Assembly: GCA_016187945.1 (NCBI GenBank)
Contig: JACPIT010000005.1
Coordinates: forward strand, 744,001-808,000
DNA length: 64,000 nucleotides
Direction: 5' to 3'
DNA from: Opitutia bacterium
GTDB lineage: Bacteria > Verrucomicrobiota > Verrucomicrobiia > Opitutales > Opitutaceae
Part shown: in pieces, positions 1 through 64,000 of the stretch
How the letters are laid out: every line of letters starts with the position of its first letter
How positions within the stretch are numbered: position 1 is the stretch's first letter
Made by a program: the position numbers and the translations under genes
Notes under the pieces: model-generated
The model's input: only the letters and a program-made list of their open reading frames with translations
Database searches by the model: none
What the model was told of the DNA's origin: nothing

Positions 1-1
1 T

Positions 2-622
2 GAAATTTTCAGCTCCAACGAGCCTGACACCTGCACCATGGCCGACGTCGATAGGGGCAAAATCTTCTGCATCGACGTGCCCCAGGACTACACCACGGAG
101 CGGCAGTATGTGTTCACCGTCATCAAGCTTCTCCTCTACCGGCACGCCCTCCGGCGCTACGCGCTGCCTCCTTGGCAGAAGTATGCCCTGAACCAGCTTG
201 TCTACGTCGGCGACGAGTTCCAGAACGCCATCACCGCCAGCCACGACGGCACCAGCGACTTCAACGTCATCGACCGGCTCCGCGACTGCATGCTCATGCT
301 CGTGGTGTCCGCCCAGGCATTCGAATCGCTGATTCCGCCTCAAACCAAGGAACAAGCCGAGGTTCTGGCCCTCAATCTTAAGAACCTCGTGATGTATCGG
401 GCCGCGTCCGAGGCCGACGCTCTCCGGTGTGCGAACGCGCTGGGTAAACACTGGGTTGAGCGTGCCACCCGGACCGTGCATTTGGACCATACGGCCCACA
501 CGTATCAGCGGGTGGAGGAGTATCGGATCAAGCCGCACGAATTCCGGAGCCTGCCCGACCACACCGCCGTGGTGCGTCATTGCACGAACGGTTTCAAAAA
601 AGTCTCCCTCCGGCCGCGCTAA
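2..622 (+). CDS. TraD/TraG-type conjugative coupling ATPase, C-terminal fragment (5' partial)
   Basis: The reading frame is open to the left edge, so only the C-terminal ~206 residues are seen. They look like the TraM-recognition half of coupling ATPases from integrative elements: a DxGKI segment followed by I-PQ-Y-TERQYV, then a VGDEFQN Walker-B-like motif and a DFNVIDRLRD segment. Coupling proteins sit at the inner membrane and feed the relaxosome DNA to the type IV secretion channel. The Walker A motif would lie upstream of the window. An internal ATG at 38 is not the real start because homology-like sequence continues before it. Family assignment is from recall of sequence pattern, not a search. 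Confidence 0.7.
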   Translation, partial: EIFSSNEPDTCTMADVDRGKIFCIDVPQDYTTERQYVFTVIKLLLYRHALRRYALPPWQKYALNQLVYVGDEFQNAITASHDGTSDFNVIDRLRDCMLMLVVSAQAFESLIPPQTKEQAEVLALNLKNLVMYRAASEADALRCANALGKHWVERATRTVHLDHTAHTYQRVEEYRIKPHEFRSLPDHTAVVRHCTNGFKKVSLRPR

Positions 623-646
623 TCCCCTATAATTGAATTTCGTTCG

Positions 647-922
647 ATGAACCCCGAAAAGAGCCCAGAACTCACCGTCCAAACCCTGCTCGCCCTCCGC
701 AAGGAAGACGACGCCGTCCGGCTCATCACCGAGCGCCTCCGGGTGAAGGAAATGGGTCCGGCCGACCACATCCGCACGAAGCACGAAGTGAAGGCGTTCG
801 TGGAGTCGGGTGATACCGCTGCCGCGAATAAGCTGCTACTCTCGGGAAAGGAGCGGGTGGCCCTGAACCAAGCAATGGCTGAAAAGATCGCGATTACTCA
901 GTCGCAGAAGCAACGGCCGTGA
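647..922 (+). CDS. Hypothetical 91-aa protein downstream of coupling ATPase
   Basis: This is a small, charged, mostly helical-looking soluble protein with no signal peptide or membrane segment. It starts 24 nt after the coupling ATPase stop and is co-directional with it, so it probably belongs to the same transfer operon. It is rich in Lys, Glu and Ala and contains no Cys or recognisable catalytic motif. Its stop lies only a few bases from the stop of the convergent restriction gene. I do not recognise the family. Confidence 0.55.
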   Translation: MNPEKSPELTVQTLLALRKEDDAVRLITERLRVKEMGPADHIRTKHEVKAFVESGDTAAANKLLLSGKERVALNQAMAEKIAITQSQKQRP

Positions 923-926
923 GTCC

Positions 927-3900
927 TCAGATGTGGAGCGCCGGTAAGCCCCTAACGATCTTCATCGTTTCCAGGCTCACGGTGACAACCCGAAGAAAAA
1001 GCTCTAAGGGATACTTGGCGTTTCCCATCGTTTCCGTGGCCCAGAGATTGGCGTCGTTGACGATGCCACTGTCTTTGTCGGTGGTCACGGCTTGGCGTTC
1101 CATCACCCATTCGAGGGCTGGTTTTCCGTTCACCTCGTATTCATAGGCATCTAACGGGATGTCACGAATGGTGATATGCTCATTGTAAATTACCGTGGTC
1201 TTGTCGGCGATGGATTTCTTGGTCTCCGGGTCGCTGGTCTTGGCAAATTTCATCTTCGTCACCCGGTAGTCAGCCCCTGTTAGGGCGGCGCGGGGCACTT
1301 TGCCGGTGTCGAGCTTGGCACCGGGGTAGACGTCTACGGTTTCGTAGTGCAGGTGCCAGTAGGCCAGTTCGCGCCCGGCCTTAGAATAGGCGCGAAAGTC
1401 CGCGGCGGTCTTAACGGCAGGGATGCGCGGTAGTTCTTTGCCCAAGTTGTCGGCATAGCGGCTGCGGTAGTCGGGCGAATGTAGCAGCCCGTAGATGTAG
1501 TAAAAGAGATCTTCCTTGGTGATCGCCTCGCCTGGATACGCGGCTTGAAAATGCGCCAGCCCTGCGTCGGTGATAGCATCGCGCCGCGTGTAGGTGGGCT
1601 CGGTCGCGCCCTTTCCATCGTCGAAGAGTCCGCTGTCTTCGGTCTCCCCAGCCTTTTCGTAGAGGTAAAGGGGGAAGCATTGGCCGCCACCGTCGGGAAG
1701 AAGGCAAACCGGGTTGGCGATCATCAGCGCGAACTGGCCTTCACCGCGCCAGTTTCCCTTCACCATAATCGCGAGGTTCTCAGAGTCCGGCTCCGGATAG
1801 AGCCGAAGCATCTGGTAGACCATCTCGTTGAACGACCGATCAAAATACAACCACTGCTTTGTGAAAGGGCGGTAAAGCGCCCGCGTGATTCGCTCCGAAT
1901 GAAATGCGAACCGCTTGTCTTTTGCGAAGTCAGCCTTCAGCGCCCTCGTCCAACTGATTCGCGAGGGATCGGTGTTAATGAATCCATCGACCACTTGCTC
2001 CCGCGCCTTCTTTTCAAGACCTCCGTGAGCCGAATTGAACCGATTGAGTTCAGAATCATAAAACTCAATCATCCGGCTCATTGAGCCGCTTATCTGCGAC
2101 TTCGACATGTTGAAGCACCAGGTATCCCGGCCTGTAGCAACACCGAGCGAGAAGTTGTCGAACACCTTCTTCCCGTCGCCCTTCTTGTCTCCCATCGCAA
2201 TGAAGTTGCTGAAGCCTTCGTCACGCTGCTTTAGCCAGTCGCCGTGAGCGTCGGGAGTAACCGGTGTCCATCCGTTGATGGCGCTGATTCCATCCGCGCT
2301 CGCAAAGGTCCGAATGCGTTCCAGCTTCTGTTCGCGACTGAGATAGTCGCCAATGTCGTGGAAATGAATCTGCCCGTAGTGCTTGGCGCTTGGATTTTTA
2401 ATTAGGAGGGAAATCGCAATAGGTGCGCGACTCCCGCTGCCAAAAATCTTCCCGCCTTCTCGGCGCGAGATGTCGCCGGAAGTTCGTTGGTTCCCGCGGA
2501 GGTGGAAGACGTAGATGCTGCTGAACTCTTCCGCGAGACACTTGCGCATCCCGTCCGAAGAGGTGGACTCAAGAAAGCCGGCGTTCGTGACGAAGCCGAT
2601 AATGCCGCAGTTTCCAACTCGGTCCGAAGCCCAGCGAATCGCGCGGATGTAGCTATCGTAAAGATTCTTTACGGAGGTCATCGTCGAGCGCGAGGCGTAG
2701 GTCGCTTCGATCCGCCCATCGAGATGCGGGTATCCGACGTTCTGGTTGTTGTCGTTGGCGCTCTCTTGCCCAATCGAATACGGCGGGTTCCCCATGATGA
2801 CCCGGATATCGAGCGCCTTCTGGCGCTTCCGGCGGGCGCTGTTGTGTTCCATGAGGTCGCTGACAAGGTCGCCCTTTTCATACATTTGGAAGGTGTCGGT
2901 GAGGCAGATTCCCTCGAAAGGCTCATACTTCCCGCCGACGATGGCGTGATAGACGGCCTCGATATTGATGGCGGCAATGTAGTAGGCGAGGAGCACGATC
3001 TCATTGGCATGGATCTCGTGCCGGTATTTGTGCGGGAGTTCTTCGGGCCGGATGAGGCCGCTCTGGAGGAGGCGAGTGATGAAGGTGCCGGTGCCGGTGA
3101 AGGGATCGATGATGTGGACGCCTTTGCTCCCGAGGGTCTGGCCAAACTCGGATTGCAGGAGGTCATTGATGCTGTGGATGATGAAATCCACGACCTCCAC
3201 GGGGGTATAAACGATGCCGAGGCGCTCGGTCATCTTGGGAAAGGCGTTGCGGAAGAACTTGTCGTAGAGTTCCACGACAATCTTCTGCTTGCCTGCAGCG
3301 TTATCGATGCCGTTCGCCCGCATCTTCACGCTGGCATAGAATTTTTCCAGCGTCCCGGCCTCCTTCTCAAGACGGTGTTCTTGCAGCACGTCGAGAACAT
3401 GCTGCATTGCGAGCGATACGGGGTTGTTGCTCGCGAAGCTGTAGTCGCTGAAAAGCGCATCGAAGACCGGCTTCGTAATCAGGTGCTGCGCGAGCATCTC
3501 GATCACCTCAGGGTCCGTGATTGAATCGTTCAGGTCATCACGGAGTTCGTTGGCGAAATCACTGAAAGCCTTCGCTTCCTTCACGTTCTCCGGATTGGAG
3601 ACTATCTGGGTGATGCGCGCGATGTGCGTCTGAGCAATCTGCGCGATGTCCTTAGCCCACTCGTCCCAGTAGCTGCGGTTACCGCACTTTTTGACGACAC
3701 GAGCGTAGAGGGCTTTTTCAAGCTCACCGACATTGAACTGAAGTTGGGCCTGCTTCCCGTAGGTGGCCTGCTCCGGCTCACCGACCGTGTGCTGGCCGAC
3801 ACCGGTCTTGTTTTTCGCGCCACTCTTGGACGTGGCTTTGGTCTTCCGCTCAATTTTGTCGGTGATGGAGATTACCTCCATCTTGCGGGTGTCCTTACCG

Positions 3901-5864
3901 ACGAGATCCAGCTTGTTAATGAACGCGTCAAACTGGTCATCGTGCGAACGCAACGCCTGCAGGACTTCCCACACGACCTTGTAAACTTTGTTATCGTTCA
4001 ACGCATCGGCCTCATCCATTCCGGCCGGGATCACGACAGGCAAGATGACATAGCCGCGTTTTTTCTTACCGGCTGGGTCCTTTCGCATCACACGCCCGAC
4101 AGACTGAACCACGTCCACTTGGGAATTGCGGGGCGTCAGGAATAGCACGGCATCGAGAGCGGGAACGTCCACGCCTTCTGAAAGGCAGCGGACGTTGCTC
4201 AGTATGCGGCAGGTCTCGGCTGGCGGTTCAGACTTGAGCCAAGCGAGCCGCTCTTCTTTGAGCGACGCCCCCATGGAGCCGTCCACATGGCGGGCCTCGC
4301 AAAGCAGTTTGCTGGCCTGCGCCTCGGGCTCCTTCTCTCGGTAGGCCTTCACGACCTCCGCAAACATGGCTGCAATCTCCTTGGAGCTGACGCGGTGGTG
4401 CTTCGCCCCGGGAATGCGATCAATCACCTGGCAGAAAGCGACGGCCCGACGCATCGGATCGGCATCGGTGGCGTCCTGGAGGCCTTGCTTAGCGAGCGCC
4501 TTCCAGCAACCGACGATGCGCGCCGCATCGTCGACTTTGAGTTGGTTATTTTCGTCCTTCAGCAGGTTTTGCAGACGCTCGCTGACATGGTCGGCGCTGA
4601 TGGTAAGAACGATGACCTTGTAGTCGCAGAGCAGATCAAGCTGCACCGCTTCGGAAAAAGTGATGACATGGAGCTGGTCGCCGAATTTTTCGACATCATC
4701 CATCGAGCAAATCTCAGCGTTCTCTTTTTCCGCGGTGGCCTTGGCCGAGTCCCCATAGATGCGGGGCGTGGCCGTCATGTAGAGGCGCTTCTTGGATTTT
4801 AGGAAAGCAGCGTCGTGAACCTTGACGAAATTGCTCTCTTCTTCCCCTTCGAAAGTTGCACCTGTCGTGCGGTGGGCCTCGTCGCAAACAATGAGATCAA
4901 ATTCAGGTAGGCCGTGCGCCTGGGCCCCGGCCACGACTTCAATCGAATGGTAGGTTGAGAATACGACGTTGAGATGAGCCTTGTCCTGACGCTTCAGGAA
5001 CTCGACCGCGAGGCGCTTGGGGTCCGTTGTGGCAGGGTAACGCAGCTCGTGGGCAAACGTGGTAACGGTGTCTTCGTCACGTTTGCGCTTTTTTCCCACT
5101 TCCGAATCCGAGCACACGGCAAAACTGTGGAGCGGTATCTGGCTTTCCTGCGTCCACTCCGTGAGCGATTGCGAAAGCAGCGAGAGCGAGGGGACGAGGA
5201 AAAGCACGCGGCCACCAGCCCCGGCCATCTCCTCAGCGACCTTCAAACTCGTGAAGGTCTTTCCGGTGCCGCAGGCCATGATGAGCTTGCCGCGCTCACT
5301 TTTGGAGAGTCCGGCCAGGACATCGCGGATCGCGCGCTCCTGATGACGGCGAGGCGTCTTCTTCTGCTTTAGAACCGGCGCCTTGGCTGACTGATAGCGA
5401 GACCAGTCGATCTGGCTGTTCTCCAAATCGTAGAGGTCGAGCTTCGTGACCGGTGGGTTCTGGTCGAAAAGCGCGAGATCGGCGTTCTCAGTCCAGTCGT
5501 TCGTGGTTGAAACGATGATACGGTGCGTGAACGGCTTCTGTCCCGATGCCGTGAAGAAGGAATCGATGTCTTCCTTCCGAACGCGATAATCCTCGTCGTA
5601 GAACTTGCATTGGATGGCGTGAAACTCGTCCGTGCCGCGCGTCTGAGCGACCAAGTCGATTCCAGTGTCGCGCGCATCAATCCCGCGTTCCTTTGCCCAG
5701 TCCGAATACTTCCAGATTTTCTGGTAGAGATCGGCATAAACCGGCTCCGTGCGGAGGTAGGTGACAATCAGCTCTTCGAAGTAGGTCCCTTTTTCGCGTT
5801 CGGTTTGAGCAGCCTGACGGAAGTGATTGAGAAGAGCTGAAAGTGGAGAAACTGGCGCAGCCAT
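927..5864 (-). CDS. Type ISP restriction-modification-helicase protein
   Basis: This 1645-aa polypeptide combines nuclease, DNA translocase, N6-adenine methyltransferase and target recognition, as in LlaGI/LlaBIII-type ISP enzymes. An Mrr-like nuclease core is seen near residues 66-87 (a GID motif, then QCK). A Walker A motif ACGTGKT lies near 197-203, followed by a CDEAH box near 327 in a superfamily 2 helicase. The methyltransferase has motif I DPFTGTGTF near 918 and the catalytic NPPY near 1025. The ~450 C-terminal residues would hold the specificity domain. No separate subunits are needed. The gene is 50 nt downstream of, and co-oriented with, the WYL regulator gene, suggesting one transcript. 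All core motifs look intact. Confidence 0.92.
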   Translation of the reverse strand: MAAPVSPLSALLNHFRQAAQTEREKGTYFEELIVTYLRTEPVYADLYQKIWKYSDWAKERGIDARDTGIDLVAQTRGTDEFHAIQCKFYDEDYRVRKEDIDSFFTASGQKPFTHRIIVSTTNDWTENADLALFDQNPPVTKLDLYDLENSQIDWSRYQSAKAPVLKQKKTPRRHQERAIRDVLAGLSKSERGKLIMACGTGKTFTSLKVAEEMAGAGGRVLFLVPSLSLLSQSLTEWTQESQIPLHSFAVCSDSEVGKKRKRDEDTVTTFAHELRYPATTDPKRLAVEFLKRQDKAHLNVVFSTYHSIEVVAGAQAHGLPEFDLIVCDEAHRTTGATFEGEEESNFVKVHDAAFLKSKKRLYMTATPRIYGDSAKATAEKENAEICSMDDVEKFGDQLHVITFSEAVQLDLLCDYKVIVLTISADHVSERLQNLLKDENNQLKVDDAARIVGCWKALAKQGLQDATDADPMRRAVAFCQVIDRIPGAKHHRVSSKEIAAMFAEVVKAYREKEPEAQASKLLCEARHVDGSMGASLKEERLAWLKSEPPAETCRILSNVRCLSEGVDVPALDAVLFLTPRNSQVDVVQSVGRVMRKDPAGKKKRGYVILPVVIPAGMDEADALNDNKVYKVVWEVLQALRSHDDQFDAFINKLDLVGKDTRKMEVISITDKIERKTKATSKSGAKNKTGVGQHTVGEPEQATYGKQAQLQFNVGELEKALYARVVKKCGNRSYWDEWAKDIAQIAQTHIARITQIVSNPENVKEAKAFSDFANELRDDLNDSITDPEVIEMLAQHLITKPVFDALFSDYSFASNNPVSLAMQHVLDVLQEHRLEKEAGTLEKFYASVKMRANGIDNAAGKQKIVVELYDKFFRNAFPKMTERLGIVYTPVEVVDFIIHSINDLLQSEFGQTLGSKGVHIIDPFTGTGTFITRLLQSGLIRPEELPHKYRHEIHANEIVLLAYYIAAINIEAVYHAIVGGKYEPFEGICLTDTFQMYEKGDLVSDLMEHNSARRKRQKALDIRVIMGNPPYSIGQESANDNNQNVGYPHLDGRIEATYASRSTMTSVKNLYDSYIRAIRWASDRVGNCGIIGFVTNAGFLESTSSDGMRKCLAEEFSSIYVFHLRGNQRTSGDISRREGGKIFGSGSRAPIAISLLIKNPSAKHYGQIHFHDIGDYLSREQKLERIRTFASADGISAINGWTPVTPDAHGDWLKQRDEGFSNFIAMGDKKGDGKKVFDNFSLGVATGRDTWCFNMSKSQISGSMSRMIEFYDSELNRFNSAHGGLEKKAREQVVDGFINTDPSRISWTRALKADFAKDKRFAFHSERITRALYRPFTKQWLYFDRSFNEMVYQMLRLYPEPDSENLAIMVKGNWRGEGQFALMIANPVCLLPDGGGQCFPLYLYEKAGETEDSGLFDDGKGATEPTYTRRDAITDAGLAHFQAAYPGEAITKEDLFYYIYGLLHSPDYRSRYADNLGKELPRIPAVKTAADFRAYSKAGRELAYWHLHYETVDVYPGAKLDTGKVPRAALTGADYRVTKMKFAKTSDPETKKSIADKTTVIYNEHITIRDIPLDAYEYEVNGKPALEWVMERQAVTTDKDSGIVNDANLWATETMGNAKYPLELFLRVVTVSLETMKIVRGLPALHI

Positions 5865-5914
5865 GGGTGGGGTTTGTTTAACGACCGTGATAAATTCGAC
5901 AAGCGCTGCGGTTC

Positions 5915-6814
5915 TTACGACGACGGTCGCTCATATCCAGGCGCGAGCACGGCGTTATCCACGTCGTGAAGAGCCATCAGATTCCGCAAGCAGAGAGGAA
6001 ACAGATCGAGGCGCTGCGTCGGAGAGCAATCGACGCTCCAGAGACGAAGCACATAGCCGGCAAGTGCCGCGCGCACCCTGAGGACATGCACGTCGTCAGA
6101 CATCTGAAACTCCTGCGCGATCATGGCCTTCTTCTCCGGCGACGCCTTGGGATGCGGAATCAGCTCCAGCTTGAGCATCCTGTTCCACTCATCGTCGTTC
6201 TCCTTGTCTTCTACCGGTAGGGGCTTCGCATCCCACACGACCTCGGCGTGTTTGATTCGATTCACGATGAAGTCGCAAAAGATCCCTTTTCGCCGGCAGT
6301 AGGCCCGAACGAGCCACTTTAGCCCCGTCCCGACAAAGCTAAACGGAACGATTTCTCGCGGCCCATGATTGCCGCTATCCGACAGGTATTCGATTCGAAG
6401 GACGGCTTTCTGGCAGATTGCACGGGAGACTGAAGCCAGCACGTCGGCCGAGGGTGCCTGTAGCCGACTGGGCAATTCGCATGGCACGAGTGATTCCGGC
6501 TCCGTGCCAAAGTCGTTTCCAATCCCATGCACCAAGGCTCGTAAAAGCTGCTTGGGATCAATGTTTTTTAGGTAATTAAGGGCGAAGGATTTAGAGATTC
6601 GGTAGATTTTCGTGCCCGTATCGAACTCAAGGTTTTCGCCCGCTTCGTCACGGTAGATCGCCAAGTCACGGGTCGCGGCAGCTTCGCTGATACCGAAGCG
6701 CTGGATCAAATCAGCCCGAGAAATTTGCCCTGTGAAATATAGCCTAAACTCCAGATAGTTAAGACGTTCTCGTTGATTTTGGGAATGTTCAGCCATGGGG
6801 TGATCATCACTCAC
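5915..6814 (-). CDS. WYL-domain transcriptional regulator (BrxR/CapW-like)
   Basis: The ~299-aa protein has an N-terminal winged helix-turn-helix (about residues 10-70, with a FGISEAAATRDL recognition-helix-like segment). A WYL-type ligand-binding region lies around 125-200 and a C-terminal dimerisation-like domain follows. Length and layout match the BrxR/CapW repressors found upstream of BREX, CBASS and other defence loci. The GTG at 6814 gives the full length; an in-frame ATG at 6796 is an alternative. It precedes the type ISP gene and is divergent from the ubiquitin-like operon, so it could control both from the palindrome-bearing gap. Its regulatory role is inferred. Confidence 0.85.
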   Translation of the reverse strand: MSDDHPMAEHSQNQRERLNYLEFRLYFTGQISRADLIQRFGISEAAATRDLAIYRDEAGENLEFDTGTKIYRISKSFALNYLKNIDPKQLLRALVHGIGNDFGTEPESLVPCELPSRLQAPSADVLASVSRAICQKAVLRIEYLSDSGNHGPREIVPFSFVGTGLKWLVRAYCRRKGIFCDFIVNRIKHAEVVWDAKPLPVEDKENDDEWNRMLKLELIPHPKASPEKKAMIAQEFQMSDDVHVLRVRAALAGYVLRLWSVDCSPTQRLDLFPLCLRNLMALHDVDNAVLAPGYERPSS

Positions 6815-6917
6815 GCAAAATGAGGTGTTGACCTAATCAAAATTAGCGCACTCAATTTGAGTAGATGATGACCCAAAGAAGAGTCCATCGAACCTAAACA
6901 GTCAACCAAACACCACC
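6815..6917. promoter_or_regulatory. Divergent control region with candidate operators
   Basis: The 103-nt gap between the WYL gene and the 57-aa gene is clearly AT-richer than its surroundings. It contains a perfect odd-centred palindrome, ACTCAA-T-TTGAGT, at 6850-6862. Just left of it is a second inverted repeat, CTAAT-CAAA-ATTAG, at 6833-6846. Such paired sites in front of a WYL regulator are plausible operators for autoregulation and control of the divergent operon. A TTGACC hexamer at 6828 could be a -35 element for the plus strand, but no convincing -10 was found. Function is inferred from position. Confidence 0.5.
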
Positions 6918-7091
6918 ATGGCTACCAATCCTCCCAAAGGCGACGGACACCGTAATGGTCCCGTCACCGGCAGAACTCAGACCCAGACTCCTTCCGGTAA
7001 CTGGGTGAAGCGCGACACCGGCACCGGCCGGTTCATGGATGTGAAGACATCCGATGCCAAACCCTTCAAGGGCGTCCGCAAAGAGAAGTAA
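6918..7091 (+). CDS. Small basic protein (57 aa) heading the ubiquitin-like operon
   Basis: This short gene encodes a Gly/Thr/Lys-rich 57-aa protein containing NWVKRDTGTGRFMD and ending FKGVRKEK. It has no Cys, no membrane segment and no signal peptide. The conserved-looking RDT-TG-FMD core matches my memory of a small family often found beside mobile-element genes, but the function is unknown. The next gene begins 11 nt downstream, so it is almost certainly the first cistron of the operon. There is no Shine-Dalgarno motif; instead the leader carries AACCTAAACAG 16 nt before the ATG. Confidence 0.6.
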   Translation: MATNPPKGDGHRNGPVTGRTQTQTPSGNWVKRDTGTGRFMDVKTSDAKPFKGVRKEK

Positions 7092-7102
7092 CCCGTCCCT
7101 CC

Positions 7103-7501
7103 ATGCCGCGATTCGCAGAACACGCAATGCTGGGGTCTGGAGCGGGAGTGATCTTCAGTCTCGTCGTCCAAGGCGCGCGTCAAGCGCCGGCGCCTGTGGC
7201 GATTGATCCCGTCCACACTGGCGTCTGTGCCGTTGCGGGATTTCTCGGCAGCTGCGTTCCGGATAAACTGGAGCCAGCCAGCCGCGTGGTTGGTCCCAAT
7301 CATCGGGGTGCGTTTCACTCCATGTGGTTTCTAGCGCTGACTCTAAAAGGAGCGCATTACTTCGCGACGCTCAAGACCGACAGCGAAGTCGAGCGCTGGC
7401 TCGCGGATGTTGCCGGTGCTTTCTGCGCCGGGGTTAGTTCTCACCTTGTCGCGGACCTATCGACCAGTCGGGGACTCAATTTTGTGGATAAAGGATTCTA
7501 A
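7103..7501 (+). CDS. YdjM/DUF457-like membrane-bound metal-dependent hydrolase
   Basis: The 132-aa membrane protein resembles the LexA-regulated YdjM family of putative inner-membrane hydrolases. Motifs seen are GSCVPDKLEPAS near residue 50, HRGAFHS near 68-74 and SSHLVADLSTSRG near 112-124. The conserved His and Asp residues are the presumed metal ligands. Hydrophobic stretches near residues 8-24, 40-52 and 70-85 fit membrane helices. It lies between the 57-aa gene and the ubiquitin-like gene with short gaps (11 and 25 nt), which places a membrane component in the operon. Substrate is unknown. Confidence 0.7.
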   Translation: MPRFAEHAMLGSGAGVIFSLVVQGARQAPAPVAIDPVHTGVCAVAGFLGSCVPDKLEPASRVVGPNHRGAFHSMWFLALTLKGAHYFATLKTDSEVERWLADVAGAFCAGVSSHLVADLSTSRGLNFVDKGF

Positions 7502-7526
7502 CCTAAAACAGAAAACTAACGTAATC

Positions 7527-7778
7527 ATGAAACCGGAAAAGAAACTCGTCACGATCATCGTCGAGGGCACTCCGCACGAGTGGCCCAAAGAAGAAATCTC
7601 CTATGAGCAGGTCGTCACCTTGGAGGTGCCCGACTATGCTCAGCATCCCGAAATCAATTATTCGGTGAAATATAAGCGCGGTCAGGGCAACAAACCCGAA
7701 GGCATCCTGCTGAAGGGTGAGTCCGTGAAAGTCAAAGAAGGGATGGTCTTCAGTGTTTCAGAAACTGGTCAGTCGTAA
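7527..7778 (+). CDS. Ubiquitin-like (multiubiquitin-family) protein, single domain
   Basis: This 83-aa protein looks like one beta-grasp unit of the Multi_ubiq family. The pattern is VTIIVEGTPHEWP, then ISYEQVVTLE, then YSVKYKRG, and finally GMVFSVSET. Relatives with tandem copies are predicted modifiers in bacterial ubiquitin-like pathways; only one copy is present here. The chain ends SETGQS and lacks a C-terminal Gly-Gly, so either it is trimmed or conjugation differs from the classical route. The reading frame overlaps the start of the E1 gene by 26 nt, which suggests translational coupling. Family call is from sequence pattern only. Confidence 0.85.
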   Translation: MKPEKKLVTIIVEGTPHEWPKEEISYEQVVTLEVPDYAQHPEINYSVKYKRGQGNKPEGILLKGESVKVKEGMVFSVSETGQS

Positions 7779-8934
7779 CGAGGACCTCAGGCGTCTCTAC
7801 GAAAAGGGATACGCCATTGGTTTCGACACGAACAACTGCCTGATCGTGCGGGACGTGTTCTACCTCGACGGCACCCTCGCTCTGCGGCGAGGGGCGATTG
7901 TCGCCAAACTCGTATTCGTGGATAAAGAAGCCGTCCGTCAGGATGACCACCAGGTCTACTTTGCCGGTGAAATGCCACACGGTCTGGATGGGAAACCGAT
8001 CCCGAACTTCGGTGGCGGACCATGTCAGGTCCACCTGTCGGCAGAGAACACCGATGTTGTTGTCCAACGATCGTTTTCAAACAAGCCGAAGAAAACGGGC
8101 GCTTACGCAAATTTCTTCGAGAAGATAGAAAGTTACGTGGATCAGATCGCCGGGCCCGCGATGGCCAAGTTTGGCCGCGATGCCTCGCCCCTGACCCACA
8201 AGGCAAATACCGGACTGCCGCCGGACCCTATTTTCAAGTTTCCCGATACCCTGTCTTCGCGCGCCGGCATCTCGGATCTAAGGGAGATTTTCAAAGATGA
8301 GGTCGTCGCCATCATCGGTGTTGGCGGCACAGGTGCCTATCTTCTGGACCTGCTGGTAAAGACCCCGGTCAAGGAGATCAGGTTCTTCGACCTGGACGAC
8401 TTTCACGTTCACAATGCCTATCGGTCCCCTGGCAGGCTGGAAGAGCATGAACTTGGTAAGCCCAAAACCGAAGTCTATCTGCGTCGTTACGAGGGATTCA
8501 GGCATGGCCTCACGGCCCGGCAACTCCATGTCGGCTCCGATTCCGCCGCAGAACTGGCCGGGGTCACCTTTGCGTTCGTCTCGGTGGACAAGGGGTCGTC
8601 GCGCTCGGCGATTTTCGATGTTTTGATCGCTGGGAAAATCCCATTCATCGACGTGGGCATGGGCCTTAAACGGAAAGGCGATCCGCTCAGCGGCATGCTG
8701 AGAGTGACATACTACCCGGTAGACCGGGCTGAGGAAGTCCGCGCGAAAGGGTATGCTGAGATGTCTGACCCGGCTGATAATCTCTACCGCACGAATATCC
8801 AGATAGGTGAATTGAATGCCCTGAACGCCTGCCTCGCTGTGGTAAAATACAAGGAAGTCCGCGGCTTTTACGGTAACAACGAGCCGATGGACAACTACCT
8901 CTTCGATGTTTCCGACATGAAGATCGCCTCATGA
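7753..8934 (+). CDS. E1-like ThiF-family adenylyltransferase with N-terminal DUF6791-like domain
   Basis: The 393-aa protein has an N-terminal ~165-residue domain resembling DUF6791, then a Rossmann ThiF/E1 domain. E1 hallmarks seen are IIGVGGTG at 187-194, an FDLDDF acidic segment at 212-217, NAYRSPGR with the Arg finger region at 221-228, and SVDKGSSR at 277-284. It should adenylate the C-terminus of the adjacent ubiquitin-like protein. Only three cysteines exist (29, 91, 360); none is an obvious E1 thioester site, so the transfer cysteine is uncertain. The likely start is a GTG inside the ubiquitin-like gene, and the stop overlaps the next gene (ATGA). Confidence 0.88.
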   Translation: MFQKLVSRNEDLRRLYEKGYAIGFDTNNCLIVRDVFYLDGTLALRRGAIVAKLVFVDKEAVRQDDHQVYFAGEMPHGLDGKPIPNFGGGPCQVHLSAENTDVVVQRSFSNKPKKTGAYANFFEKIESYVDQIAGPAMAKFGRDASPLTHKANTGLPPDPIFKFPDTLSSRAGISDLREIFKDEVVAIIGVGGTGAYLLDLLVKTPVKEIRFFDLDDFHVHNAYRSPGRLEEHELGKPKTEVYLRRYEGFRHGLTARQLHVGSDSAAELAGVTFAFVSVDKGSSRSAIFDVLIAGKIPFIDVGMGLKRKGDPLSGMLRVTYYPVDRAEEVRAKGYAEMSDPADNLYRTNIQIGELNALNACLAVVKYKEVRGFYGNNEPMDNYLFDVSDMKIAS

Positions 8935-9323
8935 AGTTTCGCCTGCAACGAGTCGAGTTCATGCCCAAGGAGATGCAGCCAGGCATACTCTACTACGCTG
9001 AGGAGTATGGAGCCGCGGCGCACCTGTGCGCCTGTGGCTGTGGTTCGAAAATCCGAACCCCAATTGACGACGCAGAGTGGTCACTTGAGGAAGGCTCCGG
9101 AGGGCCGTCACTTTACCCGTCCGTGGGCAATTGGCAGAAGCCCTGTCGCTCACACTACTTTATCAGAAACGGGGCGATCATATGGTGCGGCCAGTGGACG
9201 GAGGAGGAGGTCAAAATGGGCCGGCGTCTTGAGCATCAGCGACGCGTCGCTCATTTGGATAGCAAATCTCCACGGAAGAAGCGCCGTCGCTTCTGGGATT
9301 GGATGCGCAGTCTTTTCGACTGA
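8931..9323 (+). CDS. DUF6527-family Cys/His-rich protein
   Basis: The 130-aa protein carries H31-x-C-x-C-x-C37 in the segment AAAHLCACGCG and a second cluster PCRSHY at 71-76, with C86 further on. This strongly suggests a bound zinc ion. The EYG near the first cluster and PSVGNW before the second fit the DUF6527 family that accompanies bacterial ubiquitin-like genes. The tail (residues ~97-130) is very basic, ending RKKRRRFWDWMRSLFD. Its ATG overlaps the E1 stop, so it is co-translated. A role in processing or transferring the ubiquitin-like protein is inference only. Confidence 0.8.
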   Translation: MKFRLQRVEFMPKEMQPGILYYAEEYGAAAHLCACGCGSKIRTPIDDAEWSLEEGSGGPSLYPSVGNWQKPCRSHYFIRNGAIIWCGQWTEEEVKMGRRLEHQRRVAHLDSKSPRKKRRRFWDWMRSLFD

Positions 9324-9536
9324 GCGCAATGGGCGGCCGAGCATATCAGTCCAGAGGACGCTGCGTCCACCGGCGCGAAAGTCATGCCCTACTCTTGCAG
9401 CCGGCAGATAACATTTTGCGCAGCCCTGGCTAAGCTCTTGCCGTCAGCCTTGCCTCCCGTCAAACCTACCTCGGGCCACCGCACGCCGACGTCTTTCGGC
9501 GTATTGCATGTCGCACATGCCCCCGAAAGGATCCCA

Positions 9537-10802
9537 ATGAGCGAACCGACCATAATTTGCCCGAAGTGTCAGAACGAGATTAAGCTGAACGAGTCTCTGG
9601 CCGGCCCTCTCATCGCGTCCACCAGGCGTGAATACGAGGCGCGCCTCGTTCAGAAAGACACGGACATCGCCAGTCGGCAGAAGGCATTGCAAGAGCGCGA
9701 GGACGCGCTCTCCAAAGCGAAGGAGTCCCTCGATAGTCAGGTCGCTGAGAAGTTGAAACTCGAGCGCGCCAAGATTGCCGCCGAAGAATCGAAGAAGGCG
9801 AAACTCGCGCTCTCCACCGACCTTGAACAAAAGGCCAAAGAAATCACCGATCTTCAGGAAGTGCTCAAAGCCCGCGAAGGGAAGCTGGCCGAGGCGCAAA
9901 AAGCGCAGGTCGATTTGATCAAGAAGCAGCGCGAATTGGACGACGCCAAACGAGAACTCGACCTCACCGTCGAAAAACGAATTCAGGAAGGGCTCACCGT
10001 AACACGCCAGCAGGCGAGGAAAGAGGCCGAGGATGAGTTGAAACTCAAGGTCGCCGAGAAGGAGCAAACCATCACCTCGATGCAAAAACAGATCGAGGAT
10101 TTGAAACGCCGGGCGGAACAGGGTTCACAGCAAATCCAAGGCGAGGTTCAGGAGCTTGAACTGGAGGCCCTGTTACGGGCCAAATTTCCCCGCGACACCA
10201 TCGACCCCGTGCCGAAGGGAGAGTTTGGCGGCGATGCAATGCAGCGCGTGGTCGGTCCTCTTGGCCAGGTATGCGGCACGATTCTTTGGGAGTCCAAACG
10301 CACCAAGAATTGGAGTGACAGTTGGCTGGCCAAACTTCGCGATGACCAGCGCACCGCCAAGGCTGAGATCGCCGTGCTGATCAGCCAGGTGCTGCCGAAG
10401 GGCGTCGAGAATTTCGATTTGGTCGATGGCGTGTGGGTGGCGCACCCCCGCGTGGCGATTCCCGTCGGCACCATGCTGCGCCAGTCGTTGGTGGAGTTGG
10501 CAACTGCCCGCCAGGCATCCGAGGGCCAGCAGACCAAGATGGAAATCCTCTATTCCTACCTGACCGGCCCACGTTTTCGCCAGCGGGTGCAGGCCATCGT
10601 TGAGGCGTTTTCCAACATGAAGGAAGACCTCGACAAGGAACGGAAGGTCATCACGAAGCAGTGGGCCAAGCGGGACGAGCAGATTGAACGCGTCATGCAG
10701 GCCACTGTTGGGATGTATGGCGACATGCAGGGTATTGCGGGCAAGACGCTACAAGAAATCGATGGGCTAGAGATTAAGACCCTTGAAGCGCCCGAACAAT
10801 AA
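9537..10802 (+). CDS. DUF2130 family coiled-coil protein, possible nuclease fold
   Basis: I place the start at ATG 9537, preceded by AAAGG, because from here the protein begins SEPTIICPKCQNEI, a small CxxC element typical of this family; an in-frame ATG at 9384 would add unlike sequence. The 421-aa protein has a long charged coiled coil (about residues 25-205). A globular domain follows with GEFGGDAMQRVV and ILWESKRTKNWSDSW. The Glu-x-Lys in WESKR with the upstream Asp suggests a PD-(D/E)XK-like fold, similar in layout to RmuC. It is 11 nt upstream of the OLD gene and likely co-transcribed with it. Confidence 0.8.
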   Translation: MSEPTIICPKCQNEIKLNESLAGPLIASTRREYEARLVQKDTDIASRQKALQEREDALSKAKESLDSQVAEKLKLERAKIAAEESKKAKLALSTDLEQKAKEITDLQEVLKAREGKLAEAQKAQVDLIKKQRELDDAKRELDLTVEKRIQEGLTVTRQQARKEAEDELKLKVAEKEQTITSMQKQIEDLKRRAEQGSQQIQGEVQELELEALLRAKFPRDTIDPVPKGEFGGDAMQRVVGPLGQVCGTILWESKRTKNWSDSWLAKLRDDQRTAKAEIAVLISQVLPKGVENFDLVDGVWVAHPRVAIPVGTMLRQSLVELATARQASEGQQTKMEILYSYLTGPRFRQRVQAIVEAFSNMKEDLDKERKVITKQWAKRDEQIERVMQATVGMYGDMQGIAGKTLQEIDGLEIKTLEAPEQ

Positions 10803-10813
10803 CAACTCCCTTT

Positions 10814-12625
10814 ATGGCCAAGAAAGCAAAAGCTGCCCCCGCACCCGTAGCCGACGCATCGACGGTTCCCGTGAAGCGGCCTCGGGTGCATAAGCTGACT
10901 ATTCGCAATTTTCGGGCTATCGGAAAGGAGCCGGTGACAGTCGAATTGGACGATATTGTCGTTCTAGTTGGCCCCAACAACTCCGGCAAGAGTTCGATTC
11001 TTCGAGCATATCAGGTCGTGATGCTACACGGGTCAAAGGACGGCGAGTTGACGCAAGAAGACTTTCCCGATGGCACTATCGATGCCAGTAACCCAGTTGA
11101 GATTGAACTGGAGACAGTCGTCTATGACGAAAAGGCGCCCGGCGAGAAATGGATACGAAAAGACCCAACTACAGGGGAGATGTTTGTGCGAGAAAAGTGG
11201 ACTTGGGTTGCGCCAGGAAAACCGAAAAGAGTCGGCTGGGAAGTTGGCGAACCAGGCAACTGGCACGCATCGGAGGTGCCTTGGGGGGCACCAGGAGTCG
11301 CTCAGCCAGCTCGTCCAGAACCACATCGGATCGAAGCATTCGATTCTCCGCAGACTCAAACCGCAGCCGTCGTCACCCTTCTTAAAGATGTGCTGAACCA
11401 GCGGATCAAAGAAATGCAGGAAACTCCACCTCCCGCAGACGGAACGACAGTAGAGTCAACCGACTACCAAAAGCTCCTCACATCGGTTTCTGAATTTCAA
11501 AAGAAAGTTGTTGTCGCAGCCAACGAGCAAATAGCGAAGATCGAGACGGAAATGAACACCCTTATCGACCAGGTGTTCCCAGGTCAGGCAGTTCGTTTTG
11601 ATGCACGCCCCGAGGACAACATCGACGATTGCCTGACGTTCTTTCGAGACACTCCTCAACTGCTGATGGGGCCAAAGAACGGCTATCAACCGCCCGTTGA
11701 AAAACAGGGCAGCGGCGCTCGACGCACGTTACTTTGGGCGGCGCTCCGGCTCGTAAAAGAACAAGCTCGAGCGAAGAAAGACGCGACTTCAACACGACCA
11801 CACATCTTGTTGATCGATGAGCCGGAATTGTGCCTGCATCCGAATGCTGTCAGGGAAGCCTGCCGTGTTCTATACGATCTTCCAAAGACTGGAAACTGGC
11901 AGGTAATGGTCACCACCCATTCGCCCGTTTTTATCGACCTTTGGCGCGACAATACATCGATAGTTCGTGTCGAACGACAGCCAAACGGTTCAGCCAGTGG
12001 AACCACGATCTACCGCCCAAAAAGGGCTGCTCTTGATGACGATGACAAGGAGTGCCTCAAGCTTCTCAACCTATGCGACTCCTATGTCGCTGAATTCTTT
12101 TTTGGCGGACGAACTGTTTTGGTAGAGGGCGACACTGAGCACACGGCGTTCACCTACGTGATGCAGCAGGAGCCGGAGCGCTTCAAAGACATCCATGTGG
12201 TCCGTGCACGAGGCAAGGCCACTATAGTTTCATTGTGCAAGGTGCTAAATCAATTTGGAGCCCCATACAGCGTCTTGCACGATAGCGACACCCCAACAGC
12301 ATTCCGAAAGGGGACCGTGATCACGAATCCAGCATGGACGCAAAATCAACGGATATACGACCAAGTTAAGAACTTGGTTGCCACTCGTAAAATCCGACTC
12401 GTTGCTTCCCTCGTAAGTTTTGAGCCTGCGTATTTTGGCACCGATGCTTCAAGCGAGAAGCCAGCCAATGCGTGGACGACACTTAAGGAAAACAAGGATG
12501 CCCACGTAAGGATCGCGACTCTACTGGAGGCTCTAGTAGATTTCACCAAGCCCTTGCCTCAGGGAGCCGTGGAATGGTCTGATCTTGCGGCACTCGAAAA
12601 CCAGTTGCCGAAAAATCCAGCATGA
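10814..12625 (+). CDS. OLD-family ATP-dependent endonuclease (AAA ATPase + Toprim)
   Basis: The 603-aa protein has an SMC/RecF-like ATPase with Walker A GPNNSGKSS at 53-61, Walker B LIDEPELCLHP near 332, and TTHSP near 365. A C-terminal Toprim domain is marked by VEGDTE near 436 and LHDSDTP near 489. This is the class of overcoming-lysogenisation-defect nucleases that includes the GajA-type defence ATPases. No UvrD-like GajB partner follows. Instead the stop codon overlaps the ATG of a methyltransferase stump. Base composition is lower in GC than in flanking chromosomal genes, consistent with transfer. Confidence 0.88.
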   Translation: MAKKAKAAPAPVADASTVPVKRPRVHKLTIRNFRAIGKEPVTVELDDIVVLVGPNNSGKSSILRAYQVVMLHGSKDGELTQEDFPDGTIDASNPVEIELETVVYDEKAPGEKWIRKDPTTGEMFVREKWTWVAPGKPKRVGWEVGEPGNWHASEVPWGAPGVAQPARPEPHRIEAFDSPQTQTAAVVTLLKDVLNQRIKEMQETPPPADGTTVESTDYQKLLTSVSEFQKKVVVAANEQIAKIETEMNTLIDQVFPGQAVRFDARPEDNIDDCLTFFRDTPQLLMGPKNGYQPPVEKQGSGARRTLLWAALRLVKEQARAKKDATSTRPHILLIDEPELCLHPNAVREACRVLYDLPKTGNWQVMVTTHSPVFIDLWRDNTSIVRVERQPNGSASGTTIYRPKRAALDDDDKECLKLLNLCDSYVAEFFFGGRTVLVEGDTEHTAFTYVMQQEPERFKDIHVVRARGKATIVSLCKVLNQFGAPYSVLHDSDTPTAFRKGTVITNPAWTQNQRIYDQVKNLVATRKIRLVASLVSFEPAYFGTDASSEKPANAWTTLKENKDAHVRIATLLEALVDFTKPLPQGAVEWSDLAALENQLPKNPA

Positions 12626-12744
12626 CGAAGAAGCAGAAACTAGAACTGACATGGATCGGCAAGGAGCACCGACCGAAACCGGAGCTGCGCATTCTTTTGC
12701 CGGATGATTCCAAGTCGTATCATGCCAAACATCACGCTACGTAA
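12622..12744 (+). pseudogene. Truncated N-terminus of a type III-like DNA methyltransferase (mod remnant)
   Basis: An ATG overlapping the OLD stop (ATGA) opens a 40-codon frame reading TKKQKLELTWIGKEH and later SKSYHAKH. This is the characteristic beginning of large site-specific adenine methyltransferases of type III-like systems, as I recall the family. The frame stops at 12742-12744, and none of the usual downstream motifs (DPPY, FxGxG) follow in any frame. The gene was therefore cut after about 38 residues, probably by deletion or recombination with the neighbouring HD-Hsp90 module. Its restriction partner is also absent. Confidence 0.7.
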
Positions 12745-12821
12745 AGCGTGGTGCTCGATAGACGGGAGCAGTGAATACCTGGCGAACCACTTGCGTGCCG
12801 TGATCCCGGTCGCGACTTGGC

Positions 12822-15467
12822 CTATACGCCAACCCCAGCAGCAGGAGGATCTGGTTCTTCTAGATAGCGCGAAATATCTACGGGACGAACGTAGATTCTG
12901 ACGTAGCGCACGATTTCTGTGCCGTGAACTTCGCCCACGGTTCGTTTGTCTTCGTCATATTCGGGCAAAGAGCCCCAAGCGCGTTCAAGTGTGCGGTGAA
13001 AAACTTCTTCGCACGTTTTGAGGTGATTGGCAGAGAATAAGCCAGGGAGGCATTCCGGCCAAGATTGATCTCCCAATTTAAGAATCGTTGGGCTCCGATT
13101 CGGGAGGAAAATCAATTTTTTAGAGACGGAAAGGTCAGCACTGAAGTCTTTGGGGCGAACGTCGTCATCATCATCGTAGTCCAATTCCTTTCCCATATAA
13201 ACTTCGACTTCGACGAGACCGCGCAAAAGCGCCTCAAGCGCATCGCTTGTCAGGAATTCGCCGTCTTGGATTGCGACAGGGAGTTCAGGCGCAGTTCCTC
13301 CTAACAACATTACAATCTCCGCGGCATTGAGTTTTTGCTCACCCGAAATCTTAGCGGCCGAGATGAGCTTGGCCTGATTTGTCGCCCATTCACGAAGAAC
13401 CTCCGGCGGCACGGTCGGTTGTGCAGAATCTCGCGCAACCGTGCGCGGCTCCCCACTTAGGACGCCAACAATATGTTGGATTTTCGCCGCTAGAAACCCG
13501 CCAACCGTAATCACACCCTCAGCGGTATAATAAGTCGAAGATGTAGGGCAGATACATGCCCGGCCGTGACTCCGGCCGGTCACAGGATCTTTGAGTTCTC
13601 GAAGGTTCGCGATCATGAACGCCACGCCACGTTCGATCAAATCATTCCGGTCCCCGGCGGTTCTACTCAATAGGGTCTTAGGCTCTTCACTGAGCCAATC
13701 GTTAGCCGCAATAGCGATTTCACTAGAACCGTCTTGAACCACATGCACCGTAACGTCCACGGCAGGAGAATGCCTCGCAACCAACATGCGTAAGCTGATC
13801 AAGTTTTTTGCGGTTCCCGTTGAACCGCGATAGAGCAGTCCCGTTGGTTCGTCCGGAGGAGTTCGCAGCCGCACTGAAACACGTGTTCCGGGGTTTCCCA
13901 GCGCTTCTTCCAGCACTGGCTCCCTTAAAATCGGTCGCATTCGGAGACCTTTTCTAAAATCCAGCGTGTGCGTATCCGAGGCGGCCGCATCGTGCCGGCG
14001 GCTTGTGACTGTAACCTCGTCTCCGAGCATGAACACGGAGAAAAACCCAATTCCAAACCTGCCAGTCGGTTTCAGCCCCTTCGATTGAAGTCCTGGAAAT
14101 TCACGGCGCATCGCCGCACTTCCCCAGAATGACTTGCCAAAATCAAGCAACGCTCCAGTCAGCACACTCGACGACATGCCGATCCCATCGTCCTCAATGT
14201 CTATCCATGCGGCACCGTGCTTGTCCTTGCGAATTTGGACGACAATTTTGCCAGCGGTAGGCTCGAGGTTCGCGAGCAAGCGCCTCGCACGGATTGCGTC
14301 CGCAGCGTTTTGAATTAGCTCTCTTAGCGGAACTGCTGGGTCTGCTCCATATAGCCTCTCACCGCCGAGCAGTTTCACTAACGCAGGGACATCCGAAACG
14401 CGAAGTTCTGTATCAACAGGTTTCCATCGCCTAGTCGTAATTAGGGTCGCTACCGCTTCGGGCGATTTAGCGTTCTTTACTGCCGTCGCTGCGAACGATG
14501 CCATGTCACTCGCGTCGAGTAAGGAGTGGACCGATCGCAATTCATCGTCAATTAGCGCAAGCATGTCGTAGCACAGCCACCAAGCTCCGGCCTCTTCGAT
14601 GTCGAATGGACTTCCTGTATAAACAAGGAAGGTTTTATCAATGGAAGGTTTGCCGAGATGGGTCTGAAAAGCCCAATGCGTGGCCGAAGCGCCCTCGGGT
14701 TGAATAAGAGCGCGCAAAAATCGTGGTGCGCGCCGGTGGTCAACGTGCGCGGCGTCGGCTACGCGAAGCAGGCAGGCGAGTTTGAGGGGACTAACGTGCC
14801 AGTCCGCTGGAACGCCTGGGCCGGCGTTCACCCTTTGCGGAAGATTTCGCAGTTCTGATGTCGGCCACCAGTGGCTTGCCGCGATTTGGCCAATAATATG
14901 ACCATAAGCGTTTCGAAGGTCGCTGTCTTGTATCAGGCTTTCCCGCGTCCCGTCCGGTGACGGCCATTCGACAAACGGTAATTCACCAGCACGTCGGGCA
15001 TGGAAATCCCGCAGGACATCAGCCAACGCGGCACGTGAAATTTCGAGAGAAGCTGAATCTATATGCTCGGGTGTTATTTCTTTTCCCGTGGCACGGAGAT
15101 GATTTGCGACCGCATCCCGCCACTCCGGGGTTGCTTTGATCTCAGCCAGCCCTCCGGGATAGGCCGCGAGGGACATCGCAGAATCATGCAGCAAAACGGC
15201 GGCACCAAAAACGAAGCCTTCAGCCGGGTTAAGTGGATATGTCGGTCCCGCGATTAGGCTCGCCGTTTCCCAAAGGGCATCGAGATGGGTCACATCATGC
15301 ACCGTGAGACCCGGTATGTCTTGCGGAATAAGGGAAACCAGGTGGTTTGCACGCGAGCGCATGTCGAGAAGGCGGTCCCGCAACCTGTTCCGTGCATCCG
15401 CATCGCGGGTGAACGCCATGTCGCTAAGGCTATTCTGCCAAAGACTAGTGTTTTCGAATGCCTGCAT
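12822..15467 (-). CDS. HD domain-Hsp90-like (GHKL) ATPase fusion, conflict-system type
   Basis: The 881-aa protein begins with an HD-type domain: VHDVTHLD at 56-63, LLHDSAMS at 92-99 and RVADAAHVD at 235-243. A GHKL/Hsp90 ATPase follows with ELIQNAADA (N387), DDGIGM at 426-431 and GRFGIGFFS at 469-477. The ~350 C-terminal residues are unassigned and include an acidic DYDDDDD run. HD proteins joined to Hsp90-like ATPases are described as predicted bacterial conflict-system components. The gene is divergent from the DUF932 region and convergent with the OLD/mod remnant. Biological activity is unknown; nucleotide or nucleic-acid cleavage by the HD part is only a possibility. Confidence 0.8.
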   Translation of the reverse strand: MQAFENTSLWQNSLSDMAFTRDADARNRLRDRLLDMRSRANHLVSLIPQDIPGLTVHDVTHLDALWETASLIAGPTYPLNPAEGFVFGAAVLLHDSAMSLAAYPGGLAEIKATPEWRDAVANHLRATGKEITPEHIDSASLEISRAALADVLRDFHARRAGELPFVEWPSPDGTRESLIQDSDLRNAYGHIIGQIAASHWWPTSELRNLPQRVNAGPGVPADWHVSPLKLACLLRVADAAHVDHRRAPRFLRALIQPEGASATHWAFQTHLGKPSIDKTFLVYTGSPFDIEEAGAWWLCYDMLALIDDELRSVHSLLDASDMASFAATAVKNAKSPEAVATLITTRRWKPVDTELRVSDVPALVKLLGGERLYGADPAVPLRELIQNAADAIRARRLLANLEPTAGKIVVQIRKDKHGAAWIDIEDDGIGMSSSVLTGALLDFGKSFWGSAAMRREFPGLQSKGLKPTGRFGIGFFSVFMLGDEVTVTSRRHDAAASDTHTLDFRKGLRMRPILREPVLEEALGNPGTRVSVRLRTPPDEPTGLLYRGSTGTAKNLISLRMLVARHSPAVDVTVHVVQDGSSEIAIAANDWLSEEPKTLLSRTAGDRNDLIERGVAFMIANLRELKDPVTGRSHGRACICPTSSTYYTAEGVITVGGFLAAKIQHIVGVLSGEPRTVARDSAQPTVPPEVLREWATNQAKLISAAKISGEQKLNAAEIVMLLGGTAPELPVAIQDGEFLTSDALEALLRGLVEVEVYMGKELDYDDDDDVRPKDFSADLSVSKKLIFLPNRSPTILKLGDQSWPECLPGLFSANHLKTCEEVFHRTLERAWGSLPEYDEDKRTVGEVHGTEIVRYVRIYVRPVDISRYLEEPDPPAAGVGV

Positions 15468-16289
15468 GGCTTCGTGCGAATATTGCAGACGCGGCCACTA
15501 CTTCAAGCCGACAAAGCCAAGAGGGAAGTTGGTTTGCTTACGAGACTTGGAACATGCGGTCGTCCAGCGGAATCGCATCCCTTGCTTCCGGGGAAATGCC
15601 TTTCCCCGCGGTCGAGTCTGCGGCTCGCCCTCCCCATTCTAGCGGGGACACCCCGCAACGCCCCGACGCCGGCCAAGGCCGGCCTAGTTAGCGCGAGCGG
15701 AACCGGACACCGCTCCGGTGTTCCGCTCCGACTGCGGCTCCGGCCACTCGTTGCGGGCGGAGACGGCTTGGCTCCGCGCTCACGGCCGCCTCTGGCGATT
15801 CGTCGTCCGAGCACGACCATTCGCCAGGATCGCTCCCGGTCGCAGGCTCTCCGGTTGCGACACCGGCGGCCTTGCCGCGCTCCCGCCGGCGCCGACTCCT
15901 TCCTCCACTCCCGGCCTGTCGCCTTCGCTCCGCTCCCACACCTGCGCCCCGTCCGGTCCCGCTCGACCCCAAGGGTGACGCTCAGACGCCGCTGGGCTGC
16001 CGATGCTCGCTCTCGTTGCACCGCTCGCGCATCCGTAGTTAGCGAAGCCTGTCCCCTGTGGGCTGCCTGATTGTAGCACCTGCGCCGGCTGGCGGTCGGC
16101 GGCGCGAGCGCCTTCGCCCGTCCGCGCCTCAAGGTATTGCTCGCTGCGCTGCGCTCCACCTTGCGCGACGGTGCTGATCGTCGGCATCCCTCCGGGGCGG
16201 CCGATTTTCGGTTCGGCTCGGGTTGGGGTCCGCGTGGCGCGGCCCGCCACGATGCGCCCTCGTTGGGGCGCTTCAGAACAAGGAAAGTT
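15468..16289. other. 822-nt GC-rich region without a convincing gene
   Basis: Several overlapping open frames exist on both strands, but they are Arg/Ala/Pro-rich and lack codon structure or family motifs, so I treat them as artefacts of high GC. Imperfect inverted repeats occur near 15,700-15,720. The last bases carry a good ribosome-binding site (AAGGAAAG) for the DUF932 gene. A similarly composed leader precedes the JAB gene near 26,760-26,960, which suggests long structured leaders for this element's housekeeping genes. Confidence 0.5.
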
Positions 16290-17246
16290 ATGAACTCGAT
16301 TGAATCCGTTCCCGTTGCTCCCGCTCGCGTCTTCAAGGCGCTTTGTGACCCTGCCCGCCCGGAGGGCACCCGGTCCGTGTCACCCGAACCGGCGGTTCGG
16401 GCTGCTCCGCAAAGCTTCGCGACGCCATCGTCGCGCTTTCGCGCTCTGTCGTCCGATGACCTCCGCCGTTGTGCTCCCTCGATCTTTGCCGAGCACGCGC
16501 GGCCGGGGGTGTCTGCTCGCTACACCTTCGTTTCCACCCAGCAGGTCGTTGCGCTGCTTGGCGCGGAGGGCTGGGAACCGGTGAAGGCGTCCGAGCAGCG
16601 GGTCAGACTGGAAGACCGCGTCGGTTTCCAGATGCACGAAATCCGGTTTGCTCGGCGGGTTGACTTGGAGGCCGGGGCCTTTCAGGTCGGCAACACCCGT
16701 CCGGAAATGATCCTGCAGAACGCGCACGACGGCAGCCGGGCCTACCGTATCGACGCGGGCCTGTATCGGTTGGTGTGCCGCAACGGTCTGACCGTCGCGG
16801 ATGCCGACTTTGCCCATGTCTCGATCCGCCACGTGGACGTTTCCGCCGACGCCTTCGCCAAGGCGGCGCAATCCGTAGCCGAGAACACGCCCCGCGCGCT
16901 GGAGGCGGTGGCCAAATGGCAGGGTGTGCAGCTCCCGCAGGCCACCCGGGTGGAGTTCGCCCGGCGCGCGGCGGGCCTTCGTTGGGATGCCGAGCAGCCG
17001 GTGATGAAACTCCTCAGCCCCGAGAAGTTGCTGACGCCTGTGCGCTACGGCGATGCCGCTACGGACCTCTGGACCACCTTTAACGTGGTTCAGGAGCACC
17101 TGATTCGAGGCGGTGATCGCTACATGGGCTACACGGCCGGCATGGGCATCCGCCGCAACCGGACGCGCCCGGTGGGCGGCCTGTGCGAAGGCCAGAAGCT
17201 CAACAAGGCGCTCTGGAGTCTCGCGAGTGAGTTCGCGAACAACTGA
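16290..17246 (+). CDS. DUF932 phage/plasmid-like protein
   Basis: The ATG at 16290 is preceded by AAGGAAAG and gives a 318-aa protein. The central part shows the DUF932 pattern: RYTFVSTQQVVALL, then VGFQMHEIRFAR, a GLYRLVCRNGLTV segment, and a C-terminal NVVQEHLIRGG. An in-frame ATG at 16137 lies in low-quality sequence and is rejected. DUF932 proteins are common on plasmids, phages and integrative elements and have no settled function; a DNA-metabolism role is assumed from context. The gene ends just before a strong hairpin terminator. Confidence 0.85.
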   Translation: MNSIESVPVAPARVFKALCDPARPEGTRSVSPEPAVRAAPQSFATPSSRFRALSSDDLRRCAPSIFAEHARPGVSARYTFVSTQQVVALLGAEGWEPVKASEQRVRLEDRVGFQMHEIRFARRVDLEAGAFQVGNTRPEMILQNAHDGSRAYRIDAGLYRLVCRNGLTVADADFAHVSIRHVDVSADAFAKAAQSVAENTPRALEAVAKWQGVQLPQATRVEFARRAAGLRWDAEQPVMKLLSPEKLLTPVRYGDAATDLWTTFNVVQEHLIRGGDRYMGYTAGMGIRRNRTRPVGGLCEGQKLNKALWSLASEFANN

Positions 17247-17256
17247 GTCACACACG

Positions 17257-17284
17257 GGGAGCGGCCTGCGGGCCGCTCCCTTTC
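17257..17284 (+). terminator. Rho-independent-type terminator after DUF932
   Basis: A perfect 10-bp stem, GGGAGCGGCC with GGCCGCTCCC, has a TGCG loop and is followed by TTTCTTT. It sits 10 nt after the DUF932 stop. Confidence 0.8.
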
Positions 17285-17359
17285 TTTCGGGAGGCGTGAT
17301 CCCCCGTTTCCGGTAGGCGCGCTCGCGTGCCAGACGCACGCTAGCCGCTTCAATCAGCG

Positions 17360-17388
17360 GCGCCGGTCAGCACTCCGCTGACCGGCGC
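17360..17388. promoter_or_regulatory. Hairpin in the leader of the 64-aa gene
   Basis: An 11-bp perfect stem (GCGCCGGTCAG with CTGACCGGCGC) has a 7-nt loop and ends 23 nt upstream of the ATG at 17412. It has no T-tract. It could be a leader structure, a protein-binding site or a processing site. Confidence 0.45.
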
Positions 17389-17411
17389 ATTCACAATCAA
17401 CGCCATCGCCC

Positions 17412-17606
17412 ATGAATAACGGAACCTCCGAAGCGCCCGCCACCACTCGCACCCCCCGCACCACGACCACCACCGAAGAACTCGATACCCTCAAACGCGA
17501 GCTAATGAAAGCCGAGGTCCGCCTCGCCAAGGCCCGCGCGACTGTCACTGGCGCAGAGGTGGACATAAAGTTCCTCAACGCCCGCCTGAAAGCCCTTGCG
17601 AAATAA
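17412..17606 (+). CDS. Small coiled-coil protein (64 aa)
   Basis: The protein has a Thr-rich N-terminus, then a ~45-residue amphipathic helix beginning EELDTLKRELMKAEVRLAKA that should form a coiled coil. There is no Cys, signal peptide or membrane segment. It lies between two strong hairpins (17,360 and 17,626), so it appears to be an independently transcribed small gene of the mobile element. Function is unknown. Confidence 0.55.
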   Translation: MNNGTSEAPATTRTPRTTTTTEELDTLKRELMKAEVRLAKARATVTGAEVDIKFLNARLKALAK

Positions 17607-17625
17607 ACCCCTTTTGCCCGGCATG

Positions 17626-17659
17626 GCGCAAAGCCCGCTCTCTGGAGCGGGCTTTGTGC
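17626..17659. terminator. Bidirectional hairpin terminator
   Basis: The stem AAAGCCCGCTC / GAGCGGGCTTT with a TCTG loop, extended by further pairing, lies between the 64-aa gene and the convergent P-type ATPase gene. It can end both transcripts. Confidence 0.75.
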
Positions 17660-17677
17660 TTCTCGCGAAATTGGCCC

Positions 17678-19729
17678 TCAAGATTTCGAGGAGCGCACTC
17701 GCAGAAGCCGCAACGCATTCCCTACGACCAAAAGCGTCGCTCCCGTATCCGCCATGATGGCCAGCCACAGGCTGGCGTGACCCAGCAGGGTGAGAACGAG
17801 AAACAGCGCCTTGAGTCCAAGGGCAAAAGTGATGTTGAAACGAATGACTGCCAATGTGCGCCGGCCCAAGCGAACCGTCTCGGCGATTTTGGCCAGGTCA
17901 TCCTGCATGAGCGCAATGTCAGCCGTCTCAATGGCGGCATCGGTGCCGGCCGCACCCATCGCGATTCCGATGTTTGCCGTCGCCATCGCGGGCGCATCGT
18001 TCACGCCGTCACCGGCCATCGCAACCACGCCATGTTTCTCGCGCAGCGCCTTTACCGCGGCCACTTTTTCGTCGGGCAACAAATCGCCCCGCGCCTCGTC
18101 GATCCCGACTTGGCGGGCGATGAAATCGACGGCGCGCTGGTTGTCGCCGCTGAGCATCACGATCTGGACTATGCCCGCCGCATGAAGCTCGGCAATCGCC
18201 GCCTTCGCATTGGGGCGGAGTGTGTCGCCGATGGCGATGATGCCAATCACCCCACCTTTGCAGCCATCGTGCGGACGATGCCCGACCACGACGACCGATT
18301 GACCCTTTCCCTCGATGTCAGCGAGGCGGCGTTCGATGTCCTCGTTGCACACCCCGAGTTCGTGGGCGAACCGATGATTCCCGACAAAATGGGGATGACC
18401 CTCAACTACGCCTTCCGCGCCGCGCCCACTGCGGTTCTGGTAATTTTCCGCCCGCGTGAATGCGATGTTCCGCTCCCTCGCGCAGGCAACCACCGCCTTC
18501 GCGAGCGGATGGGCCGAGTGATCGTCGATGGCGGCGGCGATCCGCAGGACATCCGCTTCCGACTGCGCATCGACCAGTTCCACCCCCTGCACCTTGGGTT
18601 TCCCTTCCGTGATAGTCCCGGTCTTGTCCACCGCCAGCGCTTTTAGCCGACCGATGGTTTCGAGGTGTGCGCCACCCTTCACAAGGACTCCGCGCCGGGC
18701 GAGCGCCGTCAGTCCCGCGACAATGCTGACCGGCGTGGAGATGACCAACGCGCACGGACAGGCGATGATCAGCAGCACGCAGGCGCGGTAGAGCCAGACG
18801 CTCCACTCGCCGTCCAGGAAAAGCGGCGGCACGAGGAAAATCAGCAACGCCACTGCGGTGACGGTCGGCGTGTAGTAGCGGGCGAACACATCCACGAAAC
18901 GCTGCGTCGGCGCTTTTTGTTCCTGTGCTTCCGCGACGAGGCGGATGATGCGGGCCAACGTGGTGTCACCGGCGGCACTGGTGACACGAACTTCCAGCGA
19001 GCCTTCGCCGTTGATGGTGCCGGCAAAAACCGCGTCGCCGGGTTTCTTGTCCACCGGCACGGATTCTCCCGTGATCGGCGCCTGATTTACCGCGGACTCA
19101 CCGACGGTGACAACCCCGTCGAGCGGTATGCTCATCCCGGATTTCGTGGCGATGGTCTCGCCGACCGCAACCTGAGCGACCGGCACTTCGAGAAACGCGC
19201 CATCGCGCTTCACCAACGCGATTTTGGGAGCAAGTTCCAGGAGCGCTTCAGTCGCCCGGTGAGCCCGGCGGTCAGCCCAACCTTCGAGCCATTCGGCCAC
19301 GCCGAACAGGAACACCACGGTAGCGGCTTCGACCCACTCGCCAATAGTCGCCGCACCGATGACCGCGATGACCACCAGTAGGTTGATGTCCGGACGCAGA
19401 CGCAGGATGGCCAACCACGCCTTAGGCAGCAGGAACCAGCCGCCGGCCAGCATGCCAGCGCCGGCGATCAAGGCGGCAAATGATCGCTGACCGACTTCAA
19501 GCACCTGCATCGAGAGAGCAACGCCAACCAAAAGGCCAGAGACGATCAGGCTGAGGTTCTCAATGCCGATCGTTTCCGCTCCATGCGCTTGATCGCAAGA
19601 CGCGTCGTTTGATTGATAATCGCTACTCAAAGCAAAGATGGGTTGTGTGGCGTTACATGGCGGAGTTTTGAAAAGCGGAATCCAAGCAAGCGGATCCGTT
19701 CTCAGGGTGCGCGATAGAGGGTCAGGCAA
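17678..19729 (-). CDS. Heavy-metal P1B-type ATPase (Zn/Cd/Pb-type)
   Basis: This ~683-aa metal exporter is complete in its catalytic core: ITGES at 219-223, CPCALV at 324-329, DKTGT at 368-372, an HPLAKAV motif and GDGVNDAP. The last helix reads MADTGATLLVVGNALRLL, the pattern of zinc/cadmium/lead ATPases (ZntA/CadA) rather than copper pumps. No N-terminal heavy-metal-binding domain is present. The first ~55 residues (up to about AETIG) do not look like family sequence, so the true start may be downstream or the N-terminus may have been replaced. It lies beyond a hairpin from the czc-type operon but shares its orientation and metal range. Confidence 0.9.
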   Translation of the reverse strand: MPDPLSRTLRTDPLAWIPLFKTPPCNATQPIFALSSDYQSNDASCDQAHGAETIGIENLSLIVSGLLVGVALSMQVLEVGQRSFAALIAGAGMLAGGWFLLPKAWLAILRLRPDINLLVVIAVIGAATIGEWVEAATVVFLFGVAEWLEGWADRRAHRATEALLELAPKIALVKRDGAFLEVPVAQVAVGETIATKSGMSIPLDGVVTVGESAVNQAPITGESVPVDKKPGDAVFAGTINGEGSLEVRVTSAAGDTTLARIIRLVAEAQEQKAPTQRFVDVFARYYTPTVTAVALLIFLVPPLFLDGEWSVWLYRACVLLIIACPCALVISTPVSIVAGLTALARRGVLVKGGAHLETIGRLKALAVDKTGTITEGKPKVQGVELVDAQSEADVLRIAAAIDDHSAHPLAKAVVACARERNIAFTRAENYQNRSGRGAEGVVEGHPHFVGNHRFAHELGVCNEDIERRLADIEGKGQSVVVVGHRPHDGCKGGVIGIIAIGDTLRPNAKAAIAELHAAGIVQIVMLSGDNQRAVDFIARQVGIDEARGDLLPDEKVAAVKALREKHGVVAMAGDGVNDAPAMATANIGIAMGAAGTDAAIETADIALMQDDLAKIAETVRLGRRTLAVIRFNITFALGLKALFLVLTLLGHASLWLAIMADTGATLLVVGNALRLLRVRSSKS

Positions 19730-19770
19730 ACTGGATCATCCCGAAGCCAAGGGCGCTGCTTTCGTTCAAA

Positions 19771-19800
19771 GTCCGGCCACCCGTTGCCGGGCGGCCGGAC
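19771..19800 (-). terminator. Hairpin between efflux operon and P-type ATPase
   Basis: A 13-bp stem with one mismatch (GTCCGGCCACCCG / CGGGCGGCCGGAC) and a 4-nt loop is followed on the minus strand by a short T-run. It probably ends the efflux operon before the ATPase gene. Confidence 0.55.
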
Positions 19801-19954
19801 GACCTAACCCGCGTTGAAACCTACTGACAACGCGGAATCCATTGAAGAGCGGCGCTCTGATCGCACGGGCCGCCAATGCACCGGCGCGCGCGATTGACTT
19901 GAGCGATGGCCGGCAACCGAGCATCGCGGTCCGCTGTCTCCGCACGCGCTTGGC

Positions 19955-20389
19955 TCAGTCGTTGCATGTGCAGGCGTATTCCGCGCGCTTGCACTCTCCG
20001 CACGTCTCCAGATTGAAATCGACCCGGAAGTTCTGCGGCTTGGCATCTGGCTTTGCGCGCAACTGCACGACGACCCGGTAGGGATCGCCGTCCGGCAGCG
20101 CCGCTTTGGAGATGTAGCCAGTGGCCGTTTTCTCCAGATCGACCTTGCTGCGGCCCGATTTCGGTTCGGCGGTGACGGCGACAACCTGGTCGCCGGGAGC
20201 AATCGCGTTGAGTGCGTCGTCGTAAAACGTGATCTCGACCTTGCGGTCCGGGTTAACGAAGAACTCGGCCCGCTGGCCGTCGGCTTCGAGCAGGCGGCCC
20301 CCCTTGGGACCGCCGACGATCTTTTCGGCACCGACGAGAGAAACGGCACCGGTGAGGATGGCAGCGAGGACAAACAGTTTTGTTTTCAT
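19955..20389 (-). CDS. Exported 144-aa protein with C-terminal Cys cluster, metal operon
   Basis: A typical signal peptide ends about residue 21 (VSLVGA-EK). The mature part contains a beta-rich segment and ends with CGECKRAEYACTCND, four cysteines in a small cluster that could bind metal in the periplasm. It is the last of the small genes downstream of the RND pump and is transcribed with them. I do not recognise a named family; a periplasmic metal-handling role is inferred from the operon and Cys motif. Confidence 0.7.
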   Translation of the reverse strand: MKTKLFVLAAILTGAVSLVGAEKIVGGPKGGRLLEADGQRAEFFVNPDRKVEITFYDDALNAIAPGDQVVAVTAEPKSGRSKVDLEKTATGYISKAALPDGDPYRVVVQLRAKPDAKPQNFRVDFNLETCGECKRAEYACTCND

Positions 20390-20413
20390 GATAGATGGGA
20401 TGGGTGAAAGTTC

Positions 20414-20692
20414 TCAGACACAATGACACTGGATCGTGTGCTGAGGCCCCTTGCCTGTGGCGGTGGGAGTGTAGCGAAGCACCCGGCGGCACTCCCGGTT
20501 TGGATCGTAGAGGTGCCCTCCGATGGTTGCCGGAGCGGTGAGTTTGGCGCAGATGGCGCAGGGCGGCTCGGTTTTTCTTTCCGTGCGGGTCGGAGACGGT
20601 GTGACTTGGGTCTGCTTGCCCGTCGGAGTCGCAAACGCGGTCGCGACGAGTAGGGGCAGCAGGATGGCTGCAGCTTTGATGGTTGGTTTCAT
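20414..20692 (-). CDS. Exported Cys-containing 92-aa protein, metal operon
   Basis: The start at 20692 gives a protein with a hydrophobic signal (AAAILLPLLVATAFA). The mature part carries EPPCAICAK with a CxxC motif and ends QCHCV. The ORF continues upstream of this ATG but that part has no signal-like or family-like features. It lies 24 nt upstream of the 144-aa gene in the same orientation. The paired CxxC and CHC motifs suggest periplasmic metal binding or disulfide chemistry. No family name is recognised. Confidence 0.6.
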   Translation of the reverse strand: MKPTIKAAAILLPLLVATAFATPTGKQTQVTPSPTRTERKTEPPCAICAKLTAPATIGGHLYDPNRECRRVLRYTPTATGKGPQHTIQCHCV

Positions 20693-20753
20693 GGGATGGG
20701 TTTGGGTTTGTGATTGTGGGGAAACGGGCGGATGGCCCGGAAAGGTTCCTTGC

Positions 20754-21164
20754 TCAGGAATGGTGTCCCTCGTGCGCCCGGACCGCGATCCGGGCCGTGC
20801 CTCCCGGCAACGGGTCGAGCACGACCCGGTAGTCCGCCGAGTCCGGCATTCGATGCCGGCGGCGAATCTGCCGAGGCTCAAAATGCTCCACGCTCGTGCG
20901 CAGCACATTTCCGTTCCTGTCGTAAAGAGTCACATCGAGGTGCGTCTGGGTGGTGTCGTCGGCCTCCAGTCGCTTGACGACATATCCCCGGACGACCAGC
21001 GGGCCGCCGCCCTTCCGTTCGAGCCAGATTTTCTCGACCCGCACGACGGGCGAGTCGCTCCGCTCGAGGATGATATGCGCGGTGTCCGCGGGAGCGCGGA
21101 ACGGCGTGACGCAACCGGCCAGTCCAGCCACGATGAGAGCGAGGCAACAGGAGAGCGGTTTCAT
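20754..21164 (-). CDS. Lipoprotein of the RND efflux operon
   Basis: The 136-aa protein has a lipobox (LAGC at residues 15-18), so it should be a lipid-anchored periplasmic protein. The mature domain looks beta-rich, with VVRVEKIWLERKGGGPLVVRG followed by a YDRNG turn. Its ATG overlaps the stop of the czcA-like gene by 4 nt, so it is translationally coupled to the pump. Function is unknown; an accessory role in metal export is inferred. Confidence 0.7.
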   Translation of the reverse strand: MKPLSCCLALIVAGLAGCVTPFRAPADTAHIILERSDSPVVRVEKIWLERKGGGPLVVRGYVVKRLEADDTTQTHLDVTLYDRNGNVLRTSVEHFEPRQIRRRHRMPDSADYRVVLDPLPGGTARIAVRAHEGHHS

Positions 21165-24100
21165 GAGGAGCGTTGCGTTGAGGGTTGAGTCTGGGGTGGC
21201 TCCGGCTCGTCTCGCTCGACCCAGTCATAGAGGGCTGGGAGGAGCACCAGGGTGAGAAACGTCGCGCTCAGAATGCCTCCGATGACCACAGTCGCGAGCG
21301 GACGCTGGACTTCGGCGCCAGCGCCTGTCGCCAAGGCCATCGGCAGAAAACCGAGGGAGGCCACCAAAGCGGTCATCAATACGGGTCGGAGGCGCGTCAA
21401 CGCGCCTTCCAGCACCGCTTCCCTGACGGTGCGTCCTTGCTCCCGCAGGAGGTTGAAAAAGCTGATCAACATGACGCCGTTCAACACCGCGACGCCGGAA
21501 AGGGCGATGAAGCCGACACCGGCCGAGATGCTGAACGGAATGCCGCGAATCCAGAGGGCGAGCACCCCGCCCGTAACCGCCAGCGGAATCCCCGTATAGA
21601 CGATGAACGCCTGGCGGGCGCTGCCAAAGCTCATGTAGATCAGCGCGAAAATCAGCGCGAGCGCCGCCGGAACCACGATGGCGAGGCGTGCCCGGGCCGC
21701 CTGCAGATTCTCGAACTGCCCGCCGAATTCGTAGTAATAGCCGGCGGGCACCTTGAGCCGTTCGTGCAGCTTCGCCTGGGCCTCATGCACAAAACTCTCC
21801 GTGTCCCGGCCGCGGACGTTGATCAGGATGGCCACCCGTCGCTGGGTGTTTTCGCGATTGATCGTGCCGACCCGGTCGGCCACCGCGATGTCGGCCAGCC
21901 GCGAGAGCGGGACCTGAAGATGCTCCTCGGTGGTCACGGGCAGCTCCTGCAACCCGGCCAAGTCGAGGCGTTTCGCCTCGGGCAGGCGCACGACCACCTC
22001 GAAGCGGCGGTTGCCCTCGACCAGCGCGCCGGCCTCTTCACCCGCGAGGGCGGTGCTCACCACCGCGTTGATCTCGTCGGCGTGCAGATTCAGGCGCTGC
22101 AAAGCGTCCCGCTTCGGCGTGACTTCAAGCATGGGCACGCGGCCGAGCGCCTCGAATTCGACATCCCCACCGCCGGGAACCTCGCGGAGCACGTCGCGCG
22201 CCGCCGCCGCCAGCAACTCCAGTTCGGCGTAGTCGTCGCCGTATATCTTCAGCGACAGATCGGCGCGGGCACCGGCCATGATTTCGTTGAAGCGCATCTG
22301 GATGGGCTGGGAGAAAAGATAGGTCTGGCCAGCAATGGTTGCGACCAGTTCGCGCCGCATCAGCTCGATCAGATCTTGCTTCCGGGCGGGACGACCGTCG
22401 ATTTGTCGCCATGTTTCCTTCGGCCGGAAGAACACATTGGTGTCGGATACGTTCGGACCCATCGGGTCCGTCGCGATTTCCGCGGTGCCAATACGGCTGT
22501 AGATATGGCTGATCTCGGGAAACTTTTCCCGCAGGAGGCGTTCCGACTGGCGCTGCAACTCGACGGAGTTGGCAAGCCCGACGCTGTTGCCGCGGATCAT
22601 CTGAATGGTGACAGAGCCTTCGTCGAGCTGCGGGATGAACTCGGCCCCCAGGTTCGTGAAGAGCCAGACGGACCCGCCGAAAAGGACGAGAGCCCCGATC
22701 ACAACCAGCCAGCGCAACCGCAGTGCCCAGCCCAGTAGCGGCCGATAGGCCACTTTCGCAACCCGCACCGGCCAGCCATCCTTTTCCTGAATCCGCCTCA
22801 TCAGGAACCAAGACGAGAGAGCCGGCATCAGCGTGAGCGCCAGAAGCAAAGAGCCGGCCAACGCCAGCATGACGGCCAGCGCCATCGGCCGGAACATCTT
22901 CCCTTCGATTCCGGTGAGCGCAAGAATCGGAACATAGACTAGGGTGATGATCATCACGCCGAAGAACATGGGTTTTACGACTTCGCGTGCGGCCACATGC
23001 ACCTCGTGTGCGCGCTCGTGCTTGTCGAGCACGCGGCCCAGTTTGTGCTGCTTTTCGGCCAGGTGACGAAGGATGTTTTCCACCATCACGATGGCCCCGT
23101 CCACGATGAGGCCAAAGTCGATGGCCCCCAGGCTCATCAGGTTGGCGCTCAGTTTGGCTTGCGCCATGCCGGTCAGCATGAACAGGAACGACAACGGGAT
23201 CGCCAGCACGACGATGAATGCCGCACGCCAGTTGCCGAGCATCGCAAAGAGGATCGCGGCGACGAACACGGCGCCCTCCAGCAGGTTTTTTTCAACCGTC
23301 TTGATCGTGGCCTGCACGAGGTCGGAACGATCATAGACCGTTTCGATCACCACGCCCGGAGGAAGTTTCTCCTGGATGGTCCGCAGCTTGGCGACAGCGG
23401 CATGGGCCACAACCCGGGCATTCTCCCCGGCGAGCATGATGGCGGCGCCGACAATCGTTTCCTCGCCATCCGCGGTCCCCGCACCCGTCCGCACCGCGGA
23501 ACCGATGCCCACGCTCGCCAGATCGCGGATGAGCAACGGCTTGATGGCGCCGGGAAACTTCACGGGAAGATTGGCAATGTCCTCCACGGTGCGCGCGCGG
23601 GTATCGGCCCGCACCACGATTGCCTCGCCGCCCAATTCAATGATTCCGCCACCCGTGTTTTCCGTGCTCTGGCGCACGACCGCAACCAGGCGCTCGAAAC
23701 TCACGGCGGCTTCCGCGAGCTTCCTGGGATCGGGCTCAACGACAATCTGCCGCTCGTAGCCACCAATGGCGTTCACCTCGGCCAGGCCGGGCGTGGTGCG
23801 GAGCAGCGGCTTGATCGTGTAGTCGTGGATAAGCCGGAGTTGCCGCTGTCGCTCGGCGGCATCGGCGGGCTTGTCCTTTGCGTCGTCACGATACCGGACG
23901 GTGTAATAGACTATTTCGCCCAATCCCGTCGCCACGGGCGCGAGCGCAGGCGAGACATTCGCCGGCAAACGGTCTCGGGCGCGCGACAGGCGTTCCGTCA
24001 CCAGTTGGCGTAACAGGTAGATGTCGGCTCCATCGCGAAAGGTCATCGTGACCTGTGAGAGGCCGAATTTTGAGAGCGAACGCAGCTCTATCATGTCCGG

Positions 24101-24328
24101 CAGCCCCGCCATCTCCATCTCGATGGGAGCCGTCACCAGCACCTCGATCTCCTCCGGCGCGAGGGCGGGCACCGAGGTGTTGATCTGCACCTGGGGGCTG
24201 GTGATGTCGGGCACGGCGTCGATGGCGACATGCGAAGCTGACCAAAAGCCAACCGCCACGAGCAGCAGCGCCGCGAAGGCCACCAAGCCGCGTCGTTGCA
24301 GGGCGAAATCAATGATCCGGTCCAGCAT
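21161..24328 (-). CDS. CzcA-type heavy-metal RND efflux pump
   Basis: The 1055-aa inner-membrane transporter has the full RND layout: first helix near residues 12-30, a large periplasmic loop, a central helix block (about 345-550), a second loop and a C-terminal helix block. The fourth helix carries DFGLIVDGAIVMVEN at 404-418, the HME1 signature for divalent cations such as Zn, Co, Cd and Ni, not the Cu/Ag type. It overlaps the short adaptor gene by 1 nt and the downstream lipoprotein gene by 4 nt. It would exchange protons for metal and work with the TolC-like channel encoded upstream. Confidence 0.93.
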   Translation of the reverse strand: MLDRIIDFALQRRGLVAFAALLLVAVGFWSASHVAIDAVPDITSPQVQINTSVPALAPEEIEVLVTAPIEMEMAGLPDMIELRSLSKFGLSQVTMTFRDGADIYLLRQLVTERLSRARDRLPANVSPALAPVATGLGEIVYYTVRYRDDAKDKPADAAERQRQLRLIHDYTIKPLLRTTPGLAEVNAIGGYERQIVVEPDPRKLAEAAVSFERLVAVVRQSTENTGGGIIELGGEAIVVRADTRARTVEDIANLPVKFPGAIKPLLIRDLASVGIGSAVRTGAGTADGEETIVGAAIMLAGENARVVAHAAVAKLRTIQEKLPPGVVIETVYDRSDLVQATIKTVEKNLLEGAVFVAAILFAMLGNWRAAFIVVLAIPLSFLFMLTGMAQAKLSANLMSLGAIDFGLIVDGAIVMVENILRHLAEKQHKLGRVLDKHERAHEVHVAAREVVKPMFFGVMIITLVYVPILALTGIEGKMFRPMALAVMLALAGSLLLALTLMPALSSWFLMRRIQEKDGWPVRVAKVAYRPLLGWALRLRWLVVIGALVLFGGSVWLFTNLGAEFIPQLDEGSVTIQMIRGNSVGLANSVELQRQSERLLREKFPEISHIYSRIGTAEIATDPMGPNVSDTNVFFRPKETWRQIDGRPARKQDLIELMRRELVATIAGQTYLFSQPIQMRFNEIMAGARADLSLKIYGDDYAELELLAAAARDVLREVPGGGDVEFEALGRVPMLEVTPKRDALQRLNLHADEINAVVSTALAGEEAGALVEGNRRFEVVVRLPEAKRLDLAGLQELPVTTEEHLQVPLSRLADIAVADRVGTINRENTQRRVAILINVRGRDTESFVHEAQAKLHERLKVPAGYYYEFGGQFENLQAARARLAIVVPAALALIFALIYMSFGSARQAFIVYTGIPLAVTGGVLALWIRGIPFSISAGVGFIALSGVAVLNGVMLISFFNLLREQGRTVREAVLEGALTRLRPVLMTALVASLGFLPMALATGAGAEVQRPLATVVIGGILSATFLTLVLLPALYDWVERDEPEPPQTQPSTQRSS

Positions 24329-24786
24329 CAGTGTCCGTCGGCGCAGCCGACGCCTCCGTTTACGGCTTGAAGCTCGGCCATCCAGAGCGCCTGAACGCCG
24401 TTTATGACGATACTATCGCCCTCATAGAGACCGTCCTTTATCTCGGTCCAAGCGCTATCGCTGACGCCGACCGTGACCGGAGTGCGGAGCATCCAGCCAC
24501 CGTTGGAGACATAGACGAAATCGCCCTTCACGGTGCGCAGCAGCGCGGCGGTCGGCACGGCAGGAGCTGCCTTGCTATCGCCGATGTCACGCGAGCCAAC
24601 TTCGCCAATCGTCAGCCCGATGAACTTGCTGGCGGTTGGCGTCAGTTGCAGACCGTGCCCCGCTTTGTAGTGGGCGGCCGGGGCCACCTCTGGCGCGGAG
24701 GCGGTCGATTCGGCGAACGAGCGGTTGCAGCCGGTGAGGGCGGCGAGCGACGCCGTGGCGAGAAGAACGAGAAGGAGTGTTTTCAT
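24328..24786 (-). CDS. Short lipoprotein resembling the C-terminal part of an RND adaptor
   Basis: A 152-aa protein with lipobox LTGC near residues 17-20. The mature part matches only the beta-barrel/membrane-proximal region of CzcB/CusB adaptors: VPTAALLRT, GDFVYVSNGG, RTPVTVGVSD and IKDGLYEGDSIVINGV. The alpha-hairpin and lipoyl domains that normally bridge to TolC are missing; a full adaptor is about 400 residues. It sits exactly where the adaptor gene should be and overlaps both neighbours. It may be a genuinely short adaptor or a deletion product; the clean signal peptide argues for a functional reduced form. Confidence 0.75.
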   Translation of the reverse strand: MKTLLLVLLATASLAALTGCNRSFAESTASAPEVAPAAHYKAGHGLQLTPTASKFIGLTIGEVGSRDIGDSKAAPAVPTAALLRTVKGDFVYVSNGGWMLRTPVTVGVSDSAWTEIKDGLYEGDSIVINGVQALWMAELQAVNGGVGCADGH

Positions 24787-26075
24787 GGCTGGGTTTCGAT
24801 GAGGTTGAGGTCGAGGCCGGTGAGTTGTTGCAGTTTGAGTCCGGCCTCCAGGGCTTCGCCTGCGGTTTCCAAGAGCGCTTCGACGGCTTCGAGATAGCTG
24901 TTCTGCATCTCGACATAGGTGGCGATGGGCACCGCACCGAGGCGGTAGTGCCGGTCGGCCACCTCGGCGGCCTCGCGGAATTTCTTCACGGCATCGGGCG
25001 ACCAGCGCCGGGTTTCCGCCGCTTTGGTCGCAAAGGCCTGCGCCTCGGTCAGCACCTCGCGCTCAAGTTCGCGCTGGGCGACAAACGCAGCCGTCTCGGC
25101 CTGCCGGCGTCGCGCCTCCGCGAGGTCCACACCGCTGCGGGTCCGAGCGCTCACCGGAAGCGGCACGCTCAGCCCGATACCCACGACAGTTTCGCGGTCG
25201 CCAGTATCTTCGCGCGAGTAGAACGGGCTCACGCTCACCGCAGGATACCGTTCATTGCGCGCCAAGCGAACCTCGTATCCCTGCTGCTCCAGTTCCACCC
25301 GGCGCATCTTGAAGTCGAAGTTGTTTTCGCGTGCCGCGGCCAGCAGGGCATCGGTTTCCGGTGCTTCCTTAAACGCCAGCGCCGTCACGCCGACCCGCAG
25401 GGGGGTGGCCGTCGGTTCGCCCCGGAGCAGGTTCAATTCCAGGAGCGCTGCCTGGACACCGAGTTCCGCTTCGGTTGCACGCCGTTGCAGCGTCAGTTCG
25501 CTCGCCTCGATGACGCGCGTTTCCAAAAGCGGGGTGACGCCGGCAGGCTCGCGCGCCAGAAACGTCTCCCTGAGAGCGGCAAACCGTTCGGCCACCTCGC
25601 GCACGGCCGCGGCCTTCGCTTGAGCCGCGTATAGGCCATACGTCAGCGTTCGCGCCCGCGCATCGAGCGCGGCCCGGAAACGGCCCAATCCCAACTCAGC
25701 CAGCTCAACCTGCCGGTTGGCGATGGCCTTTCGCAGGCCGATCCGCCCCGGCCATTCAAAGGTTTGGGTGACAGAGACTGACCAGGCCGTGCCCTCCCCC
25801 GCCAGGGCACCACTGGTCTCGCGCAGGCGTTTCCGGCCGAGATCCAGAGATAGCTCAGGATCATTGAGAGCGACCGATACGCGGCGACCGGCCTTCGCCG
25901 CGTCGATCTCGGCTTGGTAGAACGCGAGTTCGGGATTCTTCGAGAGAATTTCCTGAACCAGGGCGGCTGGGGCGAGGATTGGGGCTGTTTCCTCAGCCTG
26001 CGTCAGGGAACTGGCGCCGAGCGTCGTGAAACACAGCAGGTGGAAGATGGATGGGTGAAGGGCGGAAAATTTCAT
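24783..26075 (-). CDS. TolC-family outer-membrane efflux protein
   Basis: The start at 26075 begins a signal peptide (LHPSIFHLLCFTTLGASSLTQA) and gives a 430-aa protein; an upstream in-frame ATG at 26147 would precede it with unlike sequence. The protein shows the duplicated helical pattern of TolC-like proteins, for example NPELAFYQAEIDAAKAG near residue 50 and a second NSYLEAVEALLETAG repeat near the end. It should form the outer-membrane channel for the CzcA-like pump. The stop overlaps the adaptor gene by 4 nt. Confidence 0.88.
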   Translation of the reverse strand: MKFSALHPSIFHLLCFTTLGASSLTQAEETAPILAPAALVQEILSKNPELAFYQAEIDAAKAGRRVSVALNDPELSLDLGRKRLRETSGALAGEGTAWSVSVTQTFEWPGRIGLRKAIANRQVELAELGLGRFRAALDARARTLTYGLYAAQAKAAAVREVAERFAALRETFLAREPAGVTPLLETRVIEASELTLQRRATEAELGVQAALLELNLLRGEPTATPLRVGVTALAFKEAPETDALLAAARENNFDFKMRRVELEQQGYEVRLARNERYPAVSVSPFYSREDTGDRETVVGIGLSVPLPVSARTRSGVDLAEARRRQAETAAFVAQRELEREVLTEAQAFATKAAETRRWSPDAVKKFREAAEVADRHYRLGAVPIATYVEMQNSYLEAVEALLETAGEALEAGLKLQQLTGLDLNLIETQP

Positions 26076-26196
26076 GTGGAGGATTCTGAACGCGGAAAAG
26101 CTGACGAGATACACCTCTGGCGCACGCCCAAGCGGGGCGACGCGCAACAGGGCGCGTTAAACTCACGGCGGCCCGAAGCAGGGACCGTCCGGATAA

Positions 26197-26622
26197 TCAG
26201 ACCGAAGGAGCGCGAGACGGCGGGGCCGCGCGCCGGACAAAATGCCAGGTGCGCGCGCGCGCGTCCTCGTCACCACCGCGATGCACGACTACGTCGGTCG
26301 CGGGATCAGGCGCACGCAATGCAGAACAGAGGCTGCATGCGGCGCACAAACAAAGATCGTTTTCGGAAGGCACAGGGGCCTTCACCTCGTCGTTCGAGAT
26401 TTTGAACAAACCACCTTCAAGAACCGCGCAACCGTCGGTGCAGGATTTGTCGGTCACTCCGTTACATGGAGTTTCGCAACCAAAGAATTCCAAGCCGGGC
26501 ACGGTCTCAATCTCACAACGCAGCGTCGCAGGCAGCCAAAAAGCTACCAACAAGAGAGCGAAGATGTTGTAGAAGCGCCGCACGATTGAGAATAAGTCGC
26601 AACTGACAGGCCTTAATGTCAA
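26197..26622 (-). CDS. Cys-rich small exported or membrane protein upstream of the efflux operon
   Basis: The 141-aa protein has a hydrophobic segment near residues 18-32 (NIFALLLVAFWLPATL) followed by eight cysteines in the mature part: FFGCETPCNGV, KSCTDGCAV and LCLCAACSLC. The Cys pairs suggest metal binding. It is 121 nt upstream of the TolC gene in the same direction, so it may be the first gene of the efflux operon. The last ~35 residues are Arg/Ala-rich and may be noise after the real domain. The family is not recognised. Confidence 0.55.
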   Translation of the reverse strand: MTLRPVSCDLFSIVRRFYNIFALLLVAFWLPATLRCEIETVPGLEFFGCETPCNGVTDKSCTDGCAVLEGGLFKISNDEVKAPVPSENDLCLCAACSLCSALRAPDPATDVVVHRGGDEDARARTWHFVRRAAPPSRAPSV

Positions 26623-26970
26623 CTCCTATTCGCTGTCACCCCGCGGTGAACAGGGGAAGCAGCTCGATCAGAAGAAGATGGAGGCGTTGAGTTCGATTTC
26701 CCTATGATGCTCGCTCTGCTCGAATTCTTTTAGCCCTGCCCCGTCCGGTAGCGCCCCATTTTATGGGCGGTCAAGGTCGTGCCTGCGGCCTCCACCCCGC
26801 GCGAACGTTCCGCTTCCCCCTCGTTGGTCCCGCTGCGCGGGACACGGCCTCGGCGCTCCACCCAGCGCTTTGACTTTCGCCCACCCCGAGCGGGCGCTCA
26901 ACCGGGCAGCACCCGCGATCACTCGACACCATGTCGAGAAAGGGAAACGCGGCTCGCGCGAGCGCTCACC
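26623..26970. other. 348-nt gap between divergent metal operon and JAB gene
   Basis: The left half (26,623-26,760) probably holds the efflux operon promoter on the minus strand and is moderately AT-rich. The right half is GC-rich, resembling the leader in front of the DUF932 gene. No metal-responsive regulator gene is present. No gene is supported here. Confidence 0.4.
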
Positions 26971-27423
26971 ATGCGCGTTTACGAAGCCAAGATTGTTTAC
27001 TCCCTCGTTTCTCTCGGCGAAGAGGTCCGTCTCGACCGACCGGAGAAGGTTGCCGACTACCTCCGTTCTGCTTTCGAGGAGAACCCGATGCAGGAGGCGT
27101 TCTACTGCGTCTATCTTGACCGCAAGAATCACCCCATCGGCCGACATCTCGTCACCCTGGGCACCGCCACATCCACGCTGGTCGCCCCCCGGGAGGTGTT
27201 CCGCGGAGCCATCCTCGCCAGCGCCTCTGCCCTCGTGGTCGCTCACAACCACCCCTCCGGCGACCCGGCCCCGAGCGCCGCGGATGTCCAAATCACCCGA
27301 CAACTCCGTGAAGCCGCCAAGGTGATCGACATCGAACTCATGGACCACGTCATCGTCGGCGACGCGAAGGCCGATCCGCACGGCGTTGGGCACTATTCCT
27401 TCCGAGCGGCGGGCATCCTGTGA
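26971..27423 (+). CDS. RadC-like JAB/JAMM-domain protein
   Basis: The ATG at 26971 gives 150 residues that are all JAB domain. The metal site is visible as HNHPSGDPAPSAAD (H-x-H ... D), preceded by LGTATSTLVAPREVFR and an upstream YCVYLDRKN strand with its Glu at EAFYC. RadC-like JAB proteins are frequent on integrative elements; their biochemical activity is poorly defined. An in-frame upstream ATG at 26779 lies in unlike sequence. It is the last gene before the tRNA boundary. Although JAMM proteins can cleave ubiquitin, this one looks like the RadC branch and is 17 kb from the ubiquitin-like operon. Confidence 0.85.
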   Translation: MRVYEAKIVYSLVSLGEEVRLDRPEKVADYLRSAFEENPMQEAFYCVYLDRKNHPIGRHLVTLGTATSTLVAPREVFRGAILASASALVVAHNHPSGDPAPSAADVQITRQLREAAKVIDIELMDHVIVGDAKADPHGVGHYSFRAAGIL

Positions 27424-27679
27424 TGCCCTCTTTGCCGCGGCCTTCACGAGGCCGCGCGAGCGGATCGTGCGTTGACTCCGACCCATTTCGTCCAACGGTT
27501 TTGCCAGACGGGCCAGCCGCCCCGGGGGCAACCTCGGGGCGGTATTTTTTCGTCGGCTTGCTGCGCTGCGAGCGCTGGACCGGCAGTCGCCAAAGCAAGC
27601 TCCACGTCATCGCCAAACGTCGCCGCGCCTTGACGTATCTATTCTTACTGGCATTCTTACTTCACGGTCGCCGAAAATT

Positions 27680-27715
27680 CAAAAGCCCGTAACTCGCGAG
27701 AGCTACGGGCTTTTG
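27680..27715 (-). terminator. Terminator downstream of tRNA-Glu
   Basis: A 16-bp stem with one mismatch (CAAAAGCCCGTAACTC / GAGCTACGGGCTTTTG) is followed on the minus strand by a T-rich tract. It lies 5 nt beyond the tRNA CCA end and also faces the mobile element. Confidence 0.75.
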
Positions 27716-27720
27716 AAGAT

Positions 27721-27797
27721 TGGCGTCCCCACGGGGATTCGAACCCCGGTTCTCACCGTGAAAGGGTGGTGTCCTAACCGGGCTAGACGATGGGGAC
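27721..27797 (-). tRNA. tRNA-Glu (anticodon TTC)
   Basis: The minus strand folds into a full cloverleaf: acceptor GTCCCC pairs with GGGGAC, the D arm contains GGTTAGGACA, the anticodon loop is CTTTCAC and the T arm contains GGTTCGAATCC. Discriminator G is followed by an encoded CCA (27,723-27,721). The 3' end faces the accessory region, making this the probable integration target of the element. Confidence 0.95.
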
Positions 27798-27968
27798 GTA
27801 GCTCGGACTGCGTTGAGCAAAAAACGGAAGGGCGACGCTACGACCGCACCTCCCTCACGCAAGGATTTTTTGGAAACCCCACCCCGGACGAGCGAAACGG
27901 CGAAAAAGAAGGCACTTCCGTCGAAAATGCCTTTGAGCTTCGCCCCGGTTTCGCGCGAGATTCCGCGC

Positions 27969-28880
27969 ATGAATTTCGCCGAGATCGCCGCCGCGCTTCC
28001 GCGCCAAGCCGTCACCTCGATCGACGATCTGCCGTTCCGGCGCATCGCCTCCGGCAAGGTCCGCGAGATCTTCGATCTCGGCGACGCGTTGCTGCTGGTC
28101 GCCACCGACCGGCTCTCCGCCTTCGACGTGATCATGCCGGAAGGCATCCCGGGCAAGGGCGCGATCCTCACGCAGATGAGCCTCTGGTGGTTCCAGCAAA
28201 CCCAGCACCTCCTCCCGAACCACCTGCTGCCCGACCAGGAGCGCGAGTTTGCACGCCACGGCATCGGCAGCCGCGACCTGCGTCTGCGCAGCATGATCGT
28301 GCGAAAACTGAAGCCGCTCACCATCGAATGCGTCGCGCGCGGCTACCTCATCGGCAGCGGCTGGAACGCCTACCAGAAATCCGGCGAAGTCTGCGGCATC
28401 AAACTCCCGCCCGGCCTCCGCCAAGCCGACAAGTTGCCCGAGCCCATCTTCACGCCGACGACGAAGGCGCCGAAAGGCCAGCACGACGAGCCGATCGACG
28501 ACGCCCAGGGCGCCGCGGCCATCGGCGCCGCACTCTACGAAAAAGTGAAGGCGTCGAGCCTCGCGCTCTACCGCTTCGGTCACGATCGCGCGCGGCAGGC
28601 GGGCATGATCCTCGCCGACACGAAATTCGAGTTCGGCACCGACGCCGACGGCAATCTCATCCTCATCGACGAAGTGCTCACGCCCGACTCGTCGCGTTAC
28701 TGGCCGGCCGAGAGCTACGCGCCCGGCATGTCGCCGCCGAGCTACGACAAGCAGTTCGTGCGCGACCACCTGCTCGCGATCAAATGGGATCAGTGTCCGC
28801 CCGCGCCGCACATCCCGGACGACGTCATCCGCCGCACGCAGGGAAAATACCTCGCGGCGCTCAAGAACCTCCTCGGCTGA
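27969..28880 (+). CDS. purC: Phosphoribosylaminoimidazole-succinocarboxamide synthase
   Basis: The 303-aa enzyme of purine synthesis joins CAIR and aspartate with ATP to give SAICAR. Family motifs are clear: SGKVREIFDLGD near the start, ATDRLSAFDVIMPEGIPGKG, VARGYLIGSGW, GMILADTKFEFG and LIDEVLTPDSSRYWP. The chosen ATG at 27969 begins just before the first beta strand; an in-frame ATG at 27813 would add ~52 Lys/Pro-rich residues that overlap the tRNA promoter area. The next gene begins 2 nt after the stop. Confidence 0.96.
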   Translation: MNFAEIAAALPRQAVTSIDDLPFRRIASGKVREIFDLGDALLLVATDRLSAFDVIMPEGIPGKGAILTQMSLWWFQQTQHLLPNHLLPDQEREFARHGIGSRDLRLRSMIVRKLKPLTIECVARGYLIGSGWNAYQKSGEVCGIKLPPGLRQADKLPEPIFTPTTKAPKGQHDEPIDDAQGAAAIGAALYEKVKASSLALYRFGHDRARQAGMILADTKFEFGTDADGNLILIDEVLTPDSSRYWPAESYAPGMSPPSYDKQFVRDHLLAIKWDQCPPAPHIPDDVIRRTQGKYLAALKNLLG

Positions 28881-28882
28881 AC

Positions 28883-29377
28883 ATGCGCGCGCGATCTCTC
28901 GCGAACCTCCTGCTCGTCGCGTCGGCGTGCCTCGTCGCGCTGCCGGCGCACGCCCGGCTGGGCGAGAAGGCGGCCGAATTGCGCCAGCGATTCGGCAAGC
29001 CCGAGGCGCAGCCGCAGAAAAACGTGCTCGTGTGGCTCATCGAAGAATCCGCCGGCGCGCTGCTCTACACGGTGACGCTCGACGAGAAAGACACCTCGAT
29101 CGCCGAAGGGCTGAAACCGTTTCGGCAGGCGAAGATGACCGAGCAGAGCGCGCGCAACTTCATCGCCGAGCAACTCAGCTCGCTGCCGTCCGATCACAAG
29201 GCGCACGAGCTGAAGCCCGGCGAAGCTTACGCCTTCGCGGGCGAAAAGCTCACGTGCGGCCCGAACGAGCGCGTGGTCGTCGACGATGCGAACGGCATGT
29301 TGATCGTGTGGACCGTCGCGCCGACGCCGTCGGTGCTCGCGGTCACGCGCGCGATGTTCGAACGCACGCGGCGCTGA
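28883..29377 (+). CDS. Exported protein of 164 aa downstream of purC
   Basis: A signal peptide (ANLLLVASACLVALPAHA) is followed by a mature domain starting GEKAAELRQRFGKPE. This opening helix with RFGKP resembles the small SmpA/OmlA-like fold used by several exported proteins, but no function is assigned. It begins 2 nt after purC, so it is probably co-transcribed. The gene ends just before an inverted-repeat element and is convergent with the GH97 gene. Confidence 0.75.
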   Translation: MRARSLANLLLVASACLVALPAHARLGEKAAELRQRFGKPEAQPQKNVLVWLIEESAGALLYTVTLDEKDTSIAEGLKPFRQAKMTEQSARNFIAEQLSSLPSDHKAHELKPGEAYAFAGEKLTCGPNERVVVDDANGMLIVWTVAPTPSVLAVTRAMFERTRR

Positions 29378-29382
29378 GTGCG

Positions 29383-29480
29383 AGGTGGGGCCGGCTTCAG
29401 CCGGCCCATGAAGTGCCGCACTCGCGCGCAATGCTCGCGAACGAAAACCCAATTGGGCCGGCTGAAGCCGACCCTACCTC
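29383..29480. repeat. REPIN-like inverted palindrome pair (GGCCGGCTTCAGCCGGCC family)
   Basis: A palindrome GGGCCGGCTTCAGCCGGCCC at 29,388-29,407 and its inverted partner at 29,455-29,475 are separated by ~47 nt, with GAGGTgGGG and CCCTACCTC borders. It lies between convergent genes. The same family recurs at 46,758-46,850. Confidence 0.85.
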
Positions 29481-29491
29481 AAACGCGCGCG

Positions 29492-31441
29492 TCACTTCGC
29501 CGCGTCGATCGTCAGCACGAAGCCGCCGTTCGGCGCGAGCGTGACCGGCACGCGTTCTCCTTCGCGCCAGGTCACCACGCGTTGCTCGGAGCCGCCGCGT
29601 TCCGCGTCCGTGATCAGCGTCGCGCGACCGCGGGGGGCGATGCGGCTCAAGTCGAGTTCGAGTTTGCGCTCCGCGCCTTCGCCGTTGATGCCGCCCACGA
29701 ACCACTGCCCGCCGCCGCGACGCGCGAGCGCGACGTATTTGCCAGGGAAACCGTCGACGAATCTCGTGTCGTCCCACGTCGCCGGCACCTGCCGCAAGAA
29801 ATCGCGCACGTAGCCGGGCATTTTCGCCAGGCCTTCCGGGATTTCCGCGTAGTGCTGGATGCCGGACGTGAAGAGCACTGCGAGCGCCAGCTCGAACGGC
29901 ACCGTCGTGCGCCGCACGCGTCCGCCCGGCAGGCGGTCGACGCAGAGCGGCGTGAAATCCATCGGCTCAAAAAGATTTCGCGTGAACGGCAGCATCGCGC
30001 AGTGCGACGGCTGCGCATCGGCGTTTTCCTGCGCGAAGGTGATGAACTCGAATCCCTTGATCGCCTCCGCCGTCATCAAGTGCGGATACGTCCGCGTCCA
30101 GCCGCGCGGGAGCGTCGCGCCGTGGAAATTGAGCAGAAATCCGAACGGCTCCGCGTCGCGCATGATCTCGTGGTAGAGCGCGATCACCGGCTGGCCGTCG
30201 CCGCCGAAGAAATCGATTTTCAGGCCCTTGATGCCGAGCGCGCGCAGGCGCTCGAACTCGGCGAGACGCGCGGCGTGCGTGTCCATGCGGTGCTTCGGCG
30301 TCTGCGGTGCGTCGTTCCAGTCGCCGTTCGAGTTATACCAGAGCAGCAGGCCGACGTTCTTCGTGCGCGCGTAGTCGGCGAGCTCCTTGATCTTTTCGTA
30401 GCCGATCTGCTGATCCCACCCCGCGTCGATCAGGCAATACGCCCAGCCCATCTCGGCCGCGTAGTCGACGAAACGCTTCTGCACAGAGTAAATCGTCTGG
30501 TCGTCGCCGAGCAGCGGCCAGCTCCACGATGCTTTGCCGGGCCGCACCTCCGCGGCGGTCGGTGGTGTGCGCGCGGGCGCCGCGAGGTCGGTGCCGAGTG
30601 TGGATTCGGCGACGGTGGCCAGCGAACCGATCGCGATGAGGCGCCACGGCGTCGTCCACGGCAGCGTCGAACTCGGCGCGACCGGCCGGCCGTGCATCGT
30701 CTCGCGCGCGTCGGGGAAGCCGATGCGATACTCGCCGTCGGGCGACTCGTGACGCAGGCGCGCGCCGCAAAAGTCCGGACCGACATTCGTCTCGCTCAGC
30801 GCCACCCACGTCTCGCCGACGCGAAACAGCGCGGGGAAAACCCAGCCGGCGCCGAGCGTCGACGGCGTGCCGACCGCGATCTCGCGCTGGTAATGCTCTT
30901 CGTAAGACGGGTGACAGCGCATCCAACCGGTTTTCGCGACCGACATCGGTTGGAGCCACGCCTTCGCCTCCGCGGGGAAGTGGAACGCGCTCATCTCCCC
31001 GACGATCGTGTGCGGCGCGGCGGATTTCTCGGGGAACGCGTAGCGAAAGGCGACGCCGTCGTCGGAAACCTGGAACTCGACGTCGAGGGCGCGACCGTCA
31101 CCGGTTGCGAGATGATGCACCTGGCGGTTCGCGCGGTAGAGATTGACGCGACGTTTGCCGGTCAGCAGCTCGTAGCGATCCTCGACGCGTTCGACACCCG
31201 ATGAGGAACGCAGCGCGAGGCCGCGCGAGAAGTCGGCATCGTCGCGCACGAGGCCGAGGGGCGAATCGCGCAGCACGATTTCGTCGCCGCGACGGACGCG
31301 GTAGAGCGGGACGCCGTCTGCCGCGCGGAGCTCAAACTCCACCGCGATGCGACCGTCGGGCGAGCGGAGAATTTCGGACGCGAGCGTGCTGGAGGCGGTC
31401 AGCGCAAAGGCGAGCAGGGGGCGGAGCGATGCGAGTTTCAT
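29492..31441 (-). CDS. Glycoside hydrolase family 97 (alpha-glucosidase/alpha-galactosidase-like)
   Basis: The 649-aa protein has a signal peptide (LLAFALTASSTLA), an N-terminal beta-sandwich, a TIM barrel and a C-terminal beta domain, as in GH97. Typical segments are SPDGRIAVEF near residue 27, MSVAKTGWMRCHPSYEEHY, LIDAGWD near 340, and GLKIDFFGGDGQ near 400, followed by NFHGATLPRGWTRTYPH. The Asp in KIDFF fits the nucleophile of the retaining branch, which would suggest alpha-galactosidase-type chemistry, but this needs alignment. It is likely periplasmic and stands alone between convergent neighbours. Confidence 0.88.
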   Translation of the reverse strand: MKLASLRPLLAFALTASSTLASEILRSPDGRIAVEFELRAADGVPLYRVRRGDEIVLRDSPLGLVRDDADFSRGLALRSSSGVERVEDRYELLTGKRRVNLYRANRQVHHLATGDGRALDVEFQVSDDGVAFRYAFPEKSAAPHTIVGEMSAFHFPAEAKAWLQPMSVAKTGWMRCHPSYEEHYQREIAVGTPSTLGAGWVFPALFRVGETWVALSETNVGPDFCGARLRHESPDGEYRIGFPDARETMHGRPVAPSSTLPWTTPWRLIAIGSLATVAESTLGTDLAAPARTPPTAAEVRPGKASWSWPLLGDDQTIYSVQKRFVDYAAEMGWAYCLIDAGWDQQIGYEKIKELADYARTKNVGLLLWYNSNGDWNDAPQTPKHRMDTHAARLAEFERLRALGIKGLKIDFFGGDGQPVIALYHEIMRDAEPFGFLLNFHGATLPRGWTRTYPHLMTAEAIKGFEFITFAQENADAQPSHCAMLPFTRNLFEPMDFTPLCVDRLPGGRVRRTTVPFELALAVLFTSGIQHYAEIPEGLAKMPGYVRDFLRQVPATWDDTRFVDGFPGKYVALARRGGGQWFVGGINGEGAERKLELDLSRIAPRGRATLITDAERGGSEQRVVTWREGERVPVTLAPNGGFVLTIDAAK

Positions 31442-31886
31442 GGGGGAGGGGGGGGCGCCCGACGTTCGGGCGAGATCGCTGGCCGGTCAAATCGCGGGGC
31501 GCATTACCGTTCGATGCGGAGAAGACGGTGAAACGCGGAGGCCGCGGAGAGCGCGGAGGAAGAAAAACCCGGAAGACGCCCGAGGCGCGGAAGCGTTTCA
31601 ACGCAGAGGGCACAGAGGCCACGGAGAAGGACGGAGCTTTCAGCGTCCGCTGCGAACTTTGCCCTAACCTGCGATTCAGCACACCCGCTGGTGAATCTCC
31701 GATGGACGGTGCCTGCCTTTCGCGCGGTAGCTCGGGTGGGCGCGGCCCTTGACGACGTTCGCGTCGTCGCCGGAGACGGCGACGACCACCTCGGAAGCGG
31801 CTCGTGAAAATTGATGCAGGCAGGCTAAATAGGCTGGGTGTCCTTTTCAGCGCTTTCCGCGCTTACGGCGGGGACCGGCGATCTTC
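31442..31886. repeat. 445-nt gap with dispersed purine-rich repeat units
   Basis: No gene is supported. Two related units occur near 31,530-31,560 (AACGCGGAGGCCGCGGAGAG and following) and 31,600-31,635 (AACGCAGAGGGCACAGAGGC and following), which look like diverged copies of one dispersed repeat. A related unit lies near 52,215-52,240. Further right, short inverted segments around ACGACGTTCGCGTCGTCGCC (about 31,752-31,771) can form a hairpin. Confidence 0.55.
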
Positions 31887-33050
31887 TCACAGGTTGTTTC
31901 GACGCAGCGCCTCGAGCGGATAGTGCGTGCCGCGCCAGACGATGCCGCGTTGCCAGAGGGTCACGACCATGGAGCGCAAGAGGATGTAGTCGAACACGAC
32001 GAGACCGAGCGGGAACAAGAGGCCGTGCCAGCGACGTCCGCTGCCGAAGCGCTGGTTGTCCACGGCGACGAGGAGCATCAGCGCCACGGCCGCCGCGTAG
32101 ACCATCCAGGTCGTGCCGCTCGTCCACGCCAGCGCGGCGACGGGCCAGAGGAAAAACAGCCCGTGCGCCGCCACGCCGCCGAGAATCATCCACGCGCGAT
32201 AGTCCACGCCGGCGAACGCGTTTTTCGTCAGACCGCGCACCAGTTCGCCGACGCTCGCATACCACGCGACCGAGATCGCGCCGGCGCCGAGTGCGAATTC
32301 GCTGCGGCCGCCGTGCGATTTCATGGGCTTGCCGAGCTTGATGTCGTCGTCGGGCCGCAGCCGCAGCGGCGCATGCCCGCCGCGGGCGCGGTAGGCGGAC
32401 GCGCGCACGAGGTTGAAGGCGCCGACGCCGCCGTGCGCGCGGCTGCGCGGGTCGGCGATTTTCCACGGACGCAAAAATAACGCGAACGTGAGGCTGAACG
32501 CGCCGACGCAGATGCCGAGCAGGTGGCCGCCGCGGCCGGCGCTCGAGTGAAGCTGCGGGGCGGCCGCGAGGTGATCGAGCGAGCGCGCCTCGGCGTGCGC
32601 GATGGCGCGGCGCAGGGCGTCGGGGCGGAAGTGAACGTCGGCGTCGGTGAAAAGAATCCACTCGCCGGTCGCGCGCTGTGCGCCGTGGTGGAGCGCGTGA
32701 TTCTTGCCGAGCCAACCGGGCGGCAACTCGCGCACGTAATCGACGCGCAGGCGCGGCTCGCGCGTGGCGAGCGCGTCGAGGATTTCGCCGGTGCGGTCTT
32801 CGGAGCGGTCGTTCACGGCGACGAGTTCGAGATCGGGATAGTCGAGCGCGAGCATCGTCGGCACGGCGGCGCCGACGGTCGCTGCTTCGTTGCGCGCGGC
32901 GAAGACGATCGAGACCCGCGGCCAGTGCGCTGGTGCGGGCGCGGCGACGTTCGCCAGCGACGCGAGCCGGCGATTGCCGCGCATCACGTCCCACGCGGCG
33001 CCGATCCAGAGCGCGAGTGCGAGGCCGCCGAGGAGCAGTTCGCCGTTCAC
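31887..33050 (-). CDS. Membrane glycosyltransferase family 2
   Basis: The 387-aa protein has an N-terminal membrane helix, a GT-A domain and three to four C-terminal helices. The GT2 motifs are VSIVFAARNEAATV near residue 47, AVNDRSEDRTGE near 77, LPPGWLGKNHALHHG near 108 and the DxD-type FTDADVHF near 133. A GHAPLRLRPDDDIKLG segment fits the acceptor-site ED region. It probably transfers a sugar to a lipid or polysaccharide at the membrane. The layout resembles hopene-associated (HpnB-like) transferases, but no hopanoid genes are nearby, so substrate is open. It follows the CNNM gene by 37 nt. Confidence 0.82.
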   Translation of the reverse strand: MNGELLLGGLALALWIGAAWDVMRGNRRLASLANVAAPAPAHWPRVSIVFAARNEAATVGAAVPTMLALDYPDLELVAVNDRSEDRTGEILDALATREPRLRVDYVRELPPGWLGKNHALHHGAQRATGEWILFTDADVHFRPDALRRAIAHAEARSLDHLAAAPQLHSSAGRGGHLLGICVGAFSLTFALFLRPWKIADPRSRAHGGVGAFNLVRASAYRARGGHAPLRLRPDDDIKLGKPMKSHGGRSEFALGAGAISVAWYASVGELVRGLTKNAFAGVDYRAWMILGGVAAHGLFFLWPVAALAWTSGTTWMVYAAAVALMLLVAVDNQRFGSGRRWHGLLFPLGLVVFDYILLRSMVVTLWQRGIVWRGTHYPLEALRRNNL

Positions 33051-33087
33051 GCTCTCACGAAACTGGCCGCGCGGATTCGCGCAAGCG

Positions 33088-34422
33088 TCACGCGGACGCT
33101 TTTTCGGCGTCGGCGGTGCTGGGGGGCGTGTGGGCGAGGAGGACTTTGTCCACGCGCTGGCGGTCCATGTCCATCACCTCGAAACGCCAGCCGTTCCAAT
33201 CGAAGAAATCGCCGGCGACGGGGATGCGGCCGAGTTGGGTGACGACGAAGCCGCCGAGCGTCTGGAACTCCGCGCTTTCCTCGCCGGGGAGTTCGCGGAG
33301 TTTGAGGAGTTGCTTCACCTCGCCGATGGCGAGCGTGGCATCGACGAGCCACGAGCCGTCTTCGCGGCGCTTGGCCTCGGGCTGGGCGCGGCGGAGCTGG
33401 TCGGGGAGTTCGCCGACGATGGCTTCGAGGATGTCGATGAGCGTGATCATGCCTTGCACGCCGCCGAATTCGTCGACGACGAGCGCGGTGTGCTTGCCGG
33501 TTTTCTTGAACTGCTCGAGCACCTGGATCGCGGTCGTGTTTTCCGGCACGAGCGTGGCGGGCGTGAGGAGATTGCGGAGATTCGTCGGCAGGCCGAAGGC
33601 GGCGTGTGCCCACAGGGCTTTGATGTGGATCATGCCGAGCACGCTGTCGCGGTGCTTTTGGTAAACGGGGAAGGTCGAGTGGCCGCTGGCGACGATCTTG
33701 CGCCAGTTGGCTTCGTCGGGGTCGTCGATGTTGAGCCAGACGAGTTTCGGGCGCGGCGTCATGAGCGCGGTGACGGGGCAGCGGTCGAGGGCCATGACGC
33801 CTTCGACCATCGCCTTCTCGGCTTTGTGGAAAACGCCGGCGTGCAGGCCCTGGTCGATGAGCGAGGCGATTTCCTCCTCGGAAACGGTGACTTTCGGCTC
33901 GGCGTGCGAGCCGAGGAGTTTTGCCACGCCGTCGGTGCAGGCGGTGAGCAGCCAAACGAAGGGCGCGGCGATTTTCGAAACGAGATTCATCGTCCGCGCG
34001 AGCGCGATGGCCCAGCGCTCGGGGTTGGCGAGGCCGAGGCGCTTCGGGACGAGTTCGCCGAGCACGATGGTGAAAAAGGTGATGCCGAGCACGACGCTGC
34101 CGAAGCTGACGTAGTTGCTGTATTCCGCGGCGGCGGGAAAACGTGCGAGCAGCCAGTGGTTGAGTTCGCGGGCCAGCGCCGCGCCCGAGAACGCGCCGGC
34201 GGCGATGCCGCTGAGCGTGACGCCGAATTGCACGGTCGAGAGGAACTTCGTGGGGTTCTCCGCCTGCGAGAGCGCGAGTTGCGCGCGGGGGTTGCCTTTT
34301 TCCGCGAGCGTTTTGAGGCGCGACTTGCGCGAGGAGACGAGCGCAATCTCGGCGAGCGCGAAGAGGCCGTTGATGAGCAACAGCAACGCGATGACGAGCA
34401 GCTCGAGAGCTACGGAATGCAT
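33088..34422 (-). CDS. CNNM/CorC (UPF0053) transporter-like protein with CBS domains
   Basis: The start at 34422 places the first membrane helix at the N-terminus (ALELLVIALLLLINGLFALAE) and gives 444 residues. The CNNM membrane domain (1-190) is followed by two CBS domains around CPVTALMTPRPKLVWL and a CorC_HlyC C-terminal domain containing DFFDWNGWRFEV. Members are linked to Mg/Co efflux or ion homeostasis. An ATG 13 codons upstream is possible but would place charged residues before the helix. Neighbours do not suggest a specific ion. Confidence 0.87.
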   Translation of the reverse strand: MHSVALELLVIALLLLINGLFALAEIALVSSRKSRLKTLAEKGNPRAQLALSQAENPTKFLSTVQFGVTLSGIAAGAFSGAALARELNHWLLARFPAAAEYSNYVSFGSVVLGITFFTIVLGELVPKRLGLANPERWAIALARTMNLVSKIAAPFVWLLTACTDGVAKLLGSHAEPKVTVSEEEIASLIDQGLHAGVFHKAEKAMVEGVMALDRCPVTALMTPRPKLVWLNIDDPDEANWRKIVASGHSTFPVYQKHRDSVLGMIHIKALWAHAAFGLPTNLRNLLTPATLVPENTTAIQVLEQFKKTGKHTALVVDEFGGVQGMITLIDILEAIVGELPDQLRRAQPEAKRREDGSWLVDATLAIGEVKQLLKLRELPGEESAEFQTLGGFVVTQLGRIPVAGDFFDWNGWRFEVMDMDRQRVDKVLLAHTPPSTADAEKASA

Positions 34423-34587
34423 AGGGGCGGCGAACGGTAGGCGTGACCGGTCGACCGGCAATCAATTTACCCGTCCCGCCGGCCGGAGCGACGGTAAATT
34501 ACGGGTGCAAGTGCTTCGCGGAGAGCGGGCTGAGGGGCGGCGGCGGTCGCGTCGAGGTGTTCGGTCGGCGCGGGCGGGATTGGCGGG

Positions 34588-34642
34588 AAGCTCCAAGCTC
34601 CAAACCCCAAGCTCCAGAGAAACTCCAAACCTCAAGATTCCC
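34588..34642. repeat. CTCCAA-type degenerate tandem repeat in 319-nt gap
   Basis: Within the gap 34,423-34,741 a run of AAGCTCCAAGCTCC, AACCCCAAGCTCC and AACTCCAAACCTC units forms an imperfect ~7-13-nt tandem repeat. The rest of the gap has a GTAAATTACGG/ATTTACCCGTC inverted pair near 34,466-34,503 and no gene. Confidence 0.6.
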
Positions 34643-34741
34643 AAAAGCAGGGCGGATACGGGCGCGCGAGCCGCGAGGCGCGCTCGCGAAGGAGCGTCTC
34701 GGAGCTGGCGAGCTTCCGCCGCGCCGCACGGCGCGGCGGCA

Positions 34742-36055
34742 TTATTCGTCGCCGTTCTTCTCGGCGGCGAAGGCGGCCGCCTTGGCGTCGTCGAATTCGC
34801 CTTCCCAGCGGGCGACGACGACGGAGGCGAGACAGTTGCCCATGACGTTCACCGAGGTGCGCGCCATGTCGAGGAGCGCGTCGACGCCGAGGATCAGAAA
34901 CGCGCCGGCGAGCGGGAGCTTGAACGATTCCAGCGCCGCCACGAGCACCACGAAGGACGCGCGCGGCACGGCGGCGACGCCTTTCGAGGTGAGCATGAGC
35001 ATGAGCAGCATCGTGATTTGCTGTTCGATCGAGAAATGGATGCCGGTGGTCGTCTCCGCGGCCTGCGCGACGAAGACGGACGCGACGGCGAGGTGCAGCG
35101 TGGAGCCGTCGAGATTGAACGAGTAGCCGGCCGGCAGCACGAAGCCGACGATGCCGCGCGGCACGCCGACCTTTTCCATATTTTCAAACGCCTTCGGCAG
35201 CGCGGCCTCGCTGTTCGCCGTGGTGAACGCGAGCGTGAACGGCTCGCGCACGGCTTTCGCGAAGGCTTTGAGCGGCACCTTCGTCACCCAGATCACCAGG
35301 CCGAAGACGAACACCACGAAGATCACCAGCGCGCCGTAGAGGGTGAAGACGAGTTTGCCGAGCGCGAGGAGCGAGCCGAGACCTTGATGGCCGACGGTGA
35401 GCGCGATCGCCGCGCCGACGCCGAACGGAGCGAACTTCATGATGATGCCGGCGAACTTGAACATCACCTGGGTGAGGCTGCCGAAGAACTGAAGCACGGG
35501 CTTGCCGGCTTCGCCGGCGGCGATCACGGCGACGGCGAACAGCACCGCGAAGATTACGATCTGGAGCACGTCGTTCTTCGCCATCGAGTCGATGACGCTC
35601 GTGGTGAACATGTGCAGGATGATCTCGACGAGCGTTTGCGGCTTGGCGAGTCCGGCGGTCGAGCCGGCGGCGGCGGGCAAGGTCACGCCCGCGCCGGGTT
35701 GCGCGACGTTCACGACGAGCAGGCCGACGACGAGCGCGAGCGTCGTGACGACCTCGAAGTAGAGCAGGGACTTCCAGCCGATGCGCCACGCCTTCTTCAT
35801 GTCGCCGGTGCCGGCGAAGCCTTGGACGACGCTCGCGAAGATGAGCGGCGCGATCATCGCTTTGACGAGGTGGAGAAAGATGTCGCGGATGAGCCCGAGC
35901 CACTCGTCGAGTCCGGTGCGGGACGCCGTCGGCAGCGTGCTCATCCACCAACCCAGCACGATGCCGATGACGAGGCCGAGCAGGATTTGTTTGGTGAGCG
36001 ACAGGTGAAACCAACGGCTCGGCGCGGCCGGCGTGACGGGGGCAGGGTGACTCAT
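34742..36055 (-). CDS. Dicarboxylate/amino acid:cation symporter (DAACS family, DctA/GltP-like)
   Basis: The ATG at 36055 gives a 437-aa membrane protein. The family signature regions are present: LHLVKAMIAPLIFASVV near residue 70, the Ser-rich hairpin region TTANSEAALPKAFE near 275, and the NLDGSTLHLAVA helix break near 315 that forms the cation site. It imports C4-dicarboxylates or acidic amino acids with Na+ or H+. An ATG 7 codons upstream is less likely. The gene stands alone; the regulator gene next door points away. Confidence 0.9.
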   Translation of the reverse strand: MSHPAPVTPAAPSRWFHLSLTKQILLGLVIGIVLGWWMSTLPTASRTGLDEWLGLIRDIFLHLVKAMIAPLIFASVVQGFAGTGDMKKAWRIGWKSLLYFEVVTTLALVVGLLVVNVAQPGAGVTLPAAAGSTAGLAKPQTLVEIILHMFTTSVIDSMAKNDVLQIVIFAVLFAVAVIAAGEAGKPVLQFFGSLTQVMFKFAGIIMKFAPFGVGAAIALTVGHQGLGSLLALGKLVFTLYGALVIFVVFVFGLVIWVTKVPLKAFAKAVREPFTLAFTTANSEAALPKAFENMEKVGVPRGIVGFVLPAGYSFNLDGSTLHLAVASVFVAQAAETTTGIHFSIEQQITMLLMLMLTSKGVAAVPRASFVVLVAALESFKLPLAGAFLILGVDALLDMARTSVNVMGNCLASVVVARWEGEFDDAKAAAFAAEKNGDE

Positions 36056-36161
36056 GGCGGGAATGCGCCGCACCAAAACAGGCGCGCGCGCGTCTGGCCA
36101 GAGTGGAGTTGTGCGGGCGTAGAGCTACGCCGTGCAAGGCTGAGTCGGGACTTCCGTCGTG

Positions 36162-36225
36162 GCAGCCGCCGGCAGTCGGCTGTTGCCGCTTTCACGAACG
36201 ACACGCGTCGGCCGACGGCGGCTGC
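36162..36225. repeat. Imperfect inverted repeat (GCAGCCGCCG family)
   Basis: GCAGCCGCCG-gcag-TCGGC on the left pairs with GCCGACGGCGGCTGC on the right across ~30 nt, lying between the DctA-like gene and a small exported-protein gene. It may act as a terminator or REP-like element. Confidence 0.6.
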
Positions 36226-36245
36226 CCCCGCCGCTCGCGGTCGTT

Positions 36246-36548
36246 TCAGGTCCGGCGCGCGACGGTCAGCGGAGCGTCGCGACGCGAGATCGGCGCGCCG
36301 GCGGACTTTTCGGGCTTCGGGGCGGTCCACGCGCTGACTTCGCCGCGGGTGAACTGCACCTCGCAGCCGGAGTCGTAGACCCAGCGTTCGTAACCTCGCG
36401 CGGCGTTGCGCATGAGCGGTTCGCCGAGGATTTCGCTGACTTGGGCGCGGCTGAGGCCGCTCCGCACCTGCGTCCACCGCAACGTCTCGCCGGGCACCGC
36501 GGGCGAGGCGGCGCCGAGGACCACGAGCAGAATACCGGCGGCGAACAT
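36246..36548 (-). CDS. Small SmpA/OmlA-like exported protein
   Basis: I start at 36548, where a signal peptide begins (MFAAGILLVVLGAASPA); upstream in-frame Met would add basic, unlike sequence. The ~100-aa product has TQVRSGLSRAQVSEILGEPL, the helix-turn typical of the SmpA/OmlA (BamE-like) fold. A short strand-rich part with a single Cys (YDSGCEVQF) follows. It is divergent from the PocR-AraC regulator gene. It may be an envelope protein; the partner is unknown. Confidence 0.65.
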   Translation of the reverse strand: MFAAGILLVVLGAASPAVPGETLRWTQVRSGLSRAQVSEILGEPLMRNAARGYERWVYDSGCEVQFTRGEVSAWTAPKPEKSAGAPISRRDAPLTVARRT

Positions 36549-36703
36549 GTCCCCCTTATCGCCGCAATCGCGCGGCAGCGGGAACCTTATTCGCGGCGCG
36601 CGCGGGTATTTACCCTTTCTTCGCGGTCGCAGTAGCGGGAGCAATCGTGCCGGCTGCGCATCGAAAGTAAATTTATGCGTGGTCACGCATTTCCCTGCTA
36701 CCT

Positions 36704-37663
36704 GTGTGCAGATTTTGGCGTAGCATTGCGCAGACTCGGCAAATCCCTTCTCTAGCCGGCGTGGTTACTTCCTCGGACGAAACACGCCGCAGCCGAGAGC
36801 TCGTGAAACAGCTCCGCGAGTCGCAGATCTACCGCGACTACGAAGCGGCGTTTCGCGAAACGACGGGGCTGCCGATCGTGCTGCGTCCGCTGGAGGCCTT
36901 CGATCTGCCCCATCACGGCGATCCGAACGAGAGCCCGTTCTGCTCGCTGATGGCGACGACGAACCACACCTGCTCCGCATGCCTGCAATTGCAGAAGCGC
37001 GTCGAGGAGGAATCGCGGATGGAGCCGAAGACGCTCAAGTGTTTCGCCGGCCTCTGCGACTCGGCCGTGCCGGTGCGCGTGGGCGAGAATCTCGTGGCGT
37101 TTCTCCAGACCGGCCAGGTCTTGTTGCACAAGCCGAGCAGCCGCGAATTCGGCAAGCTCGCGCGCGACGTGATCAACTGGGGCGTGCAGGCCGACCTGAA
37201 GCAGCTCGAGGAGGCGTATTTCCAGTCGCGCGTGCTCGACAAGAAACAATACGAGGCCGTGCTGCGGTTGCTGACGATCTTTGCGCAACACCTCTCGTCG
37301 CTCAGCAACCAGCTCATGCTCGCGGCGAAGCAGGCCGAATCGCCGATGATCACGCGGGCGAAGGCGTTCATCGCCGAGCACCAGCACGAGGAGATTTCGC
37401 TGCGGCAGGTCGCGGCGTCGGTGAACACGAGCGCGTTTTATTTCTGCAAGATGTTCAAGCAGGCCACGGGGCTGACGTTCACCGACTACCTCGCGCGCGT
37501 GCGCATCGAGAAGGTGAAAAACCTCCTGCTCAATCCGCACAAGCGCATCAGCGAGGCGGCCTACGAGACGGGCTTCCAGTCGCTGTCGCAGTTCAACCGC
37601 GTGTTCCGCAAGATCGTGGGCGAATCGCCGACGACGTGGCGCGCGAAGCTGAAGCAGGGCTGA
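36704..37663 (+). CDS. PocR-domain AraC-family transcriptional regulator
   Basis: The N-terminal sensory domain (about residues 40-180) resembles PocR, with SPFCSLMATTNHTCSACLQLQ and a second Cys pair CFAGLCDSAVPV, which can bind a small ligand or metal. The C-terminal ~100 residues form the double helix-turn-helix of AraC proteins (ISLRQVAASVNTSAFYFCKMFKQ and ISEAAYETGFQSLSQFNRVFRK). The start is uncertain: ATG 36704 or GTG 36761. It lies next to the cbb3 oxidase cluster and could sense redox state or a metabolite, but the target is not shown by the sequence. Confidence 0.85.
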   Translation: MCRFWRSIAQTRQIPSLAGVVTSSDETRRSRELVKQLRESQIYRDYEAAFRETTGLPIVLRPLEAFDLPHHGDPNESPFCSLMATTNHTCSACLQLQKRVEEESRMEPKTLKCFAGLCDSAVPVRVGENLVAFLQTGQVLLHKPSSREFGKLARDVINWGVQADLKQLEEAYFQSRVLDKKQYEAVLRLLTIFAQHLSSLSNQLMLAAKQAESPMITRAKAFIAEHQHEEISLRQVAASVNTSAFYFCKMFKQATGLTFTDYLARVRIEKVKNLLLNPHKRISEAAYETGFQSLSQFNRVFRKIVGESPTTWRAKLKQG

Positions 37664-37726
37664 CGCGCTCCGCGGTCGGCAGCGGACCACGCCGTCGTGT
37701 CGACGGGCGCGGCGAGCCGCTCCCGT

Positions 37727-38176
37727 CTAGGCCGATTTCGCGCGACGAGCGCGGTGCGCGGCGTGGACAGTCGGAGACTGGCAGGCGGGCGAGGAGCGAT
37801 TGAGGCAGACCGAGCAGAGCGTATCGATCTCCTGCTGCGCGAGCAGGTGGAAGCTCGTGAGCAACGCGTCGAGCATCGGTTGCGGCACGCGCTTGGCCGC
37901 CACGAGGTGCAGCGCGAGTTCACCGGTCGCGTAGTAATTGAGCAGCGGATTCAGGCCGCAACCGCAGTGGCGCTGGAGCGGGACGAGGAGCGCGGACGTC
38001 TTCTTGAGGACGGAGTCGAGCGAGTTTTCCGAGAGCGAGCGGAAGACCTGGGCCAGCGTCTCGTCCATCAGATAGAGGAGCGTATCGGGATTGCCCAAGG
38101 GCGACGGCGCGGGCTCGGCGCGCAACAGCGCCTCCCACTCCTTTTTGATCGCGGGTCGAAGCCCCTCCAACTGCAT
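37727..38176 (-). CDS. Hypothetical 149-aa Cys-containing protein divergent from the cbb3 cluster
   Basis: The ATG at 38176 begins a helical soluble protein. It has HCGCGLNPLLNYYATGELA in the centre and CSVCLNRSSPAC near the end, so two paired-Cys motifs could hold a metal or Fe-S cluster. No membrane segment is seen. The in-frame sequence upstream of this ATG is unlike protein. The gene faces away from the oxidase cluster and shares its ~200-nt upstream region, so a sensory or regulatory role for respiration is possible but unproven. I do not recognise the family. Confidence 0.6.
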   Translation of the reverse strand: MQLEGLRPAIKKEWEALLRAEPAPSPLGNPDTLLYLMDETLAQVFRSLSENSLDSVLKKTSALLVPLQRHCGCGLNPLLNYYATGELALHLVAAKRVPQPMLDALLTSFHLLAQQEIDTLCSVCLNRSSPACQSPTVHAAHRARRAKSA

Positions 38177-38375
38177 TGACTCGCTGGAATCCACGGCGGG
38201 AGTTTGCCACGGGACATTTGCGCCAGCTTTGCAGTCGTTGTGTATCCGTGCGCATATCTTGGAGAAAGGGAGGCATGCTTCGCCAATAACTGGGCGCTTA
38301 ATGCCAACGCGTGCGCAGCGCTCTGAGGAAAAATCCGGATGATGGTGGGGGACTTCTCCACGCCTCCTCCACGCC

Positions 38376-38585
38376 ATGTCTGTCATTCCGATAACAGTCT
38401 TTCTTAGCCTGTTGCTGGCCGGGTTCTTCGTTGTGCTGTTTTTCCGCGAACAACGCCGGCATCGCTTCGCCAGCTCCGAGCGCGACTCGTTGCTGCCGCT
38501 GGCCGAAGAGCGTCCCGCCGCCGCCGCCAAATCTCCCGCCATTGCTGCGCCCGACGCTCCGGCGTCGGGCGATCTCTATTTTTAA
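38376..38585 (+). CDS. Small CcoS-like membrane protein heading the cbb3 cluster
   Basis: A 69-aa protein with one N-terminal membrane helix (ITVFLSLLLAGFFVVLFF) and a Pro/Ala-rich tail. Position and topology match CcoS/FixS, the small protein needed to insert copper and haem into cbb3 oxidase, but the conserved FDD motif after the helix is not obvious. It starts 24 nt upstream of the ccoNO gene and is probably its operon partner. Confidence 0.6.
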   Translation: MSVIPITVFLSLLLAGFFVVLFFREQRRHRFASSERDSLLPLAEERPAAAAKSPAIAAPDAPASGDLYF

Positions 38586-38609
38586 TCCCCCGCCCGTTCG
38601 CACACACCC

Positions 38610-40925
38610 ATGACGACAGGACAAAAAACTACCATCGAGTTCAACGATAAGGTCGTCCGACAATTCATGCTCGCCGCCGTCCTCTGGGGCGCGGTGGGCA
38701 TGCTGGTCGGTCTGCTGATCGCGACTCAACTGAACTACTGGCAGGCCAACTTCGGCCTGTCGTTCACGAGCTTCGGCCGCCTGCGACCGTTGCACACCAA
38801 CGCGGTGATCTTCGCGTTCGTCGGCAACATGATGTTTGCCGGTGTCTACTACTCGACGCAGCGCCTCGTGAAGGCGCGGCTCGCGAGCGATTTTCTGTCG
38901 AACCTCCACTTTTGGGGCTGGCAGGCGATCATCGTGGCCGCGGCGGTCACGCTGCCGCTCGGCCTCACGCGCGGCAAGGAATACGCCGAGCTGATCTGGC
39001 CGATCAACATCGCCGTCGCGCTCATCTGGGTCGTGTTCGCGGTGAACTTTTTCTGGACGCTCGCGAAGCGCAACGAGAAGTCCCTCTACGTCGCCATCTG
39101 GTTCTACATCGCGACGATCATCACCGTGGCGATGCTCTACATCGTCAACCACCTCTCGATCCCGACGTCGTGGATTCACAGTTACCCGATCTTCGCCGGT
39201 GCGCAGGACGGCCTCGTGCAATGGTGGTATGGGCACAACGCCGTGGCGTTCTTCCTCACCACGCCGATCCTCGGTATCATGTATTACTTCCTGCCGAAGG
39301 CCGCCGAGCGTCCCGTCTACTCGTATCGCCTCTCGGTCGTGCACTTCTGGTCACTCGTGTTCCTCTACATCTGGGCCGGTCCGCACCATTTGCTGAACAC
39401 CGCGCTGCCGAACTGGCTCCAATTGCTCGGCATGACCTTCTCGCTCATGCTCTGGGCGCCGTCCTGGGGCGGCATGCTCAACGGCCTGCTCACGCTCCGC
39501 GGCGGCTGGGACAAGCTCCGCGTCGACCCCGTCATCAAATTCTTCGCGGCCGGCGTGACCTTCTACGGCATGGCCACCTTCGAGGGGCCGCTCCTCTCGA
39601 TCAAGGCCGTCAACGCGCTCGGCCACTACACGGACTGGATCATCGGTCACGTGCACGGTGGCGCGCTCGGCTGGAACGGCTTCATGGCCGCCGGCATGTT
39701 CTACTGGCTCGTCCCGCGTCTCTGGAATCGCCCGCTGCACTCGCAGTCGCTCGCCAATCTCCACTTCTGGCTCGGGCTCACCGGCATCCTTTTCTACATG
39801 GGCGCGATGTGGGCGTCCGGCATCACGCAAGGTCTGATGCTCAACGCCACCGCGGAAGGCGGCACGATCCTCAAATATCCGAACTTCCTCGAGACGCTGA
39901 ACGCCATCCGTCCGCTGATGCTCCTCCGCGTCGTCGGTGGCGTGCTCTACTTCACCGGCTTCATCCTGATGGTTTACAACATCTGGAAATCCATCGCCGG
40001 CGCGAAAGCCGTCAACGGCACGATGGAAGTCTACGTCGAGCAATACGCGGAAAACGAAAAACTCTCGCTCGCCGGCTCCTTCTTCGGCGCGCCGTTCGTC
40101 TACACCGTCATCGGCATTCTCGCCGCCTGCGTGTGGATGTTCACGAGCGGCTGGGTGAACCTGCTCGGCCTCTTCGCCACCGTGATGGCCACGCTCATGG
40201 CCATCGGCCACTTCCAGACCCGCGGCACGAAATGGGGCGAGTATTACGACAAGCTCATCCTGAACGCGCTGCCGTTCACCGTGCTCACGTTCCTCGCCGT
40301 CGCCGCCGGAGGTCTCATCCAGATCGTCCCGATGCTCACGATCGAGAAGCAACTCCAAGTCGAGGATCGCAAGGCCGACGTCTACACGCCGCTCGAACTC
40401 GCCGGCCGCGACATCTACGTGCGCGAAGGCTGCTACCTCTGCCACTCGCAGATGATCCGCACGCTCGTGCCCGACGTCATGCGCTACGGCGATTACTCGC
40501 GCCTCGGCGAATCCATCTGGGACCACCCGTATCAATGGGGCTCGCGCCGCACCGGCCCCGACCTCGCCCGCGTCGGCGGCAAATACAACCACGCCTGGCA
40601 CTACGACCACATGAAGGATCCGCGCTCGATCTCGACCGGCTCCAACATGCCGACCTACGGCCATCTGCACGACAACAACACCGACTACGCCGCGCTCCCG
40701 AGCAAGATTCACGTCCAAAAACTCCTCGGCGTCCCGTTCCCGAACTGGTCCGACTCGATGATCGGCACGCTCGCTCACGAACAGGCGAAGGACATCGCGA
40801 AAGATCTCCAGACCCAGGGCCGCTACGTCGAGCCCGACCGCGAGATCGTCGCCCTCATCGCCTACCTCCAATCGCTCGGCAAAAAATGGACGCCGGTTCC
40901 CGCCGCCACTGCCGCCACGCCGTAA
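38610..40925 (+). CDS. ccoNO: Fused cbb3-type cytochrome c oxidase subunits I and II (CcoNO)
   Basis: One 771-aa chain holds both catalytic subunit CcoN and the monohaem CcoO. The CcoN part (about 1-480) has ~12-14 membrane helices with haem and copper His in HTNAVIFAFVGN, WWYGHNAVAFF, WAGPHHLLN and GHVHGGALGWNGF. After a linker helix near 560, the CcoO part carries the haem c site EGCYLCHSQ and the axial Met in SNMPTYGH near 685. The enzyme is the high-affinity, proton-pumping terminal oxidase used at low oxygen. Fusion of the two genes is known in some phyla. Confidence 0.95.
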   Translation: MTTGQKTTIEFNDKVVRQFMLAAVLWGAVGMLVGLLIATQLNYWQANFGLSFTSFGRLRPLHTNAVIFAFVGNMMFAGVYYSTQRLVKARLASDFLSNLHFWGWQAIIVAAAVTLPLGLTRGKEYAELIWPINIAVALIWVVFAVNFFWTLAKRNEKSLYVAIWFYIATIITVAMLYIVNHLSIPTSWIHSYPIFAGAQDGLVQWWYGHNAVAFFLTTPILGIMYYFLPKAAERPVYSYRLSVVHFWSLVFLYIWAGPHHLLNTALPNWLQLLGMTFSLMLWAPSWGGMLNGLLTLRGGWDKLRVDPVIKFFAAGVTFYGMATFEGPLLSIKAVNALGHYTDWIIGHVHGGALGWNGFMAAGMFYWLVPRLWNRPLHSQSLANLHFWLGLTGILFYMGAMWASGITQGLMLNATAEGGTILKYPNFLETLNAIRPLMLLRVVGGVLYFTGFILMVYNIWKSIAGAKAVNGTMEVYVEQYAENEKLSLAGSFFGAPFVYTVIGILAACVWMFTSGWVNLLGLFATVMATLMAIGHFQTRGTKWGEYYDKLILNALPFTVLTFLAVAAGGLIQIVPMLTIEKQLQVEDRKADVYTPLELAGRDIYVREGCYLCHSQMIRTLVPDVMRYGDYSRLGESIWDHPYQWGSRRTGPDLARVGGKYNHAWHYDHMKDPRSISTGSNMPTYGHLHDNNTDYAALPSKIHVQKLLGVPFPNWSDSMIGTLAHEQAKDIAKDLQTQGRYVEPDREIVALIAYLQSLGKKWTPVPAATAATP

Positions 40926-40944
40926 CCCCCAACCCGCTCTCACC

Positions 40945-41103
40945 ATGTTACGCCGTATCGTTTACGAAGACTGGCAGCTCATCTTCCCGGTCGTGGCGCT
41001 CGCCGTCGCGTCCCTCGTCTACGTGGCCGCCGCCTGGCGCGCCGCTCGGATGAAACCCGCGCAGCTCGACCGGCTCGCCCAGCTCCCCTTCGAAAAAGAG
41101 TAA
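40945..41103 (+). CDS. CcoQ-like small membrane protein (52 aa)
   Basis: The small gene sits between ccoNO and ccoP. The protein reads MLRRIVYEDWQLIFPVVALA and has a single helix near residues 10-30, then a short polar tail. Position and topology match CcoQ/FixQ, which stabilises the cbb3 complex. Sequence similarity in this family is weak, so the assignment rests on position. Confidence 0.65.
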   Translation: MLRRIVYEDWQLIFPVVALAVASLVYVAAAWRAARMKPAQLDRLAQLPFEKE

Positions 41104-41125
41104 CCCTTCCCGCCGCACACCGACA

Positions 41126-41707
41126 ATGAATCCCCAACCTCCTGCCGACGACCGCGACGAGGCACTGCGTCCGCACTCCTACGACGGTATCCACGAATAC
41201 GACAAGCGCCTGCCGAACTGGTGGCTCTACACCCTTTACGGCACCATCGCCTTCTGGGTGTTCTACTGGTTCGCCAACCAGATTGCGCACATCGTTCCGT
41301 CCGACACCGCGCAGGTCGACGCCGCCATGGCGAAGATCAACGCCGTCAAGATGGCCAACTCCATCGACGTCACCAACGACGCGAAATTCTGGGAAATGAG
41401 CCAGAACTCCGAGTTCGTGAACTCCGGCAAGCAGACCTTCGACTCGCTCTGCGTGCAATGCCACCTGCCCAGCATGAAAGGCAAATCCGAGAATCCCACC
41501 GCCGTCGGCCCTAACCTCGTCGACACCGCGTGGATCCACGGCGGCACGCCGAAGGAAGTTTACGCCACCGTCTCCAAGGGCGTCCTCGCGAAAGGCATGC
41601 CCACGTGGGAACCCGTGCTCGGCCAGAAGAAAGTCGTCGAAGTCGTTTCCTACGTCCTCTCCCGACACAAGCAGGGCGAGGAAGTCACCGTCGAAGTCTC
41701 CAAGTAA
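41126..41707 (+). CDS. ccoP: cbb3 oxidase cytochrome c subunit (CcoP), single haem
   Basis: The 193-aa protein has the CcoP N-terminus (YDGIHEYDKRLPNWWLYTLYG, shown here split by the helix at 33-53), one membrane anchor and one cytochrome c domain with SLCVQCHLPS near residue 109 and an axial Met in KGMPTWEP near 157. Canonical CcoP has two CxxCH sites and ~290 residues, so this version lacks one cytochrome domain. It should pass electrons from periplasmic carriers to CcoO. Confidence 0.9.
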   Translation: MNPQPPADDRDEALRPHSYDGIHEYDKRLPNWWLYTLYGTIAFWVFYWFANQIAHIVPSDTAQVDAAMAKINAVKMANSIDVTNDAKFWEMSQNSEFVNSGKQTFDSLCVQCHLPSMKGKSENPTAVGPNLVDTAWIHGGTPKEVYATVSKGVLAKGMPTWEPVLGQKKVVEVVSYVLSRHKQGEEVTVEVSK

Positions 41708-41717
41708 TCCTCCACCC

Positions 41718-41744
41718 GAGCGACGGCGTCAGCCGCCGTCGCTC
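41718..41744 (+). repeat. Hairpin between ccoP and ccoG
   Basis: The sequence GAGCGACGGCG-TCAG-CCGCCGTCGCTC forms a stem of 11-12 bp with a small loop right after the ccoP stop. With no T-tract, it may protect or attenuate the oxidase mRNA rather than terminate it, or be a REP-like unit. Confidence 0.65.
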
Positions 41745-41788
41745 CTGCGGCTCGCCATGGCCGCACCCGCCTCCGCTCTGACCACGAC

Positions 41789-43291
41789 ATGAGCGCAGAA
41801 CCCAACAAAACCCCCACGCCCGCACCCGCGCCCTTCGCGCGCCCGACACCGCCCAAACCGGCGGCGACGGCGCGCCACGCGCCCTCGCGCGACGCCGTCA
41901 CGACGATCAACGACGACGGCTCACGCTACTTCCTCTATCCGGCCGACGTTCACGGCTGGTTCACGCGCTGGCGCCGCCACCTCGGCCTGCTCCTCGTTGG
42001 CATCTATCTGCTGCTGCCGTGGATTCCGGTCGGCGGCTACCCGGCGGTCTTCCTCGATCTCGCCGAGCGGCGCTTCCACTTCTTCGGCTACACGCTCGCC
42101 GCGCAGGACGCCTGGCTGCTGTTCTTCGGCCTCACCGGCATGGGCTTCGGCCTCTTCTTCCTCACCGCGCTCTTCGGCCGTGTGTGGTGCGGCTACGCGT
42201 GCCCGCAGACGGTTTTTCTCGATCACATCTACCGCCGCATCGAACGCATGATCGAAGGCGATGCGCCCTCGCGCCGCCAACTCGCCGCCGCGCCGATGTC
42301 CGGCCGCCAACTCGCGCGCCGCGCCCTCAAGCACGCGCTCTACCTGCTCACCTCGCTCGTCATCACGCACCTCTTCCTCGCGTATTTCGTGAGTTGGCCC
42401 GAAGTCTGGCACTGGATGTCTTCCGCGCCGCGCGAGCACTGGGCCGCGTTCGTCTTCATGGCGATCGCGACCGGCATCCTTTACTTCAACTTCGCCTGGT
42501 TCCGCGAGCAGCTCTGCATCGTCATCTGCCCCTACGGCCGCATGCAGTCGGCGCTCACCGACGACAACACCCTCACCGTCGGCTACGACGCCCGGCGCGG
42601 CGAACCGCGCGGCAAGGTCGGCACGCCCGACGCCGGCGCGTGCGTCGATTGCAACCGCTGCGTCCAGGTTTGCCCCACCGGCATCGACATCCGCCACGCC
42701 AGCCTCCAGCTCGAGTGCATCGGTTGCGCCGCCTGCATCGATGCGTGTGACGAAGTGATGAAAAAGCTGAAGCGCCCCACCGGCCTCATCCGCTACGATT
42801 CGCTCACTGGTCTCAGCGGCGCGAAGACGCGGTGGGTTCGCCCCCGCACGATCGTCTACGGCATCCTGCTCGCGATCGGGATCGTGGTCGCCGCCTTCGC
42901 GTTCTCCGGCCTGAAGCCCGCCAGCATGATCGTGTTCCGCATGACCGGCGCCGCCTACTTCGTCGACCGCGACGACGTGCGGAATCAATTCCTGCTGCGC
43001 ATCGTCAATAAGCGCAACGAGCCGACCACCTTCACCGTCGCCCTCGACGGCGTGCCGGACGGGATCAAGCAAAGCGGCTTCACCGCGCCCGTCACCGTCG
43101 CCCCGCTCGGCGAACTCGTGTCGCCGCTCGTGCTCATCTCCGAGCGCAAGCACTACTCGGGTCCGTTCAAGTTCACCGTCCGCGTCGAGGACGGACAGAA
43201 GACGCTCGTGCTCGCGCGCACGATCGAATTCCTCGGCCCCGACGCCCGCCTCCTCGAAGAAGAAGACCGGGAAAAAGGCATCAAGCGCTGA
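41789..43291 (+). CDS. ccoG: Cytochrome c oxidase accessory protein CcoG
   Basis: The 500-aa membrane ferredoxin-like protein assists copper delivery to cbb3 oxidase. It has several N-terminal helices, a CGYACPQTVFLDHIYRRIE segment near residue 134, ICPYGRMQSAL near 247 and two 4Fe-4S motifs: CVDCNRCVQVCPTG near 287 and CIGCAACIDACDEV near 310. The C-terminal Ig-like domain follows a further helix near 355. All cluster cysteines are present. It lies 81 nt after ccoP. Confidence 0.95.
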   Translation: MSAEPNKTPTPAPAPFARPTPPKPAATARHAPSRDAVTTINDDGSRYFLYPADVHGWFTRWRRHLGLLLVGIYLLLPWIPVGGYPAVFLDLAERRFHFFGYTLAAQDAWLLFFGLTGMGFGLFFLTALFGRVWCGYACPQTVFLDHIYRRIERMIEGDAPSRRQLAAAPMSGRQLARRALKHALYLLTSLVITHLFLAYFVSWPEVWHWMSSAPREHWAAFVFMAIATGILYFNFAWFREQLCIVICPYGRMQSALTDDNTLTVGYDARRGEPRGKVGTPDAGACVDCNRCVQVCPTGIDIRHASLQLECIGCAACIDACDEVMKKLKRPTGLIRYDSLTGLSGAKTRWVRPRTIVYGILLAIGIVVAAFAFSGLKPASMIVFRMTGAAYFVDRDDVRNQFLLRIVNKRNEPTTFTVALDGVPDGIKQSGFTAPVTVAPLGELVSPLVLISERKHYSGPFKFTVRVEDGQKTLVLARTIEFLGPDARLLEEEDREKGIKR

Positions 43292-43293
43292 CC

Positions 43294-43449
43294 ATGGACG
43301 CCTCCACGTCAAAGTCCGGTCGGTCGCTCTGGCTCTGGGTCGCTGGGCTCTTCGTTTTCGGCGCGCTGCTCTGGGTCGCCATGTTCACGGCGACGCGGCA
43401 CGTCGATACGCGCGAGGTGCCGCTGGCCACGAAAGGAGCGCGCCGATGA
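43294..43449 (+). CDS. Small membrane protein (51 aa) in the cbb3 cluster
   Basis: This protein begins 2 nt after the ccoG stop and has one clear membrane helix (LWLWVAGLFVFGALLWVAMF). Position after ccoG is where CcoH normally lies, but CcoH is ~150 residues with a periplasmic domain that is missing here. It may be a minimal CcoH-like helix. Its stop overlaps the next ATG (ATGA). Confidence 0.6.
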   Translation: MDASTSKSGRSLWLWVAGLFVFGALLWVAMFTATRHVDTREVPLATKGARR

Positions 43450-43574
43450 ACGCGAAAGAAACACCTGCGTTTGGCGCGGGAGCGCCGGTAGGGTGGGACC
43501 GCCGGGCCCGCCGCGAAGGTCGCTTTGGCGCGTTCAGCGGCCCGACCCCGCCGCCCGAAAGGAGCCGCCCATGA
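43446..43574 (+). CDS. Tiny ORF (42 aa) bridging to the SafE-like gene, doubtful
   Basis: The frame is linked by ATGA overlaps at both ends, which favours coupling. However, the product is Arg/Pro/Gly-rich and its second half overlaps REP-like palindromic sequence (GTAGGGTGGGACC... with GGCCCGACCCCGCC), so it may be only a translated spacer. Confidence 0.3.
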   Translation: MNAKETPAFGAGAPVGWDRRARREGRFGAFSGPTPPPERSRP

Positions 43575-44278
43575 CCGAACTCGCCGGCATCTCCGGTCCC
43601 GGCACGGCGTTCGTCGCCGGTCTCGTCACCAGCCTGCACTGCGCCGGCATGTGCGGCCCGCTCGCGTGCGCCGTCATGCCCGCGGCGCGCGACGACGCCG
43701 ATCCTCAGACCGTCAGCACCGTCTACCACGTTTCGCGTCTGCTCGGCTACGGCGCGCTCGGCGCGCTCGCCGGCGGAGTCGGTCGCGTGCCGCTCACGTT
43801 CCTCAGCGACGACGTTGTCCGCTACCTGCCGTGGCTGCTCGTGTTGTTCTTCGTCGCCGTCGCGATCCGCTTCGACCAACGCCTCCCGCGGTTCCCGATC
43901 CTCGGTCGCGCCTACGCCTGGGTCGCCGGACACCTGCGCGGTTCCGCCGGACGTTCGCGCGTGCGCGCCGCGGCCGCGCTCGGTCTCGCGACGCCGCTCC
44001 TGCCGTGTGGCCCGCTGTATTTTTTGATTTCGCTGGCGCTGCTCTCCGGTTCCGCGCTGCGCGGCGCGGAGACGCTGCTGGCGTTCGGCCTCGGCACGGT
44101 GCCGCTGCTGTGGTTCGCGCAGACGAACTACCATTGGCTGCGCCTGAAACTCGGCCCGGTCTGGCTCGCGCGGGCGCAGACGACGCTCGCGCTCGTGATC
44201 GCCGGCCTCATCGCCTGGCGGCTGCGTGCGACGCTCGGACTGCCCGGGCCGGACGTGAATAATTTCGTTTGTCACTGA
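43571..44278 (+). CDS. SafE/UreH-like membrane protein of cbb3 clusters
   Basis: The ATG at 43571 begins a 235-aa protein with about six membrane helices. The conserved motifs are SLHCAGMCGPLACAV near residues 21-35 and TPLLPCGPLYFLISL near 143, characteristic of the sulfite-exporter TauE/SafE-like (UreH-type) family found beside cbb3 oxidase genes. The paired Cys motifs suggest metal or redox handling for copper insertion. It ends 1 nt before ccoI, so the two are co-expressed. Confidence 0.82.
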   Translation: MTELAGISGPGTAFVAGLVTSLHCAGMCGPLACAVMPAARDDADPQTVSTVYHVSRLLGYGALGALAGGVGRVPLTFLSDDVVRYLPWLLVLFFVAVAIRFDQRLPRFPILGRAYAWVAGHLRGSAGRSRVRAAAALGLATPLLPCGPLYFLISLALLSGSALRGAETLLAFGLGTVPLLWFAQTNYHWLRLKLGPVWLARAQTTLALVIAGLIAWRLRATLGLPGPDVNNFVCH

Positions 44279-44279
44279 G

Positions 44280-46760
44280 ATGGCCGATTCACCGACATCT
44301 CGCGCGAATTGGGTGGACGGGGGCGCAGCCCCGACAGAGGTGCGTGGACCTCGTGTCGGCAGGACTTCCCCTGTCCACTCTTGCCGCCACTGCGGCGCGC
44401 CGCTCAAGACGGACGCCGCGCGCGAGTCCGGCTTCTGCTGCTCTGGTTGCAGCTACGTCTTCCGCCTCGTCCACGAGGAAGGACTCGAGGGCTACTACAA
44501 GATCCGCGATTCCGTCGTCGCGCCCGTCGACCAAACCGTTTTCCAGCCGCGCGACTTTTCCTGGCTCGCCGAGCTCCAGCGCGCCGCCGAGGCCCCCGCG
44601 CCATCGGGGCTAATAAGCAACAATCCCGAACTGACGCTCGAGGTGCAGGGCATTTCGTGCGCTGGCTGCGTCTGGCTGATCGAGAAAATTTTCCACAAGC
44701 ACGCCGGCGCGCTCTTCATCGAGACCGACGCGCAACTCGGCCGCATGCGTTTCCGCTGGGCGCGCGGCCAGTTCGACGCGACGGAATTCGCGCGTGCGCT
44801 CCAGTCGTTCAACTACCTCGTCGGTCCGCCCGGCGAAGAGCCCGCCGTGCCCGAGAGCAAATTCCTCGTGCGCCGCGTCGGGCTCTGCGCGGCGTTTGCG
44901 ATGAACATCATGCTCTTCGCGCTGCCCGCCTATTTCGGCATGGAGCGGACGTTCGCCTACGCGGGGCTCTTCGACACGCTCGCGATGGCCTGCGCGACGC
45001 TCAGCGTGCTGGCGGGCGGCACGTATTTCATCGGCCGTGCCGCACGCGCCCTGCGCGATCGCGTCATGCACATCGATCTGCCGATCGCCGTCGGCATCGT
45101 CGGCTCCTACGGCGGCTCGATCTACGGCTGGCTCACGGGCAACCACTCGATCGTCTACTTCGATTTTGTCGGCACCTTCATCGTGCTGATGCTCGTCGGC
45201 CGCTGGGCGCAAGTCGTCGCCGTCGAGCGCAACCGCCGCCGTCTGCTCACGACCAACGCGCGCCCGCAAAAAGTTTCCGTCGACACGCCGCGAGGCGCTG
45301 TCGATCGCCCGGTCGAAGAACTCGCTGTCGGTGACACCTACAGCGTGCGCTCCGGCCAGGTCGTGCCGGTCGAGTCGCAACTCGAGTCCACCGCCGCGAC
45401 GCTCGGCACCGCCTGGATCAGCGGCGAAGCCGATCCGCGCGAGGTCCGCGCCGGCGCTCGCGTCCAATCCGGCGCGCTCAATCTCGGTCGCGGCTCGATT
45501 CGCCTGCGCGCGCTCCAGCCGTGGCACGCGTCGCTGCTCGCGCAGCTTCTTCGCCCGACCGGCCGCGATCAGTTTCGCCACCGTCTGCTCGAACGCGTCG
45601 TCACCGGCTATCTCGTGGGTATTTTCGTCGCGGCGGCCGTCACCGCGATCGGTTGGTGGGTGACGACACGCGATGTCGCACTGACGTGGTCGGCGGTCAC
45701 CGCGGTGCTCGTCGTTTCGTGCCCGTGCGCCATCGGCCTCGCGTATCCGCTCGCCGACGAGATGGCGACGGTCGCGCTGCGGCGCTTTGGCGTGTTCGTG
45801 CGCGAGAACGACCTGTTCCCGCGCCTCACGCGCATCCGCAAGATCGTCTTCGACAAGACCGGCACCCTCACCCTCGAGACGCCCGTGCTCGCGAATCCCG
45901 AGGCGCTGCACGGCCTCGCCGCGCCGGCGCGGGTCGCGCTGTTCGCGCTCGTGCGCGACAATCCGCACCCGATCAGTCAGTGCCTGAACGAAAACCTGCT
46001 CGCCGACGGCCTCGTCAACGCCCTCGAGCCCGCCGCCGGCGACGTGCGCGAAGAGACCGGCTACGGCGTCGGGCTCCGCACCGAGTTCGGGCTCTGGTCG
46101 CTCGGCCGCCCCGGCTGGTTGGGCCGGACGGCTTGTCGTCCACTAGATGACAAGGCGACGGGGACGCACGACACGGAATTTGCGTGCGACGGCGTCGTGC
46201 TCGCGCGCTTCAAGTTCACCGACTCCGTGCGGCCCGGCGCGCGCGAGGAGATCGCCGCGTTGCGCGCGGCCGGTTTCGAGACGTTCATCCTCAGCGGCGA
46301 CCGCCGCGAGAAAGTCGCCGCGATGGCCGACGGTCTCGCGATCCCGGCGTCGAATGCGATCGCCCAAGCTTCGCCCACCGAAAAGGCGCAGTGGCTCCAG
46401 CAAACGGATCGCCAGGACACGCTGATGCTCGGCGACGGCGCGAACGACTCGCTCGCCTTCGACGCCGCCTTCGTGCGCGGCACGCCGGTCGTGCACCGCG
46501 GCGTGCTCGAGGGCAAAGCGGATTTCTATTATCTCGGACGCGGCCTCGACGGGTTGCGGCGAATGTTTTCGGTGAACCACACGCGCCGCCGCACGCAGCT
46601 CGTGTTGATCGTCTTCTCCGTCGCCTACAACTGCACGACGGTGACGCTCGCCGCGCTCGGCCACATGAACCCGCTGATCGCGGCCGTGATCATGCCGGCC
46701 AGCTCGCTGCTGAGTTTGTTCATCGTCGGCGTCGGCATGCGCCGCTGGGCGAAACGGTAG
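44280..46760 (+). CDS. ccoI: Copper-translocating P-type ATPase of cbb3 assembly (CcoI)
   Basis: The 826-aa protein has a Cys-rich N-terminal zinc-ribbon-like segment (CRHCGAPLKT and FCCSGCSYVF). A heavy-metal-associated domain with GISCAGCVWLIEK near residue 125 and eight predicted helices follow. The core shows SGEADPREV, SCPCAIGLAYPLADEM (the CPC copper site), DKTGTLT and GDGANDSLAF. The canonical TGE is SGE here, as in the CcoI branch. It supplies copper for the oxidase active site. Residues ~11-33 are encoded by a palindromic insert. Confidence 0.93.
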   Translation: MADSPTSRANWVDGGAAPTEVRGPRVGRTSPVHSCRHCGAPLKTDAARESGFCCSGCSYVFRLVHEEGLEGYYKIRDSVVAPVDQTVFQPRDFSWLAELQRAAEAPAPSGLISNNPELTLEVQGISCAGCVWLIEKIFHKHAGALFIETDAQLGRMRFRWARGQFDATEFARALQSFNYLVGPPGEEPAVPESKFLVRRVGLCAAFAMNIMLFALPAYFGMERTFAYAGLFDTLAMACATLSVLAGGTYFIGRAARALRDRVMHIDLPIAVGIVGSYGGSIYGWLTGNHSIVYFDFVGTFIVLMLVGRWAQVVAVERNRRRLLTTNARPQKVSVDTPRGAVDRPVEELAVGDTYSVRSGQVVPVESQLESTAATLGTAWISGEADPREVRAGARVQSGALNLGRGSIRLRALQPWHASLLAQLLRPTGRDQFRHRLLERVVTGYLVGIFVAAAVTAIGWWVTTRDVALTWSAVTAVLVVSCPCAIGLAYPLADEMATVALRRFGVFVRENDLFPRLTRIRKIVFDKTGTLTLETPVLANPEALHGLAAPARVALFALVRDNPHPISQCLNENLLADGLVNALEPAAGDVREETGYGVGLRTEFGLWSLGRPGWLGRTACRPLDDKATGTHDTEFACDGVVLARFKFTDSVRPGAREEIAALRAAGFETFILSGDRREKVAAMADGLAIPASNAIAQASPTEKAQWLQQTDRQDTLMLGDGANDSLAFDAAFVRGTPVVHRGVLEGKADFYYLGRGLDGLRRMFSVNHTRRRTQLVLIVFSVAYNCTTVTLAALGHMNPLIAAVIMPASSLLSLFIVGVGMRRWAKR
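44313..44378 (+). repeat. Palindromic element inside the 5' coding part of ccoI
   Basis: Outer arms GTGGACGGGGG and CCCCTGTCCAC and inner arms CCGACAGAGGT and ACCTCGTGTCGG make a nested inverted repeat. It is in frame and encodes about VDGGAAPTEVRGPRVG, absent from the conserved family core. It looks like a REP-type insertion absorbed into the gene. Confidence 0.65.
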
Positions 46761-46850
46761 GACCGGCTTCAGCCGGTCCAGAACGTGTTTTCACCCGGAA
46801 ATCGAGGCGGCGAGCGACGTCCGAACGGGGCCGGCTGAAGCCGGCCCTAC
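46758..46850. repeat. REPIN-like inverted palindrome pair overlapping the ccoI stop
   Basis: GTAGGACCGGCTTCAGCCGG on the left and GGGGCCGGCTGAAGCCGGCC followed by CTAC on the right are separated by about 50 nt. The TAG of the left border is the ccoI stop codon. It is the same family as 29,383-29,480. Confidence 0.85.
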
Positions 46851-46863
46851 GGCGCGTCCCCCC

Positions 46864-47151
46864 TCAGCGCTTCCCGCCCCGCCGCGCCGACTCGACGGCG
46901 AGCAACCCGTGCGCGAGGCCAAACTCGGCCAGCGCGAGCACGAAGAAGCCCGGATACATCGACTTCCGGCTCGGCCACCAGACGGTTTTGAGTCGGTCGA
47001 GATTCAGCGCCATGCTGCCGCCGCGTTCGCGGATGAAGAGCAGGAACTCCTCACGCAGCGCTTCGTCCTCGCGCAGCGCGGTAAAGACAGGCGCGAGTCG
47101 CTTCTCCAGGTAAGCGCGCTCCGCCTCGGTGATGGCCCTCACTTTTGGCAT
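46864..47151 (-). CDS. Hypothetical 95-aa protein
   Basis: This small protein has a charged helical N-terminal half (AITEAERAYLEKRLAPVF) and one possible membrane helix near residues 68-85 (GFFVLALAEFGLAHGLLAV). There are no cysteines. It is divergent from the SPFH gene. No family is recognised. Confidence 0.5.
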   Translation of the reverse strand: MPKVRAITEAERAYLEKRLAPVFTALREDEALREEFLLFIRERGGSMALNLDRLKTVWWPSRKSMYPGFFVLALAEFGLAHGLLAVESARRGGKR

Positions 47152-47302
47152 GCGCGCAGGCTGCGCCCGTCCGCTTGTAAATTCAAGGCGTAAGTTTGAA
47201 CAGCATCAAACATCTGGAATAAACGAGTGTATTTTTAACACGGTTTCGATTGTGGGCGCGGGCGCATTTTGCATGCTCGTCGGCCGTAACCCACCCGAAC
47301 CC

Positions 47303-49111
47303 ATGAATACGCTCCTCATCGTTCTCGCGACCGCCGGCGTGCTGGCGGTCCTCCTGCTCGCCACGTATCGCCTGTGGCTGCGCCTCTTCGGCGTCGTCAT
47401 CGTGCCGAACAACGGCGTCGGCATCGTGACGAAGAAATTCCGCCTCGGCGGCACCAACGCCACTCTGCCCGACGGCCGCATCATCGCGTTGAACGGTGAG
47501 GCGGGTATCCAGGCCGACGCGCTCGCGCCGGGCCTGCACTGCTGGCTCTGGCCGTGGCAATACGCCATCGACATCGTGCCGTTCGTCACCGTGCCCGAGG
47601 GCAAACTCGGCGTGGTCGAAGCGCGCGACGGCGAGCCGCTCTCCGGGGGCCGCGTGCTCGGCCGCAAGGTCGACTGCGACTCGTTCCAGGACGCGCGCGC
47701 GTTCCTCGAGAAAGGCGGCCAGCGCGGTCCGCAGATCGCGATCATCCCGCCGGGCACTTACCGCATCAACACGGCGCTGTTCTCCGTCACTGACGCACCC
47801 GTTCTCGAAATCCGCGATAATCGCGTCGGTGTCATCACGACGAAGGAAGGCCGCAGCTTGCCGCAAGGCGAGATCGCGGGCCGCACCATCGACGGGCACA
47901 ACTCCTTCCAGGACGGCGAAACTTTCGTGACGGGCGGCGGCTTCAAGGGCCTGCAGGAGCAAGTGCTCCTCGCCGGCCGCTACTTCATCAATCCCGCCTT
48001 CGCCACCGTCGAGACCGTCGACATGACCGAGGTGCCGATCGCGCACGCCGGCGTCGTCATCGCCTACGTGGGCGAGCCGGGTCGCGACGTGACCGGCGAG
48101 TCGTTCAAGCACGGCAACCTCGTCGAGAAGGGCAAAAAAGGCGTCTGGGCCGAGCCGCTCGATCCGGGCCGCTACGCGATCAATCCGCGCACGCACCGCG
48201 TCGAAAACGTGCCGACCGCCAACGTCGTGCTCAACTGGGCCACGGGCAAAACCGAGTCGCACCGCCTCGACGAGAAACTCTCGACGATCACCGTGCGCTC
48301 GTCCGACGGCTTCAAGTTCAACCTCGATGTCTCGCAGATCATCCACATCCCGCGCAACGACGCGCCGAAGGTCATCGCGCGCTTCGGCAGCATGGTGAAC
48401 CTCGTCACGCAGGTGCTCGAGCCGACGATCGGCAACTACTTCCGCAACGCAGCGCAGAGCTCCGACGTGATCGAATTCCTCAAAGCCCGCTCGGAAAAAC
48501 AAGCCGACGCGCGCAAGCAGATCAGCGCGGCGCTCGACCACTACAACGTCGGCGCCGTCGACACGCTCATCGGCGACATCGTGCCGCCCGAGGATCTCAT
48601 GAAGACGCTCACCGACCGCAAAATCGCGGAGCAAGAGCGCGTCACCTACGAGACGCAGCGCCTGGCCGAGGTCGTGCGCAAGGAACTCGAGCAAGCCAAG
48701 GCCGTCGCGGCGACGCAGGCCAAGGTCGTCGACTCCGAACGCTCGGTCGCGATCGCGGAGTTCGCCGCGCAAGCTGCGATCCGCAAGGCCGAGGGTGAAG
48801 CCAAGGCGAAGACCGCGATCTCCGAAGCCGACGCCGCCGTGATCAAAAACGTCGGCGCCGCCGAGGCCGAGAAGACGCAGAAGATCGGTTTGGCCGAGGC
48901 CGCCGTCATCAAGCAGAAGGCCGAGGCCACGAGCCGCGAGAGCTTCGTCGCCATCGAAGTCGCCCGCGCGCTCGCCAGCAGCGGCCAGAAGCTCGTGCCT
49001 GACATCGTCGCCGGCCCGAGCGGCACGAGCGGAGCGAACAACATCGTCGAGTTGCTCGCCGCGCAGTTGCTGCGCGACAAGATCGTCGGGCAAACGCCGG
49101 CGAAGAACTGA
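47303..49111 (+). CDS. SPFH/flotillin-like membrane scaffold protein
   Basis: The ATG at 47303 gives 602 residues with an N-terminal membrane helix (about 3-22). Repeated beta-rich modules follow (100-162, 173-236, 249-300), sharing VGVV, GR, SFQD and PG-Y-IN motifs. The SPFH core comes next, then an Ala/Glu/Lys-rich coiled coil (about 440-550) typical of flotillins. These proteins organise membrane microdomains and protein complexes. No NfeD-type partner gene is adjacent. A strong terminator follows, so it is monocistronic. Confidence 0.85.
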   Translation: MNTLLIVLATAGVLAVLLLATYRLWLRLFGVVIVPNNGVGIVTKKFRLGGTNATLPDGRIIALNGEAGIQADALAPGLHCWLWPWQYAIDIVPFVTVPEGKLGVVEARDGEPLSGGRVLGRKVDCDSFQDARAFLEKGGQRGPQIAIIPPGTYRINTALFSVTDAPVLEIRDNRVGVITTKEGRSLPQGEIAGRTIDGHNSFQDGETFVTGGGFKGLQEQVLLAGRYFINPAFATVETVDMTEVPIAHAGVVIAYVGEPGRDVTGESFKHGNLVEKGKKGVWAEPLDPGRYAINPRTHRVENVPTANVVLNWATGKTESHRLDEKLSTITVRSSDGFKFNLDVSQIIHIPRNDAPKVIARFGSMVNLVTQVLEPTIGNYFRNAAQSSDVIEFLKARSEKQADARKQISAALDHYNVGAVDTLIGDIVPPEDLMKTLTDRKIAEQERVTYETQRLAEVVRKELEQAKAVAATQAKVVDSERSVAIAEFAAQAAIRKAEGEAKAKTAISEADAAVIKNVGAAEAEKTQKIGLAEAAVIKQKAEATSRESFVAIEVARALASSGQKLVPDIVAGPSGTSGANNIVELLAAQLLRDKIVGQTPAKN

Positions 49112-49158
49112 GCGCGAGCGCGCGCGCATCGCGCACGCCGCTTCGACTGAGAAATCAC

Positions 49159-49193
49159 AACGCCCGGCCTCTTCGCGAGGTCGGGCGTTTTTT
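49159..49193. terminator. Hairpin terminator after the SPFH gene
   Basis: A 13-bp stem (AACGCCCGGCCTC / GAGGTCGGGCGTT, one G-U pair) is followed by a TTTTTT tract and lies 48 nt after the stop. It may also serve the convergent SGNH gene. Confidence 0.85.
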
Positions 49194-49198
49194 CTGAA

Positions 49199-49292
49199 GT
49201 AGGGCCGGTCTCTGACCGGCCAAATACAGCCACGCGCGCGTGCGTCGTCCGTGCGCGAAAGTCCAAGCAAGCCGGTCGGAGACCGACCCTAC
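49199..49292. repeat. REPIN-like pair (GTAGGGCCGGTCTCTGACCGGCC family) overlapping the SGNH stop
   Basis: The left palindrome GTAGGGCCGGTCTCTGACCG and the right GCCGGTCGGAGACCGACCCTAC are inverted copies ~45 nt apart. The CTA of the right border is the complement of the TAG stop of the SGNH gene. Confidence 0.85.
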
Positions 49293-49921
49293 TGCACTGA
49301 CGCGAGTGCGCTCACCACCGCCTCGGCGAACGCTTCGTGTCCGAGCGGGCCGACGTGCACGAGGTCGTGGGCGATTTCGGTCGGCGCGTGCTGCGTGAGC
49401 AGGCGGTCGATGATCGCTTGCGTGTCGATGAACAGCGCGCCGTGGTGCGGCGCGAGGCTGGCGACGATCGCGCCGAACTCGTCCATGCGGCGGCGCATCG
49501 GGTCGTCGCGGTTCGGCTCGACGTAGAACGGCGTCAGCAGCGCGAGCGTGCGAAGGCGCGGGCGCGCGGCGGCGAGCAGGCGATCGAGCGTGGCTTCGTA
49601 TTCGGCGTGCGGCACCGCCTCGTTTTTTCGCTGCGGGTCGAAGAAACGCCAGACGTCGTTGATGCCGATCATCACGGTCAGCCAGTCGGGGCGAAGATCG
49701 ATGACGTCGCGCTGCCAACGCGCGGCGAGGTCGCGCACGGTGTGGCCGCCGATGCCGCGGTTGAAGACCTCGATCCTGCGCTCAGGCAGACGCGCGGCGA
49801 TTTTCTGCGCGGTGAGCGCGACGTAGCCGTGGCCGAGCGCAGTGGCGTAGTCGGGCGAGTCGGGACTGGGACGGCCCCATTCGGTGATGGAGTCGCCGAT
49901 CATGACGAGGCGGGTGGGCAT
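49289..49921 (-). CDS. SGNH/GDSL-type hydrolase
   Basis: The 210-aa enzyme has all four SGNH blocks: MIGDSITEWG near residues 7-16 with the nucleophilic Ser, NRGIGGHTV near 54, GINDVW near 86 and DLVHVGPLGHEAF near 190 with catalytic Asp and His. No signal peptide is seen, so it may act in the cytoplasm or be secreted in another way. In this locus it probably removes acyl groups (for example acetyl) from mannan-derived sugars, an inference from neighbours. Its TAG stop lies in a REP element. Confidence 0.88.
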   Translation of the reverse strand: MPTRLVMIGDSITEWGRPSPDSPDYATALGHGYVALTAQKIAARLPERRIEVFNRGIGGHTVRDLAARWQRDVIDLRPDWLTVMIGINDVWRFFDPQRKNEAVPHAEYEATLDRLLAAARPRLRTLALLTPFYVEPNRDDPMRRRMDEFGAIVASLAPHHGALFIDTQAIIDRLLTQHAPTEIAHDLVHVGPLGHEAFAEAVVSALASVQ

Positions 49922-49972
49922 GATGGGGAGGGGCGTGAGGGTGAAAGTGAGAGCGGGCGCGCGGAGCCTGGA

Positions 49973-50066
49973 GTAGCGCCAGTCTGTGACTGGCCGGGTT
50001 TAGACGAAGGTCGCGAATGGCGCGGCGAGCGGGGCGTTTTTTCGGCCGGTGGGAGACCGGCCCTAC
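49973..50066. repeat. REPIN-like pair overlapping the stop of the GH5-like gene
   Basis: The left arm GTAGCGCCAGTCTGTGACTGG and right arm CCGGTGGGAGACCGGCCCTAC are diverged inverted copies of the 49,199 family. The CTA of the right border supplies the TAG stop of the minus-strand gene. Confidence 0.75.
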
Positions 50067-52144
50067 GGCTGACGCGTGAGCACGACGGCGGCGTGGCGCT
50101 CGATCGGCGGCGTCGGGAGGCGCAGCGTGCCGCCGGGGTGCTCGATCTTCGTGGCGGGGGCGGGCGTGCCTTTCGCGGTGTCCCACCACGTCGCGCTCCA
50201 CGTGCCGGCGGGGACGTCGTCGATCGCGAGCGTGCCGCTCGCGGGAGCGTCGGGGGTGAGCGAGAGGAGATTCGCGCGGTGCCGCAGCCAGAGGGCAATG
50301 AAGCGGTCGCCGCGGCGGCCGAGGGCGGCGAGCGCGGGGATCGTCGTGCCGAGATCGGTTTCGGCGACGTGCACCCAGTCGGTCGCGCCGGTGTTTTCGA
50401 AGGCGATGGCGTGCGCGCCGGCTTTGATCGGGACGGCGAGCGTGGCGGGGAAAGTGTCGCTGTGCCGCCACGACGCTTCGGCGGCGGTGGCGCCGTCGAC
50501 GGTGACGCGGAGCGCGCCGCCGTTTTCCGCGACGCCGGCGATGGTGAGGCGGAGCGTCGTGTCGCGCGGGAGCGTCGCGTGAAACACGCCGCGGCTCGGG
50601 AAGCCGTCCTTCGCTTCGGAGGCGGGCGTGACGAAGACGGCGGGCCAATCGCCGAGTTCGAGCGGTTCGCGGCCGTCGAGCGGCAACGTGAATTCCCTCG
50701 CGGGGCGGCGCTGCCAACGCTGCGTGCCGGTGAGCTTGAGCGGCACTTGCGCGGCGCACTCGACGCGGGCGGAGAAGGGTTGGAGGTCGCGGTGGCGCGA
50801 CCAGCCGGAGAGCGCGACGAAGCGGTGCGCGGCGCCGATCTCGGCGAGGTGGCCGTTGGCGCGGAACTTCCCGCCTTCCCAGAGTTGCGCGGGCAACTCG
50901 CCGACGCCCATGAGGCTGGCCCAGATGGCGGGCGGCTCGGCGAGGCCGGCTTTTTTCACGGCGTCGGTGAGGCCGAGGTGATCGTCGCCGAACTCGCCGT
51001 AGAAAACCGGCCGCGTGTCGCCGTCGCGGCGCGGCGCGAACGTGCGCGCGCCGGCGAGAAGGTTCGCGCTGTAGAGGTGGGGCTGGAGGAAATCCATCGA
51101 CGCGTAGATGGGGCTGCGCAGGTCTTCGGTGCTGGTCGTGATCGGGTGTACGTAGACGTCGACGGAGCGGATGAATTTCGCCAGGTCGTCGTGCCACTGC
51201 GCGACGGCGGCTTCGTTGCGGTCGAGCCGCAGCGCGTCGACCCAGTGGACTTCGTTGAAGAGTTCCCACGCGAAGATGGCTGGCGACCAGCCCCAGCGCG
51301 CGACGATGTAGCGGTATTTCAGCGCGGTGAGCAGGCGCGCGGTGGGATCGGTGAAAAAGTCGGAGGGCGATTTGAGAAATCCGCCGGGGTGAGCGGCGTT
51401 CCATGGATTGTCTGCCCAATTGGGATTCACGGTCGTGCTGAACTGGCCGTGATGTTGGAGCACGAGCTGGAGATAAACGCCGTGCTCTTCGGCGGCGGCG
51501 AGCAGGTCGTCCCAGCGGGCGGCGACGATCGGGCTGATGCCGCCGGGCGGCACGGGCGCGCCGTCCTCGGGGCGAATCCAGTCGAGATTCGTGCCGCCCC
51601 AGTGAACCATCCAGACGCGCATCCAGTTCAGGTTGGCGGTGGCGAAGGCAGCGATCGTGGAGCGATAGTAGTCGACGATGTCGGGGTCGATCGCCCAGGC
51701 GACGTTGGCGCCGAACGGCACGAACGCGCGGCCATCGGCGCGCGCGAAACCGCCGGGGCGGCGCGGATCGAGGCCGACGGGCGGCAGGCGCGGGCGGGTT
51801 TTGTTTTCGACGGTGGAATCGGAATGCGGCGCGGTGGCGAGCGGCGTGGCGGGTTGGCCGCGGGAGCTTTCGAGGATGTGGCCGAGACGATAGGCGCCGA
51901 CCTCATCGGGGCGCGCGTGCACGGCGTAGATTTGCCGGCCGACGTAGAATGCGGGCAACAGGAGCGTGCGGCCGGACGGCGTGACGACCTCGGCCCAGAG
52001 TTCGCGCGCGAAGGGATTGGCGATCGCCGCGGTCGGGGGCACGGTGAACTCGAAGCGGACGGGCGCGGCGCGGAGCAGCGAGCACAGGCAGAGCGTGACG
52101 AACAGCGCGGGTCGCCAGCCGAGCGAAAGCGAGCGGAGCTTCAT
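50063..52144 (-). CDS. Secreted GH5-like glycoside hydrolase with C-terminal beta domains
   Basis: The 693-aa protein has a signal peptide (ALFVTLCLCSLLRA) and an N-terminal DUF5060-like beta domain (VRFEFTVPPTAAIANPFARE). The TIM barrel has MRVWMVHWGG near 177, FAWELFNEVHW near 283 with the acid/base Glu, and VFYGEFGDDH near 365 with the probable nucleophile Glu. The last ~220 residues form beta domains. It is a plausible endo-mannanase or related hemicellulase, as other genes in the locus act on mannosides; substrate is inferred. Confidence 0.8.
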   Translation of the reverse strand: MKLRSLSLGWRPALFVTLCLCSLLRAAPVRFEFTVPPTAAIANPFARELWAEVVTPSGRTLLLPAFYVGRQIYAVHARPDEVGAYRLGHILESSRGQPATPLATAPHSDSTVENKTRPRLPPVGLDPRRPGGFARADGRAFVPFGANVAWAIDPDIVDYYRSTIAAFATANLNWMRVWMVHWGGTNLDWIRPEDGAPVPPGGISPIVAARWDDLLAAAEEHGVYLQLVLQHHGQFSTTVNPNWADNPWNAAHPGGFLKSPSDFFTDPTARLLTALKYRYIVARWGWSPAIFAWELFNEVHWVDALRLDRNEAAVAQWHDDLAKFIRSVDVYVHPITTSTEDLRSPIYASMDFLQPHLYSANLLAGARTFAPRRDGDTRPVFYGEFGDDHLGLTDAVKKAGLAEPPAIWASLMGVGELPAQLWEGGKFRANGHLAEIGAAHRFVALSGWSRHRDLQPFSARVECAAQVPLKLTGTQRWQRRPAREFTLPLDGREPLELGDWPAVFVTPASEAKDGFPSRGVFHATLPRDTTLRLTIAGVAENGGALRVTVDGATAAEASWRHSDTFPATLAVPIKAGAHAIAFENTGATDWVHVAETDLGTTIPALAALGRRGDRFIALWLRHRANLLSLTPDAPASGTLAIDDVPAGTWSATWWDTAKGTPAPATKIEHPGGTLRLPTPPIERHAAVVLTRQP

Positions 52145-52253
52145 GGGGTCGAAGGCCGATTATCGCACACGACGGCGGTGCGCGAGAATGAGTTTGGTTG
52201 GACGGAAATTGAGAGGCTTCGCGCGGCAGAGGGCGCGGAGGAGAAAACAGGTT

Positions 52254-52318
52254 TACACGAAGGAAGCGAAGATCGCGAAGGCCGGCGCCTTCTTCGCTTC
52301 CTTTGCTTCCTTCGTGTA
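52254..52318. repeat. Long hairpin of ACGAAGGAAGCGAAG type
   Basis: Left arm TACACGAAGGAAGCGAAGAT and right arm complementary to TTGCTTCCTTCGTGTA make an imperfect ~28-bp inverted repeat around GGCCGGCGCC. It lies in the gap 52,145-52,707, which carries no gene. Confidence 0.7.
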
Positions 52319-52510
52319 GAACTCTCTGATTCCGGGAAAATCTCGACGACGGAAAACACCGATCATCCGATGATCTTGCTCTTTTCTGCGGGTAGGGCGC
52401 ACCGAGCTGCCGAGGCAAAAACGCTCATCGCGATTCCGTCCTCCCGGTGCGGCGCCAGCTCAGGGCGATCGATATTTCACCGAGGCAGCGGAGGCCGGTG
52501 CGGCGAACCC

Positions 52511-52582
52511 TGTAGCGGCGGTCTATGGACGCCGAACAAGCGCGGCATCGCGTTCGCCCGGCGGTCATCGACCGCCGCTACA
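52511..52582. repeat. REP-like element with 13-bp inverted termini
   Basis: TGTAGCGGCGGTC at the left end and its exact reverse complement GACCGCCGCTACA at the right end enclose ~46 nt. It is a distinct family from the GGCCGG types. Confidence 0.8.
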
Positions 52583-52616
52583 GTGGGACCGAGACCCGCG
52601 AGGTGCGGAAAAGAAA

Positions 52617-52644
52617 AAGGCGCCGGAATTTCTTCCGGCGCCTT
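52617..52644. terminator. Terminator of the TonB receptor gene
   Basis: A perfect 12-bp stem AAGGCGCCGGAA / TTCCGGCGCCTT with TTTC loop and an A-tract on the plus-strand left side (T-tract for the minus strand) lies 63 nt beyond the receptor stop. Confidence 0.85.
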
Positions 52645-52707
52645 CTGCAACCTGGATCCCGCGCGCCAACCCCAATCGGAGCGCGGGACTCTGTATGAAC
52701 GAGAACC

Positions 52708-55700
52708 TTAGAACGTGAAGGTGTTCGTGATCTGCCAGATCATGCCTTCCTGGATGCGGGAGAGGGCCACGGTGCCGTCGGGCTGGAGATTGACGGGCAC
52801 GAGGTGGGCGCTCTCGCCGACATTGCGGAGATTGAGCTGCACGCGCCAGTGAACCTTGGGCGAGAGCTTGCGGCCGTAGCCGACCCAGAGGTCGAAGTGG
52901 TCATCGGTCGGGCCGTAGAGCGGCTGGTCGATGTCGAGGACATCCTTCGTCGCGTTGTATTTGTAGCCGAGGATGCGCTTGTCTTCCCAGCGGTAGGCGA
53001 GGCCGGTGTTCACGTCCTTGAGCCAGCCTTCTTTGAAGTTGTAGTTCGTGACGGCGTTGAAGCGCCACGGAGCGACTTCGGGAACCTGGCTGCCGATCTG
53101 CGCCTGGAGGACGGCGTAGGGGGCGAGGATGTTATCGGCCCAGACCTTGCGAAGGGTGTCGCCGCCCCAGAGGCGGATGAGGCCTGCGTCGCCGGCGAGG
53201 AACTTGGTGTAGGTGTCGATCCAAGTCTGAATCGTCGGGCTGATGGCGTCGCGCGTGGCCTTCGTCTTGGAGAAGTTGACGGCGACGGACCAGTTCTTGG
53301 TCGGCTGGGCGGTGATCTCGTATTCGACGCCCTTCGAGGTGGTGTCGACGGAGGCGACGGGGCCGGAGCCGAAGCTCTTGAGGCGGCCGGCGTAGGCGGG
53401 CTGCAGGCCGAGGTTGGCGGCACCGTTGCCACCGACGCCGTAGGTGGGCACCGAGGCGTAGCGTTGATCGTTGGTGGTCGCGGCGTGCATGGCGGCGACG
53501 TTGAGGCCGAGGCCGTATTCGTCGGCGAAGGTCTGCGTGAGCGGGAAGTTTTTGAAGTAGTCGTTCACGATCGCCTGAATGCGGACGGGGTCGCCGCCTT
53601 CGATGCCGTTCCAGGGCCAGCCCCAGTTGCCCTGGCGGAGCTGCGGGTTGGCGATGCCATCGAGCGCGGCGAGCGCGTGGCTGGCGCCCCAGTAGGGCAG
53701 CGCCCAGGCGTAGTAGAGATTGCCGGAGAAGCCCGCGCTGTCCGCTTGGAGCGTGGCGTTCTTCATCTTGGTCTCATACTTCGTGATCTTGAAGGTCAGG
53801 CGATCGTCGAGGGTGCTGATGACGACGCCGTAGTCCTTGGTCTCGGCCTGGGGATTATCGATCGCGTTGCCGAAGATGTCGCCGCGCGGGGCGTCGGCTT
53901 TGAAGTTCTCGGACTTGTTGGCGAAGACGCTGAGATTCGAACCATACGGCAGCTTGGCGCGGATGCCGCGCGGGGTGTGGAGGACGACGCCCCAGCTCTT
54001 GCTCTCGCCGGCGACGTCTTTGAGGTCCGGCGTGGATTTGCTGTAGTCGGTGCTGGAGACGTCGTTGGTGAGCTTGATGCCTTGGCGGTTCTCGTTGGTG
54101 ACCTCGTCGCGACGCCAGCCGAAGGTGGGAACGAGCGTGCCGTCCCAGAGGTAGGCCTGCCAGATGAACGCTTTCGATTCGATGACGTTCTTGGCGTATT
54201 GGGCGCTGGAGTAGAGCAGCGCGCGGTCGGCGGGATTGTCGTAGTTGAGAACCTTGTAGGTGCCGGACTTCCAGCCGACGTAGTTGGAGGCGACGTCGCC
54301 TTGCGTGCCGGTGATGACGGCGGGATTGCCGTTGGCGTCGTAGTCGATGTAGGTGCCGGGAGCGGCCGGATCGACGCTGGAGTTCCAGTGGCTGTCGAAG
54401 TAGCGCAGCGTGAGGTTGCCGTTCGGGTCGATGACCGTGTTCACCGGGCTGAGGCCGGCGCCGGAGGCGCTGGAGCGGCTCAGCAGGGACGGACTGAGAT
54501 AGGAGATCCAATCATACTGGCGCTCGCCGGAGGTGATGCTGGCGTTGAGGCTGTTGGCGGTGTTGAAGGCAGGATCGGAGGCCCAGCGGGAGAAGCTGCG
54601 CTGGTCGGTTTCCTTGGTGTCCTTCGACCAGAGGCCGGTGAAGACATGGCGACCGAGCAGTTTGCTGATCCAGGATTTGCCGAGGTAATCCTCGGCATTG
54701 ATGTCGGCGAAGGCGGTGAGGCGCTTGGCGTCGCGGTCGATGTAGTTCTCGGAGTTGCCGTATTGGCCGGAGTTGCCGACGTAGGCGCGGCCGACGTTCG
54801 GGTTCACGCTGCCGTCCATGCGGTGCGTGTTGATGTCGACGCCGATGATGTATTGGTCGCCGTTGAGGAAGGCGAGCTGGCCGTCCTGGTATTCCTGGCG
54901 GTCGTAGACGAACTCGAAGCCGAGGCGTTCGTTGAGGAAGGTCTGGGAAATCGCGATGTTGGCGGCGTTCCAGTCCTGCCACTCGCGCTTGTTGTTTCCG
55001 TCGATGAGATTGTTGTAGAAATCGAAGATCGACGAGTCGGAGAGGGAGACGTTGGAGTAGTATTTGCCACCGGGGACAGCGACGCGGGCGTAGTTGTTGT
55101 AGGTGGTGATGGCCCAGAGCTTGGCGAATTCGAGACCGCCGATGGGGGTGGTCTTGCTGCCGGCGCCGATCGGAGTGCCGTTGGCCTTCGGCGTCATGCT
55201 GTAGAGCAGGCCGGTGCCGTCGTAGAACGAGGCGAGATTCGGGTTACCCATGCGGCCGAATCCGCCTTCGCGGAACCACGGATACATGGCGGAGGTGCCG
55301 AGATAGTTGTTGCCCCACTGGTCCCACGTCGTGAGCGGGTTCAGCGTGAGCTTGTTCGGGTTGGCGACGCCGTTCGCCGAGCCGGTCTTGAACCAGGGCG
55401 TGATGCCGTCGATGGGCGGCAGCGAGCGCGGACGGTTGGCGTTGACGTTGCCGTTCTCGAAGTTGGCGCGGATCGTCGTGTGCGAGCCGTCGCCGAAGAG
55501 CTTCGGCTCATAGCGCATGGCGGCGAAGAGGCGCTTGTCGTGGTTGAACGCGGGCTTCTGCTGATACTTCGTCTCGTCGTCGAGGAGGGCGACGCGGAAC
55601 GCTAGGACGTTCTTCTTGGCGACGTAGTTGAAGTCGCCGGAGGTGCGGAACGAGCCGAAGCGGCCGATGCGATTCTCGATCTTGTTCTGCGTTTTGAACG

Positions 55701-56298
55701 TCGCGGTGTTGATGCTCGTGTTGATGATACCGGCCGGGCTGCCGACGCCGAAGAGGATCGAGTTCGGGCCGCGCTGGAGATCGACGCGATCGACGATGTA
55801 GCCGTCCCACGGGATTTCCGTCAGGAAGTAATCGCGAGTGTTGTCGGCGGCATCGAGACCGCGGACACGGGTGTTGTTGCTCGGACGGAGAAGATTGCCG
55901 ACCTCGTTGTAGGTCGACGCGCCACCGGCCGCGGAGAAGTTGCCGCGCACGCCGGCGACTTCGGTGTTGGTCGTGTAGACGAGCAGATCCTGCTGGTTCT
56001 TGGAACCGGTGTCCTGCAGGAACTGCGACGTCACGACGCTGATGGCCGACGCGACGTCCTTCAGCTCGGTGCGCACGCGGGTGCCGGCGAGGGTGCTGTT
56101 GGCCGTGTAGCCAACGTCCTCGTCAGCGGTAACGACGAACGGGGAGAGCACGAGCGTCTCCTCGGATTTGGCGTCGCCCGTGGGGGGCGTCGCGGCGGGC
56201 GGTGTGCTCTGCGCTTGGGCAGAATGCACTGCCGCGATAGTCAGTGCGGACGTGAGCCAAAGCGCACGCAGCCGCAAAGGATGGCGGGTCATGATCAT
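52708..56298 (-). CDS. TonB-dependent outer-membrane receptor
   Basis: I choose the Met at 56298 (or two codons on), which begins the signal peptide RHPLRLRALWLTSALTIAA ending VHSAQA; a Met 45 codons upstream would give an odd leader. The ~1196-aa receptor has VLSPFVVTADEDVGYTA at the mature N-terminus, a plug domain (DVASAISVVTSQFLQDTG, GLDAADNTRDYF, RGPNSILFGVGSPAGIINT) and a long beta-barrel ending in Phe (WQITNTFTF). No SusD-like partner is adjacent, as usual in this group. In this locus it probably imports manno-oligosaccharides. Confidence 0.93.
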   Translation of the reverse strand: MIMTRHPLRLRALWLTSALTIAAVHSAQAQSTPPAATPPTGDAKSEETLVLSPFVVTADEDVGYTANSTLAGTRVRTELKDVASAISVVTSQFLQDTGSKNQQDLLVYTTNTEVAGVRGNFSAAGGASTYNEVGNLLRPSNNTRVRGLDAADNTRDYFLTEIPWDGYIVDRVDLQRGPNSILFGVGSPAGIINTSINTATFKTQNKIENRIGRFGSFRTSGDFNYVAKKNVLAFRVALLDDETKYQQKPAFNHDKRLFAAMRYEPKLFGDGSHTTIRANFENGNVNANRPRSLPPIDGITPWFKTGSANGVANPNKLTLNPLTTWDQWGNNYLGTSAMYPWFREGGFGRMGNPNLASFYDGTGLLYSMTPKANGTPIGAGSKTTPIGGLEFAKLWAITTYNNYARVAVPGGKYYSNVSLSDSSIFDFYNNLIDGNNKREWQDWNAANIAISQTFLNERLGFEFVYDRQEYQDGQLAFLNGDQYIIGVDINTHRMDGSVNPNVGRAYVGNSGQYGNSENYIDRDAKRLTAFADINAEDYLGKSWISKLLGRHVFTGLWSKDTKETDQRSFSRWASDPAFNTANSLNASITSGERQYDWISYLSPSLLSRSSASGAGLSPVNTVIDPNGNLTLRYFDSHWNSSVDPAAPGTYIDYDANGNPAVITGTQGDVASNYVGWKSGTYKVLNYDNPADRALLYSSAQYAKNVIESKAFIWQAYLWDGTLVPTFGWRRDEVTNENRQGIKLTNDVSSTDYSKSTPDLKDVAGESKSWGVVLHTPRGIRAKLPYGSNLSVFANKSENFKADAPRGDIFGNAIDNPQAETKDYGVVISTLDDRLTFKITKYETKMKNATLQADSAGFSGNLYYAWALPYWGASHALAALDGIANPQLRQGNWGWPWNGIEGGDPVRIQAIVNDYFKNFPLTQTFADEYGLGLNVAAMHAATTNDQRYASVPTYGVGGNGAANLGLQPAYAGRLKSFGSGPVASVDTTSKGVEYEITAQPTKNWSVAVNFSKTKATRDAISPTIQTWIDTYTKFLAGDAGLIRLWGGDTLRKVWADNILAPYAVLQAQIGSQVPEVAPWRFNAVTNYNFKEGWLKDVNTGLAYRWEDKRILGYKYNATKDVLDIDQPLYGPTDDHFDLWVGYGRKLSPKVHWRVQLNLRNVGESAHLVPVNLQPDGTVALSRIQEGMIWQITNTFTF

Positions 56299-56504
56299 CG
56301 GGGTTTGAGGGGTGGTAGGAGTTGGGGGCGCACGTGTTGAAGGTGCGACTGCGCCGCTCCCCGAAGACGGGAATGCGCGCAGCATCGTGACTATACCTTC
56401 CTCGGTGCGCGGGGTGAATGAGTTCACTTGCACCGGAATTGAGTCTTATTGCCGTCCTGATTTAACGCTATCCTCACTCTGAGGCGCCAATCAGGGCCCC
56501 AGAC

Positions 56505-57704
56505 TCATTGAATTCTCTTTGCTTCCGTTTTCCGGCGAAATTCACCCGGCGAATCGCCGGTCAGGCGCTTGAAGACGACGCACATATACTCGACGTGTTC
56601 AAAGCCAGCGAGTTCGGCGATGCGCTTGAGCGGGAAGTCGGTTTCCATCAGGAGCTGCCGGATCTTCTGCACCTGCACCCGGCGAATCTCCGCCTGCGGC
56701 GAGCGGCCGAGGTGGCGCCGGAATTTTTTCTCGAGCTGGCTGCGCGAGGCGTGGGCGTGCTTCACGACCTCCTCGACGGTCAGGCCTTGCGTGGCGCGCT
56801 CGCGGATGATGCTGAGCGCGGCGGCGACGTTGCGGTCGTCGATCGCGAGCACGTCGCTCGACGGACGCGTGACGACGCCGAGCGGCTCGATGCGCTCGTC
56901 GAGATCGGCGAAGCGCTCGCCCGCGAGCATCGCGGCGAGAATTTCGGCGGCGCGGTAGCCGGACTGAAACGCGTTCGGCGCCACGCTGCTGAGCGGCGGG
57001 TAGGCGAGCTCGCAGCGGATCGGGTCGTTGTTCGAGCCGACGACCGCGATTTCCTCGGGCACGAGCATGCCGTGCGCGTGCGCGGCGGTGAGGATTTGCT
57101 GCGCGCGCAGGTCGAAGCACGCCATGACGCCGCACGGCTTCGGCAGACGGCGCAACCAGTCGGACAAGCCCGAGATTTGCTCGATGTCCCACGCGGGCGT
57201 GACGTCGCCGGGATAGTTCACGTCGTAGACGTGGCACTCGCGACCGGCGAGTTGCAGCGCCTCCATGAACCCATCGCGCCGCTCGCACGACCAGCCGTCA
57301 TTCGAAAAGCCCGTGTAGCCGAAATGCTGGAAGCCGCGCTCGAGAAAATGCTCCGCTGCGAGGTGGCCGATCGCGACATTGTCCGGGCGGATCTTGGGCA
57401 CGCCCGGAAAGCGCGGCATATCGTTCAGGTCGACAAGCGGGATGCGTTGCTTGCGGCAGGTTTCGACGAGGCCCGGCGTCGTGTGGCGGCTGATGACGCC
57501 GTCCCACTGTTTGCTCTCGAGCCAGCGCGGATCGATCTCGGCGCGCGCCTGATCGTCGTGGAACGCCGTCCAAATCTGGTGCGTGCGCTCGTAGTGCACG
57601 ACGCCGCGCAGCATCGCCATGCTCTCCTCGAAGCGCGTCAGAAAAACCAGAAGGACTTGCGGCCTCACGCCCGGGACGCTGGGAAGCGCCCCGCGGGGAG
57701 GCAA
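56505..57704 (-). CDS. XylR-type regulator (LacI-like sensor + AraC HTH)
   Basis: The 399-aa protein has a periplasmic-binding-protein-like sugar sensor (about 15-280; VLLVFLTRFEESM, DNVAIGHLAAEHFLERGF, IAVVGSNNDPIRCELAYPPLSSV). A C-terminal AraC helix-turn-helix pair follows (LTVEEVVKHAHASRSQLEKK and PLKRIAELAGFEHVEYMC). This is the XylR layout. It lies between the transporters and the receptor, all in one direction, so it likely controls the locus in response to a sugar. The 200-nt gap to the receptor start should hold its target promoter. Confidence 0.9.
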   Translation of the reverse strand: MPPRGALPSVPGVRPQVLLVFLTRFEESMAMLRGVVHYERTHQIWTAFHDDQARAEIDPRWLESKQWDGVISRHTTPGLVETCRKQRIPLVDLNDMPRFPGVPKIRPDNVAIGHLAAEHFLERGFQHFGYTGFSNDGWSCERRDGFMEALQLAGRECHVYDVNYPGDVTPAWDIEQISGLSDWLRRLPKPCGVMACFDLRAQQILTAAHAHGMLVPEEIAVVGSNNDPIRCELAYPPLSSVAPNAFQSGYRAAEILAAMLAGERFADLDERIEPLGVVTRPSSDVLAIDDRNVAAALSIIRERATQGLTVEEVVKHAHASRSQLEKKFRRHLGRSPQAEIRRVQVQKIRQLLMETDFPLKRIAELAGFEHVEYMCVVFKRLTGDSPGEFRRKTEAKRIQ

Positions 57705-57759
57705 GTGCGCAGGCGCCCGTAGGACAAGGCGTGCGCGCGCATTCCGATAAACTGCGCGC

Positions 57760-59205
57760 TCAAGCCGCGGGCGCGATCTCGCCGCGCCGCGCGCGTAATT
57801 CCGTCTCGATCTCCGCGACGCGTTGGTCGCTCAGTGGGTAGAAGCACACGACGGCGAGCGCCACGACGCCGAGGGCGGCGGGGATGAGGCTCATCAACAG
57901 CACCATGCTGTGCAGCACCCCGGGCGATTGCGCGACGTTCGGCGCGAAACCCGTGGCCGTCAGCATCGCACCGGCGCCGAGTCCGCACACGGCCCAGGAG
58001 AATTTCTGGGTCATGGTCGACGCCGAGAACACCAGCCCGGTGGCGCGGCGGCCGTTTTTCCACTCCGAGTAGTCGGCCGTGTCGGCATACATCGCCCACA
58101 GCAGCACCGCAAGCGGACCGCCCGCGACGGCGCTGAGAAACTGAAACAGGAAAATCGGCCCCACCGCGGTCGGCGGCAGCCAGTAATAAACGGCGTTGCA
58201 CGCCACCGAGGCGGCGAGCAGCGCGATGAACGCCGCCTTCTTGCCCACGCGCGCCGCGAACCAGCCGACGCACAGCACGCCGACGATCGAGCCCGCGTCG
58301 CCCGTCACGCCGAATGCCGCCCACAGATCCTTGAACTCGTAGAGATGCGGCGCGCTTTGCCACGGGAGCTGCACCGTCTGCGCGCCGACGTAGTATTTCA
58401 GGTAGTGCGCCGTGATCGTGAGGCGCGTCGAGATGAACAGGATGAACGTGAGCGTCGTCCCCGTGAGCACGAGCCACGGCCCGTTGCGGAACAAGTCCGC
58501 GAGGTCGTGCTTGATCGAAGTCTTCTGCGCGGGCGGCGGCGCGACGCGTTCGCGGGTGCCGAGGAACGTCACCAGAAAAAATCCCACCGCGACCGCCGCG
58601 ACGATCGCGAACGCCAGGCTCCAGCCGCGCTGCGGGTTCGCGCCGCCGTCGCCGAACGCGTCGACCATGTAGGGCAGCGTCATCTTGATCACCAGCCCCG
58701 CGCCGAAGGCGAAGACGAACTTGATCGACGACACCCGCGTGCGTTCGACGGGATCGGGCGTGATTACGCCGAGCAGCGCGGTGTAGGGAATGTTCACCGC
58801 GGTGTAGAGCATCATCATGAAGTTGTAGGTGAGATACGCCCACACGAGTTTGCCCGTCGTGCCGAAGCTCGGCGTCGTGAACAGCAGCACGCCACAGATA
58901 CCGAAGGGCACGCAGCCCCACAAAATCCATGGGCGGAACTTGCCCCAGCGCGTTTGCGTGCGGTCGGCGACGATGCCCATCAGCGGATCGTTCACGCCGT
59001 CCCAGATGCGCGTGAGCATGAACATCAGGCCCGCCGCGGCCGCGGTGATGCCGAAGACGTCGGTGTAGAACAGCAGCAGGAAATTGCTGAACGACGCCCA
59101 GAACAGGCACGAGGCGAAGTCGCCGGTGCCGTAGGCGAGCTTCTCGCGCAGCGAGAGTTTGCCGAACGCGGAGGACGGAGCGGCGGTCGTGGCGGCGGTC
59201 GTCAT
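57760..59205 (-). CDS. GPH-family sugar:cation symporter (MFS)
   Basis: A 481-aa MFS transporter of the glycoside-pentoside-hexuronide type, with about 12 helices. The family feature LREKLAYGTGDFASCLFW at residues ~15-32 and DPLMGIVADRTQTRWGKFRPW near 73 are typical of MelB/XynB-like proteins. It should carry an oligosaccharide with Na+ or H+ across the inner membrane. It lies 15 nt downstream of a second GPH gene with little similarity, suggesting two different sugars or a paired function. Confidence 0.9.
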   Translation of the reverse strand: MTTAATTAAPSSAFGKLSLREKLAYGTGDFASCLFWASFSNFLLLFYTDVFGITAAAAGLMFMLTRIWDGVNDPLMGIVADRTQTRWGKFRPWILWGCVPFGICGVLLFTTPSFGTTGKLVWAYLTYNFMMMLYTAVNIPYTALLGVITPDPVERTRVSSIKFVFAFGAGLVIKMTLPYMVDAFGDGGANPQRGWSLAFAIVAAVAVGFFLVTFLGTRERVAPPPAQKTSIKHDLADLFRNGPWLVLTGTTLTFILFISTRLTITAHYLKYYVGAQTVQLPWQSAPHLYEFKDLWAAFGVTGDAGSIVGVLCVGWFAARVGKKAAFIALLAASVACNAVYYWLPPTAVGPIFLFQFLSAVAGGPLAVLLWAMYADTADYSEWKNGRRATGLVFSASTMTQKFSWAVCGLGAGAMLTATGFAPNVAQSPGVLHSMVLLMSLIPAALGVVALAVVCFYPLSDQRVAEIETELRARRGEIAPAA

Positions 59206-59220
59206 GGCGAAAAGGGAAAC

Positions 59221-60801
59221 TCAGGCTTTGCCGCGGCGCGCTTCGAGCGTGGCGCGCACTTCGGCCATTTTTTCCTGCGTGAGGCCGAGGCGGGCGAGCA
59301 GGATGAAGGCGAGCACGAGGCCGGCGATCGGCACCGCAGCGAGCAGGAAGCGGATGGTGAAGATCGCGTCGGGATTCTGGTTGCCGCCGAGCGAGGCGTT
59401 GAAGCCGGTGCGCGCGAGCACTTCGCTGGTGATCCAGCCGGCGATGGCCATGCCGAATTTCATGATCCACGAGCCGCAGGCGGAGAACGCGCCTTCGCGG
59501 CGTTTGCCGGTCTCCATCTCGTCGTAATCCATCACGTCGGCGCTGATCGAGCCGTAGATCATCCAGAAGCCTGCGCTCGTGAACGCGATCAGGCCCGAGG
59601 CGAGCACCTGGAGCCAGCGGATGTTGGGATTGTAGAGCCACCACGTCGCCACGAACACCGTCATGGCCGAGAGCTGCACGGCCATCATGCCGTGCTTCTT
59701 GCCGAGCTTGCGCGCGAGCGTGGCGTAGACGGGGATGCCGAGAAAACCGAAGAACATGCCCGAGAGTCCCATCCAGAAATTCCATGTGCCCGCCGCGGCA
59801 AGGTCGCCTTGGCACACGTAGTAGACCGTCGCGTAGTAGCCGAACGTGCCGACGAGGGTCGTGCCTGCGCCGTAGGCGATCGCCATCGAGAGATTCGCGC
59901 GGAACGGCCGGCATTTCAGCGCGAGAATCAGCGTTTCGAGAATGGAAACGCGCTCCTGTTTCCGCGCGACGACGAGCTTCTCGTAGTAGCGCTCGTGGAG
60001 CAGGAAAAACATCACGATGCCCGCGACCACCATGATCGACCCGAGCAACACGGTGTAGACCTGCGCGCCGAGGAGGATGTTCGTCTTCTCGCCGGCGGCC
60101 GGCGGCAGCCAGCCGAAGAGCGTCTGCGCGAGTTTGCCGATGCGCGGGAAATCGAGGTGGAAGAGACCGCCGAAGAGATTGCCGAACCACGAGGCGGTCT
60201 GCTGCGCGAGGGCCGTGAGCCGCGTCGGCACGTCGCCCCACGAGGACGCCACCCACACGCCGGCGGTCGTGAACGCCGCCGCGGCGAACATCGCGACCTC
60301 GGGCAACTTTTGGCAGACGCCGCGGAACGCCGCGAGCGTCGTGCGCTCGTGGTAGTCGGGCGTCAGCTCCGCGCCGATGCTTTGGAACGGCATGTAGAAG
60401 CAGCTCATGATCGGCACGAAGATCGCGAGCGTCCCGACCATGAACCAGAAATACGTCACCTCGGACCAGCCCGGTCGCGCGGCGAAGAGCAGCGGCAACG
60501 CGAGCCCCGCGAGCACGGAGCCGACGAGAATGAACGGCCGGCGGCGACCGTAGCGCGTGCGCGTGTTGTCCGACCACCAGCCGAAAACCGAGTCCCAAAC
60601 CGCCTCGAAGCAGAGCTTCACGAGCAGCGCGCGGCCGATCCATGCCGGCGAGACGCCGAGGTAGATGTTGAACACCTGGTAGGCCAGGCCGACGTAGAGC
60701 CAGTGGCCCCACATGTCGTGCACGGAGCCGAGCCCCATGCCGAATTTCTGGGCGAGCGGAATGCGATCGGAGAGTTCGGTTCCGTTGTTGGGCTGACTCA
60801 T
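59221..60801 (-). CDS. GPH-family sugar:cation symporter (MFS), longer paralogue
   Basis: The 526-aa transporter has the GPH pattern near the start (LAQKFGMGLGSVHDMWGHW), a DSVFGWWSDNTRTRYGRRRPF loop after the second helix, and an extra ~60-residue insertion around residues 175-245. Later DVMDYDEMETGKRREG is the conserved GPH loop. Insertions of this kind occur in the GPH transporters linked with GH130 phosphorylases. It is downstream of the GH2 gene and begins the symporter pair. Confidence 0.9.
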   Translation of the reverse strand: MSQPNNGTELSDRIPLAQKFGMGLGSVHDMWGHWLYVGLAYQVFNIYLGVSPAWIGRALLVKLCFEAVWDSVFGWWSDNTRTRYGRRRPFILVGSVLAGLALPLLFAARPGWSEVTYFWFMVGTLAIFVPIMSCFYMPFQSIGAELTPDYHERTTLAAFRGVCQKLPEVAMFAAAAFTTAGVWVASSWGDVPTRLTALAQQTASWFGNLFGGLFHLDFPRIGKLAQTLFGWLPPAAGEKTNILLGAQVYTVLLGSIMVVAGIVMFFLLHERYYEKLVVARKQERVSILETLILALKCRPFRANLSMAIAYGAGTTLVGTFGYYATVYYVCQGDLAAAGTWNFWMGLSGMFFGFLGIPVYATLARKLGKKHGMMAVQLSAMTVFVATWWLYNPNIRWLQVLASGLIAFTSAGFWMIYGSISADVMDYDEMETGKRREGAFSACGSWIMKFGMAIAGWITSEVLARTGFNASLGGNQNPDAIFTIRFLLAAVPIAGLVLAFILLARLGLTQEKMAEVRATLEARRGKA

Positions 60802-61109
60802 TGGGGGCGGGGGCGTTGGGGCGAGGAGGTGAGCGGAAAAATGCGACGGCGCTGCGTGAGCTGTAGGAGCGGCTTTACGCCGCGATTCGATCGTGGCGAG
60901 CGCTCCGCAGCAGTCGCGGCGTAAAGCCGCTCCTGCAACTCGCGCGATGTTGACCGGAAGTAGTGCGGCGCTTCAGCCCGCACTGGGGATTCGCGAGCAC
61001 GGGCTGAAGCACCGCGCTACTCGAGGCGCAGTCCGGCCCGGTCGCAAGGGCCGGCCCTGCAGTCCGGGAGCGGCGACGGTCGAGGTGCGCGGCGAGCATG
61101 GCGTTCGGC
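60802..61109. repeat. 308-nt gap holding two REP-like elements
   Basis: The first element (60,862-60,937) has ends TGTAGGAGCGGCTTTACGCC and the inverted GGCGTAAAGCCGCTCCTGCA. The second (60,960-61,021) has GTAGTGCGGCGCTTCAGCCC against GGGCTGAAGCACCGCGCTAC. They belong to different sequence families. A GGGCCGGCCCTGCAG remnant follows near 61,050. No gene is supported. Confidence 0.8.
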
Positions 61110-63611
61110 TCAGTAGGTGTCCGCCAACGAGCGCCACTGGAGCGCATCGCGCAGGCGGGCGAGCGTGAGCGGGCGCGCGAAGTCGAGCGTCACGGTCTTC
61201 GTTTCGTGCGGGTAGAGCTCGAAGTAGTTGTCGCTCGCGCGGTGCGCGATGCCGGGCAGTTCGAACGCGAAGCGGTGCTGAAACACCGGTGACGTGAACG
61301 ACACGCGCGCCTGCTTCGGGTGCACGAGTTCGGTCTGCACCTTGGTCTTGCCCTTCGGCAGATCGATGAAGCGCGGGGCGGTGAGGAAAACGGTGTCCTC
61401 GCTCGCGAGCACGCCGTCGACGTCGAGGGCGATGCGCAGGACGAGCGCGTTGCGGCCGTGTTTCGCGATCGGTTCGCCGAGGTGGAGTGTCTGTTGCAGC
61501 GCGCTCTCGCCGTAGCGGAGCACGACGTTCTTGCTGCCGCGTTGCACGACGGTGCCGTCGAGGAGAAACAGATCCCAGCGCAACACGCCGCGCGCGGGCA
61601 GCGGGGCGTCGTAGACGGTGTAGAGGTGCGCTTCGCGCACGGTGGAGCGGCGGTAGTTGCCGATGCCGGCGATCTCGTCGCCGGGCAGTTGCGCGGTGAC
61701 GAGCGCGGGAGCGAAGAAGCGGCGCGCGACGAAATGCAGCGCGCGCCAGCGGCCGGTGAATTCGATCGAGCTCCACGAGGCGACGGGCCAGCAGTCGTTG
61801 AGCTGCCAGTAGAGCGCGCCCTGGCAGTGCGGCATCAGACGGCGGTAGTGCTCGACGCCCGTCTGCATGCAGTAGGCCTGGTTGAGCTGCGAGAGATAGA
61901 TCAGGTCGTCCTGCGTGCGCGGGAAACGGTAGCGGCGCGACACGTAGTCGAGGATCACCTGGTTGCCGCCGCGGTTTTTCTGGTGGTTCTCCATCGCGGC
62001 GCCGAAGACGTTGCGGTCCTCCGGCGGGCAGAACGTCGCCTGCGTCTCGCTCGAGCAGTAGCTCTGCATGCCGAACTCCGACACGAAGCGGAAGCGCCAC
62101 TTCTCGTAATCCTTCACTGGATTCCGCGCGTGCCACACGTCCCAGAAATGCGTGTCGCCGTGCTTTTCGCCGTCGGCGTGGCGATAGCCGCCGCCGGGGC
62201 GGTGCGGCGACGACGGCCAGTAGGGCGTGACACCGTCGATCCCGGCGACGACGGCGGGCAGCGCTTTATCGAACACTGCGGCGTAGGCGGCGCGATTGAC
62301 GGGCTGGGCGAGCAACGGCGAGCCGTGAGCGGGGTCGGTGTTGAGCGCTTCGATCTCGTTGTTGCCGCACCACAGCGCGAGGCAGGCGCGGTGGCGGAGG
62401 CGACGGACCTGCTGCTCGGCCTCGACCTGAACGCTGCGGATGAACGCGGGGTCGCCCGGATAAATCGCGCAGGCGAACATGAAATCCTGCCAGACGAGCA
62501 GGCCGAGTTCGTCGCAAATATCGTAGAAATCCTCGCTCTCGTAGATGCCGCCGCCCCAGACGCGGATCATGTTCATGTGCGCATCGACGGCCGCGCGCAG
62601 ATCGCGTTCGTAGTCGGCGCGGTTGAGCGCGGTGACGAAGGCGTGCGCGGGAATCCAGTTGGCGCCTTTCGCGAAGAGCACGCGGCCGTTGACCTTGAAC
62701 TGGAACGTCTCGCCGGCGGCGTCGGCGTGGCGGTCGAGCTCGATCGTGCGCAGGCCGAGACGGAAGACGCGCGAGCCGATCGGCACGCCGTCGGCACGGC
62801 GGATCTCGATCGAGAGGGTGTAGAGCGGCTGCGCGCCGTGGCCGTTGGGCCACCAGAGCTGCGGGTGATCGATGGCGATCTCGCGGCCGATGCCCTCGGC
62901 CACCAGAATGCCGCCGAGCTTGAGGCGATAATGGCACGTCGCGGCGCGGTCGGCGCGGTCGGCGCGGGCGAGTTCGGGCGTGAGGTGGAGCGTGACGCTG
63001 CCGTCTTCGGCGTGTTCCTGCGCGACGCGCACGCCGACGAGGCGGTTCTTCGTCCAGCCTTCGAGGCGGATGCCGCGCCAGATGCCGGCAGTGACGAAGC
63101 GCGGACCCCAGTCCCAGCCGAATTGGCACTGCTGTTTGCGGATGACCTGGCTGCGGCCGACGGGATCGTTGAACTCCTTCGGCGCGTGGTCACGGCGACG
63201 GGTGCGGATGTAGCGCAGCGCGCTGTCGAAGCGAATCGCGAGTTCGTTCGCGCCGGCGCGTAGGAGCTTCTTCACGTTCCAACGGTGGGCCACGAACATG
63301 TTGTCCGTGCGTGCGACGCGGTGGCCGTTGAGCGTGACGGTGGCGACCGTGTCGAGGCCGTCGGCAACGAGCTCGACGATTTCCTCGCGCAAAAACTCCT
63401 CCGGCACGTCGAGCTTCGTCGTGTATTCCCAGTCGTGTTCCTCGATCCACTGGAGGTCGAGTTCGTTGGTGCCCCAGAACGGATCGGGAATGAGTTCGTG
63501 GCGGCGGAGATCGGTGTGCACGCAACCCGGCACGATGGTCTCGCGCCAAGGGCCGCGTGCAGTGGCGTCGCGGAAGCGCCACGGTGCGGAGTTGAGCGAG
63601 AGCTGCTGCAT
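61110..63611 (-). CDS. Beta-mannosidase, glycoside hydrolase family 2
   Basis: The 833-aa enzyme has the GH2 layout: jelly roll (WRETIVPGCVHTDLRRHELIPDPFWGTNE), two Ig-like domains and a TIM barrel. The acid/base Glu is in CLALWCGNNEIEAL near residue 406 and the nucleophile in FRFVSEFGMQSY near 512. CQFGWDWGPRFVTAG near 160 is typical of the mannosidase branch. No signal peptide is evident, so it likely acts in the cytoplasm on imported manno-oligosaccharides to release mannose. Confidence 0.92.
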   Translation of the reverse strand: MQQLSLNSAPWRFRDATARGPWRETIVPGCVHTDLRRHELIPDPFWGTNELDLQWIEEHDWEYTTKLDVPEEFLREEIVELVADGLDTVATVTLNGHRVARTDNMFVAHRWNVKKLLRAGANELAIRFDSALRYIRTRRRDHAPKEFNDPVGRSQVIRKQQCQFGWDWGPRFVTAGIWRGIRLEGWTKNRLVGVRVAQEHAEDGSVTLHLTPELARADRADRAATCHYRLKLGGILVAEGIGREIAIDHPQLWWPNGHGAQPLYTLSIEIRRADGVPIGSRVFRLGLRTIELDRHADAAGETFQFKVNGRVLFAKGANWIPAHAFVTALNRADYERDLRAAVDAHMNMIRVWGGGIYESEDFYDICDELGLLVWQDFMFACAIYPGDPAFIRSVQVEAEQQVRRLRHRACLALWCGNNEIEALNTDPAHGSPLLAQPVNRAAYAAVFDKALPAVVAGIDGVTPYWPSSPHRPGGGYRHADGEKHGDTHFWDVWHARNPVKDYEKWRFRFVSEFGMQSYCSSETQATFCPPEDRNVFGAAMENHQKNRGGNQVILDYVSRRYRFPRTQDDLIYLSQLNQAYCMQTGVEHYRRLMPHCQGALYWQLNDCWPVASWSSIEFTGRWRALHFVARRFFAPALVTAQLPGDEIAGIGNYRRSTVREAHLYTVYDAPLPARGVLRWDLFLLDGTVVQRGSKNVVLRYGESALQQTLHLGEPIAKHGRNALVLRIALDVDGVLASEDTVFLTAPRFIDLPKGKTKVQTELVHPKQARVSFTSPVFQHRFAFELPGIAHRASDNYFELYPHETKTVTLDFARPLTLARLRDALQWRSLADTY

Positions 63612-63627
63612 GGAGGCGTGGGAAGAG

Positions 63628-63703
63628 AGGTGGAGCGCGTTGACCTCAACGCGCTTTCCGCGGCGACAATCCTAGAGCGCGTTGGGGTCAACGCGCTCCA
63701 CCT
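63628..63703. repeat. Inverted repeat AGGTGGAGCGCGTTGACC
   Basis: Perfect 18-bp inverted ends (AGGTGGAGCGCGTTGACC and GGTCAACGCGCTCCACCT) enclose a second inner AACGCGCT/AGCGCGTT pair. It lies in the short gap between the GH130 and GH2 genes, where it could form a cruciform or mRNA hairpin. Confidence 0.85.
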
Positions 63704-63754
63704 TTCGGTGGCGATCGTTGGGGGAGGATTGATCCATCGCGAACGGCATCGGCG

Positions 63755-64000
63755 TCAGCGCTTCAGCGGGTTGTCCTTGATGAACTGGATCACCTCGTGC
63801 GCGTCGCAGAAGCAGAGCGCGGAAAACGTGTCGGCGGCGCCGTAGTAGATCGCGATGCGGCCCGTCGCCGAGTCGCAGAGACAGCCGACGGGGAAGCACA
63901 CGCCGGGGACGAAGCCGCTGAGTTCATACGGCGCCTCGGGGCAGAGCAGCGCCTGGTTGGCGGACGCGATGACTTTCCACGGTTGATCGAGATCGAGCAG
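63755..64000 (-). CDS. GH130 mannoside phosphorylase, C-terminal fragment (partial)
   Basis: The frame runs off the right edge; the last 81 residues are seen. They match the end of GH130 phosphorylases: LLDLDQPWKVIASANQALL, then GFVPGVCFPVGC and IYYGAADTFSALC. These enzymes phosphorolyse beta-mannosides to mannose 1-phosphate, saving ATP. Together with GH2 and the two GPH symporters, this defines the locus as mannoside catabolism. Which GH130 subgroup it belongs to cannot be told from the fragment. Confidence 0.85.
   Translation of the reverse strand: MLDLDQPWKVIASANQALLCPEAPYELSGFVPGVCFPVGCLCDSATGRIAIYYGAADTFSALCFCDAHEVIQFIKDNPLKR

Follow-up and report, generated by a model that had tools for sequence, protein, structure and literature searches.

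A mobile three-gene cassette for putative ubiquitin-like protein conjugation with an E1 lacking a conserved cysteine and a serine-ended modifier

A set of three adjacent genes, encoding a ubiquitin-like protein (Ubl), an E1-like enzyme composed of DUF6791 and ThiF domains, and a Cys/His-rich DUF6527 protein, forms the core of a small mobile unit with a patchy spread over diverse bacteria and plasmids. It is very probably a protein conjugation cassette, judging from its sequences. The reading we prefer, with moderate confidence as a whole, is conjugation of a cysteine-free, oxygen-ester type, probably for defence, in which DUF6527 would serve as a deconjugase or a target adaptor; the oxygen-ester chemistry itself is proposed more tentatively. 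The cassette was found in DNA of 64,000 nucleotides from an Opitutia bacterium (assembly GCA_016187945.1, contig JACPIT010000005.1, positions 744,001-808,000 of the forward strand), and this whole stretch is called the window below. The initial annotation listed five open reading frames within 6918..9323, and ORF calling on the window recovered all of them at the same coordinates on one strand. They are given here with the overlap of two of them and a divergent gene upstream.

5915..6814, minus strand: WYL-domain regulator, divergent (PF13280, 2.9e-9); a close relative is also found in locus L002
6918..7091, plus strand: basic protein, 57 aa; full-length match to PADLOC candidate PDC-S38 (6e-30); neighbour, not core
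7103..7501, plus strand: YdjM-like protein, 132 aa (PF04307, 4.3e-10); neighbour, not core
7527..7778, plus strand: Ubl, 83 aa, ATG start at 7527; single Multi_ubiq beta-grasp domain (PF14452, 2.3e-17)
7753..7778, plus strand: overlap of the Ubl and E1 genes, 26 bp, seen in the sequence; encodes the Ubl tail
7753..8934, plus strand: E1-like enzyme, 393 aa, GTG start; Pfam DUF6791 (4.7e-33) and ThiF (7.3e-11)
8931..9323, plus strand: DUF6527 Cys/His protein, 130 aa (Pfam DUF6527, 2.8e-23)

DUF6791 occupies residues 10-166 of the E1, and ThiF residues 181-303. No separate gene sits between Ubl and E1, and the E1 and DUF6527 genes share 4 bp. The Ubl matches PDB 9cd2 (8.2e-6), and the 57-aa protein has no Pfam match. 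Pfam detects no JAB domain in the E1 at E-values up to 1, and neither a JAB peptidase gene nor a Cys-bearing E2 gene was found at the locus among the ORFs or by Pfam and PADLOC, in agreement with the earlier remark that no E2 or deubiquitinase is recognisable. The PADLOC E1-E2 models match the E1 over residues about 165-245 only.

The gene content of the unit was determined from relatives. A scan of genome contigs seeded with the E1 gave 212 candidates and from them 175 relatives, of which the best 80 were kept and joined with the window's own locus into a set of 81. A Ubl ORF adjoins the E1 in 80/81 of these loci, and so does a DUF6527 ORF, when the broken Ubl of L081 and the split DUF6527 of L029 are counted; the two misses (L072 and L061) are contig ends. 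Since only the best 80 of the 175 relatives were kept, these figures hold for close relatives, with E1 identities of 49-80% and one partial sequence at 96%. More distant loci agree on the three genes with four exceptions: L095, where DUF6527 is present and unannotated; L098, where the record ends and only DUF6527 is left; L200, where the contig ends and only the Ubl is left; and L103, where the DUF6527 gene (2477-4330) is apparently split by an IS256 transposase. Thus, the proposal that a Ubl, an E1 with an extra N-terminal domain and DUF6527 make up a conserved, predicted protein-modification cassette is upheld, and the cassette corresponds to a variant in the operon table of Iyer et al. (2006).

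The same proposal had treated all five genes as one system, with YdjM as a membrane hydrolase partner. The five genes indeed lie on one strand with short gaps, and the YdjM and S38 pair recurs in L002. However, each of the two occurs in only 2/81 loci (the window and L002, in the set of the best 80 relatives plus the window), so that the hydrolase partner is reduced to a local neighbour. Further evidence comes from L083, in another genome of the same genus, of which 3.5 kb was compared. Its three-gene block is 94.5% identical to window positions 7412-9323, and these 3.5 kb contain neither a YdjM nor an S38 gene; an S38 match is absent from the whole genome. The cassette in L083 abuts the end of a type ISP gene, and the about 6 kb missing relative to the window comprises most of the type ISP gene, WYL, S38 and most of YdjM. 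Between the window and L083, dN/dS is 0.08 for the Ubl, 0.06 for the E1 and 0.10 for DUF6527, showing that the three-gene block is under purifying selection. Among 57 genomes, S38 and DUF6791 were each found in three, and only the window's own genome has both. A five-gene system with YdjM as a membrane effector is therefore highly improbable. As for PDC-S38 itself, it occurs in two genomes without DUF6791, in one of them as a partial match, and it also corresponds to PHROG 12550.

A second search, seeded with the Ubl, was positive in 15/398 Pseudomonadota genomes, the centre genome counted. Fifteen regions were inspected, 14 from this search and one from another; seven are of the DUF6791 type with all three genes, seven have a longer E1, and one is an incomplete contig. 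Six of the longer E1s were recognised by profile, and that of L207 by eye and then by alignment. Most of the records inspected for more distant loci carry the NCBI names multiubiquitin, ThiF family and DUF6527, so that the gene set is already visible in public annotation.

The Ubl of the window ends in SETGQS. Among 101 Ubl genes (the window itself, L001, and the broken L081 left out), the last residue is Ser in 101/101 and Thr stands at position -4 in 99, while position -3 is G, D, S, N, I or V and position -2 is Q, E, K, R or A. Thus, the tail motif is T-x-x-S. In most loci the codons for this tail also lie within the start of the E1 gene, and they were compared to ask which of the two overlapping frames, Ubl or E1, is selected. 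The terminal Ser is encoded by TCA in 70, TCG in 24, TCT in 6 and TCC in 1, changes that are silent for the Ubl and alter the E1 residue, and three loci in which the genes do not overlap still end in TGQS. The end of the Ubl, or of a domain fused to it, varies among the seven JAB-type loci. Because two of these (L201 and L207, but not the others) also end in Ser, Ser alone is not diagnostic and the fixed T-x-x-S is. A divergent cassette subtype in the same genus as the window (L082) has the tail TDKS.

The E1 motifs and gene overlaps read in the initial annotation are present, and the motifs hold in the relatives. The window E1 was aligned with those of 73/80 loci, L025, L034, L054, L060, L061, L072 and L081 being left out as not 380-420 aa long, and residues were counted on 106 E1s without L001, L083 and short pieces. 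GxGGxG, D213, R224 and K238 are found in 106/106, D215 in 104 and D279 in 105. There is no conserved Cys across these 106 relatives; Tyr345 is invariant, as are H66, S109, K111 and Y128 of DUF6791, with K124 in 105/106. In the first step of the proposed reaction, the ThiF domain would adenylate the Ubl, untrimmed, at the C-terminal Ser that its gene encodes; the adenylation residues are conserved, and Ser would be the activated end. Next, because the E1 has no conserved Cys, an oxygen nucleophile may accept the Ubl, most likely Tyr345 and/or Ser109 of DUF6791, with DUF6791 acting in place of an E2. The Ubl would then pass to an amine or hydroxyl group of the target. The oxygen-nucleophile step is put forward tentatively. 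The alignment around Tyr345 is gapped, L209, a MoeB/ThiF-like protein encoded in the same genome, has its Cys a few residues off, and the other ThiF-family protein of that genome (L210) has Tyr in the same column. Tyr345 is thus no proof of special chemistry, and the Tyr of L210 led us to lower our estimate for this step slightly.

DUF6791 itself may be read in two ways. Its model has a helix, four strands, a long loop and a long helix, and by eye it looks E2/RWD-like. Comparison by hhalign with seven E2-like sequences gave nothing (probability 0.1-0.2). The seven JAB-type E1s keep E26, H90, H92, S100 and D103, and DUF6791 does not align with their JAB domains. It nevertheless takes the place of JAB in the E1 fusion, and with S109-x-K111 and H66 invariant in 106/106, it could be a Ser-Lys type peptidase that replaces JAB in processing or deconjugation; the Ubl would then be conjugated straight from its adenylate or by way of Cys35 in DUF6527. 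Iyer et al. (2006) also found a JAB-like role for their domain X tempting to guess. A fixed Ubl end leaves nothing to trim, and the modelled topology points away from a peptidase, so that we regard this alternative as unlikely and prefer DUF6791 as a putative transfer domain.

The ThiF domain shares its fold and nucleotide-binding residues with ThiF, MoeB and MccB in a structure search. In another reading, activation of the Ubl by the E1 would feed sulfur or small-molecule reactions of the ThiF/MoeB or MccB kind, with no protein being tagged. Against this, the top matches in that search, run on the E1 domain C-terminal to residues 1-165, are BubCD entries (PDB 9ea4, 9ea5, 9ea8, 9eae and 9eav, with Bub titles, are among the matches). 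Sulfur carriers of the ThiS/MoaD type end in Gly-Gly, unlike the cassette Ubl with its Ser in 101/101, and three repeats are present in several of the Ubl genes. A scan of ten proteins representing recurrent neighbours found no rhodanese or biosynthetic enzyme, although one of the ten is a GNAT acetyltransferase. Such chemistry is improbable, and protein conjugation is the reading we keep.

The third protein, DUF6527, was aligned for the window and 77/80 loci (L029, L061 and L063 were short, split or missing). Cassette counts are from 112 proteins without L001, L083 and short pieces; both pieces of the L103 gene are counted, and the set takes in five viral loci with an E1, which also appear as a separate group in the phage comparison. 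The predicted metal ligands are C33, C37, C72 and H75. The first two are kept in 111/112 proteins of the cassette, 54/55 of phages and 4/4 of the JAB type, and H75 in 112/112, 52/55 and 4/4. C72 is kept in 111/112 cassette and 4/4 JAB-type proteins, whereas phages have Y in 28, C in 24 and N in 3 of 55, with H at position 73 in 29/55. Two further residues, near C33 and C37 in the sequence, behave differently: H31 is present in 108/112 cassette, 54/55 phage and 0/4 JAB-type proteins, and C35 in 111/112, 54/55 and 2/4. Being kept in the cassette and phage forms and less so in the JAB-type ones, a small sample of four, C35 and H31 are favoured as having a function in addition to that of the metal ligands. 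By profile, DUF6527 stands beside 4/7 JAB-type E1s, all four above the Pfam cut-off, on the other strand in L208.

DUF6527 is also encoded by three GenBank phage records and 56 IMG/VR loci (L104, L105, L106 and L108-L163), mostly at about 95 aa. These include near duplicates such as L150/L151 and L143-L145. Phages with large genomes are among them, for Erwinia at 249 kb and for Burkholderia at 322 kb. An E1 is near DUF6527 in 4/56 IMG/VR loci, and 52/56 have neither E1 nor Ubl within up to 5 kb on each side. When the tree is rooted on the JAB-type proteins, the phage sequences do not group together: the node that unites them also embraces all 112 cassette sequences, and no clade made up of phage sequences only is larger than 32 tips (support 0.76). 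In L125, a small Cys/His protein (1386-1643) is encoded directly upstream of the phage DUF6527 and matches DUF6527 at 17.4 bits against a cut-off of 23.6; a wider DUF6527-like family may exist.

Since DUF6527 stands alone in phages, an activity independent of the E1, for example deconjugation, is favoured. In the last step of the proposed reaction, this predicted metal-binding protein with its extra Cys35 and His31 would strip the Ubl or recruit targets, and the deconjugase is a possibility we hold with some reserve. A somewhat stronger candidate, though short of an even chance, is that phage DUF6527 is a general metal-binding accessory unrelated to Ubl conjugation, recruited by the cassette as a target adaptor. 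No neighbour family is common to more than four of 60 viral loci, as is expected for accessory genes, and C72 is lost in about half of the phage proteins. The shared H31 and C35 of phage and cassette forms, compared with the JAB-type ones, argue the other way. The whole chain, in which an encoded, unprocessed, Ser-ended Ubl forms Tyr and/or Ser esters in E1-DUF6791 in place of an E1-E2 thioester relay, a Cys35/His31 deconjugase of a new type replaces the lost JAB, and phages strip the tag to escape defence, is rather unlikely to be right in every part.

The cassette is sporadically distributed. Among the best 80 of the 175 relatives, the nearest named E1 matches are from a Verrucomicrobiales bacterium and Candidatus Didemnitutus, and the hosts include alpha-, beta- and gammaproteobacteria, Verrucomicrobia, Planctomycetes, Bacteroidetes, Actinobacteria, Bacillota and others. 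The three DUF6791 genomes of the 57 are the window's own and two of the same genus, and 5/387 genomes drawn from the phylum have it, its own counted. The E1 is found in 115/72,556 plasmid records, DUF6527 likewise in 115, and the E1 in 0/50,697 phage records. Neighbours include recombinases, integrases, WYL regulators, XRE and ImmA/IrrE pairs, UvrD helicases, DarT with a macro domain, and RES with Xre. These settings, hand-picked from the hits without a background rate, are mobile and defence-like. UvrD-type helicases stand beside cassette and JAB-type operons alike (L088, L091, L094, L100, L205 and L207); those of L205 and L207 were recognised by eye, and their ends resemble an ImmA/IrrE metalloprotease.

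The surroundings in the window look like a defence island. A type ISP restriction-modification enzyme lies at 927-5864 on the minus strand (PADLOC REase_MTase_IIG, 2337 bits), and it is its C-terminal end that abuts the cassette in L083. An OLD-family nuclease lies at 10814-12625 on the plus strand (PADLOC Old, 2.2e-98), and the gene before it (9531-10802) encodes a DUF2130 protein. The WYL-domain protein is a possible controller of the cassette. The sole tRNA found in the window is tRNA-Glu(ttc) at 27721-27797 on the minus strand. The patchy spread, the plasmid and mobile settings and the defence-type neighbours fit an anti-phage role, and defence against mobile elements is, by a small margin of belief, the purpose we would assign.

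If these proposals are right, about 600 residues would suffice for Ubl conjugation, with neither a thioester step nor a terminal glycine. The cassette would be a minimal system for finding out what the ubiquitin cascade cannot do without, and phage-borne DUF6527 would be a lead on how phages reverse bacterial Ubl tagging. The three proteins are of a size suited to work in laboratory E. coli.

Among known systems, the Bub operons (BubA, BubB and BubCD) have a homologous E1 adenylation domain. They carry a JAB domain fused to the E1 (with E, HxH, S and D residues) and an E2-like BubB. The cassette has no JAB, no separate E2-like gene and a fixed T-x-x-S tail; an E2-like fold, if there is one, would lie in DUF6791. 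That BubCD is a JAB-E1 fusion we infer from D104A, the alignment of JAB-type E1s and the structure matches. A Bub paper reportedly describes ester intermediates. Because its E1 has no JAB, the cassette is not Bub in the strict sense; it is a sister of these JAB-bearing operons and probably works like them. An E1-like adenylation domain is also common to the Bil and 6a-6d systems and to the E1-E2 protein Cap2 of CBASS, from which the cassette differs by having no JAB, with no Cys-bearing E2 domain found. Bil operons are defined by a JAB peptidase gene and a Cys-bearing E2 gene, and neither was found at the locus. Compared with ThiF, MoeB and MccB, the cassette E1 adds DUF6791 and a Ubl partner gene and has no conserved Cys.

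The closest description is row 6e in Table 1 of Iyer et al. (2006; PMC1779556), on polyUbl operons, which includes a variant with a "domain X" fused to the E1. The description shares with the cassette a Ubl, an E1 with a non-JAB N-terminal domain, a Cys/His metal-binding protein and a sporadic spread. The gene next to the E1 that encodes a Ubl of one to three repeats corresponds to Multi_ubiq (80/81 loci, the best 80 of 175 relatives plus the window), the uncharacterised N-terminal domain with conserved charged residues in the position of JAB corresponds to DUF6791 (H66, K111, K124), and the C-x3-C ... C/H neighbour corresponds to C33-x3-C37 and C72-x2-H75 (111-112/112). With all three features found, the cassette is, by sequence comparison, a member of the domain-X group, although the metal signature printed there is H-x2-C and that of cassette DUF6527 is C-x2-H. 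The passage on these operons gives no C-terminal motif, active-site inventory for that subset or phage homologue. Thus, the architecture has been known in print since 2006, and what is added here is the T-x-x-Ser tail, the E1 with no conserved Cys but with invariant Tyr345 and invariant DUF6791 residues, and the phage DUF6527 that mostly occurs with no E1 or Ubl nearby.
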